Positions 1 through 64,000 of a DNA stretch of 64,000 nt are shown piece after piece. A program made the translations under genes and the position numbers. The stretch is from Aeromicrobium panaciterrae (GTDB lineage Bacteria; Actinomycetota; Actinomycetes; Propionibacteriales; Nocardioidaceae). The notes under the pieces are model-generated. The model did not search any database. It was given only the letters and a program-made list of their open reading frames with translations, and was not told the DNA's origin. Position 1 is the stretch's first letter, and each line of letters starts with the position of its first letter. The stretch spans positions 1,240,001-1,304,000 of the forward strand of contig NZ_JAVDWH010000001.1 of assembly GCF_031457275.1 (NCBI RefSeq), in the 5' to 3' direction.

Positions 1-1
1 A

Positions 2-106
2 CACTGGAACACCTCGCCGGTCTTCGTCCTTTCGGGCATCGGACTCGGCATGGTCACCGCTTTCGTCAGCGCTTGGCTGCAGATCAGATCGTTCCTCCGC
101 ACATGA
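2..106 (+). CDS. AtpZ/AtpI-family small membrane protein, 3' fragment
   Basis: The window opens inside a reading frame that ends with TGA at 104-106. The 34 visible residues form one hydrophobic helix with small residues and a basic C-terminus ending in FLRT. A short AtpZ/AtpI-type membrane protein often lies immediately before ATP synthase subunit genes, and the next gene here is atpI-like. The 5' end is outside the window, so family assignment rests on position and hydrophobicity only. Confidence 0.5.
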   Translation, partial: HWNTSPVFVLSGIGLGMVTAFVSAWLQIRSFLRT

Positions 107-136
107 GGGACAGATGACAGAGAGGAGCTGGACACG

Positions 137-562
137 ATGACCACGACTCCGTCCATCGTCCGCTCCATCCGCAACCAGAAGCGCGCGCTCATCACTGCCG
201 GCTGCCTGGTTGTTGCCTCCGTCTGGATCAGTGTTCCCCTCGGCGAGTGGCGCGGCGGCATGTTCCTCGCGATCGGCATCGTCCTCGGCGCGATCAACCA
301 CCTGCTCACCGAGCACTTCCTACTTCGCCAGGTCGAAGGCGGCGAGTTGCCGACCCGCAAGCAGTACGCCGCTGGTTCGGCCGTACGCCTGCTCGGCATC
401 TCCGGCATCGCCGTAGTGATCGCCCTCGTCTTCTGGCCCCACGGTGCAGCCGTACTGTTCGGACTGGCCATTTTCCACTTGATCGCCCTGGTCTTCACGG
501 GTATCCCGCTTCTCCGAGAGGTGCGCAAGGAATTGAACGAGCCAATCGAGGAGAAGGCATGA
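137..562 (+). CDS. atpI: ATP synthase protein I-like membrane protein
   Basis: This 141-residue protein shows about four hydrophobic segments (roughly residues 19-35, 40-60, 80-100 and 105-120), matching the short AtpI proteins encoded at the head of F1Fo operons. AtpI is thought to help c-ring assembly or Mg2+ supply and is not part of the finished enzyme. AGAGGAG at 121-127 lies just before the ATG. The stop overlaps the atpB start (ATGA at 559-562), implying translational coupling. Sequence conservation in this family is low, so position in the operon is the main support. Confidence 0.8.
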   Translation: MTTTPSIVRSIRNQKRALITAGCLVVASVWISVPLGEWRGGMFLAIGIVLGAINHLLTEHFLLRQVEGGELPTRKQYAAGSAVRLLGISGIAVVIALVFWPHGAAVLFGLAIFHLIALVFTGIPLLREVRKELNEPIEEKA

Positions 563-1341
563 GCCTTGTAGCTGCTGGACTCGCAACCGAGACCGAGATC
601 GAAGCCGGTCACCACACGACCTTCGAGTGGCTCGGACTGACGTTCAACTCCGACACCATGCTGTCGACGGCCGTCGCCGGCGTAGTCGTGCTGATCTTCG
701 GTTTCCTGCTTCGCCGCTCGGTGACCGACGGCGTCCCCGGCAAGATTCAGCTGCTCTGGGAGTCACTCGTTGAGTGGGTTCAGGGCCTCACGCTCAGCAG
801 CATCGGACGGCTCAACCCGTTCATCGTCCCGCTCGGCGTAGCGCTGTTCCTCTTCATCCTGATCGGCAACTGGTTCGAAGCCATCCCGACGGGGCACAAG
901 CTCCCGCCGCCGGCCGCCGACACCAACATGACTTACGGCCTCGCGCTCGTCGTCATCATCGCCGTGCACACCTTCGGCATCCGTGAGGTCGGTCTTCGTC
1001 ACTACCTCAAGCCGTTCCTCTCGCCGCTGCACCTGATCGAAGAGATCGTCAAGCCGTTCAGCCTCGCACTGCGACTCTTCGGCAACATCTTCGCCGGCGG
1101 CATCATCCTCAGCCTGATCGGCCTGATCCCCAACTACGGTGCCTGGATCCCCGAAGTCCTCTGGAAGATCTTCGGCATGGCGATCGGCGGCATCCAGGCG
1201 TTCATCTTCACCCTGTTGACGATCCTCTACTTCGGATTCGCTGTGAGCCACGGCGGAGACGACGAGCACCACGACGAGCCAAAAGAGAAGAAGAAAAAGA
1301 AGGCCAAGAAGGCCGAAGAAAAAGTGGCCGTCGCGGCCTGA
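559..1341 (+). CDS. atpB: F1Fo ATP synthase subunit a
   Basis: This 260-residue integral membrane protein forms the half-channels that pass protons to the c-ring. The diagnostic helix around residues 170-185 reads SLALRLFGNIFAGG and contains the essential Arg. Other hydrophobic helices lie around 30-50, 90-115 and 200-230. The C-terminus is strongly basic, with a run of Lys between 1288 and 1325. The frame is open upstream to 247, but the ATG at 559 overlapping the atpI stop gives the normal family length. Confidence 0.96.
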   Translation: MSLVAAGLATETEIEAGHHTTFEWLGLTFNSDTMLSTAVAGVVVLIFGFLLRRSVTDGVPGKIQLLWESLVEWVQGLTLSSIGRLNPFIVPLGVALFLFILIGNWFEAIPTGHKLPPPAADTNMTYGLALVVIIAVHTFGIREVGLRHYLKPFLSPLHLIEEIVKPFSLALRLFGNIFAGGIILSLIGLIPNYGAWIPEVLWKIFGMAIGGIQAFIFTLLTILYFGFAVSHGGDDEHHDEPKEKKKKKAKKAEEKVAVAA

Positions 1342-1409
1342 GCTTCACCCCATACCTAAATAGCAATAGCAACATCCACGAACATCACGAGCGGGACCAC
1401 CGCCCGTGA

Positions 1410-1691
<282 letters not shown>

Positions 1692-1728
1692 CGAGTGCAG
1701 CACCTCTGAGCAGACGGGAACATCAGTG

Positions 1729-2250
1729 ATGCCCGAAACAACGTCGGCCGAGAGTAACTTCCTCGTCCCGAACGGCACGATCCTCTTTGAGATTCTTGCG
1801 TTCGCGATCCTGCTGTTCATCCTGGCCAAGTACGTCATCCCGCCGGTCAACAAGGGACTGACGGACCGCCAGGAGAACATTCGCCAGCAGTTCGCCGATG
1901 CCGAAAAGGCAAAGTCGGACGCCGAGGCTGAGAAGGAGTCCTACCGCGCGCAGATTGCTGACGCACGGCAGGAAGCCGCTCGCATCCGTGAGGAAGCCAA
2001 GGAGCAGGGCGCGCAGATCATCGCCGAGATGCGTCAGCAGGCACAGTCCGAAGCTGACCGCATCACGACGCACGCTCACGCACAGATCGAAGCCGAGCGC
2101 TCGCAGGCTCTGGCTCAGCTCAAGGGTGAGGTCGGCTCCATCGCGACCCAGCTCGCTGGCCGCATCGTCGGAGAGTCACTCGACGACGAAGCACGCCAGA
2201 AGCGCACGGTTGAGCGGTTCATCGCCGAGCTCGAGGAGTCTTCGAACTGA
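1729..2250 (+). CDS. atpF: F1Fo ATP synthase subunit b
   Basis: This 173-residue stator subunit has one N-terminal membrane helix (about residues 17-37, FEILAFAILLFILAKYV) followed by a long charged coiled coil rich in Glu, Arg and Ala. ATG 1729 was chosen because it places the helix at the usual distance from the N-terminus; the frame is open upstream through the end of atpE and a GTG lies directly before it. It is not fused to delta, unlike mycobacterial AtpH. The stop overlaps the next start (TGATG at 2248-2252). Confidence 0.94.
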   Translation: MPETTSAESNFLVPNGTILFEILAFAILLFILAKYVIPPVNKGLTDRQENIRQQFADAEKAKSDAEAEKESYRAQIADARQEAARIREEAKEQGAQIIAEMRQQAQSEADRITTHAHAQIEAERSQALAQLKGEVGSIATQLAGRIVGESLDDEARQKRTVERFIAELEESSN

Positions 2251-3044
2251 TGCGCGGCGTATCTGCAGCAACGCTCGAAGAGGTCCTGGCAGCCGTCGAA
2301 GGCTCCGGCACTTCTGACATCGGTGACGAGCTCTTCTCCGTCACCGCGTTGCTCGACGCGACGCCGTCACTTCGACGGATCCTCACGGACCCCGCCACCG
2401 AGCCCGACGCCCGCGTCGGTCTGCTCAAGCAGGTGCTCGGCGACAAGGTCAGCACGGGAACGTTGGCGATCCTCACGGTCGCTGCCAATGGTCGTTGGGC
2501 ATCAAGCCGCGACCTGACGGATGGCCTGGAGATCTCCGGCGTTGCGGCTCACGTCGCAGCCGCCGAGAAGGATGGCCAGCTTGAGGCAATGGAGAGCGAG
2601 CTGTTCGACGTCGGCAACATCGTCGTCGCTGACAGTGATCTCCGCGCTGCGCTGACGGATCGTACGACTGCTGCTTCGGCCAAGGCCGAGCTCGTCAACT
2701 CGATCTTCGAAGGCAAAGTCACCGCACCGACGGTCGCCCTCGTACGCCAGGCAGCCGCGGCACGTACCGCTTCGTTCGAGAAGGTCCTCGCGACCTTCGC
2801 TGACGAGGTCGCCGATCGCCGCAACCGCCTGCTCGCCGAGGTCCGCTCGACGTACCCGCTGACTGACGCAGAGCTCGACCGCATCGCGGCCGCACTCGCC
2901 AAGCGTTACGACCGCGAATTCCACCTCAACACCGTCATCGATCCCGACCTTGTCGGAGGCATCCGTGTCTCCGTCGGCGGTGACGTGATCGATGGCTCCG
3001 TATCCAGCCGACTCGAAGACGCCCGACGGCTCATCGCAGGCTGA
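2250..3044 (+). CDS. atpH: F1Fo ATP synthase subunit delta
   Basis: The 264-residue product is longer than the roughly 180-residue proteobacterial delta but matches the longer actinobacterial form. The conserved C-terminal signature, around residues 230-255, reads [22 protein letters not shown]. The subunit caps F1 and joins it to the b stalk. The ATG overlaps the atpF stop by one base. Confidence 0.93.
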
Positions 3045-3121
3045 CCAGCACCACACAAATCAATCTTCAAAAACGTAATCTCCAGAACCCCGCACGACTC
3101 CACAAGAAGGTAGGCACCCAC

Positions 3122-4762
3122 ATGGCGGAACTCACCATCCGTCCGGACGAGATCCGCGACGCGTTGCAGAAGTTCGTGGCCGACTACACCCCGAGCGCTG
3201 CGGCGACCGACGAGATCGGCATCGTGTCCGAGGCCGGCGACGGCATCGCACGCGTCGAAGGTCTCCCGTCGGCCATGGCCAACGAGCTCCTTGAGTTCGA
3301 GGACGGCACGCTCGGCCTCGCGCTCAACCTTGACGTCCGCGAAATCGGTGTCGTCATCCTGGGTGAGTTCTCCGGCATCGAAGAAGGCCAGAAGGTACGC
3401 CGTACCGGCGAGGTCCTCTCCGTTCCCGTTGGCGACGCCTACCTCGGTCGCGTGTGCGACCCGCTGGGCAACCCGATCGACGGCCTCGGCGAGATCAAGA
3501 CCGACAAGCGTCGTGCGCTCGAACTGCAGGCCCCCAACGTCATGCAGCGCAAGAGCGTTCACGAGCCGCTGATGACCGGCCTCAAGGCGATCGACTCGCT
3601 GACGCCCATCGGCCGCGGTCAGCGTCAGCTGATCATCGGTGACCGTCAGACCGGCAAGACCGCCATCGCGATCGACACGATCATCAACCAGAAGGACTTC
3701 TGGGAGTCAGGCGATCCGGACAAGCAGGTTCGCTGCATCTACGTCGGTATCGGTCAGAAGGGCTCGACGATCGCAGCCGTACGCGGCTCGCTCGAAGAGG
3801 CCGGCGCGCTGGAGTACACGACGATCGTCGCCGCTCCTGCCTCCGACTCGGCTGGCTTCAAGTACCTCGCCCCGTACACCGGCTCGGCCATCGGCCAGGA
3901 GTGGATGTACGCCGGCAAGCACGTTCTGATCATCTTTGACGACCTGTCGAAGCAGGCTGAGGCATACCGCGCCGTTTCGCTGCTGCTCCGCCGCCCGCCG
4001 GGCCGCGAGGCATACCCCGGCGACGTGTTCTACCTGCACTCGCGGTTGCTCGAGCGTTGCGCCAAGCTCAGCGATGAGCTCGGTGCTGGCTCGATGACGG
4101 GTCTGCCGATCGTCGAGACCAAGGCCAACGACGTGTCGGCCTACATCCCGACCAACGTCATCTCGATCACGGACGGCCAGATCTTCCTGCAGTCCGACCT
4201 GTTCAACGCCAACCAGCGCCCCGCCGTCGACGTCGGTATCTCGGTGTCGCGAGTCGGTGGTGCCGCGATGAACAAGTCGATGAAGGCGGTTACCGGTTCG
4301 CTCAAGGTTGAGCTCGCGCAGTACCGCGCGATGGAAGCGTTCGCCATGTTCGCTTCTGACCTCGACGCCGCGTCCAAGCAGCAGCTTGCTCGTGGTCAGC
4401 GCATCATGGAGCTGTTCAAGCAGGGCCAGTACGCACCGTTCCCGGTTGAGAACCAGGTCGTCTCGATCTGGGCCGCCACGACCGGCAAGATCGACAACGT
4501 GCCGGTCAGCGACGTCAGCCGCTTCGAGTCGGAGTTCCTCGACTACCTGTCGCGCTCGCACGGTGACGTGCTCGCCGCGATCCGGGAGTCGGGCAAGTTC
4601 GAAGACGAGAACGAGCAGGCGCTTGAGAAGGCGTACGAGTCGTTCCTCGACCAGTTCGAGACCAGCGATGGACACTCGATCAAGGCCGGCCACGAAGAGC
4701 ACGAAGCCCTTGCCGACGAAGATGTCGAGCAGGAGCAGATCGTCAAGCAGAAGCGGAGCTGA
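3122..4762 (+). CDS. atpA: F1Fo ATP synthase subunit alpha
   Basis: This 546-residue subunit has the beta-barrel domain first, then the nucleotide-binding domain with P-loop GDRQTGKT near residue 176, then the helical C-terminal domain. Non-catalytic nucleotide sites and the ATP synthase alpha signature ([14 protein letters not shown]) are present. A charged C-terminal tail of about 30 residues extends past the core, as in other actinobacteria. AAGAAGGTAGG precedes the ATG. A 77-base A-rich gap separates it from atpH. Confidence 0.98.
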
Positions 4763-4765
4763 CGC

Positions 4766-7187
<2,422 letters not shown>

Positions 7188-7188
<1 letters not shown>

Positions 7189-7568
7189 TGGCAGATCCTT
7201 TGCAGATCGAGCTGGTCTCGGCCGACCGCGTTGTGTGGTCCGGCCAGGCCAGTGAGGTGTTGGCCCGCACCGTCGAGGGTGACCTCGGCGTGCTGGCTGA
7301 CCACGCTCCGCTGCTGTCGTTGCTCGTACCCGGCGTTGTCGTGATCACACCACTCGAAGGTGAGGACCCGATCAAGGCTGCCGTGGCCGAGGGATTCATC
7401 TCCGTCGCCAACAACCGTGTGTCGATTCTGAGCGAAGACGCGTTCCTCGCTGACGAAATCGACGTTGCGGCTGCGCGCGCAGAGCTCGAAGCGGCGGAAG
7501 CCGACGAAGACGCGACCGCTATCCTGCGAGCCGAGGCGAAATTGAGCCTGGTCGACAAGACGTCCTGA
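7188..7568 (+). CDS. atpC: F1Fo ATP synthase subunit epsilon
   Basis: This 126-residue protein has the epsilon beta-sandwich (LVSADRVVWSGQASEV; GDLGVLADHAPLL) followed by an Ala/Glu-rich helical tail. It couples the rotor to the c-ring and inhibits ATP hydrolysis in many bacteria. Its ATG shares one base with the atpD stop. The frame is open upstream to 7131, but that would overlap atpD without reason. Confidence 0.95.
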
Positions 7569-7587
7569 CGTCAGGAGGGAGCTCGCG

Positions 7588-8034
7588 ATGCCATTTTGGT
7601 TGTGGCTCGTCGACTCCCTCGTGCTCGTCGTCCTGCTGTTCCTGGTGCCGCTGGTTGGGTTGATGGTTCGGCGGCGCGTGCTTGCCCGCTCGGGTGGCAC
7701 GTTCGACATGAGCATCAACCGCAATGTCGCCGGCATTTCCAAGGGTTGGACCCTGGGTCTTGCCGTCTACCGCGAGAACCACCTCGAGTGGTTTCGAACC
7801 TTCTCTCTTTCGCTGCGTCCGCGCTATCGGTTTGAGCGCGGTGACGTACAGATCGAGGGACGTCGCGAACCTGACGGCGATGAAGTGCACGCGTTGCACG
7901 ACGGTCATCTGATCGTCGGAGCGGAGAACACCGCCGGCGTACGACAGTTCGCGATGAGTGCCAACGCCCTGACCGGCCTCCTGTCCTGGCTGGAGTCAGC
8001 TCCACCCGGTCAGCGCGTCAACAACGTGGTCTGA
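7588..8034 (+). CDS. DUF2550 membrane-anchored protein
   Basis: This 148-residue protein has one N-terminal membrane helix (about residues 4-27) then a soluble domain rich in Arg and beta-strand pattern. Length, the early RRR after the helix and the position directly after atpC match the actinobacterial DUF2550 family, whose function is unknown. AGGAGGGAG lies 7-15 bases before the ATG. It is probably cotranscribed with the ATP synthase genes. Confidence 0.85.
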   Translation: MPFWLWLVDSLVLVVLLFLVPLVGLMVRRRVLARSGGTFDMSINRNVAGISKGWTLGLAVYRENHLEWFRTFSLSLRPRYRFERGDVQIEGRREPDGDEVHALHDGHLIVGAENTAGVRQFAMSANALTGLLSWLESAPPGQRVNNVV

Positions 8035-8112
8035 CGGTTGACGCTGTTGCCTCGCCGTACGAGAATCAAGACTCGGGCATTGCCCGAAGCCCGACGGCCC
8101 CTGACGAAGTTG

Positions 8113-8298
8113 GTGTTCTCGTTGTTCAAGCGCTCTCTTGCCGCTGTATGTGCGTCGGTTCTGCTTGTGGTGGGTGTCGCTCCGGCTGCCTCCGCCGCCA
8201 AGCGTCCGCACGCGCCCAAGGTCGTCCAGGTCATCGACTGGGATGCACCGAAGCCCGCTCCGGGTGGCGCGACAAACCGCGCCATCGACTGGGACTGA
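8113..8298 (+). CDS. small secreted peptide, unknown function
   Basis: GTG 8113 (or TTG 8110) gives about 61 residues: basic N-terminus, hydrophobic core and an AAS-A cleavage region near residue 28, leaving a mature peptide of about 33 residues. The mature part contains the tetrapeptide IDWD twice, once in the middle and once at the C-terminus. The frame is open upstream to 8038, but the shorter start gives a clean signal peptide. The TGA at 8296-8298 abuts the convergent adenosyltransferase stop. No family is recognised. Confidence 0.5.
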   Translation: MFSLFKRSLAAVCASVLLVVGVAPAASAAKRPHAPKVVQVIDWDAPKPAPGGATNRAIDWD

Positions 8299-8874
8299 TT
8301 AGCCCCGTTCGCCACCCGGAACCCAGAGGACGTCTCCGTCTTCTCGGTTCGCGTAGCGACCCAGGATGAACAGCAGATCGCTGAGGCGGTTGAGGTACTT
8401 CGCGGTCAGCACGTTCATGGTGTCGCCATGCTCTTCAAGCGCAGCCCAAGCCGAGCGCTCTGCTCGTCGTACGACGGTGCACGCGACGTGAACGGCTGCC
8501 GCTGAGGGAGTACCGCCGCGCAGGATGAACGAACGCAGCTTGGGCAGCTTCTCGTTGTAGTGGTCGCACCAGCCTTCGAGGCGGTCGATGTAGTCGGGCT
8601 CGACTCGCAACGGCGGATATTCGGGGTTCTCCACGACAGGGCACGACAAGTCAGCGCCGACATCAAACATGTCGTTCTGTACGTGGGTCAGGACCTTGAT
8701 GACGTCATCCTCGAGCCCGCCGAGGGCAATCGCCAGACCGATCTGGCTGTTGGCCTCGTCGACATCGGCGTACGCGGCGAGCCTCAGGTCGAGCTTGGAC
8801 GTTTTGCTCATGTCGCCGAGGTTGGTCGTGCCATCGTCACCCGTACGCGTGTAGATCCGTGTCAGATTGACCAT
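8299..8874 (-). CDS. PduO-type ATP:cob(I)alamin adenosyltransferase
   Basis: The 191-residue product transfers adenosyl from ATP to cob(I)alamin, making coenzyme B12. The PduO signature TRTGDDGTT lies at residues 9-17 and the C-terminal part has ILRGG, VRRAER and LNRLSDLLF helices of the trimeric fold. ATG 8874 is chosen by homology, and a minus-strand TAGACT box (8887-8882) lies seven bases before it, so the transcript may be leaderless. The adenosylcobalamin-dependent mutase MeaA is transcribed divergently, which fits its role in supplying that cofactor. Confidence 0.95.
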   Translation of the reverse strand: MVNLTRIYTRTGDDGTTNLGDMSKTSKLDLRLAAYADVDEANSQIGLAIALGGLEDDVIKVLTHVQNDMFDVGADLSCPVVENPEYPPLRVEPDYIDRLEGWCDHYNEKLPKLRSFILRGGTPSAAAVHVACTVVRRAERSAWAALEEHGDTMNVLTAKYLNRLSDLLFILGRYANREDGDVLWVPGGERG

Positions 8875-8928
8875 GCATCCGAGTCTAGGCCTGCGGGGAG
8901 TGTGAGGCAGAACGCCCCGACGAAGCCG

Positions 8929-8957
8929 TGACCAGCGTTGATACTGCGCGGTAACCT
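8929..8957 (+). promoter_or_regulatory. predicted promoter of meaA (leaderless)
   Basis: TGACCA at 8929-8934 and TAACCT at 8952-8957 are separated by 17 bases. The -10 box ends seven bases before the meaA ATG at 8965, so transcription would begin at or next to the start codon. No Shine-Dalgarno sequence lies between. The divergent adenosyltransferase has its own minus-strand box at 8887-8882. Confidence 0.5.
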
Positions 8958-8964
8958 GAACGTT

Positions 8965-10941
8965 ATGCCTGACAAGCCCTGGGTGATGCGCACCTACGCC
9001 GGACACAGCTCGGCGACCGAGTCCAATGCGCTCTACCGACGCAACCTTGCGAAGGGTCAGACCGGACTCTCGGTCGCCTTCGACCTGCCCACGCAGACCG
9101 GCTACGACCCGGATCACGAGCTCAGTCGTGGCGAGGTCGGCAAGGTCGGCGTGCCGATCCCGCACCTCGGTGCGATGCGCCAGCTGTTCAAGGACATCCC
9201 GCTCGACACGATGAACACGTCGATGACGATCAACGCCACCGCGATGTGGCTCCTGGCGATGTACGAAGTCGCGGCTGAGGAGCAGGGCGTCGACCCTGTG
9301 CAGCTCTCAGGCACGACGCAGAACGACATCATCAAGGAATACCTGTCGCGCGGTACGTATGTCTTCGGTCCCGCGCCGTCGCTGCGCCTGACGACCGACA
9401 TGATCGCCTACACGGTGAGCACGATCCCGAAATGGAATCCGCTCAACATCTGCAGCTACCACTTGCAAGAAGCCGGCGCGACGCCCACGCAGGAACTGGC
9501 CTACGCGCTGACCACAGCGATCGCCGTCCTCGACGCCGTACGCGACTCCGGTCAGGTTCCGCCTGAAGAGTTCGAAGCGGTCGTCGGACGCATCTCGTTC
9601 TTCGTCAACGCTGGCGTGCGGTTCATCGAAGAGATGTGCAAGATGCGCGCGTTCGGTCGACTGTGGGAGGAGATCACCCGCGAGCGCTACGGCGTGACCG
9701 ATCCCAAGATGCGCCGCCTTCGCTACGGCGTCCAAGTCAACTCACTCGGCCTCACCGAGGCTCAGCCCGAGAACAACGTCCAGCGCATCGTGCTTGAGAT
9801 GCTCGGCGTCACGCTGAGCAAGGATGCTCGCGCCCGCGCCGTACAGCTCCCCGCGTGGAACGAGGCCCTCGGTCTGCCGCGTCCGTGGGACCAGCAGTGG
9901 TCTCTGCGCCTTCAGCAGGTGCTCGCCTTCGAGTCCGACCTTCTTGAGTACGACGACATCTTCGAAGGCTCGGTCGTGATCGAGGCCAAGGTTGCCGAGC
10001 TCATCGAAGGCGCAAAGGCTGAGATCGATCGCGTACAGGCGATGGGCGGCGCTGTTGCTGCTGTCGAGTCCGGCTACATGAAGCAGGCGCTGGTCGGTTC
10101 GCATGCCGAGCGTCGTGCTCGCATCGAGTCGGGCGAGATGAAGGTTGTGGGCGTCAACACCTACACCGAGACCGAGCCGTCGCCGCTGACCGAGGACCTC
10201 GACGCCGCGATCATGACGTCAGATCCCGAGGCCGAGGCCAACGCCGTCGCCGATGTCATCGCGTGGCGCGCGCAGCGCGACCAGGGTGCTGTCGATGAAG
10301 CCCTCGATCGCCTCCGTGCTGAGGCCAAGACCGACACCAATCTGATGGAAGCAACGCTCGCGGCCGTACGCGCTGGAGCGACCGTCGGCGAGTGGGCTGG
10401 CGCGCTGCGTGAGGTGTTCGGCGAGTACCGCGCACCCACAGGTGTCAGCGGTGTCGTCGGCGTTGCTGATTCCGGCAAGGAGCTCACCGCCGTACGTGAG
10501 AAGGTCAAGAAGACGGGGGAGGAGCTTGGCACGCGCCTGCGCTTCCTCGTCGGCAAGCCAGGTCTCGATGGGCACTCCAACGGTGCCGAGCAGATCGCCG
10601 TACGCGCGCGCGATGCCGGCTTCGAGGTCATCTACCAGGGCATTCGCCTCACACCCGCTCAGATTGTCGCTGCGGCCGTCGCAGAGGACGTCCACTGTGT
10701 CGGCCTGTCGATCCTGTCGGGCTCGCACATGGAGCTCGTGCCCGAGGTGCAGAAGGCCATGGCCGAAGGCGGCATCGGTGACGTACCGTTGATCGTCGGT
10801 GGAATCATCCCCGAGTCAGATGCTCGCAAGATGGAGGCCGCTGGAGTGGCCGCCGTGTTCACGCCGAAGGACTTCGGTATGACGACGATCATGGATCGCA
10901 TCGTCGACGAGATCCGCAAGGCCAACCACCTCAGCTTCTAG
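8965..10941 (+). CDS. meaA: ethylmalonyl-CoA mutase / MeaA-type coenzyme B12 mutase
   Basis: This 658-residue B12-dependent acyl-CoA mutase has an N-terminal TIM barrel (MRTYAGHSSATESNALYRRN; FDLPTQTGYDPDHE) and a C-terminal cobalamin domain. The DxHxxG motif places the cobalt-ligating His at residue 537 (DGHSNG, 535-540). Barrel and B12 domains are in one chain, and the start resembles MeaA/ethylmalonyl-CoA mutase rather than methylmalonyl-CoA mutase. With ccr at 18.1 kb, epimerase and MeaB it would convert ethylmalonyl-CoA to methylsuccinyl-CoA. Subfamily choice is from memory of the family and not from a tree. Confidence 0.88.
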   Translation: MPDKPWVMRTYAGHSSATESNALYRRNLAKGQTGLSVAFDLPTQTGYDPDHELSRGEVGKVGVPIPHLGAMRQLFKDIPLDTMNTSMTINATAMWLLAMYEVAAEEQGVDPVQLSGTTQNDIIKEYLSRGTYVFGPAPSLRLTTDMIAYTVSTIPKWNPLNICSYHLQEAGATPTQELAYALTTAIAVLDAVRDSGQVPPEEFEAVVGRISFFVNAGVRFIEEMCKMRAFGRLWEEITRERYGVTDPKMRRLRYGVQVNSLGLTEAQPENNVQRIVLEMLGVTLSKDARARAVQLPAWNEALGLPRPWDQQWSLRLQQVLAFESDLLEYDDIFEGSVVIEAKVAELIEGAKAEIDRVQAMGGAVAAVESGYMKQALVGSHAERRARIESGEMKVVGVNTYTETEPSPLTEDLDAAIMTSDPEAEANAVADVIAWRAQRDQGAVDEALDRLRAEAKTDTNLMEATLAAVRAGATVGEWAGALREVFGEYRAPTGVSGVVGVADSGKELTAVREKVKKTGEELGTRLRFLVGKPGLDGHSNGAEQIAVRARDAGFEVIYQGIRLTPAQIVAAAVAEDVHCVGLSILSGSHMELVPEVQKAMAEGGIGDVPLIVGGIIPESDARKMEAAGVAAVFTPKDFGMTTIMDRIVDEIRKANHLSF

Positions 10942-11714
10942 TTGAGGTGGCGGTAGTGCTTCGGGAGTCCACCGCCGGCGTTGACGTCCTTGGCGAGGTC
11001 CTGCAGGGCCATCAGTGCGACTGACTGACTGAACGGGCCATAGGACACTCGGGCAACGCCCAGCTCCTGCATACGGGCGAGTGGCACCGATCCGGGCGCA
11101 CCGATCAGCGTCAGCTTCTGCGGGCCCCAGATGTCGACGATGGCCTTGATGTCGTCCTCCGACACTGCGCCGGGGACGAACACGACCGGAGCGCCAGCTG
11201 CGAGATAGGCCGAGCCACGCTCGATGGCATCGGCCAGTACGTCAGCATGTGGGCGGTCGCCAGCGCGCAGGAACGCATCCGTACGGGCGTTGAGTACGAA
11301 GTCGACGCCCTCGGACTCGCCTGCAGCCATCACAGCTTCGACGACAGCTACGGCCTCGGCGAGAGGCTTCATCTGGTCCTCGATGTTGGCGCCAACCGCG
11401 CCGACACCAATCGCCATGCGCGTGGTCTCGCCGGCATTGCCGTAGCCCGCCTCCAGATCAGCTGTGACCGGGAGGTCCGTGGCAGCCACGATGCGCCCAA
11501 CGGCGGCGATCATGAGGTCGACGGGGATGTTCTCGCCATCTTCGTACCCATGTGCGACGGCGATCGAATGGCTGGCCGTGGCGAGTGCCTGTGTGCCCTC
11601 GACCTCGGCAACGATCTTGGCGCTGATCGCGTCCCAGACGTTGACGACCGTGAGCAGTTTGGGGTCGGAGTGAAGGGCGAGAAGTGCGGTGGCCTGTTCG
11701 GCGACGTTGGTCAT
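10938..11714 (-). CDS. isocitrate lyase / PEP mutase family protein
   Basis: This 258-residue TIM-barrel protein has the superfamily features VTADLEAGYG (metal-binding Asp/Glu near residues 85-90), ANIEDQ and VLNARTDAF. Such proteins cleave or rearrange C-C or C-P bonds (2-methylisocitrate lyase, oxaloacetate hydrolase or phosphonopyruvate-like enzymes). The substrate cannot be read from sequence; no KKCGH loop is visible, which argues against a true isocitrate or methylisocitrate lyase. Its stop shares a CTAG tetramer with the meaA stop. TAGCCT (minus strand, 11726-11721) lies six bases before the ATG. Confidence 0.8.
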   Translation of the reverse strand: MTNVAEQATALLALHSDPKLLTVVNVWDAISAKIVAEVEGTQALATASHSIAVAHGYEDGENIPVDLMIAAVGRIVAATDLPVTADLEAGYGNAGETTRMAIGVGAVGANIEDQMKPLAEAVAVVEAVMAAGESEGVDFVLNARTDAFLRAGDRPHADVLADAIERGSAYLAAGAPVVFVPGAVSEDDIKAIVDIWGPQKLTLIGAPGSVPLARMQELGVARVSYGPFSQSVALMALQDLAKDVNAGGGLPKHYRHLN

Positions 11715-11777
11715 GCTTGAAGGCTAGCCACACCTTCGTAGAACCCAAGGGCGCGGTGCCCTAGGCTCACACTGCCG

Positions 11778-11939
11778 TTAAGCGGCGACCTTGACGGGGT
11801 GCTTCTTCTTGGCCTTGACGAGCTTCCGCTTCTTGACGGTGTAGCCCTCGGGAAGTGTGCCCTTCTTCATCATCATCAGCGGACAGCGCTTGCACGCAGG
11901 CTTGTCGCTGCAGCACTTCTTCTTCGGCTTCGGTGGCAC
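11778..11939 (-). CDS. small Cys/Lys-rich protein divergent from ferritin
   Basis: GTG 11939 opens a 53-residue frame ending in TAA at 11780-11778. The core has paired and spaced cysteines (KKCCSDKPACKRCP) followed by MMMKKG and a Lys-rich tail. The CC-x5-C-x2-C spacing could bind a metal or cluster. I recall similar very short Cys/Lys proteins in other actinobacteria but cannot name a family. An in-frame stop lies shortly upstream, so the frame is small but closed, and the iron box at 11957-11975 lies just before its start. Confidence 0.6.
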   Translation of the reverse strand: MPPKPKKKCCSDKPACKRCPLMMMKKGTLPEGYTVKKRKLVKAKKKHPVKVAA

Positions 11940-11956
11940 CTTGATATCGTACTACG

Positions 11957-11975
11957 TGAGGTGAGGCTCGCCTTA
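11957..11975. promoter_or_regulatory. IdeR/DtxR-like iron box
   Basis: TGAGGTGAGGCTCGCCTTA matches 14 of 19 positions of the DtxR/IdeR consensus TTAGGTTAGGCTAACCTAA. It lies 22 bases before the ferritin ATG and 17 bases before the start of the divergent Cys-rich gene. In mycobacteria IdeR with iron activates ferritin genes through such boxes, so iron-dependent control of both genes is likely. Confidence 0.7.
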
Positions 11976-11997
11976 CTCAGATAGGGAGAATTCACGC

Positions 11998-12522
11998 ATG
12001 GCAGCAGCAGCGTTCGTCAAACGGCTCAACGAGCAGCTCGGCAACGAGTTCGGTGCCCACCAGCAGTACATCGCGATCGCGACGTACTTCGATGCCCTGA
12101 CGATGCCCCAGATGGCCGGCCTGTTCTACCAGCAGGCCATCGAAGAACGCGACCACGCGATGATGATGGTGCGCTACCTCCTGGACGCCGACGAGCCGGT
12201 GACGATCCCCGCTCTCGATGCCCCGCGCTCGGACTTCAAGAACGTGATCGAGCCGGTGAAGGCCGCGCTCGAGCAGGAGAAGCGCGTTACCGAGCAGATC
12301 AATGATCTGACCCGCATCGCCCGCGAGAACAACGACTACGCCTCCGACCAGTTCATGCAGTGGTTCATCAAGGAGCAGGTTGAGGAAGTCTCCAAGATGA
12401 GCGACTTGCTTGCAGTCGTGACGCGCTCCAAGGATGACTACGAGCGCATCGAGGACTGGGTTGCCCGCGAGGACAAGAGCGAAGGCGCTGACCCGACTGC
12501 CCCGGCTATCGCCGGTGCGTAA
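11998..12522 (+). CDS. ftn: non-haem ferritin
   Basis: This 174-residue four-helix protein carries ferroxidase residues: Glu in NEQLGNEFGAHQQY (helix A), Glu and His in AIEERDHAMMM (helix B), and Glu in IKEQVEEV (helix D). It oxidises and stores iron in a 24-mer shell. GGGAGAA lies 10-16 bases before the ATG. No haem-ligating Met was identified, so ferritin is preferred over bacterioferritin. The iron box just upstream supports iron-responsive expression. Its last eight bases overlap the next gene. Confidence 0.93.
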   Translation: MAAAAFVKRLNEQLGNEFGAHQQYIAIATYFDALTMPQMAGLFYQQAIEERDHAMMMVRYLLDADEPVTIPALDAPRSDFKNVIEPVKAALEQEKRVTEQINDLTRIARENNDYASDQFMQWFIKEQVEEVSKMSDLLAVVTRSKDDYERIEDWVAREDKSEGADPTAPAIAGA

Positions 12523-12904
12523 CGCACTGCTCGCTGCGACGCTGCTTTTGGCCCTCGGCGCGTGTGATGACAAGGAACATACGGCGACAGCGCTTACGAT
12601 CACCGTCACTGCCGACGAAGGCGCCGAGCCAGTAGTGATGAAGCTGAGGTGCTTCCCGCCTGGCGGCGATCACCCGCAGGCCAAGCAGGCCTGTGATGCC
12701 ATCAACGTCGATGGGATCAAGAGCTTTGACCCAGTGCCGGCCGATCAGGCCTGCACCATGATCTACGGCGGCCCTCAGGTCGCGACTGTTGTCGGCACCT
12801 ACAAGGGCATCGACGTCGACACGACGTTCAGCCGTACGAATGGTTGCGAGATCGACCGCTGGGAGAAGCTCGGCACAACAGTCTTCGACGTCCCGCTGCA
12901 GTGA
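12515..12904 (+). CDS. subtilisin-inhibitor-like lipoprotein
   Basis: GTG 12515 gives a 129-residue lipoprotein: signal peptide ending LALGAC with Cys17 as the lipid anchor. The rest has the Streptomyces subtilisin inhibitor (SSI) pattern: LRCFPPGGDHP, an ACDAI segment, CTMIYGGP corresponding to the SSI reactive loop CPMVYDP with Met at P1, then a NGCE segment and a C-terminal TTVFDV. Four cysteines are placed for the two SSI disulfides. It overlaps ferritin by eight bases. Membrane anchoring is unlike freely secreted SSI. Confidence 0.75.
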   Translation: MRNALLAATLLLALGACDDKEHTATALTITVTADEGAEPVVMKLRCFPPGGDHPQAKQACDAINVDGIKSFDPVPADQACTMIYGGPQVATVVGTYKGIDVDTTFSRTNGCEIDRWEKLGTTVFDVPLQ

Positions 12905-12905
12905 G

Positions 12906-13583
12906 CTAGAACAGGCGAAGCGACGGGTCGTCGATGCCGCGTAGCGCGTCGTAGTCGACGACGACGCACTCGATGCCGCGGTCCTGTGCCAACGTCCGGG
13001 CCTGCGGCTTGATCTCCTGAGCAGCGAAGATGCCACGGACTGGACTGAGGGCCGGATCGCGGTTCATCAGCTCGAGGTAGCGGGTGAGTTGCTCGACACC
13101 GTCGATGTCACCGCGGCGCTTGATCTCGACCGCGACGGATGCACCGCCGCCGTCCTTGCAGAGCAGGTCAACTGGTCCGATTGCGGTCATGAACTCGCGT
13201 CGTACGAGGCTCATGCCTTCGCCGAGCGCGACGGTGTGCTCGGCGAGGAGCTCTTGGAGGTGCTTCTCGACGCCGTCCTTCTGCAGGCCGGGATCGATGC
13301 CGAGCTCGTGGGCCGAGTCATGAAGGATCTCTTCGATCGTGATGCGCAGGGTGTCATCGGTCTTGCCGGCCATGACGGTCCACTCGATGCCACCGTCCTC
13401 GCCGGTGCCTTCGCGCAGCGTGCACGGCGGGCTCATCCAGTTGAGCGGCTTGTAGGACCCACCATCAGAGTGGATCAGCACAGAGCCGTCGTTCTTGACC
13501 ATGATCAGGCGCGTCGCGAGCGGGAGGTGGGCGGCGAGGCGGCCGGCATAGTCGACCTGGCACCGGGCGATAACGAGACGCAT
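12906..13583 (-). CDS. nucS: mismatch-specific endonuclease NucS
   Basis: This 225-residue nuclease cuts both strands at mismatches and provides non-canonical mismatch repair in actinobacteria lacking MutS/MutL. The N-terminal DNA-binding half begins [16 protein letters not shown]. The C-terminal PD-(D/E)xK nuclease domain shows GPVDLL and VAVEIKRRG, then an RYLEL helix. The C-terminal LRLF resembles the tail by which NucS binds the sliding clamp. It starts one base after the stop of the upstream lipoprotein gene. Confidence 0.95.
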
Positions 13584-13584
13584 G

Positions 13585-13965
13585 TCAGTTCCTGATCAGT
13601 GTGCCGAGCTTGAACGCCAGCGTCACGCCGACGATCGAGCCGGTGGTGGTGTTGCCGTCGTCACCTTTGAGCGACACGGTCTCGCCTTCAACGGAGTAGG
13701 TGCCGACGCGGAAATCCTTGATGCCCTGGAAGTCCTCGACAAACGTGCCGTCTTCGTTGAAGTGCACTGTCCACTCCGCTTCCTCGTCTGACCAGGTGCC
13801 GACCAGACTGGCTGTGTCGGGCGTTGCCGAGGTCGATGGCGATGCGGATTCGGAGGTGCTGGGGGTGACCCCTGGTTCGGCTTTGTCGTCGGGATCATTG
13901 CACCCGGAGAGAGCCAGCAAAGCGGTCACAGCCACGCTTGTGGCAAGTGTCATACGCAGTTTCAT
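13585..13965 (-). CDS. lipoprotein of unknown function
   Basis: The 126-residue product has a lipoprotein signal with lipobox LSGC (Cys22), a Ser/Thr/Pro linker (about residues 30-52) and a small domain beginning [12 protein letters not shown], which resembles lipocalin-like beta-barrel domains that assess ligand or envelope state. GGGGAG precedes the ATG. It lies directly upstream of nucS with a one-base gap, so the two are probably cotranscribed, though a functional link is not evident. Confidence 0.7.
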
Positions 13966-14024
13966 CCATCTCCCCTGTGAGTCACGTTAGTCTGTCACGA
14001 CCCTCTTATTACTCAGGAGTAGCC

Positions 14025-15218
14025 ATGCAGGAGATCGTCGACCAACTGGCCGGAAGCGACCGAGGTGCCGAGATCGCTCGCACGCTGCTGCTGCCGTACC
14101 TCAACCACGCCGCCACGATGTACGAGAGTGGTTACGCCACCAGCGACGACATCGATGCGTCGATGCGCTTCGGCTGTGGTTACCCGATCGGCCCGCTGGC
14201 CCTGATCGACGCGATTGGTGCGAAGACGGTCACGACTGGACTCGAGGCGCTCTTCGCCGAGACCGGTGACGAAGTCCACCAGCCAACCAGCATCCTGACG
14301 ACGATGGCCGGGAACGACTCGACCTTCGCGCAGACCTCGGTCGCCGGATCGGTGGCAGCCCCCGATCTGCACCACGACATCAAGGTGGTCGGCGTTGTCG
14401 GCACCGGCACGATGGCCTCGGGCATCGTGGAGGTGTTCGCCAAGTCCGGCTACGACGTTGTGTACGTCGGCCGTGGCGAGGACAAGGTCGCTGGCGTACT
14501 CACCGCGATCACCAAGAGCCTCGACAAGGCCATCTCGCGCGGCAAGCTCGATGAGGACGGCAAGTCCAACGTGCTCGACCGCCTCACCGGCTCGACTGAG
14601 CGTGAGGCGCTCGCCAACGCTGACATCGTCGTCGAAGCCATCGCTGAGGACCTCGACATCAAGCTCGAGCTGTTCCGCGACCTCGACCGCATCTGCAAGC
14701 CCGGCGCGATCCTCGCCACGACGACGTCGTCGCTGTCGATCAACGACTGCGCCGCGGCGACGAAGCGCCCCGCCGACGTGATCGGCATGCACTTCTTCAA
14801 CCCCGCACCTGTGATGAAGCTGGTCGAGGTTGTGTCCGGTGCTGACACCTCAGCCGACGTTGCAGAGACCGTGCGTGCGCTGTGTCTGGCTACAGGCAAG
14901 CACCCGGTGTCCTGCACCGACCGCGCTGGATTCATCGTCAACGCGTTGCTGTTCCCGTACCTCAACGACGCCATCAAGCTCCACGAAGCCGATGGTGACT
15001 CGCTGGAGTCGATCGACGAAGCCATGAAGGCGACCCAGCTTCCGCTCGGTCCGTTCCAGCTTCTCGACGTGGTCGGTAACGACGTGTCGCTCGCGATCGA
15101 GAACTCGCTCGTCGAGACTTTCGGGCACGAGGGATGGAAGCCGGCAGCGCTCCTTGAGAGCGTCGTTGCAGAAGGAAAGCTCGGTCGCAAGACCGGCGCA
15201 GGCTTCCACACGTACTAA
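14025..15218 (+). CDS. 3-hydroxyacyl-CoA dehydrogenase with extra N-terminal 3HCDH domain
   Basis: This 397-residue enzyme should interconvert 3-hydroxyacyl-CoA and 3-oxoacyl-CoA with NAD(P). The NAD-binding domain begins near residue 122 (VVGVVGTGTMASGI), with catalytic His in HFFNPAPVMKLVEVV and the C-terminal domain (DRAGFIVNALLFPYLN) from about 300. The first about 95 residues (LLLPYLNHAATMYESGYA; GCGYPIGPLALID) repeat the C-terminal domain fold, giving C-N-C order. CAGGAG precedes ATG 14025. Possible role: 3-hydroxybutyryl-CoA dehydrogenase feeding crotonyl-CoA to ccr. Confidence 0.9.
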   Translation: MQEIVDQLAGSDRGAEIARTLLLPYLNHAATMYESGYATSDDIDASMRFGCGYPIGPLALIDAIGAKTVTTGLEALFAETGDEVHQPTSILTTMAGNDSTFAQTSVAGSVAAPDLHHDIKVVGVVGTGTMASGIVEVFAKSGYDVVYVGRGEDKVAGVLTAITKSLDKAISRGKLDEDGKSNVLDRLTGSTEREALANADIVVEAIAEDLDIKLELFRDLDRICKPGAILATTTSSLSINDCAAATKRPADVIGMHFFNPAPVMKLVEVVSGADTSADVAETVRALCLATGKHPVSCTDRAGFIVNALLFPYLNDAIKLHEADGDSLESIDEAMKATQLPLGPFQLLDVVGNDVSLAIENSLVETFGHEGWKPAALLESVVAEGKLGRKTGAGFHTY

Positions 15219-15246
15219 ACGCCCAAAAGTTACGCCGATTGGGCGT
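15219..15246 (+). terminator. hairpin after hydroxyacyl-CoA dehydrogenase gene
   Basis: ACGCCCAA (15219-15226) and TTGGGCGT (15239-15246) are perfect inverted repeats around a 12-base loop, starting immediately after the stop codon. The sequence that follows includes TTTATTT, a weak T-rich tract. This is a plausible terminator but could also be an operator. Confidence 0.5.
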
Positions 15247-15334
15247 GGCGTTTATTTCCTGAAAAACCGGTAACTTCCGGGTCGCCGGCCTCGTTGGCTC
15301 TGACGTGAAGGTCAACGCAACAGGAGTGATGACG

Positions 15335-15682
15335 GTGGGCTCAGCCCACCTCGTTGCTGTGTCCCGGCTCGTCCGGGTCAGCGCGCTCACCGCTGTTGCG
15401 ATCCTTTTCGTCGCCTACATCGCTGTTCAGGCGTTCGCGAGCCACTACAACGCGGTGCCCTCGACACACAATGTTGTCGCGCAGCCTGCGTCGAATGCCG
15501 CGCTGGCGGCAGCGATCACGGAGCAGGTGTCCCGTGGCCTCACGTGCCGCGAAGAACCGGCACTCACCGACACCATCCTGTTCCAGGCTCTGGAGCAGTC
15601 TGAGGTCCAGATACTCACCTTCGAGCAGGCCATTGCCGCCTCGAGTGCCCGTGAGGGCTGGATCCGCCGCTACTGCTTCTGA
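15335..15682 (+). CDS. small membrane-anchored protein, unknown function
   Basis: GTG 15335, eight bases after AGGAG (15322-15326), gives 115 residues: one membrane helix near residues 15-38 (TAVAILFVAYIAVQAF) and an extracytoplasmic domain with two cysteines (LTCREEP and the C-terminal YCF) that could pair. Earlier in-frame starts exist at GTG 15305, GTG 15326 and ATG 15329. No family is recognised. Neighbours give no clear function. Confidence 0.55.
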   Translation: MGSAHLVAVSRLVRVSALTAVAILFVAYIAVQAFASHYNAVPSTHNVVAQPASNAALAAAITEQVSRGLTCREEPALTDTILFQALEQSEVQILTFEQAIAASSAREGWIRRYCF

Positions 15683-15716
15683 TTGGCGCCAAGCCCGGCG
15701 ACCGTAGACTTGCGAC

Positions 15717-15980
15717 ATGCCTCGCCGCCGTGTCGCCCCGCGCCAGCGGCCCGTCGCACGGCCGATGCCCGACCGGGTCGAGACCAAGGCTGACGGCGAC
15801 TGGCATTTCCGTGCACTGCGTGGCTCATCCAAGACCTATCGCTGCCCCGGATGTGGCCAGCTGATCGCCATCGCAACGCCCCACGTTGTGGCCTGGCCGG
15901 TCGAGAAGGCGCTGCTCAGTGAGGCAGCCATCGACGAACGACGACATTGGCACTCTGCGTGCTGGACGAGGAAGCACTGA
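15717..15980 (+). CDS. zinc-ribbon-like small protein
   Basis: This 87-residue basic protein has an Arg/Pro-rich N-terminus, then CPGCGQLI and a downstream His and Cys (HWHSACW) that together could bind zinc. Similar short proteins are encoded before alpha/beta hydrolases in actinobacteria and are sometimes labelled ATP/GTP-binding without evidence. TAGACT ends six bases before the ATG and there is no Shine-Dalgarno sequence, suggesting a leaderless transcript shared with the hydrolase gene two bases downstream. Confidence 0.7.
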   Translation: MPRRRVAPRQRPVARPMPDRVETKADGDWHFRALRGSSKTYRCPGCGQLIAIATPHVVAWPVEKALLSEAAIDERRHWHSACWTRKH

Positions 15981-15981
15981 C

Positions 15982-16758
15982 GTGACTGAACGTATTCGTG
16001 GCAATTCTGTGCTCCCGGCCAAACGTGAAGCCATCACGTTGGAAACTGCCGACGGACTGACCTTGGTGGGAGAGTTGGCGACCCCGATCGACCGCCCACC
16101 CGTAGCGACGATGATCTGTCTTCACCCGTTGCCGACGCACGGCGGCATGATGGACAGCCATCTCTTCCGGAAGGCGTCGTACCGCCTGCCTGCGCTGGCG
16201 GGCATCGCCGTCCTGCGGTTCAACACCCGGGGAACGTCAAGCCTCCAGGGCGCCAGCGAGGGCGAGTTCGACAACGGAGTGGGGGAGCAGTTCGACGTTG
16301 CCGCAGCGGTCGAGCATGCGGAGTTCGCCGACTTGCCACACATCTGGATCGTCGGCTGGTCCTTCGGCACTGACCTGGCCCTGATGTACGGGCTCGAGCC
16401 ATCGGTCGAGGGCATCGTCCTGCTGTCTCCGCCGATTCGATCTGCGGGACCCCAGCACCTCAAAGCATGGGCCGACTCCGGCAAGCCGGTCACGGCATTG
16501 ATCCCCGAACACGACGACTACCTTCAGCCGCCGGAGGCTCGCGAACGATTCGCCGCGATCCCTCAGGCCGACGTCATCGGTGTCGATGGCGCCAAGCACC
16601 TGTGGGTGGGCGACTCTGAGCGGGTTCTCGACGAGATCGTCAGGAAGCTCGCACCGGACGTCCCGGTGCCGTTGCCGAACACCTGGGACGGACCGATGGA
16701 ACGCGCGGACTCCTCGGCCTACAAAGACCGTACGGTGGCCGCGTTCGAGACTGACTAG
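15982..16758 (+). CDS. alpha/beta hydrolase
   Basis: This 258-residue protein has the alpha/beta-hydrolase nucleophile elbow GWSFG near residue 132, an Asp in the PEHDDYLQP segment and a His in GAKHLWVG, in the order of a Ser-Asp-His triad. HPLPTHGGMMDS near residue 45 supplies the oxyanion region, as in the short-chain dienelactone-hydrolase-like group. GTG 15982 follows the previous stop by one base. The substrate is unknown. The stop shares CTAG with the convergent coiled-coil gene. Confidence 0.82.
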   Translation: MTERIRGNSVLPAKREAITLETADGLTLVGELATPIDRPPVATMICLHPLPTHGGMMDSHLFRKASYRLPALAGIAVLRFNTRGTSSLQGASEGEFDNGVGEQFDVAAAVEHAEFADLPHIWIVGWSFGTDLALMYGLEPSVEGIVLLSPPIRSAGPQHLKAWADSGKPVTALIPEHDDYLQPPEARERFAAIPQADVIGVDGAKHLWVGDSERVLDEIVRKLAPDVPVPLPNTWDGPMERADSSAYKDRTVAAFETD

Positions 16759-17945
16759 TTGTTGTCGTCGTCCTTGACGGCGGCCATGACTTCAGTCTTG
16801 GGGGCGTCGTCGTCCTTGGGCTCAGCCTTGGCTGCAGCGGCCTTGGGCTCTTCCTTCGGCTCTGCTGCCTTGGCCTTGGGCTCTGCCTTGGGGGCCGACT
16901 CCTTGGGGACGCTCGGAGCGAACGTGGAGACGATGTCGCGGAGCTGGCCCATCTGCGACATGATGCCGTCGCGCTTGCGCTGGAGCTCTTCGACCTCAGC
17001 GCGCAGCGTGCGTGTCTGACGCTCGATCTCGGTTGTCGCGGTGACCCGGATCTGCTGGGCCTCCGAGCTGGCGCTCGACATGATGGCCGACGCTTCGGAC
17101 TTGGCGCCTTCGAGCACTCGTGCTGCTTCCTCGGAGGCGATGTCGCGAGCCTTGGAGGCCTTCGCCATGATCTCGCGAGCGCGCTCGTCGGCGGCGCCGG
17201 CGCGTGACTCGGCATCTGCGACGAGCTTGGCGGTCTGCGAGCTGGCCGACTCGTGGTGCTCGGAGGCCTCGCGGGCGAGACGCTCCTTCTCCACAGCGAG
17301 CACTCGGCGTGCCTCGGTGACCTCGCGGTCAGCGGCCGCGCGAGCCTGCTCGACCTCGCGAGTCGCGCCAAGACGGAGGTTCTGCGCGTCCTGCTCGGCG
17401 GCGAGCTTGACCTGAGCTGCCTCGCGTTCAGCGTGGGCGCGGAGATCCTCGGTGTGCGCGAGAGCATCAGCGTGCATTGCCTCGGCGTCTTCAAGGAGCT
17501 GCTTGCGCTTCTCCTCGAGCTCGGTCACGGCCTTGGTGCGCATCTCTTCGGCTTCGTGGTTGGCGGCGGCGCGAACCATGCTCGCCTCTTCTTCAGCCTT
17601 CTTGACGAGCTCATCGGCTTCGCGGGTGGCGCGGTTGCGTACGTCCTCGGCCTCCTGCTCAGCGAGGCCCAGCAACTGGGCGGCGTGGTTGCCCAGACCG
17701 GTGTAGGTCGGCTTCTCGACAGCCTCGACGCGGTCCTTGAGCTTTTCGATCAGTTCGCGAAGGTTCTCGTTCTCGGCGCCAAGCTTCTTGACGGTGTCGG
17801 CGGCACTCTTGAAGTCGGTGGTCTGTGAACGAACCCACGCATCGACTGCATCGCTGTCATATCCACCGCGGCGTGCCAGCGGGAACGATGCGTCGGCAGC
17901 CTTCTGCGCGGCGTCAAAGATGGACAATCCGGACTGTTCGGACAT
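16755..17945 (-). CDS. DivIVA-like coiled-coil protein (FilP/cellulose-binding type)
   Basis: The 396-residue product begins with a DivIVA-type segment (FPLARRGGYDSDAVDAWVR, residues 22-40), followed by about 290 residues of continuous coiled coil rich in Ala, Glu, Arg and Lys. The tail from about 345 is low complexity with repeated Glu-Pro-Lys-Ala and acidic residues. Actinobacterial proteins of this build, often named cellulose-binding, include cytoskeletal or polar-growth scaffolds such as FilP. GAGGGA precedes the ATG. Confidence 0.78.
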   Translation of the reverse strand: MSEQSGLSIFDAAQKAADASFPLARRGGYDSDAVDAWVRSQTTDFKSAADTVKKLGAENENLRELIEKLKDRVEAVEKPTYTGLGNHAAQLLGLAEQEAEDVRNRATREADELVKKAEEEASMVRAAANHEAEEMRTKAVTELEEKRKQLLEDAEAMHADALAHTEDLRAHAEREAAQVKLAAEQDAQNLRLGATREVEQARAAADREVTEARRVLAVEKERLAREASEHHESASSQTAKLVADAESRAGAADERAREIMAKASKARDIASEEAARVLEGAKSEASAIMSSASSEAQQIRVTATTEIERQTRTLRAEVEELQRKRDGIMSQMGQLRDIVSTFAPSVPKESAPKAEPKAKAAEPKEEPKAAAAKAEPKDDDAPKTEVMAAVKDDDNN

Positions 17946-18042
17946 GCGATTCCCTCGAGATATGTAGCTGAATTGGTTGTGCCGTACACCATACCTCCCG
18001 TTCGTGGCACCGAAACAGTCCGATCAGGAGGCCTCAATCACA

Positions 18043-18075
18043 CACAAACAACCCCCCGACCAAGTCGAGGGGTTG
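18043..18075 (-). terminator. terminator after ccr
   Basis: CAACCCCCCGAC (18049-18060) and GTCGAGGGGTTG (18064-18075) pair around a three-base loop with one mismatch. On the minus strand the hairpin is followed by TTGTTTGTGTGTG, a T-rich tract. It starts 15 bases after the ccr stop and also faces the promoter of the coiled-coil gene downstream. Confidence 0.75.
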
Positions 18076-18090
18076 CTTGAGGGTTGGTTC

Positions 18091-19428
18091 TCAGACGCCG
18101 CGGAAGCGGTTAATTGCGTCGATGTGCTTGGCGCGCTTCTCTTCGTCCCGCACTCCGAGGCCTTCTTCGGGTGCCAGGCACAGCACGCCGACCTTGCCCT
18201 GGTGAAGGTTGTGGTGCACGTCGAGGGCGGCCTGGCCGGTGTCCTCGAGCTTGTAGACGCGCGAAACGGTCGGGTGGATCAGACCCTTGTCGATCAGCTT
18301 GTTGGCTTCCCACGACTCGCGGTAGTTGGCGAAGTGCGAGCTGACGATCCGCTTGAGGTTCATCCAGAGGTAGCGGTTGTCGTACTGGTGCATGTAGCCC
18401 GAGGTCGACGCGCAGGTGACGATCGTGCCGCCCTTGCGGGTGACGTAGACACTTGCGCCGAAGGTCTCACGACCAGGGTGCTCGAACACGATGTCCGGAT
18501 CGTCACCACCGGTGAGCTCGCGGATCTTCTTGCCGAAGCGCTGCCACTCCTTGGGGTCCTGGGTGTTCTCGTCCTTCCAGAACTTGTAGCCCTCAGCGGA
18601 GCGATCGATGATGTGCTCGGCACCCATCGATCGAACAATCTCGGCCTTCTCGGGCGAAGAGACGACACATACGGGCGTCGCGCCACCGTTGAGGGCGAAC
18701 TGCGTCGCGTACGAGCCGAGACCACCCGAGGCGCCCCAGATCAGGACGGTGTCGCCCTGCTTCATGTTGGCGCCGTTGGTCGAGACGAGCTGGCGGTAGG
18801 CCGTCGAGTTCACGAGCCCCGGCGATGCGGCCTCTTCCCACGTGAGGTGGTCGGGCTTGGGCATGAGCTGGTTGGCCTTGACGATGGCGAGCTGAGCGAG
18901 ACCACCGAAGTTGGTCTCGAAGCCCCAGATGCGCTGCTCGGGATCCATCATCGTGTCGTTGTGACCGTCGGGAGCCTCGAGCTCGACTGACAGGCAGTGC
19001 GCAACTACCTCACGGCCCGGCTTCCACTTGTTGACGCCGGGCCCCACGCGCAGCACGACGCCGGCCAGGTCGGAGCCGACAATGTGGTAGGGCAGGTCGT
19101 GGCGCTTGGTGTACTCCGACAGGCGGCCGTAACGCTCCAGGAAGCTGAACGTGGAGACGGGCTCGAAGATCGAGGTCCACACCGTGTTGTAGTTGATCGC
19201 GCTGGCCATAACGGCAACGAGCGCCTCGCCCGGAGCGAGCTCGGGGATCGGGACGTCGTCGAGGTGCAGGCTCTTGCGGGGGTCCTTGTCCCGGCTGGCC
19301 ATGCCCTCGAACATGTCGACCTCGTCCTTGTGGACCGTGATGGCCTTGTAGGTCTCGGGGAGCTCAAGAGTGGCGAAGTCCTCGGGGGCGGTGTCTCCAG
19401 CGAGGATGGCGTCAAGGATGTTCTGCAC
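18091..19428 (-). CDS. ccr: crotonyl-CoA carboxylase/reductase
   Basis: This 445-residue medium-chain reductase reduces crotonyl-CoA with NADPH while fixing CO2, giving ethylmalonyl-CoA. The NADPH motif is WGASGGLGSYATQFA. The four residues that hold CO2 in the Kitasatospora enzyme are all present at the same numbers: Asn81, Phe170, Glu171 and His365, which supports carboxylation rather than simple reduction. GTG start, preceded by GAAGGAAG. A strong hairpin follows the gene. Together with meaA, epimerase and thiolase it forms the ethylmalonyl-CoA route or a precursor supply for branched acyl chains. Confidence 0.96.
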   Translation of the reverse strand: MQNILDAILAGDTAPEDFATLELPETYKAITVHKDEVDMFEGMASRDKDPRKSLHLDDVPIPELAPGEALVAVMASAINYNTVWTSIFEPVSTFSFLERYGRLSEYTKRHDLPYHIVGSDLAGVVLRVGPGVNKWKPGREVVAHCLSVELEAPDGHNDTMMDPEQRIWGFETNFGGLAQLAIVKANQLMPKPDHLTWEEAASPGLVNSTAYRQLVSTNGANMKQGDTVLIWGASGGLGSYATQFALNGGATPVCVVSSPEKAEIVRSMGAEHIIDRSAEGYKFWKDENTQDPKEWQRFGKKIRELTGGDDPDIVFEHPGRETFGASVYVTRKGGTIVTCASTSGYMHQYDNRYLWMNLKRIVSSHFANYRESWEANKLIDKGLIHPTVSRVYKLEDTGQAALDVHHNLHQGKVGVLCLAPEEGLGVRDEEKRAKHIDAINRFRGV

Positions 19429-19511
19429 GGGGCTTCCTTCGGTTTTGGGGTCTCAGCGATGTTACTCGGCGTTAACTTGTCCGGCTATCTCGTCGCGCTG
19501 TGATCCTGACC

Positions 19512-19964
19512 TCAATGAGCTGCGTGGGCCGCCGGCTCGACGAGTTCGACCAGTACGCCTCCGGCGTCCTTCGGGTGGACGAAGTTCACGCGGGAGTCGG
19601 ACGTGCCGCGCTTGGGCACGTCGTAGAGCAGGCGTACGCCGCGCTCGCGCAGCGTCTCTGACACGGCGTCGATGTCTGACACGCGGTAGGCAAGCTGCTG
19701 TATGCCTTGGCCGTTGCGGGCCAGGAACTTGGCGATGGTGGAGTCGTCGCTCAGCGGGGCTAGGAGCTGGATGCAGCTGCCTGAATCGCCAACCGCGAGC
19801 ATCGCTTCACGGACACCCTGCTCTTCGTTGATCTCCTCGTGGATCGAATGCAGTCCGAATGTGGAGGCATACATCTCAAGGGCGTCATCGAGATCGGGGA
19901 CGGCAATGCCGACGTGATCGATCGCGAGCAGCAGGTGGCCTGGAACAAGGGGGTCGCTGGGCAT
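19512..19964 (-). CDS. mce: methylmalonyl-CoA (ethylmalonyl-CoA) epimerase
   Basis: This 150-residue vicinal-oxygen-chelate protein has two beta-alpha-beta-beta-beta modules. The metal ligands are His in IDHVGIAVPDL, the Gln/His region in GIQQLAYRV, and Glu in VLVELVEP. It inverts C2 of methylmalonyl-CoA or ethylmalonyl-CoA, the step between ccr and meaA. ATG 19964 is preceded on the minus strand by TACCCT (19976-19971) at six bases and no Shine-Dalgarno sequence, so it is probably leaderless. It lies 83 bases upstream of ccr on the same strand. Confidence 0.92.
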   Translation of the reverse strand: MPSDPLVPGHLLLAIDHVGIAVPDLDDALEMYASTFGLHSIHEEINEEQGVREAMLAVGDSGSCIQLLAPLSDDSTIAKFLARNGQGIQQLAYRVSDIDAVSETLRERGVRLLYDVPKRGTSDSRVNFVHPKDAGGVLVELVEPAAHAAH

Positions 19965-20034
19965 GCCTAGAGGGTAGAGCAGATGCGTCGTAGAGTCGGG
20001 GGTGATCCCGCGCACACGCTCGTCACACAATGGT

Positions 20035-20046
20035 TACTCGTGAGTA
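20035..20046. promoter_or_regulatory. inverted repeat upstream of thiolase
   Basis: TACTCGTGAGTA has five-base arms around two central bases, 51 bases before the thiolase ATG. Its position near the expected promoter suggests an operator, but no second copy was seen in the window and no regulator is next to it. Confidence 0.3.
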
Positions 20047-20097
20047 CTGTGCTTATTACAAACGTGGGGACAACAGTCTTCTGAAGGAGCAGTACAC

Positions 20098-21285
20098 ATG
20101 TCGCAGAACGTGATCGTTGCCGGAGCCCGTACGCCGATTGGCCGTCTGTCCGGTGGTCTCAAGTCCCTGTCAGCAGCCGACCTCGGCGCAATCGCCATCA
20201 AGGGTGCCCTTGAGAAGGCCGGCGTCACCGGCGAGCAGGTCGACTACGTCATCATGGGCCAGGTCATCCAGGCGGGTGCAGGTCAGAATCCGGCGCGCAT
20301 GGCGAGCACGGGTGCTGGAATCCCGATGTCGGTGCCGACGATCACGATCAACAAGGTGTGTCTGTCGGGTCTGAACGCGATCGCGACCGCGGACCAGCTG
20401 ATCCGCGCAGGTGAGTTCGAGATTATCGTCGCCGGAGGCATGGAGTCGATGACCAATGCACCTCATCTGCTGCCGAAGTCTCGCGAGGGCATCAAGTTTG
20501 GTGACGTCGCATTGGTTGACTCGATGGCGTACGACGCGCTGTTCGATCAGTTCACCAAGCAGGCAATGATCAACCTGACGGATGGCTGCAACGCGGCATC
20601 CAACAAGTTCACCCGCGAAGAGCAGGACACCTTCTCGGCTGAGTCGCACCAGCGTGCGGCCGCGGCTCAGAAGAACGGCGTGTTCGACGGCGAGATCGTC
20701 CCCGTTGAGATTCCTCAGCGCAAGGGCGACCCGATTGTCATTTCCGCAGACGAGGGAGTCCGCGGCGACACGACTGCTGAATCGCTCTCCAATCTGCGCG
20801 CCGTGTCGAAGGAAGGCACGATCACTGCTGGATCGGCTTCGCAGATCTCCGACGGTGCAGCCGCGGTAGTCGTGATGAGCAAGGCCAAGGCCGAAGAGTT
20901 GGGCCTCTCCTGGATCGCCGAGATCGGCGCTCACGGTCAGACTGCCGGCCCCGACTCGTCGCTCCAGCTTCAGCCCGCTGCCTCGACGGCGAAGGCGCTG
21001 GCGAAGGAAGGCCTCACCGCTGCTGATCTCGACCTCGTTGAGTTCAACGAAGCCTTCGCTGCGGTCGGTCTCGCATCCGCAGCTGAACTGGGTATCCCGG
21101 CGGACAAGGTCAACGTCAATGGTGGCGCCATTGCGCTCGGTCACCCGGTCGGAATGTCGGGTGCTCGAGTCGTCCTGCACCTTGCGCTCGAGCTCGGTCG
21201 CCGCGGTGGCGGCATCGGCGCGGCTGCTCTGTGTGGCGGTGGCGGTCAGGGTGACGCCCTGATCATCCGCGTACCCAAGAAGTAG
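20098..21285 (+). CDS. acetyl-CoA C-acetyltransferase (thiolase)
   Basis: This 395-residue thiolase has the acyl-accepting Cys88 in [10 protein letters not shown], the NEAFA motif, His in [16 protein letters not shown] and the second Cys in LCGGGGQG. It would condense two acetyl-CoA to acetoacetyl-CoA, the entry to the ethylmalonyl-CoA pathway, or run in reverse for degradation. AAGGAG precedes the ATG. meaB follows ten bases after the stop, which favours the biosynthetic assignment. Confidence 0.92.
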
Positions 21286-21295
21286 TCCTCGGACC

Positions 21296-22252
21296 GTGGC
21301 GAGCAAGGCGGTTTCGGTCGCCGATCTCGTCGAGCGCGCTCAGGCCGGTGAGGCTCGGGCGGTCGCTCGTCTGATCTCGCTGGTCGAAGACCAGGCACCT
21401 GAGCTGCGTGAGGTCAGTGCTGCACTGTCGCCGCACACCGGTCGAGCCCACATCGTGGGCCTGACCGGTGCGCCCGGCGTCGGTAAGTCGACCTCGACCT
21501 CGGCGTTGGTCAAGGCACTGCGTGCCCAAGGGCGACGCGTTGGAGTCCTGGCTGTCGACCCGACGTCCCCGTTCTCTGGCGGTGCGTTGCTGGGCGACCG
21601 CATCCGTATGCAGGACCACGCGACTGACGAGGGTGTCTACATACGCTCGATGGCGAGCAGGGGCCACCTCGGTGGGTTGTCAGTCGCGGCGCCGCAGGCG
21701 TTGAGAGTTCTCGACGCCGCTGGCTGCGACGTCGTACTGGTCGAGACCGTCGGAGTGGGTCAGTCCGAGGTCGAGATCTCGGGGCTAGCGGACACAACGC
21801 TCGTACTTCTGGCACCGGGAATGGGCGACGGTATCCAGGCCGCCAAGGCCGGAATCCTCGAGATCGGCGACATCTTCGTCGTCAACAAAGCCGATCGCGA
21901 AGGTGCTGCGTCGACGCGTCGCGAGCTCCGATCCGTCGTAGCGATGTCCGATCGAGGGGGCGACGCATGGACGCCGCCCGTGCTTCTGACAGTTGCGACG
22001 ACTGGCGAAGGTGTCGACGAGGTCGCCGAACAGATCGCCCTGCATCACGCTCATCTCGCGGACTCGGGTGAGCTGGGCCGTCGCCGACTCGCTCGCACGC
22101 GACGCGAGATCGAGGCTCTCGCGCTCAACGCTGTGCGACAAAAACTGGGAGATCTGTCCGGCGATGCTCGGCTCGACACCCTGGCTGCAGACGTGCTCAG
22201 CGGCACGACGGACCCGTACGCCGCCGCAGACACGCTGATCGAGAATCTCTAG
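21296..22252 (+). CDS. meaB: MeaB-type G-protein chaperone of B12 mutases
   Basis: This 318-residue G3E GTPase loads or protects adenosylcobalamin in acyl-CoA mutases. Motifs are P-loop GAPGVGKST near residue 60, VDPTSPFSGGALLGDRIRM (switch region), ETVGVGQSEVE (Walker B) and NKAD (G4). A C-terminal dimerisation region follows. GTG start, ten bases after the thiolase stop. MeaA at 9-11 kb is the likely client within the window. Confidence 0.95.
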   Translation: MASKAVSVADLVERAQAGEARAVARLISLVEDQAPELREVSAALSPHTGRAHIVGLTGAPGVGKSTSTSALVKALRAQGRRVGVLAVDPTSPFSGGALLGDRIRMQDHATDEGVYIRSMASRGHLGGLSVAAPQALRVLDAAGCDVVLVETVGVGQSEVEISGLADTTLVLLAPGMGDGIQAAKAGILEIGDIFVVNKADREGAASTRRELRSVVAMSDRGGDAWTPPVLLTVATTGEGVDEVAEQIALHHAHLADSGELGRRRLARTRREIEALALNAVRQKLGDLSGDARLDTLAADVLSGTTDPYAAADTLIENL

Positions 22253-22305
22253 CTCCGCGGCGCGCCGAACGCGCGCCGAGCCGCCCAATCGTTAAGAATG
22301 GGGTT

Positions 22306-22464
22306 GTGCTGAAGAAGGTCATCACATTGCTCGTCGTTGGTTTCGGGGTCTACTACCTGCTGACGGCGCCTGCTGGCGCGGCCGATGCCGTGAGCAACGC
22401 GGCCGGAGCGGTCATCGATGCATTCAGCCAGGTCGGCGTCTTCGTCAACGAGCTCGTCGCCTAG
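22306..22464 (+). CDS. small single-span membrane protein, unknown function
   Basis: GTG 22306 opens a 52-residue frame: Lys-rich start (MLKKVITLL), one membrane helix about residues 5-25, and a short Ala-rich external helix. The stop lies four bases before the PH-domain gene, so they are probably cotranscribed. The frame has strong third-position GC. No characterised family is recognised. AAGAAT lies six bases before the GTG. Confidence 0.55.
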   Translation: MLKKVITLLVVGFGVYYLLTAPAGAADAVSNAAGAVIDAFSQVGVFVNELVA

Positions 22465-22468
22465 AACC

Positions 22469-23017
22469 ATGATTCGGGCTCTGCTCGACCGATTGCCCGA
22501 TCAGGAGATCGACAGCCACCTCCTGGTCGATGAGGGTGAGCAGGTCATCGACCTCGTCTATCACCACGACATCGTGTTCTGGCGTCCGATCGCCGAAGCC
22601 ATCGGCACGGTCGTGTTGTGGACGCTGGCGCTCATCGGTCCCATCCAGCTCGGATGGCTGTTCCTGATCGGCGGCTTCGCTCTCGCGGTGCACGCGCTCT
22701 ACCTGACTCTTCGTGAGCGTCGGGACGTTTTCGTCGTGACCAACATGAGGGTGTTCCGCGCCAGCGGTGTCTTCACCGTCAAGATCGCGACGATGCCGAT
22801 CACCCGCATCCTCGACATCACGGTCGAGAAGCCGCTGCTCGGAAGGTTGCTCGGCTATGGGCACTTCACGTTCGAGTCGGCTGCTCAGGCGCAGGGGCTT
22901 CGCAACATCCGCTACATCGGCGACCCCGACGAACGGGACCTGACGATCCAGCGTGTGGTCCAGCGATCCGGCCTCCGCGGTCGCACGATCGAGCAGCAGT
23001 TGCTCGAAGGTCGCTGA
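22469..23017 (+). CDS. bacterial PH-domain (YdbS-like) membrane protein
   Basis: The 182-residue protein has two membrane helices (about 45-62 and 65-83) followed by a bacterial pleckstrin-homology domain: RERRDVFVVTNMRVFRASG, MPITRILDITVEKPLLGRLLGYG and TFESAAQAQGLRNI are typical. Function of the family is poorly defined; members sit in the membrane with the PH domain in the cytoplasm. ATG 22469 follows the small membrane protein by four bases. Confidence 0.83.
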   Translation: MIRALLDRLPDQEIDSHLLVDEGEQVIDLVYHHDIVFWRPIAEAIGTVVLWTLALIGPIQLGWLFLIGGFALAVHALYLTLRERRDVFVVTNMRVFRASGVFTVKIATMPITRILDITVEKPLLGRLLGYGHFTFESAAQAQGLRNIRYIGDPDERDLTIQRVVQRSGLRGRTIEQQLLEGR

Positions 23018-23072
23018 GACTCAACAAGCGGTCGCAAAGCACCAACGTCGTGACCTGTGTCACGATGCCTGC

Positions 23073-23483
23073 GTGGAACTCGACAACGTCCTCTGGATGC
23101 TCACGGCCCTGGCGGCTGTCGTCATCCTCCTCACGAGGATGCGACTGTCCGCGACCAGACGACAATCCGGGCATGCCCAGGTTTCTGGGTCGATCCTCGC
23201 CATGCATGCCGTGGTCGGCGTCTCCGCCCTCACGGTGTGGATCTACTACCTGACGTCGCCGAGCGACCTGCTAGGACTTGTCTCTGTCGCCTTGTGGTGG
23301 TTGGAGGTCATCCTCGGGATCCTGATCCTGCTGCGCTGGCTCCCCGGAGGGGGCCGCCATGCCGCACCGTCGGTTGACGACAGCTGGGCTCAGGGACCGT
23401 CGTTGTCGATCCTTGGACACGTCGGGATGCTCTTGGGCGTCACGTTCATTACGTACTGCGTGCTCACCGGCAAGATCACCTGA
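23073..23483 (+). CDS. four-helix membrane protein, unknown function
   Basis: GTG 23073 gives 136 residues with four predicted membrane helices (about 3-20, 40-60, 66-86 and 113-133) and a polar loop rich in Gly and His between helices 3 and 4. I do not recognise a characterised family. The frame extends upstream to 22953 inside the PH-domain gene, but the GTG gives a clean hydrophobic N-terminus. CACGAT lies six bases before it, which may be a weak leaderless promoter. Confidence 0.6.
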   Translation: MELDNVLWMLTALAAVVILLTRMRLSATRRQSGHAQVSGSILAMHAVVGVSALTVWIYYLTSPSDLLGLVSVALWWLEVILGILILLRWLPGGGRHAAPSVDDSWAQGPSLSILGHVGMLLGVTFITYCVLTGKIT

Positions 23484-23519
23484 TCGCCCGACCAACCGCC
23501 GACTTCCTACACTGGACAC

Positions 23520-24419
23520 ATGAACTTCTCCCGTCCCGGCGCGATTGACCTGTCTGCGCTCAAGCAGCCGGCCCCACGTGCGGCAGCGCCAGGCGGCGGC
23601 TCGTACGTCATCGACATCACCGAGCAGAACTTCCAGTCCGCCGCACTTGAGGCATCGTTGCAGCACGTTGTCGTGCTCAGCTTGTGGTCGCCGCGGTCGC
23701 CACAGAGCGCCGAATTCAACGATGTGTTGGCGAGGGTCACCAATCAGTTCGACGGCCAGATCCTCCTGGCGCAGGTCGACGTCGACACCAATGCTGCGAT
23801 CGCCCAGGCACTCGAGGCCAAAGCCGTGCCGCTCGTCGTCGGGCTCGTCAAGGGTCAGCCAGTGCCGTTGTTCCAGGGAACAGTCGATGAAGCAGAGGTC
23901 CTGCGCTTCTTCTCCGAACTCGTGACGGTAGCGGCCGAGAATGGCCTGACCGGGCGTGCTCAACCTGCCGGCGCTCCCGGCGAGGAAGCCGAAGTCGAGG
24001 CTCCCGCCGACCCACGATTTGCTGCTGCCGACGAGGCATTTGGTGCAGGCGACTTCACGACCGCAGTGGCCGAGTATGAAAAGCTGATCGCTCAGTATCC
24101 GGCTGATGTCGAGATCGGTGAGCGACTAGCTGGGGTCAAGCTGCTCGCGCGTACGAGTGGCGCCGATCTCCAGGCGGCACGCAAGGCAGCGGCAGACGCG
24201 CCCGACGATCTTGAAGCGCAGATGCTCGTCGCGGACCTCGATGTCAGCGGCGGTCACGTAGACGATGCGTTCGATCGGCTGATCCAGTTGGTCAAGCGCA
24301 CGACCGAGGACGATCGCGAAAACGTACGCACTCGGCTGGTCGAACTGTTCACCGTTGTCGGTGTCGCGGACCCGCGGGTGGCCGCGGCACGTAGGGCACT
24401 CGCGTCGGCATTGTTCTGA
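23520..24419 (+). CDS. YbbN-like thioredoxin/TPR co-chaperone
   Basis: This 299-residue protein pairs a thioredoxin-fold domain (about residues 28-135) with C-terminal TPR-like helices (from about 165). The usual CxxC is replaced by WSPRSPQS, so it cannot act as a dithiol oxidoreductase. This matches YbbN/CnoX-type proteins that hold unfolded clients and pass them to chaperones. The linker is Ala/Glu/Pro-rich. TACACT ends six bases before the ATG and no Shine-Dalgarno sequence is present, suggesting leaderless translation. Confidence 0.88.
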   Translation: MNFSRPGAIDLSALKQPAPRAAAPGGGSYVIDITEQNFQSAALEASLQHVVVLSLWSPRSPQSAEFNDVLARVTNQFDGQILLAQVDVDTNAAIAQALEAKAVPLVVGLVKGQPVPLFQGTVDEAEVLRFFSELVTVAAENGLTGRAQPAGAPGEEAEVEAPADPRFAAADEAFGAGDFTTAVAEYEKLIAQYPADVEIGERLAGVKLLARTSGADLQAARKAAADAPDDLEAQMLVADLDVSGGHVDDAFDRLIQLVKRTTEDDRENVRTRLVELFTVVGVADPRVAAARRALASALF

Positions 24420-24487
24420 CCGACTCAGTCTTTCCCGATAAGGTCTAACCCGGCGTCCACACGGAAGAGCCGCAGGGGAGCGTGTTG

Positions 24488-25663
24488 ATGCGTACGAGGT
24501 TGAGCTGGGTGCTCACCGGTCTTGGCGCGCTCTTTGGTGTCGTCGGGCTCGCGCTGATCCTCATCCTCGGAACTGACGGCCGATTCTCGACTGGACCGCA
24601 TGCAGTTGAGACCGACGGCATTGCTGTGGTGACGGCTCCCAAGGTGATCAGCTGGGCCGACCTACAGGTCGACGTACTCGCCGAGGTGCCGGCCCAGAAG
24701 CCGGTCTTCGTTGGCATCGGCAACACGGTCGACGTCGAGAACTATGTCGGCGAGACCGCACGCCTTGAGGTCACTGGTTTCCACACGCCATGGAGACCCA
24801 AGACACGCCAGGTTGCGGGCAGGCCCGGACTCCCGGGTGCACCGACCGCGCTCGACTGGTGGCGCGCAGCGTCAGCGGGCCGAGGCGGAGCCACCATCTC
24901 GACCAACCTTCCCGACGAGACGGTGTCGCTCGCGATCCTGTCCGTCGGTGACAGCAACCTCTCCGGTCTCAAGGTCAGCATTGCGTACGGCGTGAAGGGC
25001 GGGTTCTTCAAGGGAATCGGTCTGCTGATGCTTGGCGCCGGCGCCATCCTGTTGAGTCGTCTGCTGCGTCGAGGTGAGGACATCTGGGCACACGACGAAG
25101 ACGATGAGGAAGACGTTGTGTACGTCTTCATCGATGACGACGGTGTCGAACACGAGATCTCGGCCGAGGAGGCTGAGGACTACGAAGTGGTCGAAGTCGA
25201 GGAGGTCGTGGTCGACGACGCCGCGCCGGAAGCCGTCAAGGAGTCCGAACCTCTTGCCGCACCAGCACCGAAGCCCGCTGGCCGATTCGCTTCCAGACTC
25301 AATGCGCTCAAGTCCACGGTCGGATCCACCTTTGAACGTCAACCCAAGCCAGAGCCAGACTCGACTGCATCGGACGACGAAGAACTCGTCTACATCTTCG
25401 TTGACGAGTACGGCGTCGAACACGAGATCTCAGCCGACGAGGCCGCGAACTACGAGTTCATCGACGAGGTCGTCGTCGAGGTTGATGACAAGGTTGACGA
25501 CGAGGTTGACGAGAAGGACGACGTGAAAGTCGAGCCGCCAGCACCTGCTCCCAAGGAGCGAGTCATGTACGTCTTCGTGGACGAGGACGGCGTCGAACAC
25601 GAGGTCAGCGAGGATGAGCTCGCAGACTTCGAGGTCATTGACGAAGAGGAGGACAAGCCGTGA
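24488..25663 (+). CDS. two-span membrane protein with three acidic 27-residue repeats
   Basis: This 391-residue protein has a membrane helix at about 7-28, an extracytoplasmic domain of about 140 residues (VFVGIGNTVDVENYVG; LDWWRAA), a second helix at about 175-192 and a long acidic cytoplasmic tail. The tail contains three copies of a VYVFxDxxGVEHExS module at residues 210-236, 300-326 and 359-385, separated by Pro/Ala/Glu linkers. The external half resembles an actinobacterial membrane family I recall only as hypothetical. ATG 24488 lies eight bases after GGGGAG. The stop overlaps the next gene by four bases. Confidence 0.72.
   Translation: MRTRLSWVLTGLGALFGVVGLALILILGTDGRFSTGPHAVETDGIAVVTAPKVISWADLQVDVLAEVPAQKPVFVGIGNTVDVENYVGETARLEVTGFHTPWRPKTRQVAGRPGLPGAPTALDWWRAASAGRGGATISTNLPDETVSLAILSVGDSNLSGLKVSIAYGVKGGFFKGIGLLMLGAGAILLSRLLRRGEDIWAHDEDDEEDVVYVFIDDDGVEHEISAEEAEDYEVVEVEEVVVDDAAPEAVKESEPLAAPAPKPAGRFASRLNALKSTVGSTFERQPKPEPDSTASDDEELVYIFVDEYGVEHEISADEAANYEFIDEVVVEVDDKVDDEVDEKDDVKVEPPAPAPKERVMYVFVDEDGVEHEVSEDELADFEVIDEEEDKP
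25115..25642 (+). repeat. three coding repeats of a VYVFxDxxGVEHE module
   Basis: The repeats lie at 25115-25195, 25385-25465 and 25562-25642, 27 codons each. All share a hydrophobic [VL][VM]Y[VI]F strand, an acidic turn, the invariant GVEHE, a [IV]S step, and an acidic helix ending in [YF]E. Spacers are 63 and 32 codons. This looks like internal duplication of a small beta-hairpin plus helix unit. Confidence 0.85.
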
Positions 25664-26610
25664 AGCGCCTAGTAGCCGCCGCGTGCTGCCTACTGGTTCT
25701 GTCTGCATGCAGCCGTCCCCACGAACGCTCCGACCTGTCGGTGGGCAAGGACGCCGCGCGCACGTCTGAGATCAACCAGGTTTTCGAGCGCTATCGCCTC
25801 GTACGCAACGCAGCCATCAAGCTGCTCGACCCGAGGCCGTTGTCGACGGTCGAGAGCGACGCGGTGCTCGACATCGACTCGGGCTCGTTCGAGGTATCCC
25901 AGCGACTGGCTCAGAAGCAGAAGCAGGACACCTCGGCCATCGATGTCACCAGGGTCGTGACACCGCACTTCGCGAAGTACCCGCTCTGGTTCCTTGCTGT
26001 GGTCCGCGACAAGGCGAAGGGTGTTAATCGCATCCAGATATTCGAGCGCGCGCAGGCAGTCGACCCGTGGCTGCTGGTGGCGAGTCCCGAAACGGTTTCT
26101 GAGATTGATCTGCCCGAGCTCCGTTCGACCGGGTCAAAGGTGATGACGGTGGCACCGGACAACGGCAAGGGAATGGCCCTGTCTGCGCAGGCCGCGGCGA
26201 CGGCGTACGCCGCAACGCTGGGCAACGCTGCTTCGCCCGAAGCCAAGACGGTCGTCAATGACTCATTCATCCGGCAAATGCGCGCCGCTGCCGCTTCCAG
26301 CACTGGCCTCTCCGGCGTCAAGTTTGCCCAGCGGTGGACCGCCGAGAATGTCCGCTTCGTACTTCGTACGGCCGATGGTGGCGCACTCGCGTTCGTCACG
26401 CTCCTCCGCTACGACACCTACAAGGTCAAGTCAGGTCTGACCGTGAGTTGGCCTGAAGGCACCCCGCAGCAGGCATTCCTGTCGACAGGAATCTCTGGCT
26501 CCGGCACCCTGCAGTACAAACACCAGGTGCTGCTCCACCTGCCGGGCGGCAACGGCAAGCCGAGGGCGATCGGTCAGTACGGCGGCGTCGTGGGCGCCGT
26601 CAACGAGTAG
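25660..26610 (+). CDS. lipoprotein of unknown function
   Basis: The 316-residue product has a lipoprotein signal with lipobox LSAC (Cys17) and a mixed alpha/beta exported domain without recognised motifs. GTG 25660 overlaps the preceding stop in a GTGA, so it is translationally coupled to the repeat-bearing membrane protein. That coupling suggests the two act together at the membrane. The 3' end overlaps the convergent crcB gene by 11 bases. Confidence 0.72.
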   Translation: MKRLVAAACCLLVLSACSRPHERSDLSVGKDAARTSEINQVFERYRLVRNAAIKLLDPRPLSTVESDAVLDIDSGSFEVSQRLAQKQKQDTSAIDVTRVVTPHFAKYPLWFLAVVRDKAKGVNRIQIFERAQAVDPWLLVASPETVSEIDLPELRSTGSKVMTVAPDNGKGMALSAQAAATAYAATLGNAASPEAKTVVNDSFIRQMRAAAASSTGLSGVKFAQRWTAENVRFVLRTADGGALAFVTLLRYDTYKVKSGLTVSWPEGTPQQAFLSTGISGSGTLQYKHQVLLHLPGGNGKPRAIGQYGGVVGAVNE

Positions 26611-26959
26611 CTCGACCGATTGCATAGCCAAGCGCCGCTGCGGCGACGCTGAACACCAGCATCGCGACGGCGTTGGCGAATGCTGCGCCGTAGCGCCGCT
26701 CGAGAGCGAGATGTGCCGTTTCGACGCTGGCCGTGCTGAACGTGGTGTAGCCGCCGAGGAATCCGACGCCGGCGATGGTGTGCCACGAATCGGACGATCC
26801 AGCGCCGACGATCAGACCGAGCAGAAGCGACCCCGAGATGTTGATCAGGTGTGTCGACCAGGGGAGTGATGCGGGAACGCGAGGTCTGACCCATGAGTCG
26901 ACCAGGAATCGTGCACCGGCTCCGAGCCCGCCGGCGAGGGCAACCCATAGCGCGGTCAT
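26600..26959 (-). CDS. crcB: fluoride channel subunit CrcB/Fluc
   Basis: This 119-residue protein has four membrane helices and the Fluc signature: GGLGAGARFLVD near the N-terminus, N in HLINISGSLLLG and GFLGGYTTFSTASVE in helix 3. Fluc dimers export fluoride by passive flow. It follows a second crcB with a four-base ATGA overlap, the common arrangement when two non-identical subunits form a heterodimer. Confidence 0.93.
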   Translation of the reverse strand: MTALWVALAGGLGAGARFLVDSWVRPRVPASLPWSTHLINISGSLLLGLIVGAGSSDSWHTIAGVGFLGGYTTFSTASVETAHLALERRYGAAFANAVAMLVFSVAAAALGYAIGRATR

Positions 26960-27324
26960 GCGCGGGACCTCGATCCGAGCGCGACGCCCGCAAGGGCCGC
27001 GGCGAGACCGGCGATGACGCTGCCGACGGCGTACGCAATGCCCAGTACGAGGTGATCGCCGCGGAGCAACGCGTCGGTCTCGACCGCCAGGGCGCTGTAC
27101 GTGGTGAACCCGCCCAGGAATCCCGTGCCGAGCAGCAGCCGCAACGACTGCGACCGACGGTGCAGCACCGCGGCGAGAAGCACCCCAAGGGCAAATGACC
27201 CGATGACGTTGACGATGAATGTTGCCCACGGGAACAGCCCTTCATCGGGCAGCGTCTCGTTGACCCCGAACCGGCTCAGCGTTCCGAGGGAGCCGCCGAG
27301 CACAACCAGTGCGAGGGCTCTCAT
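26956..27324 (-). CDS. crcB: fluoride channel subunit CrcB/Fluc
   Basis: This 122-residue four-helix protein shows [14 protein letters not shown], the [12 protein letters not shown] helix and [15 protein letters not shown], the same signature as the next gene. It differs enough from its partner to suggest a heterodimer rather than recent duplication. It sits between lysE and the other crcB with four-base overlaps on each side (27321-27324 and 26956-26959), so the three form one operon. I saw no fluoride riboswitch consensus upstream of lysE. Confidence 0.93.
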
Positions 27325-27929
27325 CCGACACCTCGCAGCAGACTTGCGGCGATGGCGAACATCACGACTGCGATCAGCGCATCGAGCACACGCCAGGCTG
27401 CGGGCTTGGCGAACAGCGGTCGTAGGGCCCGCGCCCCATACCCGAGCACGGTGAACCACACGATGCTTCCGATCGCAGCACCGAGGCCGAACCACCAGCG
27501 ATCGTCACCGTGCGATCCCGCGACGGAGCCGAGCAGGATCACGGTGTCGAGGTAGACGTGCGGGTTGAGCCAGGTCAGCGCGAGACACGTAGTGACTGCC
27601 GTCCGCAGGCTGGTCGGCTTGCCCGCGGCATCGGCGTCGATCGCGGATGGTCGAAAAGCTCTTCGCGCGGCGAGCAGGCCATAGACGATCAGGAAGGCGG
27701 CACCGCCGATCGTCATGGTGTCGAGCAGCCACGGAGCCGCCTGAATCAGGCTGCCGAGACCACCGACGCCGACGGCGATCAGCAGCACATCCGAGAGCGC
27801 GCAGACGGCAACGACAGCGAACACATGCTCGCGTCGTAGACCCTGACGCAGTACGAACGCGTTCTGGGCGCCGATTGCGATGATCAGCGAGAGGCCGAAG
27901 CCGACGCCAGCGACCAGCGACACCAGCAC
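27321..27929 (-). CDS. LysE/ArgO-family amino acid exporter
   Basis: This 202-residue membrane protein has six predicted helices and the LysE N-terminal pattern [21 protein letters not shown], with the [10 protein letters not shown] motif in the second half. It probably exports basic amino acids such as lysine or arginine. GTG 27929 is preceded by AAGGAC at a suitable distance. It heads the operon with the two fluoride-channel genes and lies just downstream of the tRNA-Arg gene on the same strand. Confidence 0.88.
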
Positions 27930-27950
27930 TACTCAGTCCTTTCGAAGAAG

Positions 27951-28024
27951 CGCCCCCGGCAGGAATCGAACCTGCGACCTAATCATTAGAAGTGACTTGC
28001 TCTATCCAACTGAGCTACGGGGGC
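27951..28024 (-). tRNA. tRNA-Arg (anticodon UCU)
   Basis: Read on the minus strand, a seven-base acceptor stem GCCCCCG pairs with CGGGGGC; D-stem GCTC/GAGC, anticodon stem AGTCA/TGATT with loop CTTCTAA, and T-arm GCAGG-TTCGATT-CCTGC all fold. The anticodon TCT reads AGA/AGG, which are rare codons in this GC-rich DNA. The discriminator is G and CCA is not encoded. Confidence 0.95.
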
Positions 28025-28104
28025 CCTGGGCGGGATGCCCGGGACAAGCGTATCCGCGAGAGTTCGCTCGATGACGGACCCTGCGTATGCCCTACGATTC
28101 GCAG

Positions 28105-29283
28105 GTGACAATCACGACGAATCCTGCCTTCGCCGGTGTGGAGCGTCGCGAGCCGTTCCGGCAGCGCGGCCGCACGTTGCTGATGGTGATCTTCGGCATT
28201 TTCGGCGGAGTTGGCGTCATCGGCGGAATTGCCCTTGCGATTGTCGGCGCTGGCGATGTGGCTGGTGCGGGGATGTCGTTCCTGTTCGCGCTGATTCCGC
28301 TGCCGTTGCTGTGGGTGTCCTTCTGGTGGCTTGATCGGTACGAGCCCGAACCGCGCCGCTACAAGTTCGCCGCGTTCGTCTGGGGCGGCGTCGTCGCCGT
28401 CGCGATAGCCCTCGTACTGCAGATCTGGATCCAGAGCGCGTACGACGTCAATGACGACTCGATGGCCTCCTTCGTTGCACCGCTCACCGAGGAGCCCGCC
28501 AAGTGCCTGTTCCTCCTGCTCACGTTCGCCCGTGCGCGCCGTGTCATCGACGGATTCCTTGACGGGCTGATCTTCGCGGGCCTGGTCGGTATCGGCTTCG
28601 CGTTCGTCGAGAACATCGGCTATTACGCCGCGAGCTATCTCGGCTCTGAGGACATCAAGATTGATGGTCCGGCAGGCGTGACGACCACGTTCATCGTGCG
28701 TGGGGTGTTCAGCCCGTTCGCCCACCCGCTCTTTACGTCTGCGTTTGGCATCGCGATCGGCCTGGCAGTCACGCGCAAGTCGAAGTTCGCCAAGGTCGCT
28801 CTCGTGCTGCTTGGGCTCGCGCTCAGCATTGGCTTGCACGGCATGTGGAACGCCTCGCTGAGCTTCGGCGGAGGCGCCGGCTTCCTGCTGGTCTACCTGG
28901 GACTCGCCGTCGTACTCCTGCTCGTCGCGACCGTCGCGATTGTCGCCCGGTCCAAGCAGATCCGCGTACTGGAGCGCTCACTGTCGTATGTCGCGCAGCG
29001 TGGGTGGATCCACCCGGCCGAGATCCCGTACCTGTCACGGTTCACCTATCGCAAGGCGGCGCGTCGCTTTGCCCAGGAGCATCACGGCAAGGACGCTCGC
29101 AAGGTCGTGAAGCGTTATCAGCAGATCGCGACCGAGATGGCGTTCCTGCATGACGCCATGATGAGCGGGCGTTCGAAGCCGCATGGCGTTGAGCGGACCT
29201 ACGCAATGCTGGATCAGATGTACGCACTCCGTCCTGACCTGCGTTTTCCCCCAGCGCTTCAAAACACCGTTCGTCACTTCTGA
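28105..29283 (+). CDS. PrsW-family intramembrane protease
   Basis: This protein of about 392 residues has eight or nine membrane helices and PrsW motifs: APLTEEPAK with paired Glu, FAFVENIGYY, PFAHPLFT and a late His in GLHGMWN. PrsW proteases cleave membrane anchors such as anti-sigma factors. A cytoplasmic tail of about 100 residues follows the last helix. ATG 28087 is in frame, but TACGAT inside it looks like a -10 box six bases before GTG 28105, so the leaderless GTG is preferred. Confidence 0.87.
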   Translation: MTITTNPAFAGVERREPFRQRGRTLLMVIFGIFGGVGVIGGIALAIVGAGDVAGAGMSFLFALIPLPLLWVSFWWLDRYEPEPRRYKFAAFVWGGVVAVAIALVLQIWIQSAYDVNDDSMASFVAPLTEEPAKCLFLLLTFARARRVIDGFLDGLIFAGLVGIGFAFVENIGYYAASYLGSEDIKIDGPAGVTTTFIVRGVFSPFAHPLFTSAFGIAIGLAVTRKSKFAKVALVLLGLALSIGLHGMWNASLSFGGGAGFLLVYLGLAVVLLLVATVAIVARSKQIRVLERSLSYVAQRGWIHPAEIPYLSRFTYRKAARRFAQEHHGKDARKVVKRYQQIATEMAFLHDAMMSGRSKPHGVERTYAMLDQMYALRPDLRFPPALQNTVRHF

Positions 29284-29384
29284 CCCGCGGTTCACATGCA
29301 GCCGTGGCGACGGTGTACCCGCGCGTCCACTAATCTGTCTCCATACCCCGTATGTGACTGCGCCAGTCGATGAGAGGAGCTCCC

Positions 29385-31097
29385 GTGCCCGGCGAACATG
29401 CTTCGGCCGAGCTTCTCGGTGCCCTGAGTGGGCTGCTCGGCAACGTCAATGCAGCAGCGCTCGCGCTCGACGTCCCGGGTGTCGTCGACGCCCGACGCGT
29501 CCGCGCAGACATTGCCACTCAGTTGTCCGATTACGTCATCCCGCGCCTCGTCCAGCTTGATGGACCGCTGTTGACCGTGGTCGGCGGCTCGACGGGTGCT
29601 GGCAAGTCGACGTTGGTCAACTCGCTCTTGGGAGAGCGGATCACCGAATCGGGTGTTCTGCGACCGACGACGCGCTCGCCTGTGCTGATCCACCACCCGG
29701 ACGACGCGAAATGGTTCGCCCCGGACCGCATCCTGCCTGACCTGCCGCGCACCACCGTGCCGAGCAACGACACATACGCGCTGCGACTCGCGACCTCGAC
29801 CAAGATCCCGCGCGGTCTTGCAATCCTCGATGCACCCGATGTCGACTCGATCGACAAGGGCAACCGGGAGCTCGCCGCGCAGCTCCTCGCAGCCGCCGAT
29901 TTGTGGCTGTTTGTGACGTCTGCAGCGCGCTACGCCGACCAGGTGCCGTGGGACTACCTCCGGCTCGCGGCAGAGCGCAGCACCTCGGTTGCCGTGGTGC
30001 TCGACCGTACGAGTCCCGATGCCGTCACCGAGGTTCGCGGACACCTTGCTCGCATGATGACGTCTCGCGGGCTGTCCGACTCGCCTCTGTTCACGGTTCC
30101 TGAGTCCAATGTCGACGCCGAGGGTCTGCTCCCGGCAGAGTCCGTGGCGCCGATTGTCGGCTGGCTACACGATCTCGCCGGCAACCCGGACGCACGGGGC
30201 AAGGTCATCTCACACACTCTTGATGGCTCGATCAGGCACATCGTGCTGCGTTCGCACGACGTTGCTGACGCCATGGACGCTCAGATCGAGATCTCGGAGC
30301 TGCTCTACACAGGCGTTGACGAGATTTACCGCCAGGCACTCGAGTCGTTTACGACGCAGAGCACCGACGGCACCCTGCTGCGTGGCGAAGTGCAGGTGCG
30401 TTGGCAGGAGTTCGTCGGTACCGGTGACCTGCTGCGATCCGTCGAGGAGAAGGTCGGCCGCATCCGTGACCGCTTCGTCGACGGAGTCACAGGCAAGCGC
30501 ACCCGGTCGAGCGACATCGTTGCCGCGATCGAAACCGGCGTCTTCAACTTGATCGTCGAGCAGGCCGAGAAGGCCGCCGCTGCTGGAGCGCAGTCGTGGG
30601 CCGAAGCGCCAGCTGGCAAGACACTGCTCGCCGGTTCACGAGACCTTGATCGCGCTTCTCGTGACTTCCGCGTCAAGGCCGAACGGACCGTACGCGACTG
30701 GCGTCAGGCGGTGCTGGAGCTCGTACGCACTGATGGCGGCGACAAGCGCATGACCGCGAAGTTCCTGGCCTTCGGCGTCAACGGCATCGGCGTTGCGCTG
30801 ATGGTCGTGATGTTCGCCGACGCGGTCAAAGACAAAGACAGCACTGTCGCCCTGGGGCACAAGCTCCTGTCGGCGATCTTCGGAGACGATGCAGTGAAGG
30901 CTCTGGTCACCAAGGCCCACGCCGATCTGGACGCGCGAGTTGCGGCTCTGTTCGATGCCGAAATGAATCGCTTCGTCGAGCTGGTCGGCCGCCCCGACGA
31001 TCTCAAGGCTCGCCAGGCAGACCTGCGCGAGTCTGCCCGCCTGTCCGAGGGCGCTCGTCACGCTGACTTCATTCGCGGCGGGGAGCACTCAGCATGA
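29385..31097 (+). CDS. dynamin-like GTPase, first of a pair
   Basis: This 570-residue protein has a P-loop near residue 70 (GGSTGAGKST), Thr-rich switch I (LRPTTRSPVL), a switch II-like LDAPDVDS, and a degenerate G4 region (VVLDRTS) in place of NKxD. The C-terminal half is helical with one hydrophobic stretch near residue 465-485. Together with the next gene it resembles the paired dynamin-like membrane GTPases of actinobacteria. GTG 29385 follows AGAGGAG by six bases; an upstream ATG at 29370 lacks such a site. The stop overlaps the next start (ATGA). Confidence 0.8.
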   Translation: MPGEHASAELLGALSGLLGNVNAAALALDVPGVVDARRVRADIATQLSDYVIPRLVQLDGPLLTVVGGSTGAGKSTLVNSLLGERITESGVLRPTTRSPVLIHHPDDAKWFAPDRILPDLPRTTVPSNDTYALRLATSTKIPRGLAILDAPDVDSIDKGNRELAAQLLAAADLWLFVTSAARYADQVPWDYLRLAAERSTSVAVVLDRTSPDAVTEVRGHLARMMTSRGLSDSPLFTVPESNVDAEGLLPAESVAPIVGWLHDLAGNPDARGKVISHTLDGSIRHIVLRSHDVADAMDAQIEISELLYTGVDEIYRQALESFTTQSTDGTLLRGEVQVRWQEFVGTGDLLRSVEEKVGRIRDRFVDGVTGKRTRSSDIVAAIETGVFNLIVEQAEKAAAAGAQSWAEAPAGKTLLAGSRDLDRASRDFRVKAERTVRDWRQAVLELVRTDGGDKRMTAKFLAFGVNGIGVALMVVMFADAVKDKDSTVALGHKLLSAIFGDDAVKALVTKAHADLDARVAALFDAEMNRFVELVGRPDDLKARQADLRESARLSEGARHADFIRGGEHSA

Positions 31098-32749
31098 GCA
31101 CCACTGTTGACGGTGTCGCGTTTCCCGCGTTCGTAGGCGAACCCAATGACGTCGCCAAGCGCCTCGATGGATTGACGCAGGCCGTCACGGCCAGCCGAGG
31201 GCGCATTGACGCAGAGATCCTTGCGCCGGCCGAGATGCTTGCCGGACGTGCGACGGAGCGTCTTCGCCTGTCGGGCGACCACACGATCGTTGCCCTCGCC
31301 GGAGCCACCGGCTCGGGCAAGTCGTCACTGTTCAATGCGCTGACAGACCTCGAGCTTGCGGGCGTTGGCGTACGTCGACCGACAACGTCCTGGGCCCTGG
31401 CCTGCGCGTGGGGTCCAGACGGAGCCCAGGGTCTGCTGGAGTGGATGGGCATCCCGCCACGCCATCAGGTGTCGCGACTCAGCATGCTCGACACGTCAGC
31501 TGAGGACACCAAGCTCGACGGCCTGATCCTGCTCGACCTGCCCGACCACGACTCAACTGAAGTTTCGCACCACCTCGAGATGGATCGGCTGGTCAAGTAC
31601 GCCGACCTGCTCGTGTGGGTGCTTGACCCGCAGAAGTACGCCGACGCAGCGCTTCACGACCGCTACATCCGTCCCATGGCGTCCTACAGCGATGTGACGC
31701 TCGTCGTGCTCAACCAGATCGATCGCATCCCCTACGAGCAGCGTGCGCGCACGCTCGAAGACGTCAAGCGGATTCTGGCCGCAGAGGGTCTGCCCAACGT
31801 CGAGGTCGTCGGAGTGTCAGCCACCCGCGGTGACGGCATCGACGACATGAAGCGCATACTCGCCACTCGTATCCGTGCCAAGGCGTCGGCCAAGGGACGT
31901 CTTGGCTCAGACATCACGGCGGCCGCAAAGGTCATGGCTCAGGTCGGCGGTACGAGCCAGGTGCCCGGCATCAGCTCGGTCGACCGCCAGACGCTCGACG
32001 ACGCTCTTGTGGCTTGCGCAGGCGTGCCCCAGGTTGTCGACGCAATTGCCGCTTCCACGCGGCGCCAGGCAATTCTGCGGACGGGCTGGCCCGTCTTCCG
32101 TTGGCTCGGCAAGCTCCGTCGTGACCCGCTCAAGGGTCTTGAGTTGAGCTCCGACATGTCGATGGCGGCCCTGGCCAAGGCCTCCCTCCCTGAAGCCAGT
32201 CCGGTGCAGCGCGCCAATGCTGAACTCGCCATCCGCGATCTGGCCGAGAAGGCATCTGTTGGCCTCGAGCACCCCTGGCGGGACGCCGTCCGCAATGCCG
32301 CAAGTCCGAAGGGTCATTCGATCGTCGAGGACCTCGACGCGGCGATCGAGGCCACCCACGTCCGTGCTCGTACGGCTTTGTGGTGGCGAGGCGTGTACAT
32401 CCTCCAGTGGCTTGCGTTCCTCGCTCTACTCGCGGGTCTCGGCTGGCTTGCAACTGAGGCGATCGTCGACAACTTCTTCCCCGACACGAAGTTGCCCGAC
32501 ATCAAGGACATTGAGGGCTACCCGGCTGGCGCGGTGGTCGCCGCTGGCGCAGCCGTGGTCGGCATTGTCCTGGGCTTGGTTTCGCGAGTCTTGGCGAGGA
32601 TCAGTGGCCGACGTCGCGCCAAGCGTGCCAATCGCGATCTCCGGGCAGCAATCGACGAGGTGACGGTGTCCCAGATTCTCGGTCCCGTGCAGGCGGAGCT
32701 CGACGCGTACGGCGCCTACCGCGCCGGCATCACCACAGCCCTCGGCTGA
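31094..32749 (+). CDS. dynamin-like GTPase, second of a pair
   Basis: The 551-residue partner has P-loop GATGSGKSS near residue 75, RRPTTSWAL in switch I, LDLPDHDS in switch II and a good G4 motif NQID. The C-terminal region carries two membrane helices (about 435-458 and 477-500) followed by a basic segment, the layout of a membrane-remodelling GTPase. Coupling by a four-base overlap to the first GTPase suggests a heteromeric complex. Role in division or membrane stress is inferred from related pairs. Confidence 0.82.
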   Translation: MSTTVDGVAFPAFVGEPNDVAKRLDGLTQAVTASRGRIDAEILAPAEMLAGRATERLRLSGDHTIVALAGATGSGKSSLFNALTDLELAGVGVRRPTTSWALACAWGPDGAQGLLEWMGIPPRHQVSRLSMLDTSAEDTKLDGLILLDLPDHDSTEVSHHLEMDRLVKYADLLVWVLDPQKYADAALHDRYIRPMASYSDVTLVVLNQIDRIPYEQRARTLEDVKRILAAEGLPNVEVVGVSATRGDGIDDMKRILATRIRAKASAKGRLGSDITAAAKVMAQVGGTSQVPGISSVDRQTLDDALVACAGVPQVVDAIAASTRRQAILRTGWPVFRWLGKLRRDPLKGLELSSDMSMAALAKASLPEASPVQRANAELAIRDLAEKASVGLEHPWRDAVRNAASPKGHSIVEDLDAAIEATHVRARTALWWRGVYILQWLAFLALLAGLGWLATEAIVDNFFPDTKLPDIKDIEGYPAGAVVAAGAAVVGIVLGLVSRVLARISGRRRAKRANRDLRAAIDEVTVSQILGPVQAELDAYGAYRAGITTALG

Positions 32750-32756
32750 CCTGTCG

Positions 32757-32775
32757 CCAGCGGCTTGACCGCTGG
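32757..32775 (+). terminator. hairpin after GTPase pair
   Basis: CCAGCGG-CTTGA-CCGCTGG forms a perfect seven-base stem with five-base loop eight bases after the GTPase stop. No T tract follows, so it is either an actinobacterial I-shaped terminator or a structural element before the ettA promoter. Confidence 0.5.
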
Positions 32776-32811
32776 GCTCGCGCCGGGAGCCGCTCGTTAG
32801 ACTTGGGCCCT

Positions 32812-34494
32812 ATGGCTGACTACGTCTTCACACTCCGCAATGTTCGCAAGAAGCTCGGCGAAAAGGTGGTGCTTGACGACGTCACGCTGTCCTTCCTGCA
32901 CGGAGCCAAGATCGGCGTTGTCGGTCCCAACGGCACCGGCAAATCGACGCTCTTCAAGATCATGGCGGGGCTCGAGCAGCCCAACAACGGCGATGCGATC
33001 AAGGACCCAGAGGCCTCCGTCGGCATCCTGCTCCAGGAACCGCCGCTGACCGAGGGCAAGACGGTCCTGGAGAACGTCGAAGAGGCCGTCAGCGACATCA
33101 AGGGGAAGCTCGACCGCTTCAACAAGATCGCCGAAGAGATGGCCGATCCTGATGCCGATTACGACAAGCTCCTCCCCGAGATGGGCGAGCTGCAGACCGA
33201 CCTCGACCATGCCAATGCATGGGACCTCGACTCCCGTCTCGCCCAGGCCATGGACGCGCTGCGTTGCCCGCCGGCCGACGAGCTGGTCGACCACCTCTCA
33301 GGTGGCGAGCGTCGCCGCGTCGCACTCTGCAAGCTTCTGCTCGAGCAGCCCGACCTGCTCCTGCTCGATGAGCCCACCAACCACTTGGACGCCGAGAGCG
33401 TGCTGTGGCTCGAGCAGCACTTGGCGTCCTACCCGGGCGCTGTCCTCGCCATCACCCACGACCGCTACTTCCTCGACAACGTCGCCGAGTGGATCCTCGA
33501 GCTCGACCGCGGCAAGACTCACCCGTACGAAGGCAACTACTCGACCTACCTCGAGACCAAGCAGGCCCGTCTCGTGGTCGAAGGCAAGAAGGACGCCAAG
33601 CGCGCCAAGATCCTCGCCAAGGAACTCGAGTGGGTTCGCTCGAATGCCAAGGCGCGTCAGACCAAGAACCAAGCACGACTCAGCCGCTACGAAGAGCTCG
33701 CTGCAGAGGCCGAGCGGGGACGCAAGCTCGACTTCGAGGAGATCAACATCCCGGCCGGTCCGCGCCTCGGCGACGTGGTTCTCAAGGCCAATGAGCTCCA
33801 CAAGAGCTTCGGTGAGCGAGAGCTGTTCGATGGCCTGACGTTCGACCTGCCGCGCGCTGGCATCGTCGGCGTCGTCGGACCCAACGGTGTCGGCAAGTCG
33901 ACGCTGTTCCGCATGATCGTGGGGGAGGAGAAGCCCGACAGCGGCTCCCTCGACGTCGGCCAGACCGTCAAGATCTCGTACGTTGACCAGGGTCGTGGCG
34001 GCATCGACGACTCGCTCAACGTCTGGCAGCTTGTCTCGGGCGAACTCGACTTCATCAAGGTCGCCAACTTCGAAGTGCCGAGCCGCGCGTACGTCGCGTC
34101 ATTCGGCTTCAAGGGTCCGGATCAGCAGAAGTTGGTCAAGGTCCTGTCAGGCGGTGAGCGCAACCGCCTCAACCTGGCTCTGACGCTCAAAATGGGCGGC
34201 AACTTGCTTCTGCTCGATGAGCCGACCAACGACCTTGACGTCGAGACCCTGCAGTCGCTCGAAGATGCCCTGCTCGACTTCCCCGGCTGTGCCGTCGTCG
34301 TCTCGCACGACCGGTGGTTCCTGGACCGCGTCGCGACGCACATCCTCGCGTGGGAAGGTGACGCCGACAATCCAGCCAACTGGTTCTGGTTCGAGGGCAA
34401 CTTCGCCGACTACGAGATCAACAAGGTGGAGCGTCTGGGCGAGGAAGCGGCACGCCCGCACAGCGTGACGTACCGCAAACTCACCCGCGACTGA
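32812..34494 (+). CDS. ettA: energy-dependent translational throttle EttA
   Basis: This 560-residue ABC-F protein has two ATP-binding domains: Walker A GPNGTGKST and GPNGVGKST, signatures LSGGERRRVALCKLL and LSGGERNRLNLALTL, and Walker B LLLLDEPTNHLD and LLLLDEPTNDLD. The charged linker between them (about residues 245-320) is the P-site tRNA interaction motif. EttA gates the first peptide bond according to ATP/ADP ratio. TAGACT ends eight bases before the ATG with no Shine-Dalgarno sequence. Confidence 0.96.
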   Translation: MADYVFTLRNVRKKLGEKVVLDDVTLSFLHGAKIGVVGPNGTGKSTLFKIMAGLEQPNNGDAIKDPEASVGILLQEPPLTEGKTVLENVEEAVSDIKGKLDRFNKIAEEMADPDADYDKLLPEMGELQTDLDHANAWDLDSRLAQAMDALRCPPADELVDHLSGGERRRVALCKLLLEQPDLLLLDEPTNHLDAESVLWLEQHLASYPGAVLAITHDRYFLDNVAEWILELDRGKTHPYEGNYSTYLETKQARLVVEGKKDAKRAKILAKELEWVRSNAKARQTKNQARLSRYEELAAEAERGRKLDFEEINIPAGPRLGDVVLKANELHKSFGERELFDGLTFDLPRAGIVGVVGPNGVGKSTLFRMIVGEEKPDSGSLDVGQTVKISYVDQGRGGIDDSLNVWQLVSGELDFIKVANFEVPSRAYVASFGFKGPDQQKLVKVLSGGERNRLNLALTLKMGGNLLLLDEPTNDLDVETLQSLEDALLDFPGCAVVVSHDRWFLDRVATHILAWEGDADNPANWFWFEGNFADYEINKVERLGEEAARPHSVTYRKLTRD

Positions 34495-35073
34495 CTAACT
34501 ACTGCTGTCCTTCGGCGGCGGACCGTCGAACGGTCGGCCTGCATCGCCTGCGGGACGTTCTGGCCGCACGTTGTTGATGCGGTCGGTGATGTGCTTGGTC
34601 AGGTTCTTCTTGCGCTCGGCAGCCTCGGCTTCGGTGAGCCTTCCCGCCTTGACGTCCGCTGCGATGCGCTCTTCGGCCTCGGCGACAAGTGCCTTGACCA
34701 GCGTGTCAGTGCTGACACCTTCGTCCTTGGCGACATCGGCCAGGCTCGTCTTGCCGTCCTTGAGCTTCGTACGCAGCTCAGCTTCGGTGAGTCCGAGAGC
34801 CTTGGCTGCCGCGGCGAGGTGCTCGCCGCCGGGACCGCCGCGTCCGGGTCCGCCCTTGGGCAGCTTCTCGTTGAGAGTTTCTGCGACCTTGTCGGCCTGG
34901 TCCTGAGTCAGCGTGCCGTCCTTCACGAGCCCGCTGAGGGACCCCTTGATAGAGGCGAGTCGACTCTTGACGGGGTTGTCGGAGTCAGCCGCTGAGGCGG
35001 GAGTGAGTGCCACAGCGCCACCTCCGACGGCGAGGGTGCTGGCGAGAATGATGCTCGCAGTGCGTTTTTGCAT
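34495..35073 (-). CDS. secreted helical protein, unknown function
   Basis: The 192-residue product has a signal peptide ending near residue 29 (TPASAADS). The mature part is helical and charged, with a Gly/Pro/Arg linker (GGPGRGGPGG) between two units that resemble each other: SLSGLVKDGTLTQDQADKVAE and ADVKAGRLTEAEAAERKKN. This pattern recurs in exported actinobacterial and bacillar proteins of unknown role. AAGGAG is six bases before the ATG. Its stop directly abuts the ettA stop. Confidence 0.75.
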   Translation of the reverse strand: MQKRTASIILASTLAVGGGAVALTPASAADSDNPVKSRLASIKGSLSGLVKDGTLTQDQADKVAETLNEKLPKGGPGRGGPGGEHLAAAAKALGLTEAELRTKLKDGKTSLADVAKDEGVSTDTLVKALVAEAEERIAADVKAGRLTEAEAAERKKNLTKHITDRINNVRPERPAGDAGRPFDGPPPKDSSS

Positions 35074-35173
35074 GACGTGCTCCTTGAATCGTTGGTGCGA
35101 TTCATGGTGCGTCGCTCAAATGGCAGGACCGTATGGCCAACCTGTGCCAACCCTGTGAGTCTCGGGTTGTCAG

Positions 35174-35656
35174 TCAGCACGTCCCGCCGAGCTGGGTGAT
35201 CACGCGCTGCATGATCTGACCAAGCACGGCGAATTCTTCGGGGGAGGCGTTGTCGACGAGGTAGGAATGGACGCCGCGTACGTGGGTGTGAGCGGCTTCC
35301 TCGAGCAAGGCGAAGCCCTTGTCCGTCATCACGGCGGACACACCGCGGCCGTCCTCGGAGCACTGGCCTCGGAAGACCAGCCCTTCTCGTTCGAGGCGGG
35401 CGATCGTGTGCGTGACGCGGCTGCGTGAGTGCGAAACCGCAGCAGCAAGCTCTGCCATACGAATCGAGCGGTCAGGCGCTTCGGACAATCGCACGAGGAT
35501 TTCGTACTCGGGCATCGAGAGGCCGTGTGCGGTCCGGAGGTCGCGGTCGAGGCGATCATTCAGGACGATTGTTCCGCCCAGGAACGATCGCCAGATCTGC
35601 TGCTCTGCGGCGGTGAGCCACGGAGTTTCGGTTGCGGTCTCCATGTGATCCATCAT
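35174..35656 (-). CDS. MarR-family transcription regulator
   Basis: This 160-residue winged-helix protein has the MarR core: LSMPEYEILVRLSEAP, MAELAAAVSHSRSRVTHTIARLEREGLV (recognition helix) and wing residues CSEDGRGVSAVMTDKG. It is divergent from yceI with a palindrome between them, so it probably represses that gene and itself in response to a small ligand. Starts at 35656, 35653 and 35644 are all possible; 35656 is kept because GCAGG lies five bases upstream. Confidence 0.88.
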   Translation of the reverse strand: MMDHMETATETPWLTAAEQQIWRSFLGGTIVLNDRLDRDLRTAHGLSMPEYEILVRLSEAPDRSIRMAELAAAVSHSRSRVTHTIARLEREGLVFRGQCSEDGRGVSAVMTDKGFALLEEAAHTHVRGVHSYLVDNASPEEFAVLGQIMQRVITQLGGTC

Positions 35657-35706
35657 ACAAGCCTGCCCACTTGATTGAACGTTGTACTATCTGTAATGTC
35701 GTATTT

Positions 35707-35720
35707 GTTGAACAATCAAC
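35707..35720. promoter_or_regulatory. probable MarR operator before yceI
   Basis: GTTGA-ACAA-TCAAC is a perfect inverted repeat, 21 bases before the yceI ATG and 50 bases from the marR start. A related TTGATTGAAC sequence lies nearby at 35672-35681. MarR proteins commonly bind TTGA/TCAA palindromes. Confidence 0.55.
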
Positions 35721-35741
35721 TACTGTACCCGGAGGCATCAC

Positions 35742-36302
35742 ATGAGCACCACCACAGACATCAACGTCAGCACTGGCACCTGGACGATCGACCCGACTCA
35801 CACCGAGATCGGTTTCACCGTCCGCCACATCATCAGCAAGGTGCGCGGCAAGTTCGACACCTTCGAAGGCGCGCTCGTCACTGCTGACGACATCACCACT
35901 TCGTCGGTCAACGTCTCGTTCGACCTGTCGTCGATCAACACCGGCAACACGCAGCGTGACGATCACCTGCGCTCGGGCGACTTCTTCGACGCCGACAACC
36001 AGGACAAGGCGACTTTCGTCTCGACTGGTGTCGTCGCCAAGGGTGGCAACGAGTTCGTCGTGACCGGCGACCTGACCATCAAGGGCGTCTCGAAGGCCGT
36101 CGAGCTCGACGTCGACTTCCTCGGCGAGGGCTCGGACCCGTGGGGCGGAACGCGCGTGGGCGTCGAGGCGACTACCGAGATCAGCCGCAAGGAGTTCGGA
36201 ATCGACTTCAACATCCCGCTCGAGGGCGACAAGGTCGTCATCGGCGACAAGATCTCGATCCACATCGTGGCCGAGGCTGTCCTGCAGGCTGACGCAGCCT
36301 AA
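35742..36302 (+). CDS. YceI-family lipid-binding protein
   Basis: The 186-residue beta-barrel protein starts TGTWTIDPTHTEIGFTVRH and contains SFDLSSINTGNTQRDDHLRSGDFFDA and DLTIKGVSKAVELDVDF, the core YceI motifs. Members bind isoprenoid or fatty chains. There is no signal peptide, so it is cytoplasmic, as in other actinobacterial copies. Regulation by the divergent MarR is likely. The stop overlaps that of the convergent TetR gene by three bases. Confidence 0.92.
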   Translation: MSTTTDINVSTGTWTIDPTHTEIGFTVRHIISKVRGKFDTFEGALVTADDITTSSVNVSFDLSSINTGNTQRDDHLRSGDFFDADNQDKATFVSTGVVAKGGNEFVVTGDLTIKGVSKAVELDVDFLGEGSDPWGGTRVGVEATTEISRKEFGIDFNIPLEGDKVVIGDKISIHIVAEAVLQADAA

Positions 36303-36874
36303 CGAAGCCTGGTCATTCTGACCGCCAGATCGGCGTGCAGGGTGGCCAGCTCGTGGCCGGAGCGAGAACCTCCGGGCTCGAACCAGCGCACGAGATCGAC
36401 GCCCAACGAGAGCAGCGAGAACGCTGTTCCGGGGACGTCAACAACATCCAGGACGCCCTGGTCGACACCGTCGGCCAGGGCGTCTTGCATCGTCTTCTCA
36501 ATGTCCCGGCGATAGGTCGCGACTTCTGCGCGATGTTCGTCGGTCAGCGCGTGGTACTCGTACTGCACGATGCGCCCCACGCGGCTGTTGTCGGCGTGCC
36601 AGAGGCTGAAGTTGTAGACCATGGCGCGCAGCCGGTTGACGGGATCGGTGCTCGACGCGGCAGCTGACGTGATGACTTCAAGCGCGCGACGGTGACCGTC
36701 GAGACTGACGGAGAAGAGCAAGCTCTCCTTGGAGTCGTGGTGCACGTAGACCGCAGCCGGGCTCATGCCGGCGCGGGAGGCAATGTCTCGCGTTGTCGTC
36801 CCCGCGAAACCCTTCTCAGCGAAGGCCTCAACGGCAGCATTGATGAGCCGTTCACGCGCTGTGATGGTCGTCAT
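36299..36874 (-). CDS. TetR-family regulator, probable controller of the acyl-CoA dehydrogenase operon
   Basis: This 191-residue regulator has a typical helix-turn-helix (TTTRDIASRAGMSPAAVYVHHDSKESLL, residues about 26-52) and a C-terminal domain like acyl-CoA-sensing TetRs (RVGRIVQYEYHALTDEHRAEV). AGGAGG precedes the ATG. It is transcribed away from the acyl-CoA dehydrogenase gene, and the CTAAGCAAGCGCTTAG site lies between, so it is the likely owner of that operator. Confidence 0.88.
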   Translation of the reverse strand: MTTITARERLINAAVEAFAEKGFAGTTTRDIASRAGMSPAAVYVHHDSKESLLFSVSLDGHRRALEVITSAAASSTDPVNRLRAMVYNFSLWHADNSRVGRIVQYEYHALTDEHRAEVATYRRDIEKTMQDALADGVDQGVLDVVDVPGTAFSLLSLGVDLVRWFEPGGSRSGHELATLHADLAVRMTRLR

Positions 36875-36918
36875 GCTGGCCTCCTAATTGGTTGACAGCA
36901 TGCCCCAGTGCTTGCATG

Positions 36919-36934
36919 CTAAGCAAGCGCTTAG
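36919..36934. promoter_or_regulatory. TetR-type operator, copy 1
   Basis: CTAAGCAAGCGCTTAG contains inverted six-base arms and, shifted two bases, AGCAAGCGCTTAGT fits the KstR2-like consensus AnCAAGnnCTTGnT except one base. It lies 32 bases before the acyl-CoA dehydrogenase start and 45 bases from the tetR start. The same block occurs in opposite orientation at 53639-53654. Confidence 0.7.
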
Positions 36935-36965
36935 TGCGCGTTTCCTGGACCGCAAAGGCAGAGTT

Positions 36966-38111
36966 TTGCAGCGAACGATCTTCAACGAGGACCACGAGGC
37001 ATTCCGTGCCTCCTGTGCGGCATTCCTCGCCAAGCATGTCGAGCCCAATCTCGAGAAGTACCTTGAGGAAAAGGCCCTTCCACGTGACTTCTGGCTCGCA
37101 GCCGGAGCTGAGGGCTTCCTCGGCCTTGAGATCCCCGAGGAGTTCGGCGGCGCCGAGGCCGACGACTTCCGCTTCAATGCGGTCTTGGATGAAGAGCTGA
37201 GCAAGCTCAACGCCGCACTCGCATCGTGCGTCGCGATCCATACCGACATCGCCGTCCCCTATCTCGTGGACCTGTGCACCGACGAGCAGAAGGCTCGCTG
37301 GCTCCCGGGTTGTGTGACCGGCGAAATCCTCACCGCTATCGCGATGACAGAGCCCGGTGGTGGCTCTGACCTGGCGGCGCTCAAGACGACGGGCGTCCGT
37401 GACGGTGACGAGTGGGTCATCAACGGTTCCAAGACGTTCATCACGAACGGTTTCTCCGCCGATCTCGTGATCACCGCCGTACGCACCTCGCCCGAAAAGG
37501 GAGCGAAGGGCATCAGCCTGTTCGCGATCGAAGCGACCGATCCCGGCTTCAGCCGTGGACGCAAGCTCGACAAGGTCGGCCAGAGCGAAGCGGACACGGC
37601 AGAGCTGTTCTTCGAGAACGTACGTCTCGGCGACGATCGTCTGATCGGCGAAGTCGACCAAGGCTTCATCTACATGATGCAGCGTCTCCCGCAGGAGCGA
37701 ATCAGCTGCTCCGTGTCGAACGTCGCGCACGCCAAGCAGATCCTCGGCGAGACGATCCAGTACGCCCACGACCGCCAGGCGTTCAAGCAGCCGATCGGCA
37801 GCCTGCAGCACAACAAGTTCCTGCTCGCTGAGCTGGTGACCAAGATTGAGGTCGCCGAGACGTTCGTCGATGCGGCCGTGCTCGCGCACACGCGTGGCGA
37901 GGCGACAGCTACCGATGCAGCCAAGGCAAAGTGGTGGTCGTCGGAGATTCAGAACGACGTCCTGGACCACTGTGTCCAACTCCATGGCGGGTACGGATAC
38001 ATGAACGAGTACCGTGTCGCTCGCGCCTGGCGAGATGCCCGGGTCAGCAAGATCTGGGCTGGTTCGAACGAGATCATGAAAGAGCTCATAGGCCGAGACC
38101 TCGGTTTCTGA
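36966..38111 (+). CDS. acyl-CoA dehydrogenase
   Basis: This 381-residue FAD enzyme oxidises acyl-CoA to enoyl-CoA. Conserved segments are AMTEPGGGSDLAALKTT, FITNG, GKISL-like KGISLFAIE, HDRQAFKQPIG and HGGYGYMNEYRVAR. The usual late Glu of short/medium-chain enzymes is Ala (KIWAGSNEIM); QER at about residue 240 may supply the base as in long-chain or isovaleryl types. TTG 36966 is chosen because QRTIFNEDHEAF is the usual N-terminus, AAAGG lies seven bases upstream, and earlier starts would read through the operator. Confidence 0.88.
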   Translation: MQRTIFNEDHEAFRASCAAFLAKHVEPNLEKYLEEKALPRDFWLAAGAEGFLGLEIPEEFGGAEADDFRFNAVLDEELSKLNAALASCVAIHTDIAVPYLVDLCTDEQKARWLPGCVTGEILTAIAMTEPGGGSDLAALKTTGVRDGDEWVINGSKTFITNGFSADLVITAVRTSPEKGAKGISLFAIEATDPGFSRGRKLDKVGQSEADTAELFFENVRLGDDRLIGEVDQGFIYMMQRLPQERISCSVSNVAHAKQILGETIQYAHDRQAFKQPIGSLQHNKFLLAELVTKIEVAETFVDAAVLAHTRGEATATDAAKAKWWSSEIQNDVLDHCVQLHGGYGYMNEYRVARAWRDARVSKIWAGSNEIMKELIGRDLGF

Positions 38112-38148
38112 GTCCAACACGCTGTTTGCATAACGGAAGGCACCACTG

Positions 38149-39369
38149 ATGACTGAAGCCGTAATCGTCTCCACCGCTCGCTCGCCGATCGGCCGCGCAT
38201 TCAAGGGCTCGCTCAAGGACATGCGCCCCGATGACCTCACGGTCCAGATGGTGCAGGCAGCGTTGGCCAAGGTGCCGGGACTCGATCCCAAGGACATCGT
38301 CGACCTCCACCTCGGTGTCGGTCAGCCCGCCGGTGAGAGCGGCTACAACCTCGGTCGCATCGTCTCCGTCCAGGCTGGTTTCGACCACGTACCCGGCGTG
38401 ACGGTCAACCGCTACTGCTCTTCGAGCCTGCAGACCACTCGCATGGCGTTCCACGCGATCAAGGCCGGCGAGGGTGACGTGTTCATCTCGGCCGGTGTCG
38501 AGACCGTGAGCCGTTTCGGCAAGGGCAGCTCGGACGGTATGCCTGATACCAAGAACCCGATCTACGACGACGCGATCGCCCGTACGGCCAAGCGCGAGCA
38601 GGGTGGAGCCGCCTCGTGGAGCGATCCGCGCGAAGACGGTGATGTTCCGGACGTCTACATCCAGATGGGTCAGACGGCAGAGAACGTCCAGCAGAAGCTC
38701 GGCATGAGCCGCGAAGAGCAGGACGAGTTCGGCGTACGTAGCCAGAACCTCGCCGAGAAGGCCATCAACGACGGCTTCTGGGCCAAGGACATCACGCCCG
38801 TGACCCTGCCCGACGGCTCGGTCGTCAGCCTGGACGACGGACCTCGTGCCGGCGTCACGCTCGAGGCTGTGTCGCAGCTCAAGCCCGTCTTCCGTCCCGA
38901 CGGCACCATCACGGCCGGCAACTGCTGTCCCCTCAACGACGGCGCAGCTGCTGTCGTGATCATGAGCGACACCAAGGCCAAGGAACTCGGTCTCACCCCG
39001 CTCGCGCGCATCGTGTCGACCGCGGTCACCGGTCTCTCGCCCGAGATCATGGGCCTCGGCCCCGTTGAAGCGATTCCGGCCGCGCTGCGCAACGCAGGCA
39101 TGAGCCTGGACGACATCGACCTCTACGAGATCAACGAGGCGTTTGCAGTTCAGTCGTGGGGCTCGGCGAAGGTGCTCGGCATCCCGATGGACAAGCTCAA
39201 CGTCAACGGTGGAGCAATCGCGATTGGTCACCCATTCGGTATGACCGGTGCTCGCATCACCAGCACGCTGATCAACTCGCTGCAGCACCACGACAAGCAG
39301 TTCGGCGTCGAGTCGATGTGTGTCGGCGGTGGCCAGGGTATGGCCATGGTCATCGAGCGCCTCACCTGA
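38149..39369 (+). CDS. fadA: acetyl-CoA C-acyltransferase (thiolase)
   Basis: This 406-residue thiolase has Cys90 in RYCSSSLQTT, the NEAFA motif, His in GGAIAIGHPFGMTGAR and the late Cys in SMCVGGGQGM. It cleaves 3-oxoacyl-CoA and forms a degradation operon with the acyl-CoA dehydrogenase 37 bases upstream and the SDR that overlaps its stop. GGAAGG lies before the ATG. The sequence class resembles degradative FadA rather than the acetoacetyl-CoA thiolase at 20.1 kb. Confidence 0.92.
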   Translation: MTEAVIVSTARSPIGRAFKGSLKDMRPDDLTVQMVQAALAKVPGLDPKDIVDLHLGVGQPAGESGYNLGRIVSVQAGFDHVPGVTVNRYCSSSLQTTRMAFHAIKAGEGDVFISAGVETVSRFGKGSSDGMPDTKNPIYDDAIARTAKREQGGAASWSDPREDGDVPDVYIQMGQTAENVQQKLGMSREEQDEFGVRSQNLAEKAINDGFWAKDITPVTLPDGSVVSLDDGPRAGVTLEAVSQLKPVFRPDGTITAGNCCPLNDGAAAVVIMSDTKAKELGLTPLARIVSTAVTGLSPEIMGLGPVEAIPAALRNAGMSLDDIDLYEINEAFAVQSWGSAKVLGIPMDKLNVNGGAIAIGHPFGMTGARITSTLINSLQHHDKQFGVESMCVGGGQGMAMVIERLT

Positions 39370-40124
39370 TGACTCGCCGCTTCGACGGCAAGGTCGCGAT
39401 TGTCACCGGCGCAAGCCGGGGCATCGGCCTTGCCATCGCGGAGCGACTCGTTGCTGATGGTGCGAAGGTGTGCATCACGGCTCGCAAGGCTGATGCGCTG
39501 GCGGAGGCGGTCGAGGCTCTCGGAGGTCACGAGAATGCGATCTTCTCAGCCGGCGCGGCCGACGACGAGGCGCATCAGGCAGCCGCTGTAGCGGCGACTC
39601 TCGATGCGTTTGGTCGGATCGACTTCCTGGTCAACAACACGGGCATCAACCCGACGTACGGGCGGATGATCGACGTCGATCTGGGCGCGGCTGAGAAGAC
39701 TTTCCGGGTCAACGTGATCTCGTCGATCGCGTGGGCACAGAAGGTCTATCACGCATGGATGGGCGAAAACGGGGGAGCGATCGTCAACGTCGCGTCCGTC
39801 GCAGGCCTCAAGCCTGCGCCCGGGATCGGAGTCTATGGAGCGTCGAAGTCCGGCGTCATCCATGTGACCGAGGAGCTAGCCGTCGAGCTGGGTCCGGACA
39901 TCCGGGTCAATGCTGTCGCGCCAGCCGTCGTCAAGACGAAGTTCGCCGCTGCTCTCTATGAGGGCAAGGAGGACGAGGTGTCGGCCGCCTACCCGCTCAA
40001 GCGTCTCGGCGTTCCGGGCGATGTTGGCTCGGTTGTTGCATTCCTGCTGTCCGAGGACGCTGCGTGGGTCACAGGCCAGACCCTCACGATCGATGGCGGA
40101 CTGCTGCTCACCGGCGGCGTCTGA
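39369..40124 (+). CDS. short-chain dehydrogenase/reductase
   Basis: This 251-residue SDR has the NAD(P) motif VTGASRGIG, NNTG in place of NNAG, catalytic Ser in VASVAG and YGASK. It is FabG-like and may act on 3-hydroxyacyl-CoA between the dehydrogenase and the thiolase. The ATG overlaps the thiolase stop by one base (TGATG). It ends one base before the convergent TetR gene. Confidence 0.88.
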   Translation: MTRRFDGKVAIVTGASRGIGLAIAERLVADGAKVCITARKADALAEAVEALGGHENAIFSAGAADDEAHQAAAVAATLDAFGRIDFLVNNTGINPTYGRMIDVDLGAAEKTFRVNVISSIAWAQKVYHAWMGENGGAIVNVASVAGLKPAPGIGVYGASKSGVIHVTEELAVELGPDIRVNAVAPAVVKTKFAAALYEGKEDEVSAAYPLKRLGVPGDVGSVVAFLLSEDAAWVTGQTLTIDGGLLLTGGV

Positions 40125-40125
40125 C

Positions 40126-40692
40126 CTAGGGCGTCGTCACAGCTCGCCAGCACGCCTCGATCAGCGGATCCACCAAGGATTCGTCGACGCTCCGTTGACT
40201 GGCCGTGAGCCGGACGACTGGGCCAACGGCCAGGTCGAAGAGAACTTCAGGCGGCAGATCAACCATCTGCTCGAGCAGGGCGGCGACCACCGGCGAAGAC
40301 ATCAGCGGATCGTCGAGTGCGGCGATCGCCTTTTCGTGAGCGATCTCTGCGTACGGCGAACTGTCTGCCTGCACCAGAAATCGCGCTCGATCAGGATCGG
40401 CCTCGAGGTGGTGCTGGACGCCAGTCCAGAGCTGGGCGAACTGGTCCCGAGACGTGGCTTTGGCGTCCACGCTGGCCAGGGCTGCCTCGCCCAAGCCCTG
40501 CTTGACCTCGAGGTAGGTGGCGAGCACCAGTTCGTCCTTCGACGCGTAGTGGACGTATGCGGTACCCGTCGCGACCCCGGCCTCTTTGGCGATCGCAGCC
40601 ATGGAGGTGCCATGGAATCCGTCGCGGGCGACCAGCCGGATCAGAGCGTGACGAACCGCCTCCGCCCGATCGACCGCGACAGGGGAGGTCAT
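40126..40692 (-). CDS. TetR-family regulator
   Basis: The 188-residue regulator has a helix-turn-helix around residues 30-52 (SMAAIAKEAGVATGTAYVHYASKDEL). Its start overlaps the stop of the upstream SDR by four bases (40689-40692), so both are one operon. The TGAATG-TT-CATTCA site before the SDR is a good candidate for its own operator, giving autoregulation with the oxidoreductase. Confidence 0.87.
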   Translation of the reverse strand: MTSPVAVDRAEAVRHALIRLVARDGFHGTSMAAIAKEAGVATGTAYVHYASKDELVLATYLEVKQGLGEAALASVDAKATSRDQFAQLWTGVQHHLEADPDRARFLVQADSSPYAEIAHEKAIAALDDPLMSSPVVAALLEQMVDLPPEVLFDLAVGPVVRLTASQRSVDESLVDPLIEACWRAVTTP

Positions 40693-41630
40693 TTCGATCG
40701 CACAGCCTGTGCCACGTCGAGAGTCACGCCGGTCTCACGCTCGGACACGTCCCAGAGCTCCTGGACGTGCTTGTCGAGTCCGATGCGTCGAAGGATGGGG
40801 CGGTTGACGGCGGCCCCGTTCGAAGCGAAGAGAGGACCGTACATCTGACCGCCCTTGGCCTTCGGGTCGGTCGCAGCACGCAGCTGCGGGCGGGCGCCCA
40901 CATGGGGCTTCATGCCGGTGCGAGCGGCAAGGAACTCCGAGGCACTCCCCAGCCATCCTGCGCCGCCCTCGGCCGAGGTGGTGGTCTGTAGGTCCGTCCG
41001 GGAGAGACCTGGATGGGCGAGAAGGCTCTGGGTCGAGACGCCGGCTTCGACGAACTTCTTCTGAAGCCCCAGACCGAAGTGGTAGTTGGCCAACTTGGCC
41101 TGCCCGTAGGAGCGCCAGGCGCCGTAGTTGCCCTTCATGTGCGGATTGTCGGGGTCAATCGGCGTGCCCTGGAAGCGGGCGATGCTGGTGACAGTGACGA
41201 CTCGAGCTCCATCCGTACTGACGATCGCGGGGAGGAGGTGCGCGGTGAAGGCGAAGTGACCAAGGTGGTCCACACCCAGCTGCATCTCGAACCCGTCGAC
41301 GGTGGTGCGCTCAGGCATGGCCATCACACCGGCGTTGTTGATCAGCAAGTCTATCGATGAGTGCTTTGCCAGGATCTTGTCGGCAGCCGCCGCGGTCGAA
41401 GCGAGGTCGCCGAGGTCGAGGGGCACGAGCTCGAGCGAGGCTTTGGGGTGTTTGGCTTGGATGCGTTCGACAGCGTCCTTGGCCTTGTCTTGGTTGCGCA
41501 CGGCCATCACCACGTGTGCACCGGCACCGGCCAGGGCTTCGGCGGACTCGAGGCCGAGACCTCCATTGGCGCCTGTGACGACCGCCGTACGGCCGGACTG
41601 GTCGGGGATGTCGTTCTGGGTCCAACTCAT
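40689..41630 (-). CDS. retinol-dehydrogenase-like SDR oxidoreductase
   Basis: This 313-residue SDR has VTGANGGLG, LINNAGVM, a catalytic region VTVTSIARFQG and YGQAKLAN, the pattern of the light-dependent protochlorophyllide/retinol-dehydrogenase-like branch. The substrate is unknown. ATG 41630 follows AGGAG by five bases; the frame is open further upstream through the operator. Coupled to its TetR regulator, it is likely an inducible detoxifying or lipid-modifying reductase. Confidence 0.87.
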   Translation of the reverse strand: MSWTQNDIPDQSGRTAVVTGANGGLGLESAEALAGAGAHVVMAVRNQDKAKDAVERIQAKHPKASLELVPLDLGDLASTAAAADKILAKHSSIDLLINNAGVMAMPERTTVDGFEMQLGVDHLGHFAFTAHLLPAIVSTDGARVVTVTSIARFQGTPIDPDNPHMKGNYGAWRSYGQAKLANYHFGLGLQKKFVEAGVSTQSLLAHPGLSRTDLQTTTSAEGGAGWLGSASEFLAARTGMKPHVGARPQLRAATDPKAKGGQMYGPLFASNGAAVNRPILRRIGLDKHVQELWDVSERETGVTLDVAQAVRSK

Positions 41631-41645
41631 CGGAGCTCCTATGAC

Positions 41646-41659
41646 TGAATGTTCATTCA
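41646..41659. promoter_or_regulatory. TetR operator before SDR/TetR pair
   Basis: TGAATG-TT-CATTCA is a perfect inverted repeat 15 bases upstream of the SDR start. Position and form fit a TetR operator, most simply that of the TetR encoded second in the operon. Confidence 0.65.
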
Positions 41660-41712
41660 TTCTGCGCTCCTGATCGAGGATCGGTCAACAGGGCGTGATC
41701 CACATCTCTTGA

Positions 41713-41761
41713 AAAACATGAGGAAAACCTCGCATTAAAGTTGAGGTTTCCCTCATGTTTT
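41713..41761. promoter_or_regulatory. fas promoter with paired TGAGG-N4-CCTCA operators
   Basis: Two 14-base sites, TGAGGAAAACCTCG (41719-41732) and TGAGGTTTCCCTCA (41742-41755), lie on either side of TAAAGT (41736-41741), a fitting -10 box. Including flanks, AAAACATGAGGAAAACCTC (41713-41731) and GAGGTTTCCCTCATGTTTT (41743-41761) are inverted repeats with one mismatch in 19. The same motif pair precedes the carboxyltransferase gene at 53.7 kb. Confidence 0.8.
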
Positions 41762-41818
41762 GCGAGACTGGGGTTACCGCCCGTCGATCCCGAGACGGCA
41801 GTACCCGAGGGAACTCAC

Positions 41819-44800
41819 GTGACGACCATCGACACATCGCTTGCCCCGACCCGCACTTCTGAGCGCCGCGGCGCTCTCGTTGACCGCATCGTCGACGGCG
41901 CCCCTTACGCAGTGGGCTTTGGCGGACAGGGTGCCTCGTGGCTGGAGCCGCTGGCCGATCTCGTACGTGACTTCGCCCTGGAGGCGGACCTCGAAGCCCT
42001 GGTGAGTCAGGCCGAGGCAAAGCTCGTTCCTGTCGCTGGCGAGCTCGCTCGCGCTGGCATCACCTTCACGCCTCTGGCGTGGGTTGACGTTCTTGCTGTG
42101 GGGGAGTCGGCCGAAGACGACGACGCTCCTGAGCTGCCCGACACCGACATGCTTGGTACGCCTGGCGTCTCGTTGCCCGGAATCCTTCTGACGCAGCTCG
42201 CCGGGATCCGCGCTCTGCACCGTCAGGGCATTGACACCCAGGTCATCAAGCCGTCCGCCGTGATCGGACACTCGCAGGGCCTCATCGCAGCGCAGTCGCT
42301 CGCCGGTGTCGACGACGTGGAGCTGCTGGCGATCGCACGTCTCGTTGGCGCAGCAGGACAGTTGGTCGGCCGTCGTCGCGGGCTGCTCGGCAACTCGATG
42401 CTGAGCATCTCGAACGTACGCCCCGAGCGCATCGACGAAATCCTCGCTGAGCTGCCGGCATCCCTTCGGGTCGTGGCGCGTATGCGCAACGGTCGTCGGA
42501 GTGTCGTCATCAGCGGTCCGGCCAGCAGCCTCCACGTCGTACAGGCCCATCTCGAAGAGGTTGCAGCTGCTGAGAAGGCCGAGCGTGACCGCAAGACAAC
42601 CGGCGGCACTCCGTTCGCCCCGGTCATCGAGCCGCTGACATCGCAGCTGGCGTTCCACCACCCTGATCTCGCCGAGGCCGCAGACCTCGTCGCGACCTGG
42701 GCGACCGCCTGTGGCATCGACGCCGAACGTGCTCGCGATCTCGCGAAGCGCTCGCTCGTCGACCCGGTCGACTGGGTCGAGTCCCTCGAGACAGCCATGA
42801 ACTCCGGCGCCACCTGGATCCTTGATCTGGGGCCCGGCGACATCGCCGCACGCCTTTCGGCTCGCGAGCTGCGTACGCGCGGCGTTGGCATCATCGCCAC
42901 GACGACACGTCGTGGTCACCGTGAGCTCGTCGCGGCTGGTGCGGCTCCGCGCCTAGCGACTCCGTGGTCGGCCTATGCGCCCAGCGTCGTCACCCTGCCG
43001 GACGGCAGCATCCACGCCGAAACTCGCTTCACTCGTTTGACCGGCAAGTCGCCGATCCTGCTCGCCGGAATGACGCCGACAACGGTTGACGCCAAGATCG
43101 TCGCGGCAGCCGCCAACGCGGGTTTCTGGGCCGAGCTCGCCGGTGGCGGACAGGTCACCGAGCCGATCTTCGCCGACCGCGTCGCTGAGCTGAACGAGTT
43201 GCTGACTCCTGGCAGCACGTTCCAGTTCAACTCGCTGTTCCTCGACCCGTACCTCTGGAAGCTGCAGCTCGGTCAGAAGCGCCTCGTCCAGCGGGCACGC
43301 GCCGCTGGTGCACCCATCGACGCGGTCATCGTCACCGCGGGCATCCCTGAACTTGAAGAAGCCGTCGCACTTGTCTCCGAGCTGCGCGACGCCGACATCA
43401 CGCATGTCGTCTTCAAGCCCGGCACGGTCAAGCAGATCCGCCAGGTTGTCGCGATCGCCAAGGAAGTCGCTCCGACTCCGATCATCGTCCAGATCGAGGG
43501 AGGCAAGGCTGGCGGTCACCACTCGTGGGAAGACCTCGACGACCTGCTCCTCGCCACCTACGGCGAACTGCGCGCTCTCGACAACGTCGTCGTCTGCGTC
43601 GGCGGCGGCATCGGTACGCCCGAGGTCGCTGCGGCCTATCTGTCCGGTGAGTGGGCTCGTCGCCACGACTTCCCCCTGATGCCGCTCGACGGCATCCTCG
43701 TCGGCACCGCTGCCATGGCAACGCTCGAGGCGACCACGGCTCCTGATGTGAAGCAGCTGCTGGTCGACACCCGTGGCACCGGTTCATGGATCGGCGCTGG
43801 CACAGCCAAGGGCGGCATGGCCTCCAGCCTCAGCCAGCTCGGCGCTGACATCCACGAGATCGACAACACCGCCTCGCGTACGGGCCACCTGCTCGACGAG
43901 GTCGCCGGTGACGCCGAAGCCGTTGCCGAACGTCGTGACGAGATCATCGACGCGCTCAATCGCACGGCCAAGCCCTACTTCGGCGATGTCGCAACCATGA
44001 CGTACGCGCAGTGGCTCAGTCGCTTCCTCGAGCTGAGCGGTACCCCGACGTGGCTCGACATCACGATGCAGGAGCGGTTCACCGCAATGCTGCAGCGCGC
44101 TGAAGCTCGCCTTCACTCTGCCGATCGCGGCACGATCCCGACATTGTTCGCCAACGAGTCCAGCGTTGCCTTCGGGGCGACCGCGCTCGACGTGCTGCTT
44201 CGTGCGTACCCCGAAGCTGCCGAAGTGACTCTGCACCCGGGTGACGTGCTGTTCTTCGTCGACCAGTGCAAGACGCCCGGCAAGCCCGTCAACTTCGTAC
44301 CCGTCCTCGACCAGGACGTACGTCGCTGGTGGCGCTCCGACTCGCTCTGGCAGGCACACGATGCCCGCTATGGCGCCGATCAGGTCTGCGTCATCCCCGG
44401 ACCTGTCTCCGTCGGCGGCATCGATCGCGTCGATGAGCCCGTGGCCGAGCTTCTGCGCCGCTTTGAGGACGCCACCATCGATGGCCTGCTTGCTTCCGGT
44501 CGTGCACCGCAGCGCGTTGCAGGTCGTCGCCGCGTCGACGGTGCGGGAGACGTGCTGTCACTCGTGCTCGCCGCTCCCGACCTGGTTTGGGCTGGTCGTA
44601 CGGTTCGCAACCCCGTTCACCGCCTCGGCGCCGACTGGGTCATCGTCGACCCCGAGCGCGCTGAGCACCCGGAGACTGGCGCAACGGTCATCGCGATCGA
44701 CGCTCGTACCGCTGAGCTCCACGTACCGCTTGCACGCCCGCTCTCCCTGCGCATCGACCTCGGCGACGCCGTGGTCGCTGGTGCCGCTCCGGTCGTGACC

Positions 44801-47800
44801 ACCGAGATCGCCGCAGAAGCGATGGGTGCATTGGTTGCCGGCGCCGCCGGTGGAACCGTGCCCAAGATTGCGGATGGTCATGCCACAGTCTCGGTCGATT
44901 GGGATCCGGATCTGATCGCTGACCACGCAGGTGTGACGGGCGCAGACGTGCCGGTGCACCCCGTACCTGACGTGCTCGTCGGACTTGCCTGGCCGTCGGT
45001 GTTCGCCGTGCTCGGCGACGTCACGACTGCCGATGGCATCCCTGTTATCGAAGGCATGCTCGACCTGGTTCACCTCGACCACGCCGTCACTCTCGTCGGC
45101 GCACTGCCGACGGCCCCGGCGAAGCTCACGATCGGTGCGACGGTCGAGTCGGTGTCTGACACCGACTATGGCCGTGTCGTCACCGTCGACGTGACCGTCA
45201 CCTCCTCCGGAAATGACATCGCCAACCTCCGAGAACGCTTTGCCATCCGTGGACGTACGGGCGCCGGCGAGCTTGCCGATCCGGCACGCGCTGGCGGTGC
45301 GCTGGGCGAAGATGTCCAGGACACCCCGCGCAAGTCGCGTGGCTCCGCGTCCGTGGTCGCGCCGACCGATCTGCGGGCGTTCGCCGCAGTCACCGGCGAC
45401 CACAACCCGATCCACACCAGCATTGCCGCGGCCCGCCTCGCGGGACTCGGCGATCCGATCGTCCACGGCATGTGGGTGTCGGCCGCCGCGCAGCAAATCG
45501 TCTCCGGTCGCCGCATCACCGGCTGGACGACACGCTTCATGGCGCCCGTACGTCCGGGTGCGACTGTCGACGTCCGCGCTGATCGTGTCGGCCTGGATGC
45601 TGGCGCTGAGGTCCTCGACATCAGCTGCCGCGTCGAGGGTGAGGTCGTCATGGCCGCCACCGCTCGCCTCGAGGCGCCGCGCACGGCGTACGCCTTCCCG
45701 GGTCAGGGCATTCAGCACGCCGGTATGGGTATGGCCGCGTACGCGCGCTCCAAGGCAGCCCGCGAGATCTGGGATCGCGCCGACGCACACACTCGCGAAG
45801 CCCTCGGCTTCTCGATCCTGAATGTCGTCCGCGACAACCCGACGGTTCTCGTCGCTCAGGGCGTCACGCACAAGCACCCCGATGGCGTGCTGTTCCTGAC
45901 CCAGTTCACCCAGGTGGCCATGGCCGTCCTCGGTGCCGCACAGATGGCCGAGCTTCGTGAAGCTGGCGCCTTCGTCGAAGGATCGATCCTCGCGGGTCAC
46001 TCTGTTGGTGAATACAACGCTCTCGCCGCCGTCTCGGGCGTCATCGCTCTCGAAGGTGTTGTCGAGGTTGTCTTCCAGCGCGGTTCGGTCATGCACACGC
46101 TCGTGGAGCGTGACGCTGAGGGACGCAGCGACTACCGCCTCGCGGCGATCCGACCGTCGCAGATCGGACTGGTCGACGACAACGTCAAGGAGTTCGTTGA
46201 CGGGATCGCCGAGCAGTCGGGCGAGTTCCTCCAGATCGTCAACTACAACCTCCGCGACTCGCAGTACGCGATCGCCGGCACCGTACGTGGCCTCGAGATT
46301 CTCGAGACCGCGGTCAACAAACGTCGTGACGAGTTCGGTGGCAAGGGTGCCTTCATCCTGATCCCGGGCATCGATGTGCCGTTCCACTCGACGGTGCTGC
46401 GTGGAGGTGTGCCGGACTTCCGTGCGCGACTCGACGAGCTGCTGCCGCCGACGATCGACCCGGCCATCCTTGCGGGTCGGTACGTACCGAACCTCGTGCC
46501 CAAGCCGTTCTCGCTGGATCGCGCGTTCATCCAGGAGATCGCCGATCTCGTACCGTCTGAGCCGCTCGACGGAGTCCTCGCAGACTTCGCCGCGTGGTCC
46601 AAGAAGCCCGGCGAGCTGTGCCGTGTTGTCCTCATCGAGCTTCTGGCCTGGCAGTTCGCCAGCCCGGTGCGCTGGATCGAGACGCAGGACCTGATGTTCG
46701 GTGAGCTCGGTGTCGAGCGATTCATCGAGGTCGGCGTTGGCCAGGCACCTACGGTCGCCAACCTCGCGTCGCAGACGCTGAAGCTTCCGGGCCGTCACGG
46801 CGGACCTGTCGAGGTGCTCAACTTCGAGCGCGACAGCGCCGCAGTCTTCAGCACCGATGAGGAGATGGTTGAGTTCGAGGAGGATGAGGCAGTAGTCGAG
46901 ATGCCCACCTCGGATGCGGCTTCGCCGAGTGTTCAACTGGTCACCTCGATGACGACCAGTGGTCCGCGTCCTGCTGACATCACCTTCGATGCCGCTGACG
47001 CGACCACGGTCCTCATCGCTTGGTGGACCAAGATGCGCATCGACCAGATCGGTGCCGCCGACTCGATTGAGTCGCTGTGCGATGGAGCGTCCTCTCGACG
47101 CAACCAGCTGCTCGTCGACCTGGGCGGAGAACTCGGCCTCGGTGCCATTGATGGTGCTGCTGACGCTGACCTGCCGACGCTGTCTGGCCAGGTCAAGGGC
47201 CTCGCGCGTGGATACAAGGCCTTCGGCCAGGTACTCACTGAAGCACTCGGCGATCACCTCAAGAAGGTGCTCGGACCGACCGGCAAGCGTCAGGCGTACG
47301 TCGCCGAGCGCGTTACTGACGTCTGGCAGCTGGAACCGGGTTGGGCGAGTCACGTGCTCGCCGAGCTCGCGATGTCGAGCCGCGAGGGTGCAAGTGTTCG
47401 CGGCGGTGACTTCGGTTCGCTCAGTGGCCTCGCCACGGGTGCCGATGTCGACGCTGCGATCGATGCCAGCGTTGCGGCAGTCGCCTCGCGCCACGGTGTG
47501 AGCGTCGACCTCCCGTCGACTGGCGGAGGAGAAGCCACGATTGATGCTGCGGCAATGGCTGAGTTCACCTCGCAGATCACCGGACCTGACGGCGTACTCG
47601 CCTCTGCTGCCCGCCTCGTACTCGACCAGCTCGGTCTCAACGAGCAGCCGATCGTGGCGGAGCCCAACGCGGATGATGCCGAGATTCTTGCTCGCGTCGA
47701 GTCTGAGCTCGGCAGCGACTGGGCCAAGCTCACCGCACCCGCGTTCGATTCTGACAAGGCCGTGCAGCTGGACGACCGTTGGGCCAGCGCACGCGAGGAT

Positions 47801-50800
47801 CTCGCGCGCATCGTCCATGGCGACAACCTGGACGTCAGCTTCGTGGGCGCCGGCAAGGCGCTTGCGGCTCAGGCTCAGTGGCATGCGACGAACGGTGATC
47901 CGGCCCGCAAGGACCGCTTCGCCCAGATCGCGACCGACGCTCTTACCGAGCCGAGTGCTCCGTGGGCTGGCGAGACCGCAGTTGTGACCGGCGCAAGCCA
48001 GGGCTCGATCGCTGCCGGAATCACCGGCCAGCTTCTTGCTGGTGGCGCCACGGTCGTGGCGACGACGTCGGGTCTTGATCCGAAGCGCCTCGCGTTCTAC
48101 CGCGAGCTCTACCGCACGCACGCCATCAACGGTGCTGCTCTGTGGGTTGTCCCGGCCAACATGGCATCCTTCGCTGACGTCGACGCGCTCACTGAGTGGA
48201 TCGGCGCCGAGCAGACGCAGACACGTGCCGGTACGACGACGGTGCTCAAGCCCGCCATGACACCGACCCTGCTTTTCCCGTTCGCAGCGGGCCGCGTGGC
48301 CGGCGACATGTCGGACGTAGGAAGCCGCACCGAGATCGACATGCGTGTTCTGCTGTGGTCGGTCGAGCGCCTGATCACCTCGCTGTCGGCGCACGGTCAG
48401 GACCACGACATCGACGCAACGCTGCACGTTGTGATTCCCGGATCGCCCAACCGTGGCATGTTCGGTGGCGACGGTGGCTACGGCGAGGCCAAGGCTGCTC
48501 TCGATGCCCTCGTCACCCGCTGGAAGGCCGAGCCTGCGTGGGCCAACCGCGTCTCGCTTAGCCACGCCATCATCGGCTGGGTACGCGGCACGGGCCTCAT
48601 GGGCGGCAATGACCCGCTGGTCGAGGCCGTAGAGGCCGCTGGCGTACGCACGTGGACGCCTGACGAAATGGCCGCAGCGCTGCTCGAGACCTGCACGGCT
48701 GAGGCTCGCGCTGCAGCTCACATCGAGCCGCAGACAGTCGACCTCACAGGTGGGCTTGGCGGAGTGAACCTCGACATGCGTGCACTCGCCGAAGGTGTCG
48801 AGCGGCCTGCAGTCGAGGCCGAGGACGAGACCGGCATGATCGCCGCCTTGGCCCCGTCGCCGGCACAGCTCGACCGAGTCGACACCCTCGACTGGGCGCC
48901 GCTCGAGGCGCGTCCTGAGGACCTCGTCGTCATGGTTGGCGCCGGAGAGCTCGGCCCGTACGGCTCCTCGCGCACACGCTTCGAGGTCGAAGTGACCGAC
49001 GAGCTGTCGGCCGCCGGAATCCTCGAGCTTGCCTGGACCACAGGGCTCGTCGCCTGGGACACCAACGCTGGTGGCTGGTACGACACGGCCTCGCAAGAGA
49101 GTGTCGATGAGGCTGATCTCGCCGATCGTTATGAAGAGGCAGTCCGCGAAGCTTGTGGCATCCGCCGCTACGTCGACGAAGGCAACATGGTCGACAACGC
49201 AGCACCGCTGCTGACGTCGGTCTTCCTCGACAAGGACCTGTCGTTCACAGTCTCCAACGAGTCCGAAGCCAAGGCACTCCGCGACGCGGACCCCGAGCGT
49301 ACGGTCATCGCGGCGACAGCCGACGGCGACTGGACCGTGACCCGCAAGGCCGGCACCGAGATCCGCGTGCCGCGCCGACTAAAGCTGACCCGTACGGTCG
49401 GCGGCCAGATCCCGACCGGCTTCGATCCCACGGTGTGGGGAATCCCAGCCGAGATGGTCGAGTCGATCGACCGCGTCGGCCTGTGGAACCTCGTCTGCAC
49501 CGTTGACGCATTCCTCTCGAGCGGCTTCGAACCGTCGGAGCTCATGCGTTGGGTTCACCCGGCGATGGTGGCCAACACGCAGGGCACCGGCATGGGCGGC
49601 ATGCAGTCGATGCAGTCGCTCTACCTCGACACGCTGCTGGGTGAGAACAAGGCCAACGACATCCTCCAGGAGGCGTTGCCCAACGTCATCGCAGCGCACG
49701 TCGTGCAGTCGTACGTCGGCTCGTACGGCGCGATGGTTCACCCCGTCGCCGCCTGCGCAACGACCGCGGTGTCTGTCGAAGAAGGCGTCGACAAGATCAA
49801 GCTCGGCAAGGCGGACTTCGTCGTCGCCGGCGGATTCGATGACCTGAGCGTTGAAGGCATCGTCGGCTTCGCTGACATGTCAGCCACGGCCGACTCGGCA
49901 GCCATGAAGGCCAAGGGCATTGAGGACCGCTACTTCAGCCGCGGCAACGACCGCCGCTACGGCGGATTCGTCGAGTCACAGGGCGGCGGAACGATTCTCC
50001 TTGCGCGCGGCGATGTCGCTGCCCGCATGGGTCTGCCTGTGCTCGCAGTCGTCGCGTACGCCGGATCGTTCGCTGACGGTGTCCACACCTCGATCCCGGC
50101 TCCGGGCATCGGTGCACTGGCAGCAGGCCGCGGCGGACGCGAGTCCGCTCTGGCGAAGTCGCTGGCGCAGGTCGGTCTGACCGCCGACGACATCGGCGTG
50201 CTGTCGAAGCACGACACGTCGACGGGCGTCAACGAGCGCAACGAGTCCGAGCTCCATGAGCGTCTTGCGGCGGCAATCGGCCGCAGCGAGGGCAACCCGC
50301 TCTACGTCATCTCGCAGAAGACCCTCACAGGTCACGCGAAGGGTGGAGCGGCAGCGTTCCAGCTCATCGGACTCAGCCAGGTGCTCACGGGTGGAGTCGT
50401 TCCTCCAAACCGCAGTCTCGACTGCGTCATGGACGACCTCGCCGAGCACGAGCACCTCGTCTGGCTCCGTGAGCCGCTGGCGACCGGTCAGCTGAAGGCG
50501 GGCCTCGTGACGAGCCTCGGCTTCGGTCACGTGGCGGGCCTGATCGCGCTGGTCAACCCCCAAGCCTTCCTTGCAACCCTCACGGCGGAGGAGCGAGACT
50601 CCTACGCCACCCGCGCGGAAGCGCGGACGATCGGGGGCCGGATGCGTCTGGTTCGGGCAATGTACGGCGGCCCCTCGCTGTACGAACGTCCCGACCGTCG
50701 CCTCGGTAGCGAGGGAGTGCGGGCACGGGAGGCTGCGATGCTCCTGGATCCGCAAGCACGACTGGGTGAGGGAGACATCTACCAGTCGGTGTCATGCCAA

Positions 50801-50803
50801 TGA
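41819..50803 (+). CDS. fas: type I fatty acid synthase
   Basis: This 2994-residue multienzyme builds acyl-CoA from acetyl-CoA and malonyl-CoA. Domains in order: acetyltransferase (GHSQGLIAA, near 151), enoyl reductase barrel (EGGKAGGHHSWED, near 560), MaoC-like dehydratase (TGDHNPIHTS, near 1193), malonyl/palmitoyl transferase (AGHSVGEYNALA, near 1393), acyl carrier region (DGASSRRNQLL, near 1755), ketoreductase (VTGASQGS, near 2054) and ketosynthase (AACATTAVSVEEG near 2646; KTLTGHAKGG near 2835). GTG 41819 follows GAGGGA; upstream in-frame codons lie in the operators. acpS overlaps the stop. Confidence 0.96.
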   Translation: MTTIDTSLAPTRTSERRGALVDRIVDGAPYAVGFGGQGASWLEPLADLVRDFALEADLEALVSQAEAKLVPVAGELARAGITFTPLAWVDVLAVGESAEDDDAPELPDTDMLGTPGVSLPGILLTQLAGIRALHRQGIDTQVIKPSAVIGHSQGLIAAQSLAGVDDVELLAIARLVGAAGQLVGRRRGLLGNSMLSISNVRPERIDEILAELPASLRVVARMRNGRRSVVISGPASSLHVVQAHLEEVAAAEKAERDRKTTGGTPFAPVIEPLTSQLAFHHPDLAEAADLVATWATACGIDAERARDLAKRSLVDPVDWVESLETAMNSGATWILDLGPGDIAARLSARELRTRGVGIIATTTRRGHRELVAAGAAPRLATPWSAYAPSVVTLPDGSIHAETRFTRLTGKSPILLAGMTPTTVDAKIVAAAANAGFWAELAGGGQVTEPIFADRVAELNELLTPGSTFQFNSLFLDPYLWKLQLGQKRLVQRARAAGAPIDAVIVTAGIPELEEAVALVSELRDADITHVVFKPGTVKQIRQVVAIAKEVAPTPIIVQIEGGKAGGHHSWEDLDDLLLATYGELRALDNVVVCVGGGIGTPEVAAAYLSGEWARRHDFPLMPLDGILVGTAAMATLEATTAPDVKQLLVDTRGTGSWIGAGTAKGGMASSLSQLGADIHEIDNTASRTGHLLDEVAGDAEAVAERRDEIIDALNRTAKPYFGDVATMTYAQWLSRFLELSGTPTWLDITMQERFTAMLQRAEARLHSADRGTIPTLFANESSVAFGATALDVLLRAYPEAAEVTLHPGDVLFFVDQCKTPGKPVNFVPVLDQDVRRWWRSDSLWQAHDARYGADQVCVIPGPVSVGGIDRVDEPVAELLRRFEDATIDGLLASGRAPQRVAGRRRVDGAGDVLSLVLAAPDLVWAGRTVRNPVHRLGADWVIVDPERAEHPETGATVIAIDARTAELHVPLARPLSLRIDLGDAVVAGAAPVVTTEIAAEAMGALVAGAAGGTVPKIADGHATVSVDWDPDLIADHAGVTGADVPVHPVPDVLVGLAWPSVFAVLGDVTTADGIPVIEGMLDLVHLDHAVTLVGALPTAPAKLTIGATVESVSDTDYGRVVTVDVTVTSSGNDIANLRERFAIRGRTGAGELADPARAGGALGEDVQDTPRKSRGSASVVAPTDLRAFAAVTGDHNPIHTSIAAARLAGLGDPIVHGMWVSAAAQQIVSGRRITGWTTRFMAPVRPGATVDVRADRVGLDAGAEVLDISCRVEGEVVMAATARLEAPRTAYAFPGQGIQHAGMGMAAYARSKAAREIWDRADAHTREALGFSILNVVRDNPTVLVAQGVTHKHPDGVLFLTQFTQVAMAVLGAAQMAELREAGAFVEGSILAGHSVGEYNALAAVSGVIALEGVVEVVFQRGSVMHTLVERDAEGRSDYRLAAIRPSQIGLVDDNVKEFVDGIAEQSGEFLQIVNYNLRDSQYAIAGTVRGLEILETAVNKRRDEFGGKGAFILIPGIDVPFHSTVLRGGVPDFRARLDELLPPTIDPAILAGRYVPNLVPKPFSLDRAFIQEIADLVPSEPLDGVLADFAAWSKKPGELCRVVLIELLAWQFASPVRWIETQDLMFGELGVERFIEVGVGQAPTVANLASQTLKLPGRHGGPVEVLNFERDSAAVFSTDEEMVEFEEDEAVVEMPTSDAASPSVQLVTSMTTSGPRPADITFDAADATTVLIAWWTKMRIDQIGAADSIESLCDGASSRRNQLLVDLGGELGLGAIDGAADADLPTLSGQVKGLARGYKAFGQVLTEALGDHLKKVLGPTGKRQAYVAERVTDVWQLEPGWASHVLAELAMSSREGASVRGGDFGSLSGLATGADVDAAIDASVAAVASRHGVSVDLPSTGGGEATIDAAAMAEFTSQITGPDGVLASAARLVLDQLGLNEQPIVAEPNADDAEILARVESELGSDWAKLTAPAFDSDKAVQLDDRWASAREDLARIVHGDNLDVSFVGAGKALAAQAQWHATNGDPARKDRFAQIATDALTEPSAPWAGETAVVTGASQGSIAAGITGQLLAGGATVVATTSGLDPKRLAFYRELYRTHAINGAALWVVPANMASFADVDALTEWIGAEQTQTRAGTTTVLKPAMTPTLLFPFAAGRVAGDMSDVGSRTEIDMRVLLWSVERLITSLSAHGQDHDIDATLHVVIPGSPNRGMFGGDGGYGEAKAALDALVTRWKAEPAWANRVSLSHAIIGWVRGTGLMGGNDPLVEAVEAAGVRTWTPDEMAAALLETCTAEARAAAHIEPQTVDLTGGLGGVNLDMRALAEGVERPAVEAEDETGMIAALAPSPAQLDRVDTLDWAPLEARPEDLVVMVGAGELGPYGSSRTRFEVEVTDELSAAGILELAWTTGLVAWDTNAGGWYDTASQESVDEADLADRYEEAVREACGIRRYVDEGNMVDNAAPLLTSVFLDKDLSFTVSNESEAKALRDADPERTVIAATADGDWTVTRKAGTEIRVPRRLKLTRTVGGQIPTGFDPTVWGIPAEMVESIDRVGLWNLVCTVDAFLSSGFEPSELMRWVHPAMVANTQGTGMGGMQSMQSLYLDTLLGENKANDILQEALPNVIAAHVVQSYVGSYGAMVHPVAACATTAVSVEEGVDKIKLGKADFVVAGGFDDLSVEGIVGFADMSATADSAAMKAKGIEDRYFSRGNDRRYGGFVESQGGGTILLARGDVAARMGLPVLAVVAYAGSFADGVHTSIPAPGIGALAAGRGGRESALAKSLAQVGLTADDIGVLSKHDTSTGVNERNESELHERLAAAIGRSEGNPLYVISQKTLTGHAKGGAAAFQLIGLSQVLTGGVVPPNRSLDCVMDDLAEHEHLVWLREPLATGQLKAGLVTSLGFGHVAGLIALVNPQAFLATLTAEERDSYATRAEARTIGGRMRLVRAMYGGPSLYERPDRRLGSEGVRAREAAMLLDPQARLGEGDIYQSVSCQ

Positions 50804-51189
50804 CGATCCTTGGGGTTGGTGTCGATCTGGTCCACGTTCCTACGTTCGCGGACCAGCTTGACCAGCCCGGTACGAGGTTCGCCGAGGCATTCTCACCTGG
50901 CGAGCGGAGTGATGCGCGGAGTGGTCCCTCCAATCCCGCGCGTCACTTCGCCGCTCGCTGGGCTGCCAAGGAAGCTGTGATCAAGGCCTGGTCGGCGTCG
51001 ATGTATGGCGAGGCGCCTGTCATGGATGAGGGCATCCATCATCTGATCGAGGTTGTCACCGACGCGTGGGGACGGCCGCGCATTCGACTGCATGGCGAAG
51101 TAGCCAAGAGGCTCACTGGGCACACCCTTGAGGTGTCGCTCAGTCACGACGGCGACTACGCCACCGCGTACGTCATCCTGTCCGACTGA
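50800..51189 (+). CDS. acpS: holo-ACP synthase
   Basis: This 129-residue phosphopantetheinyl transferase has the GVGVDLV motif at the N-terminus and FAARWAAKEAVIKA with the metal-binding Glu. It would load the FAS I carrier domain. The ATG at 50800 overlaps the fas stop by four bases; an ATG six bases earlier is also possible. Fusion or coupling of AcpS with FAS I is normal in actinobacteria. Confidence 0.95.
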   Translation: MTILGVGVDLVHVPTFADQLDQPGTRFAEAFSPGERSDARSGPSNPARHFAARWAAKEAVIKAWSASMYGEAPVMDEGIHHLIEVVTDAWGRPRIRLHGEVAKRLTGHTLEVSLSHDGDYATAYVILSD

Positions 51190-51197
51190 GGCGCCCG

Positions 51198-51818
51198 CTA
51201 CTCCGAGTGCTCGGCGCTCAGCAGGTACGCCATCACGAGACGCTTGAGCTCGATGACCGCCTCGGTGTGCTCCTGGCCATCGCGGATCGAGAAGTTGAGC
51301 ATCGAGTAGACGACGTGCACCAGCACCTCGGCCATGATCGTGCGGCGTTCGCGCGGTGTGCCCGGCGTCAGGGGAGCCAGGGCCTTGGCTACCTCGGCGG
51401 CAAGCTCACGCTCAGTAACAGCCGCCGTGGCCCTAGTGGCGGGTGTCGACTGAACCGCGAGCCAGACAGCGCGGCGCGAGGGGTCGTCGACCCACATCTT
51501 GGCCATGTGGTCGACGAGTCGGTTGAGGAACTTCAGCCAGTCGAGTGACGGGATCGCCTCGGCGAATGACGCCAGTTCCATGCGTACGGCCACAGCGTCG
51601 ACGCGGTCGAGCTCGCAAACCATGACGTACTTGTTCTGGAAGAACTGGTACAGCGTGCCGATCGGCAGGCCCGCGCGATGTGCGACTTCCTCGCAGGTGA
51701 ACGACTCGAACCCGACCTCGAGCAGCAGCTCGCGAGCCACCAACAAGAGGTAGTCAAACTTCTTGTGGCTGCGCTCCTGGGTCGGGCGGCGCCTGGGTTC
51801 GAGAATCTCGGCCGTCAC
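51198..51818 (-). CDS. TetR-family regulator next to fas-acpS
   Basis: The 206-residue regulator begins with a basic arm (EPRRRPTQERSHKKF) and a helix-turn-helix (TCEEVAHRAGLPIGTLYQFFQNKYVMV). It follows the kinase gene by ten bases on the same strand and faces acpS tail to tail. Candidate targets are the TGAGG-N4-CCTCA sites of fas and accD, or the CTAAGC operator that heads its own operon. I cannot choose from sequence, and it does not closely resemble what I recall of mycobacterial FasR. Confidence 0.85.
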   Translation of the reverse strand: MTAEILEPRRRPTQERSHKKFDYLLLVARELLLEVGFESFTCEEVAHRAGLPIGTLYQFFQNKYVMVCELDRVDAVAVRMELASFAEAIPSLDWLKFLNRLVDHMAKMWVDDPSRRAVWLAVQSTPATRATAAVTERELAAEVAKALAPLTPGTPRERRTIMAEVLVHVVYSMLNFSIRDGQEHTEAVIELKRLVMAYLLSAEHSE

Positions 51819-51828
51819 GCCGTTGACC

Positions 51829-52860
51829 CTAGCGCGAAGCGGCGCGTCCTGCGGCGATCAATGGCTCAATCATGTCGCCGATTCCATCGAACCCGCCGCC
51901 AACCGTCTGGCCCGCCGAGTGCCTGAAATGGATGCCTTCGAGGATCACAGCGAGCTTGAAGAATGCCAGCGACAGGTGGAACGAGATGTTGCTGACGTCC
52001 CTGCCGGACTTGGCGGCATAGCGCTCAAGAGTGTCATGACGACTGAGGTAGCCGGGAGCCAGAGGCGCGTCCGTGACCATCGCTGCGCCCATGCTTGAGG
52101 GCGGTGCCTCCTCGGCGAGCTGCTGATAGGCCAACAGCACCGCGACGTCCGTCAGCGGATCCCCGAGTGTGCTCATCTCCCAGTCGAGCACAGCCGTGAT
52201 GTTGTCGGAGTCGTCAACCAGCACGTTGTCGAGCCGGTAGTCGCCGTGCACGATCGTGCCGTCACTCGACGTCGGAATGTTGGCATCCAACTGGGCGATG
52301 AGCTCGTCCATGCCGGGGAGCTCACGGCTCGTAGATGCAGCGAGCTGCTTCTTCCAGCGTGAGACCTGCCGCTCGAGGTATCCGTTCGGCCGACCGAATT
52401 CGGACAAGCCGACCGCGGCGTAGTCGACGGCGTGCAGAGCGGCCAGCGTGTCGACCAACTGTTCGGTGATCGCTTGGGTGCGGTCGGCACCGAGCGGCTT
52501 GAGCTGTTCGGCCCGTCCGTACGGAGTCCCGTCGGCCTTCGCCATGACGTAGAACGGTGCACCGATGACGTCAACGTCCTCGCAGTGGGCCAGTGTCTGC
52601 GGCACCGGCACATCTGTGTCGCCCAGGGCGGCCATGACGGTGTACTCGCGACTCATGTCGTGTGCCGTGGCGAGCACATGGCCCAGGGGAGGGCGGCGTA
52701 CGACGTAGTCCGTCGCTCCATCGCTCACCAGGTAGGTGAGGTTGGACTTGCCGCCCGTGATCAGGCCGGCCGACAGCTCACCCGTGGCGAGTGTCGGCGC
52801 ATTCGCCGACAGCCAGGTGTGCAGCGCAGCAAGATCGAGCCCCTTCGGATCTTCGGACAT
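51829..52860 (-). CDS. aminoglycoside-phosphotransferase-like kinase (ACAD10/11 N-terminal type)
   Basis: This 343-residue protein has the APH/choline-kinase catalytic loop HGDYRLDNVL, the metal-binding LDWEMSTLGDP and a Gly-rich N-terminal GGKSNLTYLV. Members of this group next to acyl-CoA dehydrogenases or SDRs phosphorylate 4-hydroxyacyl-CoA in animals, so an acyl-CoA-linked role is more likely here than drug resistance. Its ATG overlaps the SDR stop by one base. Confidence 0.82.
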   Translation of the reverse strand: MSEDPKGLDLAALHTWLSANAPTLATGELSAGLITGGKSNLTYLVSDGATDYVVRRPPLGHVLATAHDMSREYTVMAALGDTDVPVPQTLAHCEDVDVIGAPFYVMAKADGTPYGRAEQLKPLGADRTQAITEQLVDTLAALHAVDYAAVGLSEFGRPNGYLERQVSRWKKQLAASTSRELPGMDELIAQLDANIPTSSDGTIVHGDYRLDNVLVDDSDNITAVLDWEMSTLGDPLTDVAVLLAYQQLAEEAPPSSMGAAMVTDAPLAPGYLSRHDTLERYAAKSGRDVSNISFHLSLAFFKLAVILEGIHFRHSAGQTVGGGFDGIGDMIEPLIAAGRAASR

Positions 52861-53615
52861 CAGCAGAGCGGCCCGCCAGCGACGTAGATGACCTGGCCGG
52901 ACACGAAGCCGGCGCCTTCGCTGACGAGGTACGAGACAGCGTGGGCGATGTCCTCGGGCTGGCCAACCCGCTGGACGGGAATCTGCTCGGCACTGAACTT
53001 GATGAAGTCATCGAACGCGACGCCGAGGCGCTCAGCCGTGGAGGCCGTCATGTCGGTCTGGATGAAGCCGGGTGCGATCGCGTTGGCGGTGACGCCAAAC
53101 TTGCCGAGCTCGATCGCCAACGTCTTCGTGAAGCCCTGGACGCCAGCCTTGGCGGCCGAGTAGTTGGCCTGGCCGCGGTTGCCGAGAGCCGAGCTGCTGG
53201 AGAGGTTGACGATGCGGCCCCACTTGGCCTCAGTCATGTACTTCTGAGCGCTCTTGGTCATCAGGAATGCTCCGCGCAAGTGCACGTTCATGACGGTGTC
53301 CCAGTCGTCCGTCGTCATCTTGAAGAGCATGTTGTCGCGGATGACACCGGCATTGTTGATCAGCACGGTCGGAGCGCCGAGGTCTGACTCGATGCGGGCG
53401 AAGGCGGCCTTGACCTGCTCCTCGTCGCTGACGTTTGCGCCGACTGCGAGGGCTGATCCACCGGCGGCGGTGATGGCATCGACGGTTCCAGCGCAGGACG
53501 CCTCGTCGAGGTCGACGACGGCGACCTTAAACCCGTCGGCCGAAAGTCGCTGGGCCACTCCGGCGCCGATTCCTCGGGCTCCGCCGGTGACGATCGCGGT
53601 ACGGGCTTCACTCAC
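52860..53615 (-). CDS. FabG-like short-chain dehydrogenase/reductase
   Basis: This 251-residue SDR has VTGGARGIGAG, NNAGVIRDN, catalytic Ser in NLSSSSALGNRGQ and YSAAK, then APGFIQTDM, close to 3-oxoacyl-ACP/CoA reductases. GTG 53615 follows AAGGAG by eight bases. The CTAAGC operator lies 24 bases upstream. It is the first gene of the SDR-kinase-TetR operon and may reduce 3-oxoacyl substrates, although FAS I carries its own ketoreductase. Confidence 0.88.
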   Translation of the reverse strand: MSEARTAIVTGGARGIGAGVAQRLSADGFKVAVVDLDEASCAGTVDAITAAGGSALAVGANVSDEEQVKAAFARIESDLGAPTVLINNAGVIRDNMLFKMTTDDWDTVMNVHLRGAFLMTKSAQKYMTEAKWGRIVNLSSSSALGNRGQANYSAAKAGVQGFTKTLAIELGKFGVTANAIAPGFIQTDMTASTAERLGVAFDDFIKFSAEQIPVQRVGQPEDIAHAVSYLVSEGAGFVSGQVIYVAGGPLC

Positions 53616-53638
53616 TGTTTTGCTCCTTCGAAGGTGAC

Positions 53639-53654
53639 CTAAGCGCTTGCTTAG
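53639..53654. promoter_or_regulatory. TetR-type operator, copy 2
   Basis: CTAAGCGCTTGCTTAG is the reverse complement of the site at 36919-36934, and identity extends to 18 bases (TGCTAAGCAAGCGCTTAG on the minus strand). It sits before the SDR start at a distance normal for operators, linking this operon to the acyl-CoA dehydrogenase operon 17 kb away. Confidence 0.7.
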
Positions 53655-53731
53655 CAAGTTCCTCAGAACCGTATCGCAGACGAACCGCGCACGCGAGAGC
53701 CAGATCACTCAAAAACATCGCTCACGGAAAG

Positions 53732-53773
53732 TGAGGTTTTCCTCATGTTTGTGTATAGTTGAGGAAAACCTCA
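53732..53773. promoter_or_regulatory. accD promoter with paired TGAGG-N4-CCTCA operators
   Basis: TGAGGTTTTCCTCA (53732-53745) and TGAGGAAAACCTCA (53760-53773) are perfect palindromic sites, each followed by TGTTT. Between them TATAGT (53754-53759) directly adjoins the second site, as TAAAGT does before fas. A third partial element (AAAAACATCGCTCAC) lies at 53711-53725. Confidence 0.8.
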
Positions 53774-53789
53774 TGTTTTAGGAGTCGTC

Positions 53790-55295
53790 GTGTCGCAACG
53801 TGAAACACCTTCGGTGCTCTCAGCGCCTGACGAGACTGGTCATCGCTCGATGCTTACGCAGCGTCGTGCCGATCGGTTCGCCCACGTCGAGCCCAAGGGC
53901 AAGCGGGTCTACACGGCACTTCAGCGTGCCGAGATGCTCGTCGACGAGGGCTCCTTCGTGTCCATGACACCGTTGCGCTCTGCCGGCGCCGGTCAGGGCA
54001 GCGGCGTCATTGCCGGATGGGGTACGACCGACGGTCACCCGCTCGTCGTCGTCTCGCACGACGCAGCGGTGGCCTCTGGTGCGATCGGCGCAGTCATGGC
54101 CGAGAGCATTCAGAAGGCTCAGCGTTTCGCGATCGACAAGGGCTACCCGATCGTCTACATCAACGACTCGGGTGGAGCTCGCATCCACGACGGCATCTTC
54201 GCGCTGCACGGTTGTGGCGGCATCTTCGCGCTCAACATTGAGGCGCAGAAGCGCATCCCGCAGATCTCGCTGATCCTGGGCCCGTGCGCCGGCGCTGCCG
54301 CGTACTCACCAGCTCTGACCGACTGGACGATCATGGTCAAGGAGCAGGGACAGATGTTCCTGACCGGCCCGGACATCGTCAAGGCGGCCACCGGCGAGGA
54401 CGCTTCAGCGGAAGATATCGGTGGATCAGACCTCCACACCCGCGTCAGCGGCGTTGCTCACCTCGAGGTCGACAACGAAGAAGAGGCGTTCCACGCGACA
54501 CGCCTGCTGCTGTCGTTCCTGCCGACCCACAAGGGTGGTGCGCAGAAGCGCCACAGCCCCGTACCGGCCAACCCCGGCGCCGTTGAGCGCCTGCCTGGCA
54601 TCGTCCCGGAGAAGTCCAGCATCGTCTTCGACATGAATGCCGTCATGGACGGTGTCCTCGACAACGGTGCGCGCCTCGAGCTCATGCCGACGCATGCGCC
54701 GAGCATCCTCACGCTGTTCGCCCGCCTCGACGGTCACGCGGTCGGCGTCATCGCCAACCAGTCCGACGCCCGCGGCGGCATCCTCGACTCCAAGGCAGCC
54801 GTCAAGGCCGCGCGGTTCGTGGACTTCTGTGGCCGCTTTGACCTCCCGGTCATCACATTCGTCGACGTTCCCGGCTTCCTGCCCGGCACGGTCGAAGAGG
54901 GTCGCGGCATCATCACGCATGGTGCCAAGCTCCTCAAGGCGTACGTCGAGACGACGTCGCCCAAGCTCACGGTCGTCGTGCGCAAGGCGTACGGCGGCGC
55001 GTACATCGCAATGGGCGCTGCGTCGCTCGGTGCCGACGTCAACTGGGCCTGGGCTCAGTCCGAGATCGCGGTGATGGGTCCCGGCGGCGCCGTCGCGTTA
55101 CTTCATCGACGTGCGCTCAAGGAAGCCGAGGAGCCGACCGTGCTTCGCGACGAGCTTGCTGCTGTCTACCGCGAGGAAGTCGCTCGCCCCTATTTGGCCG
55201 CTGAGGCCGGTATCGTCGACGATGTGATCCATCCCGAGGAGACACGCGACCGTATGACTGCGGCGCTTCGCATGCTCACCGCCGGCACCGCCTGA
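53790..55295 (+). CDS. accD: acyl-CoA carboxylase carboxyltransferase subunit
   Basis: This 501-residue carboxyltransferase has both halves of the crotonase-like fold in one chain: PIVYINDSGGARIHDGIFAL and GPCAGAAAYSPALTDW in the first, VDVPGFLPGTVEEGRGIITHGAKLL and RKAYGGAYIAMGA in the second. It transfers CO2 from biotin to acetyl-CoA or propionyl-CoA. GTG 53790 follows AGGAG. It shares its operator pair with fas and overlaps the biotin carrier gene. No biotin carboxylase gene is in the window. Confidence 0.93.
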   Translation: MSQRETPSVLSAPDETGHRSMLTQRRADRFAHVEPKGKRVYTALQRAEMLVDEGSFVSMTPLRSAGAGQGSGVIAGWGTTDGHPLVVVSHDAAVASGAIGAVMAESIQKAQRFAIDKGYPIVYINDSGGARIHDGIFALHGCGGIFALNIEAQKRIPQISLILGPCAGAAAYSPALTDWTIMVKEQGQMFLTGPDIVKAATGEDASAEDIGGSDLHTRVSGVAHLEVDNEEEAFHATRLLLSFLPTHKGGAQKRHSPVPANPGAVERLPGIVPEKSSIVFDMNAVMDGVLDNGARLELMPTHAPSILTLFARLDGHAVGVIANQSDARGGILDSKAAVKAARFVDFCGRFDLPVITFVDVPGFLPGTVEEGRGIITHGAKLLKAYVETTSPKLTVVVRKAYGGAYIAMGAASLGADVNWAWAQSEIAVMGPGGAVALLHRRALKEAEEPTVLRDELAAVYREEVARPYLAAEAGIVDDVIHPEETRDRMTAALRMLTAGTA

Positions 55296-55522
55296 TGTTT
55301 GCTGCACGAGCCGAGATCGTCGCAAACGTCTGGAAGATCGTCGCCCGTGAAGGCGACCAGGTCGGAGCCGGTGACGTGCTCGCGATCCTCGAAACGATGA
55401 AGATGGAGATCCCGGTCTACGCCGAGGCCTCCGGCTTCGTGAGCAAGATCCTCGTCGAGGTTGGGCAGATCGTCCAAGAGGGCGACCCGCTGATCGAGAT
55501 CGACGAGACCGCCAGCGCCTGA
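55295..55522 (+). CDS. standalone biotin carrier protein
   Basis: This 75-residue biotinyl domain has the attachment motif ETMKMEIPV with Lys36; the usual Ala of AMKM is Thr. It is far shorter than BCCP with a Pro/Ala hinge and must join a separate biotin carboxylase. The ATG overlaps the carboxyltransferase stop by one base (TGATG), so it is the dedicated carrier or an extra carrier for this enzyme. Confidence 0.88.
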   Translation: MFAARAEIVANVWKIVAREGDQVGAGDVLAILETMKMEIPVYAEASGFVSKILVEVGQIVQEGDPLIEIDETASA

Positions 55523-55560
55523 CCAGGGCGCCCCACCCCGCCGTCTGCCATCATCGGCGG

Positions 55561-56307
55561 GTGCCTTCCAAAGAAGAGATCGTCCATGAACTGCCCATGC
55601 GCTGGGCCGATCTTGATTCCCTCAACCACGTCAACAACGTCGTCTATGTCGACTACGCGTCCGAAGTACGCGACTTGCTGGTCGAGGACGGACTGATCGA
55701 GGCCGGCCTCGGTGTCTCGCACATGTCAGTCCGTTACTCCCGGCCGATGCTGCTGAGCCGTCACCCAGTGGTCGTCACTTCTGTGATCGACGGCGACAAG
55801 CTGACACAGCAGATCTGCTCAGACCGCGACGGCACGCGTACGGTCTATTCGACCCTCGTCACCACGCTCGGGACGCCGTCCACGGCGAGCCGCTCGGCTG
55901 TCACCTCAGACCCACTGCCGTCCAGGATCCGACGCAGCGACATTGACTCGACCGGCGCCGTGAGCCTGATCAAGACCTTCGAGCTCTTCCAGGAAGGGCG
56001 AGTGCTGTTCATCTCCAACCATCTGGCGGGACTCAAGTCCGGGCAGTTCGTCGTGGGCACGGTGAGCGTTGACTTCCATTCGCCAATCACCTGGCGGCTG
56101 GAACCGTATGAATCGCGCAGCTGGCTCAGCCGTGTTGGTGCTGGTTCGGTGACCATCGAGTCCGAGCTGTCCGACGGCGATGTGCTGTTGGCCAGAGGCA
56201 CGACATTCCTGGTCGGGTTCGACCTGGCTGCTCAGAAGTCGCGGGCGTTCTCGCCCGAGGAGCGCGCCGTGTTTGACGGGCTGAAGGCTTCCGGCGGTCC
56301 CGCTTAA
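55561..56307 (+). CDS. hotdog-fold acyl-CoA thioesterase, two domains
   Basis: The 248-residue product has two hotdog repeats: first MRWADLDSLNHVNNVVYVDYASEVR, the 4-hydroxybenzoyl-CoA thioesterase signature with catalytic Asp, and a second, divergent copy from about residue 125 (FELFQEGRVLFISNHL). It probably hydrolyses acyl-CoA released by FAS I or degradation. GTG 55561 lacks a clear Shine-Dalgarno sequence; weak CATCAT lies six bases upstream. Confidence 0.83.
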   Translation: MPSKEEIVHELPMRWADLDSLNHVNNVVYVDYASEVRDLLVEDGLIEAGLGVSHMSVRYSRPMLLSRHPVVVTSVIDGDKLTQQICSDRDGTRTVYSTLVTTLGTPSTASRSAVTSDPLPSRIRRSDIDSTGAVSLIKTFELFQEGRVLFISNHLAGLKSGQFVVGTVSVDFHSPITWRLEPYESRSWLSRVGAGSVTIESELSDGDVLLARGTTFLVGFDLAAQKSRAFSPEERAVFDGLKASGGPA

Positions 56308-56417
56308 CGCGCGGAATTCACCATGACTGCTTCGCTTCGCTCAGAGCGCAGTCCTGACCATGCCGTGTTGAACGTTCATGGCCCAACTCCGCCGTGGCGT
56401 TGGCCTTCGAGCTCGCG
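56308..56417. other. convergent intergenic region with partial repeat of the haemoglobin 3' end
   Basis: These 110 bases lie between the thioesterase and haemoglobin stops. The minus strand contains ATGGTGAATTCCGCGCGTTAA, which resembles the last codons of the haemoglobin gene (ATGGTCAACTCCGCACGCTGA). GACTGC/GCAGTC (near 56323-56353) and GGCCCAAC/GTTGGCC (near 56380-56408) are inverted repeats that may act as terminators for the two convergent genes. Confidence 0.4.
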
Positions 56418-56798
56418 TCAGCGTGCGGAGTTGACCATGAATTGCGCTGCGTGCTGCACGTAGGCCCAGAACTGTTCGTCCAGCTCGGGTGACAGGGCTG
56501 CCTTGTCGAGACCAGCGCGGAAGTGCACGAGCCAGCGGTCGCGTGCTTCGATCGTGACTTCGAACGGGGCATGACGCATGCGCAGACGAGGGTGGCCACG
56601 CTGATCGGAGTAGGTCGTCGGTCCGCCCCAGTACTGCTCGAGGAACATCCGGAACCGTTCGTTCGCGGGTCCGAGGTCCGCCTCGGGATAGAGCGGACGT
56701 AGAACTTCGTCCGTCTCGACGCCGTCGTAGAACGTGTCAACGATCAGCTTGATCGTGTCGTGTCCGCCGATGGCGTCATAGAAACTCTGATCGCTCAT
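56418..56798 (-). CDS. glbO: group II truncated haemoglobin
   Basis: This 126-residue two-over-two globin has SFYDAIGGHDTIKLIVDTFY, YWGGPTTYSDQRGHPRLRMRH with the proximal His, and the Trp in RDRWLVHF typical of group II. It binds oxygen and may aid respiration or detoxify NO. ATG 56798 overlaps the mscS stop by four bases; the frame is open upstream, but family length fixes the start. Confidence 0.9.
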   Translation of the reverse strand: MSDQSFYDAIGGHDTIKLIVDTFYDGVETDEVLRPLYPEADLGPANERFRMFLEQYWGGPTTYSDQRGHPRLRMRHAPFEVTIEARDRWLVHFRAGLDKAALSPELDEQFWAYVQHAAQFMVNSAR

Positions 56799-57703
56799 GC
56801 GTCCGGTCCTGTCGAGGTCTGGAAGGACGTCGGGATACGGATGCCGGCGGCATCGAAGCGGTGCTTGATGCGCTGGCGCATTGCGCGAGCCACCTGCCAC
56901 TGCTCGAGGGGTGCGGTCTTGAGTACGACGCGTACGACGGCGCCGTCCTTGTCGAAGCGCTCGACGCCCCATACCTCCGGCGCCTCGATGATGACGTCGT
57001 GGAACTGGGGATCCTCGAACATCGCGGTGGCCTCCTCCTGGAGGATCGTCTGCACCTGGTCGAGGTCAGCCTCGTAGCCGACGGTGATGTCGAGAACGGT
57101 GCGTGCCCAGTTCTGGCTCTGGTTGCCGACCCGCAGCACCTCGCCATTGCGTACGTACCAAACAGTTCCATTGACATCGCGCAGTCGCGTGACGCGCAGA
57201 CCCACTGCCTCGACGACTCCAGTTGCCTCGCCGAGGTCCACAACATCGCCGACGCCGTACTGGTCCTCGAGGATCATGAAGATCCCGGCGAGGAAGTCCT
57301 TGACGAGGTTCTGTGCACCGAAGCCGAACGCGACGCCGATGATTCCGGCGCTGGCAATGATCGGCGCGATGTTGACGTTGAGCTGTGCCAGCACCATGAC
57401 GATGACGATCGCCAGGATGAGACCTGACGCAATGCTCTTGAGCAACGAACCCATGGTCTGTGCGCGCTGCTTGCGTCGCTCGCTGTTGCCGGGGCGCAGC
57501 TCAGACAGGAAGTCGCCTGCCTTGGTGTTGGCGATGATGCCCGGCAGGTTGCCCTTGCTGGCTCGGGCGACCAGTCGATCGATCGCCCGGTTGACGAACC
57601 ATCGGAACAGCAGGCCGACGAAAATGATCAGGACGATGGTGCCGGGAGTCGCCCAATGAAGGTCGAGATCCCGGATGTCCCAGTTGACGTCGAGGTGCGG
57701 CAT
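56795..57703 (-). CDS. MscS-family mechanosensitive channel
   Basis: The 302-residue protein has three N-terminal membrane helices, with the pore-lining third reading ASAGIIGVAFGFGAQNLVKDFLAGIF (about residues 118-143), then the beta domain (LEDQYGVGDVVDLGEATGVVEAVGLRVTRLRD). It releases solutes under hypo-osmotic stress. GGAGGA precedes the ATG. Coupled by a four-base overlap to truncated haemoglobin, an arrangement without obvious functional logic. Confidence 0.92.
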   Translation of the reverse strand: MPHLDVNWDIRDLDLHWATPGTIVLIIFVGLLFRWFVNRAIDRLVARASKGNLPGIIANTKAGDFLSELRPGNSERRKQRAQTMGSLLKSIASGLILAIVIVMVLAQLNVNIAPIIASAGIIGVAFGFGAQNLVKDFLAGIFMILEDQYGVGDVVDLGEATGVVEAVGLRVTRLRDVNGTVWYVRNGEVLRVGNQSQNWARTVLDITVGYEADLDQVQTILQEEATAMFEDPQFHDVIIEAPEVWGVERFDKDGAVVRVVLKTAPLEQWQVARAMRQRIKHRFDAAGIRIPTSFQTSTGPDA

Positions 57704-57735
57704 TCCTCCAGCCTACGGGTGGCTACGATTGCGTC

Positions 57736-57999
57736 ATGACGACTCCTACCCGTGTCTTCGGTTTGCTGCTCGCCACTGCGACGTACCTCGCAGTTGGCGC
57801 CGTGTCTGCTGTGGCGGATACGCCTGACAGTGCGGCCTGGCCGGCTGCCGAGGGCCGCAGCGTTCTCGACACCCTGATCCTGTTTGGCGGCGGCACAGTT
57901 GGTCTGTTCATCGTCATCTCGCTGTTCGGTCTGCTGACCGCACGCAACAACTTCGTGCCCGAACCGGGCACTGAGCTCGAGACCAGCGCGCACCACTGA
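57736..57999 (+). CDS. small membrane protein, unknown function
   Basis: This 87-residue protein has a hydrophobic N-terminus (about 7-27) that may be a signal or helix, an external Pro/Ala segment with Trp, and a second helix (about 47-67) before an acidic tail. I do not recognise a characterised family. TACGAT ends six bases before the ATG with no Shine-Dalgarno sequence, so it appears leaderless. The DoxX gene starts two bases after its stop. Confidence 0.65.
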   Translation: MTTPTRVFGLLLATATYLAVGAVSAVADTPDSAAWPAAEGRSVLDTLILFGGGTVGLFIVISLFGLLTARNNFVPEPGTELETSAHH

Positions 58000-58001
58000 T
58001 C

Positions 58002-58517
58002 ATGACCAGCGCGGATCTGGCAGCACTGATCCTGCGGGTTGCTCTCGGCATCGTTCTGCTGATGCACGGCCGCAACCATGGCTGGGGGTCCGGCGGTCTT
58101 GCCGGTACTGCGAGCTGGTTCGAGAGCATCGGCCTGCGCCCGGCCAAGCTGCACGCGGCGATTAGCGCCTACATGGAGGTTGCCTGCGGCATCCTCCTGC
58201 TGCTCGGCTTGTTCGTACCGTTTGCGGCCGCCGCCGGTGTCGCGACCATGACGGTCGCGTTCGTGACTGTGCACCGCAAGAACGGCTTCTTCATCTTCAA
58301 CCCGGGTGAGGGTTACGAGTACGTCGGCACGGTTGCCTTCGCGCTCACGGCGTTGGCCGTGCTTGGCGCCGGCAAGATCTCGCTCGATCATGCCTTCGAC
58401 ATCGAGCTGCACGGCATCGCCGTTGGACTCGGTGCCGCAGCAGCCGGAGTTCTCGGCGCAGCCTTCCTCCTCGTCACCAGCTGGCGCCCGCCCGCCGCTG
58501 GTGGTGAAGACGCCTAG
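58002..58517 (+). CDS. DoxX-family membrane protein
   Basis: This 171-residue protein has four main helices and DoxX features: LILRVALGIVLLMHGRNHG, then LGLFVPFAAAAGVATMTVAF and the NGFFIFNPGEGYEY loop. DoxX proteins relate to redox balance in the membrane; in mycobacteria one forms a complex with superoxide dismutase and a thiol enzyme. It is cotranscribed with the small protein two bases upstream. Its stop abuts that of pepN. Confidence 0.85.
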   Translation: MTSADLAALILRVALGIVLLMHGRNHGWGSGGLAGTASWFESIGLRPAKLHAAISAYMEVACGILLLLGLFVPFAAAAGVATMTVAFVTVHRKNGFFIFNPGEGYEYVGTVAFALTALAVLGAGKISLDHAFDIELHGIAVGLGAAAAGVLGAAFLLVTSWRPPAAGGEDA

Positions 58518-61037
58518 CTAGGCCTTGACTGCCTGAGCGCGGAGCGCACGAGCGAGGTCATCGCGACCCTCTGACACGTAGCGCACCGTCGCCGCTCCGG
58601 CCTGGGTCTTCTCCAGCCACGCGTCGACCTTGTCGAGCGTCGCCTGCGAGGGGTTGGCCAGCGGGAAGAGCGGGATCAACGCGACCTGCGCCATCCATAC
58701 GCCCTTCTCCTCGAGCACGGTCTCGGCCATCGTGAGGTAGCGGTCGACGTACGGTTCGAGCAGCTCGCTCTGTCCGGAGACTTGGAATGAGTAGGCGATC
58801 GAACGACGTGTCTCGTTGGGTACGTCTCCGCTGACGACGGCGTCCCAAGCGGCAGCCTTGGACTCGGCGAGCGGCTGGATCGCACGTGCCGAGGCAGCAT
58901 GCTCCTGGCCAGAGATCGTCTTGTCGCGTTCGAGCTCTGCGACGATCTCGGCTTCGCCGGCTTCGCCCAAGCGGGCGAGCGCGGTCAGCAGAGTCCAGCG
59001 GAGATCAGTGTCGACCGCGAGTCCTTCAAGGCCACCGTCGAGGATCTCGCGGAGACGGACGGGGCCGGAAGCCGCGTTGGCGTATGCGCGTACCAGGGCG
59101 AGCTGGTGATCGCTCCCTGCTTCAGCTTCGTCGACCAGCGCACGAAGGCCCGATTCCCACTTCTCAGCGAGGTCCGTACGTGCATCGTCTGCGGTGTAGA
59201 TGTTGACTGCGGTCAGGCCCTGGCGGAGCAGCGACGAGACGGCCGTGAGGTCGGTCTCGGAGCCGACCCCGGCGAGCACGAGAGCCACGAAGTCGGACGC
59301 GGGCAGCTCTGCGTCGCGCGTCATGTCCCACGCCGATCCCCAGCACAGTGCGCGGGGGAGTGACTCGTCGAACGAAGCGATACTTTCAATCAAAGTATCG
59401 AACGAGCGATCGTCGAGCCGGATCTTGGCGTACGTCAGGTCGTCGTCGTTGATCAGGATCAGGTCGGGCTGTGCGTGGTCCAGCAGCTCTGCGATCGGGG
59501 TCGAGGCGCCCCGGATGTCGGTCTCGATGCGCTCGGTGCGTACGAGTTGTCCCTCGACCTGGTTGTAGAGGCCGATGGCGATGCGGTGGCGACGCAACGT
59601 GGGGTATGCCTCGATGGCTGTCTGCTCGATGTTGAAGGACGTGAAGATGCCTTCGTCATTTGTCTCGAAGACAGCCTTGAGAGTGTTGACGCCCGAGGTC
59701 TGCAGCCACTCCTTCGACCAGTCACCCAGCTCGCGTCCGGAGGCGGTCTCCAGCTCGCTGAGCAGGTCCGAGAGCTCGGTGTTGCCGTAGGCATGTTTGG
59801 TGAAATAGGCGCGGAGACCGGCGAAGAAGTCCTTCTCGCCGACCCAGGCCACGAGCTGCTTGAGCGCGGAGGCGCCCTTGGCGTACGTGATGCCGTCGAA
59901 GTTGGCCTCGACTGCGTGCAGGTCGTAGTTGTCGGCCGCGATCGGGTGTGTCGACGGCAGCTGGTCCTGGCGGTAGGCCCAGTTCTTGCGGCTGTTGGTG
60001 AAGCTGGTCCAGGAGTCGGTGAAGCGGGTTGCGTTGGCCGACGAGTGCGACGCCGCGAACTCCGCGAACGACTCGTTGAGCCACAGGTCGTCCCACCAGT
60101 TCATGGTGACCAGATCGCCGAACCACATGTGAGCCATCTCGTGCAGGATCGTGTTGGCGCGCTGCTCGTACGCCGACACAGTCTGGCGGCTGCGGAAGAT
60201 CATCTCGTCGCGGAACGTCACGGCGCCGGCGTTCTCCATCGCGCCCATGTTGTATTCGGGCACGAACAGCTGGTCGTACTTGCCGAACGGGTAGCCCATC
60301 TCGAAGACGTTCTCGAAGAACTCGAAGCCCTGCTTCGTGATGAGGAAGATGTCGTCGGCATCGAGGTGCTCGACGAGAGACTGTCGGCAGAAGACGCCGA
60401 GCGGGATCTCGTCGTACGCACCCTTGTAGGTGTCGGTGACCTGGTGGTATTCACCGGCGATCAGCGCGGTGATGTAGGTCGACATGCGCTTGGTCGGCGC
60501 GAAATGCCACGTGCTCGTGCCCTCGGCTGCCGGCACGGGCTCGGGCGTGGGGGAGTTGGAGACAACTTCCCAGCTGGACGGCGCGGTGATGTGGAACTCG
60601 AACGTTGCCTTGAGGTTCGGCTGCTCGAAGGTCGTGAACACGCGTCGAGCGTCGGGGACCTCGAACTGCGTGTAGAGGTAGAAGCGGCCGTCGACCGGAT
60701 CGACGAAGCGGTGCAGGCCCTCGCCGGAGCGGGAGTAGGCGCAGGTGGCCTCGACTCGGAGCTCGTTCTTCTCGGCGAGACCGGTTAGGGCGATGCGGCT
60801 GTCGGTGTACGCCGAGACATCGACGTCAGCGCCGTTCAGGGTGATTGAGGTGATTTCTCCGTCGACCAGATCGACGAATGTCGACGCTCCGGGAGTTGCC
60901 CCGAACGTGATGGTCGTGGTCGATCCAAAGCGGGTTTCGGAGTCGAGGGTGAGGTCGAGTGCGACATCGTAGGTCTCTGTAGAGATGATCGCTGCGCGCT
61001 CGCTGGCTTCTTCGCGGGTGAGGTTAGTTCCAGGCAT
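58518..61037 (-). CDS. pepN: aminopeptidase N (M1 family)
   Basis: This 839-residue zinc aminopeptidase has the substrate-binding GAMEN near residue 262, zinc motif HEMAHMWFG near 297 and the third ligand in LWLNESFAEF 18 residues later. The N-terminal beta domain and long C-terminal helical domain match the actinobacterial PepN length. It removes N-terminal residues from peptides in the cytoplasm; no signal peptide is present. Confidence 0.96.
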   Translation of the reverse strand: MPGTNLTREEASERAAIISTETYDVALDLTLDSETRFGSTTTITFGATPGASTFVDLVDGEITSITLNGADVDVSAYTDSRIALTGLAEKNELRVEATCAYSRSGEGLHRFVDPVDGRFYLYTQFEVPDARRVFTTFEQPNLKATFEFHITAPSSWEVVSNSPTPEPVPAAEGTSTWHFAPTKRMSTYITALIAGEYHQVTDTYKGAYDEIPLGVFCRQSLVEHLDADDIFLITKQGFEFFENVFEMGYPFGKYDQLFVPEYNMGAMENAGAVTFRDEMIFRSRQTVSAYEQRANTILHEMAHMWFGDLVTMNWWDDLWLNESFAEFAASHSSANATRFTDSWTSFTNSRKNWAYRQDQLPSTHPIAADNYDLHAVEANFDGITYAKGASALKQLVAWVGEKDFFAGLRAYFTKHAYGNTELSDLLSELETASGRELGDWSKEWLQTSGVNTLKAVFETNDEGIFTSFNIEQTAIEAYPTLRRHRIAIGLYNQVEGQLVRTERIETDIRGASTPIAELLDHAQPDLILINDDDLTYAKIRLDDRSFDTLIESIASFDESLPRALCWGSAWDMTRDAELPASDFVALVLAGVGSETDLTAVSSLLRQGLTAVNIYTADDARTDLAEKWESGLRALVDEAEAGSDHQLALVRAYANAASGPVRLREILDGGLEGLAVDTDLRWTLLTALARLGEAGEAEIVAELERDKTISGQEHAASARAIQPLAESKAAAWDAVVSGDVPNETRRSIAYSFQVSGQSELLEPYVDRYLTMAETVLEEKGVWMAQVALIPLFPLANPSQATLDKVDAWLEKTQAGAATVRYVSEGRDDLARALRAQAVKA

Positions 61038-61108
61038 GTCGCCATGCTTTCACGCGCCGGATCACGAGACGAGACGGGCAGTACACCGTTCTCGGGCAGG
61101 ATGTACGC

Positions 61109-62254
61109 ATGCACATACCGTTCGCCGAGTCCGAGCGGTCGACCATCGGCATCGAGTGGGAGCTCGCCCTGGTCGACACCGATTCCGGCGACCTGCGCCA
61201 GGTCGCGCAGACGGTGCTCGACGCAGTGGCGCCGCCCGGCGGTGGTGAGCACCCGCACATCCGCCAGGAGCTGCTCCTCAACACCGTCGAGATTGTGTCC
61301 GGTGTGTGCCACACCGTCGCCGAAGCCGGCGCCGATCTCCAGCGCGCGATTGACGAGATCCGAGTCATCACCGATCCGCTGCGAGTCGAGCTGATGTGCG
61401 CCGGAACGCACCCGTTCGCGGCCTGGGATCACCAGAAGGTGACCGACAAGGAGCGCTACGCGACACTGATCGACCGTACGCAGTGGTGGGGCCGGCAGAT
61501 GCTGATCTACGGCGTCCACGTGCACGTCGGCATCGAGGACCGGGACAAGGTGCTGCCAATCAGCCGGGCGATGCTCACGTACTACGGGCATCTGCAGGCA
61601 CTCAGTGCGTCCTCGCCGTTCTGGGGCGGCAAGGCGACCGGCTACGCGTCCAACCGCGCGCTGATGTTCCAGCAGTTGCCGACGGCCGGCCTGCCGTTCC
61701 AGTTCGAGGAGTGGGGACAGCTCGAGGGCTACGTCGCCGACATGATGAAGACCGGCGTCATCGACGTGTTCGACGAGATCCGCTGGGACCTCCGCCCGTC
61801 ACCCAAGTTCGGCACTCTCGAGGTACGCATCTGCGACGGCATACCGACGATGTCGGAGCTGATGAGCATCTCTGCGCTCACCCACTGCCTGGTCGAGTAC
61901 TTCTCGAGCGAGTTGGATGCCGGGCGCGAGCTGCCGACGGTCCCTCCGTGGTTCGCCCAGGAGAACAAGTGGCGGTCAGCGCGCTACGGCATGGACGCGA
62001 TCCTGATCCTCGACAAAAACGCCGAGGAGGAGCTCGTCACGACCGACCTGGCGAAGCTTTTGAAGCGGCTCGAGCCGGTTGCCGAGAAGCTCAAGTGCAC
62101 GGACGAACTTGCCGGAATCGACGAGATCGTACGTGTGGGAGCGTCGTACCAACGGCAGGTCGCAGTCGGTGGAAACGGCACGGATTTGGATGGGGTCGCG
62201 CAGCTACTCGTTGAGGAAATGCGAGCGGGGCGCCCGTTGTCGACGCCTGGCTAG
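61109..62254 (+). CDS. YbdK-type carboxylate-amine ligase (glutamate-cysteine ligase family 2)
   Basis: This 381-residue ATP-dependent ligase has the GCS2 pattern: TIGIEWELALVD, HIRQELLLNTVEIVSG, THPFAAWDHQ and GVHVHVG. YbdK-like enzymes form gamma-glutamyl amide bonds weakly; since mycothiol organisms do not need glutathione, the true substrate is unknown. It is divergent from pepN with 71 bases between. Confidence 0.88.
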   Translation: MHIPFAESERSTIGIEWELALVDTDSGDLRQVAQTVLDAVAPPGGGEHPHIRQELLLNTVEIVSGVCHTVAEAGADLQRAIDEIRVITDPLRVELMCAGTHPFAAWDHQKVTDKERYATLIDRTQWWGRQMLIYGVHVHVGIEDRDKVLPISRAMLTYYGHLQALSASSPFWGGKATGYASNRALMFQQLPTAGLPFQFEEWGQLEGYVADMMKTGVIDVFDEIRWDLRPSPKFGTLEVRICDGIPTMSELMSISALTHCLVEYFSSELDAGRELPTVPPWFAQENKWRSARYGMDAILILDKNAEEELVTTDLAKLLKRLEPVAEKLKCTDELAGIDEIVRVGASYQRQVAVGGNGTDLDGVAQLLVEEMRAGRPLSTPG

Positions 62255-62320
62255 TCCCGTGTGAAGCAGGTCACCTCCACTGACGGAATCCTCGACCTGC
62301 CACAAGTTGTTGAAATTTGT

Positions 62321-62965
62321 ATGACATCTTTCGACACCTTGACCATTTCCGCCCCGTCGACCGCGACAGAGACTGTCGACTTCTGGTTCGATCCGCTCTG
62401 CCCGTTCGCGTGGATCACCTCCCGCTGGATGCTCGAGGTTGAGAAGGTTCGAAACGTCGAGACGAGGTTCCACGTCATGAGCTTGTCGGTGCTCAACGCC
62501 GACAAGGACGTGCCGGAGAAGTACAAGGAAATGATCGAGCGCGGCTGGGGCCCGGTGCGGATCGCCATCGCGATCGAGCAGCAACTCGGCACCGATGCAC
62601 TTCGCCCGTTCTACACGTCGATCGGAACCAAGCATCACAACGAGGGTCGCGAGTTCGACAAGGCGCTGTACGAAGAGGTGCTCGCCGAAATTGGCTTCCC
62701 GCTCGACCTGGCCAACGCGGCAGAAGACACGTCACTCGATGATGCGGTGCGTGCTTCACACAAGGACGGCATCGACCGCGTGGGCGAAGAAGTCGGCACC
62801 CCAGTCGTATCCGTTGGCGGCACGGCGTTCTTCGGGCCGGTCCTGATCAAGATTCCTCGCGGCGAGGATGCCGGTGTGATCTTCGATAGCACTCGTCAGC
62901 TGGCGGGGTTCGACTACTTCTTCGAGCTGAAGCGCACTCGCACTGGCGACCTCGACTTCAGCTGA
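62321..62965 (+). CDS. DsbA-fold oxidoreductase, mycothiol-dependent nitroreductase (Rv2466c) family
   Basis: This 214-residue thioredoxin-fold protein with a helical insert begins FWFDPLCPFAWITSRWM. The active site is CPFA, with only the first Cys of the usual CxxC. The cis-Pro region is GTPVVSVGG. Related mycobacterial Rv2466c uses mycothiol to reduce nitro prodrugs and disulfides. A single Cys would require mycothiol to resolve the mixed disulfide. ATG 62321 gives the family N-terminus. Confidence 0.87.
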   Translation: MTSFDTLTISAPSTATETVDFWFDPLCPFAWITSRWMLEVEKVRNVETRFHVMSLSVLNADKDVPEKYKEMIERGWGPVRIAIAIEQQLGTDALRPFYTSIGTKHHNEGREFDKALYEEVLAEIGFPLDLANAAEDTSLDDAVRASHKDGIDRVGEEVGTPVVSVGGTAFFGPVLIKIPRGEDAGVIFDSTRQLAGFDYFFELKRTRTGDLDFS

Positions 62966-63011
62966 GCCGACACGGGTGACGCCTCGCACCTGGGGCTGAC
63001 ACACTTCACCC

Positions 63012-63470
63012 ATGCGCGTTCACATTGCCGCCGACCATGCCGGCTTCGAGCTCAAGACTCATCTGATCGACTGGCTCAATGCCAACGGCCACGACGTCGT
63101 CGACCACGGTGCACACGAGTACGACGCCGACGATGACTATCCGCCGTTCTGCGTCGATGCCGCCGCCGCAGCAGTGGCGGATCCCAGCTCGCTGGCCATC
63201 GTGATTGGTGGGTCGGGGAATGGCGAGCAGATTGCCGCCAACAAGGTCAAAGGCGCACGCGCAGCACTCGCGTGGAGTGTCGAGACGGCCGCGCTCGCGC
63301 GCCAGCACAACAACGCGCAGATCGTGTCGGTTGGTGCCCGTATGCATACGGCTGACGAGGCAACCGCGATTGTTGAGTCGTTCCTGACGACACCGTGGAG
63401 CGATGAAGCTCGCCACCAGCGCCGCATCGACCTGCTCCTCACGTACGAGGAGACCGGCCAGTTTGCCTGA
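63012..63470 (+). CDS. rpiB: ribose-5-phosphate isomerase B
   Basis: The 152-residue product has the RpiB phosphate site ADHAGFELK, and GGSGNGEQIAANKVKGARAA with Ser in place of the Cys used by E. coli and a Glu that acts as base in the mycobacterial type. HNNAQIVSVGAR is also conserved. It interconverts ribose and ribulose 5-phosphate. CACACT lies six bases before the ATG. Confidence 0.94.
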   Translation: MRVHIAADHAGFELKTHLIDWLNANGHDVVDHGAHEYDADDDYPPFCVDAAAAAVADPSSLAIVIGGSGNGEQIAANKVKGARAALAWSVETAALARQHNNAQIVSVGARMHTADEATAIVESFLTTPWSDEARHQRRIDLLLTYEETGQFA

Positions 63471-64000
63471 GGGGCACACGCTCCACCGGCTTGCTTCCGA
63501 GCTGACCGACACGTTCGGCGGTCGCGTCGTCTCGTCATCCAGCCCGCAGGGCCGGTTCGGCGTTGGCGCCTCACGTCTCGATGGTCGTGTTCTCGAACGG
63601 GCTGAGGCCTGGGGCAAGCACCTCCTGGTCGACTTCGCAGGACTGCGCGAGCGCGTACACGTGCATCTGGGGATCTACGGGTCGTTCGTCGTTGCCGCCG
63701 CGGATCAGCCCGTGGTCGGACAGGTCCGTTGGCGTCTTGCCACAGGGACCGCAACTGCTGACCTGCGCGGACCGACCGTTTGTGAGCTCCTCGAGCCCGA
63801 TGATGCGGACGCGCTCATCGATCGGATCGGCCCGGACCCGCTGCGAGCAGACGCTGACCCTGATCAGGCGTGGCAGCGCATCAGCTCGTCTCGTGCGCCG
63901 ATTGCGACTCTGCTCATGGATCAGCGAGTGATGTCTGGCGTCGGCAATGTCTATCGCGCCGAGGTTCTCTTCCGGCACCGAGTCGACCCTGACCTTGCCG
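63463..64000 (+). CDS. Fpg/Nei-family DNA glycosylase, 5' part
   Basis: TTG 63463 overlaps rpiB by eight bases and runs to the window edge, giving 179 codons. After the initiator the sequence is PEGHTLHRLA with the catalytic Pro and Glu of the Fpg/Nei family. The N-terminal beta-sandwich is followed by the helix-two-turn-helix region RVMSGVGNVYRAEVLF. The zinc finger would lie outside the window. PEGHT and the short loops suggest the actinobacterial Nei2 group, which removes oxidised bases. Confidence 0.9.
   Translation, partial: MPEGHTLHRLASELTDTFGGRVVSSSSPQGRFGVGASRLDGRVLERAEAWGKHLLVDFAGLRERVHVHLGIYGSFVVAAADQPVVGQVRWRLATGTATADLRGPTVCELLEPDDADALIDRIGPDPLRADADPDQAWQRISSSRAPIATLLMDQRVMSGVGNVYRAEVLFRHRVDPDLA

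Follow-up and report, generated by a model that had tools for sequence, protein, structure and literature searches.

A putative FasR-type TetR repressor and its paired fasO-like operators before fas and accD in Aeromicrobium panaciterrae

The stretch of DNA analysed here, called the window, comprises 64 kb (bases 1240001-1304000) of the 2,818,240-bp single-contig genome of Aeromicrobium panaciterrae. Within it, genes lie in the order fas (+), acpS (+), TetR (-), APH (-), SDR (-), accD (+). The fas gene (41819-50803, plus strand) encodes a type I fatty acid synthase (FAS I) of 2994 aa from a GTG start, and its best segments were 70-89% identical to those of named Aeromicrobium versus 58-69% for other actinobacterial genera. 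The acpS gene for holo-ACP synthase (50794-51189, plus strand; NF000831, above the cut-off) overlaps the end of fas. Convergent with acpS is the gene of a TetR regulator (51198-51818, minus strand), which is our candidate for the cognate repressor. It is apparently in one operon with the genes for an APH-family phosphotransferase (51829-52860, minus strand), an order also found in loci L136 and L163, and for a FabG-like SDR oxidoreductase (52860-53708, minus strand), which would head the operon. Going by an AAGGAG ahead of it, the GTG at 53615 is probably the true SDR start. A CTAAGCGCTTGCTTAG palindrome (53639-53654) lies ahead of this SDR-APH-TetR operon as a putative separate operator, outside the TGAGG set described below. 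The accD gene (53790-55295, plus strand) encodes an acyl-CoA carboxylase carboxyltransferase, for which HMMs do not decide between acetyl- and propionyl-CoA use and which presumably feeds FAS I.

An earlier note on this DNA reported TGAGG-N4-CCTCA twice before fas and twice before accD. Three of these cores were exact, namely 41742-41755 (TGAGGTTTCCCTCA), 53732-53745 (TGAGGTTTTCCTCA), and 53760-53773 (TGAGGAAAACCTCA), but the first fas core (41719-41732, TGAGGAAAACCTCG) has one mismatch, with G as its last base where the pattern has A. The predicted operators extend over 41716-41735 (plus strand) and 41742-41758 (minus strand) at fas, and over 53732-53748 and 53760-53776 (both minus strand) at accD. 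The first operator of each pair would lie in the -35 region. As the note had described, the -10-like boxes TAAAGT (41736-41741) and TATAGT (53754-53759), both on the plus strand, end on the base directly before the second site and abut operator 2, which at fas covers the predicted transcription start. We regard the hexamers as -10-like by position and conservation and the promoters as putative; a general sigma-70 scan called no plus-strand promoter at fas or accD. TGTTT was also seen after three of the sites on the same side, and the fourth site (41719) has the same extension on the opposite side, with AAACA ahead of the core. Since these extensions occur at all four sites, each is part of a wider ACATGAGG-N4-CCTCATGT palindrome; at one end or both, every site extends to ACATGAGG or CCTCATGT.

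The exact 14-mer was found 3 times in the 64 kb against about 0.07 expected from base composition, and the observation as a whole was confirmed. The note had noticed no other copies in the window; no exact site had been missed, but one-mismatch 14-mers lie at 11962, 37109, and 51129. The loose 14-mer (up to 2 mismatches) was only mildly enriched, with 54 places in the window versus 34.6 in shuffles, so the signal resides in the exact, flanked sites. Across the whole genome, the exact 14-mer occurs at 10 places, of which one is at fas, two are at accD, and one is at the gene for 6-phosphofructokinase (pfk). The six others (622731, 1095645, 1107360, 1380208, 2772404, and 2042447) were set aside; the first five lie in coding-like letters by eye, and 1095645 falls within a FasR homologue gene (1095121-1095702). 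The 15-base AAACATGAGGNNNNCCTCA is near-unique in the 2.82-Mb genome, with four exact places and one with a single mismatch versus 0.002 expected. Two of these five places are at fas, two at accD, and one at the 6-phosphofructokinase gene, and the next-best places have 2 mismatches. Many matches at unrelated genes, which the note had considered fatal to its proposal, did not appear at 0-1 mismatch, although one target, the phosphofructokinase gene, does not belong to lipid synthesis.

The sites and their geometry are conserved. The 17-mer ACATGAGGNNNNCCTCA was present in 37 of 37 genus genomes, including our own, and its reversed control gave 0 matches (the genus total of 133 strand matches was summed by hand and counts full palindromes on both strands). 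Among 21 other members of the order, the 17-mer matched in 1 and the control in 2. At fas, the spacing between the two sites is 23 bp in all 16 loci (13 Aeromicrobium including the window, 2 Mumia, and 1 Propionibacteriales MAG), and TAAAGT or TAAACT stands ahead of site 2 in 12 of the 16. The accD sites are 28 or 29 bp apart in all 29 evaluable loci, and TATAGT occupies the six bases ahead of site 2 in 22 of them. The accD set comprised 30 loci; L182 has no gene start, 27 loci together with L179 and L183 make up the 29, and 17 further matches lie outside the set. In Mumia, the accD pair is 30 bp apart, without a clear hexamer. Among the loci examined, the promoter-straddling layout appears to be a feature of Aeromicrobium and Mumia.

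All 44 named loci examined also have the motif ahead of fas, with a best match of at most 3 mismatches in 16. These loci, from Aeromicrobium, Mumia, Speluncibacter, Gordonia, Rhodococcus, Antrihabitans, Nocardia, Williamsia, and one MAG, are the 49 fas loci minus L124, L128, L157, L160, and L164, which had no usable fas start or did not come from a close relative. Many of the sites in Gordonia, Rhodococcus, and Nocardia lie 150-350 bases ahead of the start codon, with no visible pairing around the -10. A search of the family of the Nocardia strain covered 201 genomes, of which 181 matched, and the motif was present in 24 of the 30 best-scoring loci sampled from these. The other six loci have no TGAGG site and carry instead a sequence 2-4 mismatches from the M. 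tuberculosis FasR crystal oligo, TACCCGTACGTAGAACTCGCCAGTA. They presumably belong to Mycobacterium and are called Mycobacterium-like because of this near-copy; both this label and Corynebacterium-like are ones that we infer. The proposal of the earlier note that one regulator acts on malonyl-CoA supply and FAS I together is supported, as genus members keep the motif at both fas and accD, and related genera keep it at fas.

This regulator is likely to be the TetR encoded in the window itself (51198-51818), which lies between both target promoters and beside acpS. Its relatives are 50-92% identical, adjoin acpS/fas in the loci looked at in TGAGG-bearing genera, and hold invariant residues in the third helix. 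The family was present in 32 of 50 genomes, including our own, and it is inherited together with the operator. Among the 39 genomes with a readable fas upstream, a fas site (up to 3 mismatches) was found in 24 of 27 with the TetR versus 0 of 12 without it (Fisher 1.2e-7, a value uncorrected for kinship, in which related genomes overstate independence). The 12 genomes without the TetR are six Mycobacterium-like and six Corynebacterium-like ones, and the absence probably reflects at least two losses. The remaining three with the TetR (G274, G267, and G219, Corynebacterium-like) have sites with 4-5 mismatches only; since a best match of up to 5 mismatches arises in 11% of random upstreams, these could be due to chance. 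The 39-genome table omits our own genome, G188, G176, and G114 (TetR present, fas sites seen), G083, G090, G094, G159, G196, and G229 (no TetR, no fas match), and G258 (TetR present, no fas match); G146, G086, and G119 gave no TetR result in this comparison. An AlphaFold2 model of the TetR (pLDDT 85.4, pTM 0.82) resembles several acyl-CoA-binding TetRs, and the best TM-score among the 50 matches listed was 0.75, to DesT-palmitoyl-CoA. DesT of Pseudomonas controls desaturation genes and is 18% identical to the window TetR; the match is weak evidence, since the fold is common to many TetR proteins. A rough TetR helix pattern, used without a positive control, gave no match in 20 non-fas or unassigned site-bearing stretches.

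A previous report described FasR (cg2737) of C. glutamicum as repressing accBC, accD1, fas-IA (fasA, cg2743), and fas-IB (fasB) via fasO (PMC6460773). Its role as a repressor is also given in other reports (PMC7851686, PMC7316851), and acyl-CoAs are named as effectors (PMC7316851, PMC7851686, PMC10355004). The tags cg2737 and cg2743 place fasR near fasA, like the TetR near fas here. We take cg2738 to be acpS. As in the C. glutamicum system, operators precede the FAS I and carboxyltransferase genes, and the TetR has a fold close to acyl-CoA-sensing members; it lies by fas/acpS, and its relatives occupy the same place in Corynebacterium-like genomes. In one of these, G219 (L327), which has the TetR, a variant site, TGACGGTATCCTCA, lies ahead of accBC (biotin carboxylase with a biotinyl domain), a published target of C. 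glutamicum FasR. In our own genome, no site with up to 1 mismatch adjoins a biotin carboxylase gene, and that gene itself was not located. Unlike in C. glutamicum, the Aeromicrobium operators are paired and straddle the -10-like hexamer at fas and accD, sites also occur at the 6-phosphofructokinase and 56-aa protein genes, and the TetR gene is apparently in an operon with the SDR and APH genes. The earlier note had spoken of an analogy to FasR control; the resemblance looks closer than that, as a candidate regulator lies in the window and its position and targets match C. glutamicum FasR. Position, targets, and co-occurrence point to orthology. All four sites are very probably fasO operators recognised by a C. 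glutamicum-type FasR repressor that is encoded at 51198-51818. A literature search on FasR and fatty acid in Aeromicrobium returned no paper. As a side observation, the S20N mutation of C. glutamicum FasR (PMC7316851) may hit a Ser that is invariant across the family and is residue 17 in the window TetR. In Corynebacterium-like relatives, the number of this Ser varies with the chosen start (for example 22 in L371 and L373, 16 in L372, 30 in L374), and so the position of S20N decides nothing.

Another FasR is that of M. tuberculosis, presumably Rv3208. It has been reported as a TetR activator of fas-acpS (PMC7382501, PMC7652896), and acyl-CoA disrupts its DNA binding (PMC7382501). The window TetR is like it in being a candidate TetR-fold regulator of fas-acpS that would sense long acyl-CoA. 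However, it belongs to another sequence family (20.7 bits to NCBIfam NF053731, the M. tuberculosis-type FasR, versus a cut-off of 330) and would have another operator, and the genome holds the FasR homologue as a separate gene (1095121-1095702). The latter is flanked by two genes that we take to be MoeB-like and small DUF3107-like. That this homologue binds the TGAGG sites instead is improbable, although its kinship is clear: it scored 243 bits to NF053731, below the curated cut-off of 330 and with the next TetR at 70, and matched 6o6p with a phmmer E of 2.7e-52. Homologues (E <= 1e-25) were found in 10 of 10 genomes tested, 6 of them above the cut-off. Against this stands the operator, since the crystal oligo given in PMC7382501 has no TGAGG palindrome. 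Neither TACCCGTACGTAGAACTCGCCAGTA nor a close form was found before the window fas, where the best match had 12 of 25 mismatches; there were 11-13 mismatches in nine named Aeromicrobium loci and 9-13 in the 27 genomes with the TetR. The segment GVSKPVLYQHF is identical in the homologue and in M. tuberculosis FasR, whose operator differs, and the homologue is therefore less likely to bind TGAGG; this binder was rejected. The six loci with the oligo sequence before fas have no TGAGG site. The M. tuberculosis-type family was found in TGAGG-bearing genomes, the six TGAGG-less genomes being outside that search, so it does not explain the absence of the sites elsewhere. Corynebacterium is unmentioned in the main text of the M. 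tuberculosis FasR papers examined.

The remaining explanations concern what the TetR does and what the palindromes are. TetR 51198 could be the cognate regulator and yet activate its targets, or come off the DNA in response to acyl-CoA, but we consider this unlikely. M. tuberculosis FasR activates and loses DNA with acyl-CoA (PMC7382501), so the sign can differ among fas regulators, and a long distance separates the sites from the start codon downstream of them in Rhodococcus- and Nocardia-type loci. However, the sites straddle the -10-like hexamer at 16 fas and 29 accD loci, and published work presents C. glutamicum FasR as a repressor (PMC6460773, PMC7851686, PMC7316851). The TetR might also bind the CTAAGCGCTTGCTTAG palindrome upstream of the operon to which its gene belongs and leave TGAGG to another protein, since TetR genes often lie under their own operator and most of the Aeromicrobium loci examined keep this palindrome ahead of SDR-APH-TetR. 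We consider this very unlikely. The exact TAAGC-N4-GCTTA was found in L136 and L163, both of which have SDR-APH, but in none of the TetR-holding Mumia, Gordonia, Rhodococcus, Nocardia-type, and Corynebacterium-like stretches, and a second CTAAGCGCTTGCTTAG copy in the window (36920) directly precedes another TetR gene (36299-36874), which is a better candidate. The CTAAGC palindrome was rejected as the operator of TetR 51198, as it is not conserved along with the TetR. A scan flagged short stem-plus-T patterns at 41742, 53721, 53731, and 53760, such as terminators or RNA hairpins would give. It is nevertheless extremely unlikely that the palindromes are such elements and not operators, and this reading was rejected: the stems have only 5-6 pairs, the half-sites are kept at a fixed distance from the -10-like hexamer, at phosphofructokinase the motif sits upstream of the -10-like hexamer there, and shuffled versions of the fas leader fold as well as the leader itself (z -1.13).

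For the C. glutamicum-type FasR, we propose that a dimer would bind each ACATGAGG-N4-CCTCATGT palindrome. The promoters of fas and accD would each take up two dimers, the first at -35 and the second at -10 and the start. The two dimers would exclude RNA polymerase, and the expression of fas-acpS and accD would be lowered together. Long-chain acyl-CoA, the product of FAS I, is the most likely signal and would provide end-product feedback when plentiful. The locus would then represent a known regulon type, C. glutamicum FasR/fasO, in Aeromicrobium, with its regulator in the window; it looks functional and largely explained. It offers a conserved operator and a candidate regulator for the control of FAS I outside the model genera. 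What is new is the regulator candidate, the phosphofructokinase site, and the distinction between two FasR families on the basis of their operators. Different TetR families with different operators may explain why FasR has been reported to repress in Corynebacterium but to activate in Mycobacterium.

The regulon probably also takes in the genes for 6-phosphofructokinase and a small protein. In our own genome, the pfk site lies 14 bases before the GTG of the ATP-dependent 6-phosphofructokinase gene (NF005301, 615 bits versus a cut-off of 400). Of 30 genus loci, 22 (our own among them) have a site some 40 bases ahead of the start, against 0 of 60 control windows; the other 8 loci lack it, and the 30 loci come from 30 of 43 matching genomes. 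Many pfk loci have a TANNAT-like hexamer directly after the site and the start codon a few bases later, and the transcript may be leaderless. For the gene of a 56-aa protein, all 17 loci show a site no more than 100 bp upstream, a count biased by choosing loci that carry the site; 34 of the genus-search motif places were used, of which L264 is outside the genus and L275 is fas, and the 56-aa list omits the weak match L275 (E 0.43). Our own genome has a 2-mismatch site at this gene (1460579), and three copies of the protein searched gave no Pfam match. We lean slightly towards the view that the Aeromicrobium FasR regulon reaches ATP-dependent 6-phosphofructokinase and the conserved 56-aa protein, and that two non-orthologous 'FasR' TetRs coexist in FAS I actinobacteria, Mycobacterium having lost the repressor and kept the other. 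The phosphofructokinase site suggests a link to glycolysis, for which titles and abstract starts in the literature searched gave no paper; if this is true, a single repressor that senses acyl-CoA would govern how carbon flows into fat from glycolysis at its committed step. Six genomes (G004, G009, G020, G027, G031, and G032) also have a site ahead of a 3-hydroxybutyryl-CoA dehydrogenase gene, an assignment for which three of the six proteins were scanned.

In two fas loci from the Nocardia-family search, L215 and L244, two TGAGG-type sites were found about 142 bp apart upstream of fas. A GTTACTCGCC-like sequence lies between these two sites and is similar to the repeats that the Mycobacterium-like loci carry upstream of fas. 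This arrangement suggests that fas in L215 and L244 may be a target of both regulators, the TetR 51198 type and the M. tuberculosis-type FasR.

We also found a CTAAGC-N4-GCTTAG palindrome before the TetR gene at 36299-36874 (36919-36934) and another before the SDR-APH-TetR operon, the proposed fasR operon (53639-53654). Since the core TAAGC-N4-GCTTA occurs only twice in the 64-kb window, once within each palindrome, TetR 36299 is a candidate that may control both itself and the fasR operon. A different palindrome, TGAATGTTCATTCA, is located at 41646-41659 before the minus-strand SDR-TetR pair (40126-41660), in which the SDR probably starts near 41630. This palindrome may be an operator for the pair's own TetR.

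Downstream of the fas operators, the fas leader contains an inverted repeat, CCGTCGATCCCGAGACGG (41781-41798), which is largely kept across the genus Aeromicrobium. The leader folded no better than its shuffled versions.

Elsewhere in the genome, a fasO-like site precedes a gene for a 56-aa protein (G000:C1:1460603-1460773; 1525-1695 of locus L058). In relatives, this gene also has a TACCG...GTA-like element, further upstream than the fasO-like site. Separately, ACATGAGGTCCACCTCA was common to four Aeromicrobium genomes (loci L249 and L274, and places in genomes G024 and G035), and was flanked by a GNAT gene on one side and a ferredoxin-like gene on the other in both of the loci examined from these four genomes.
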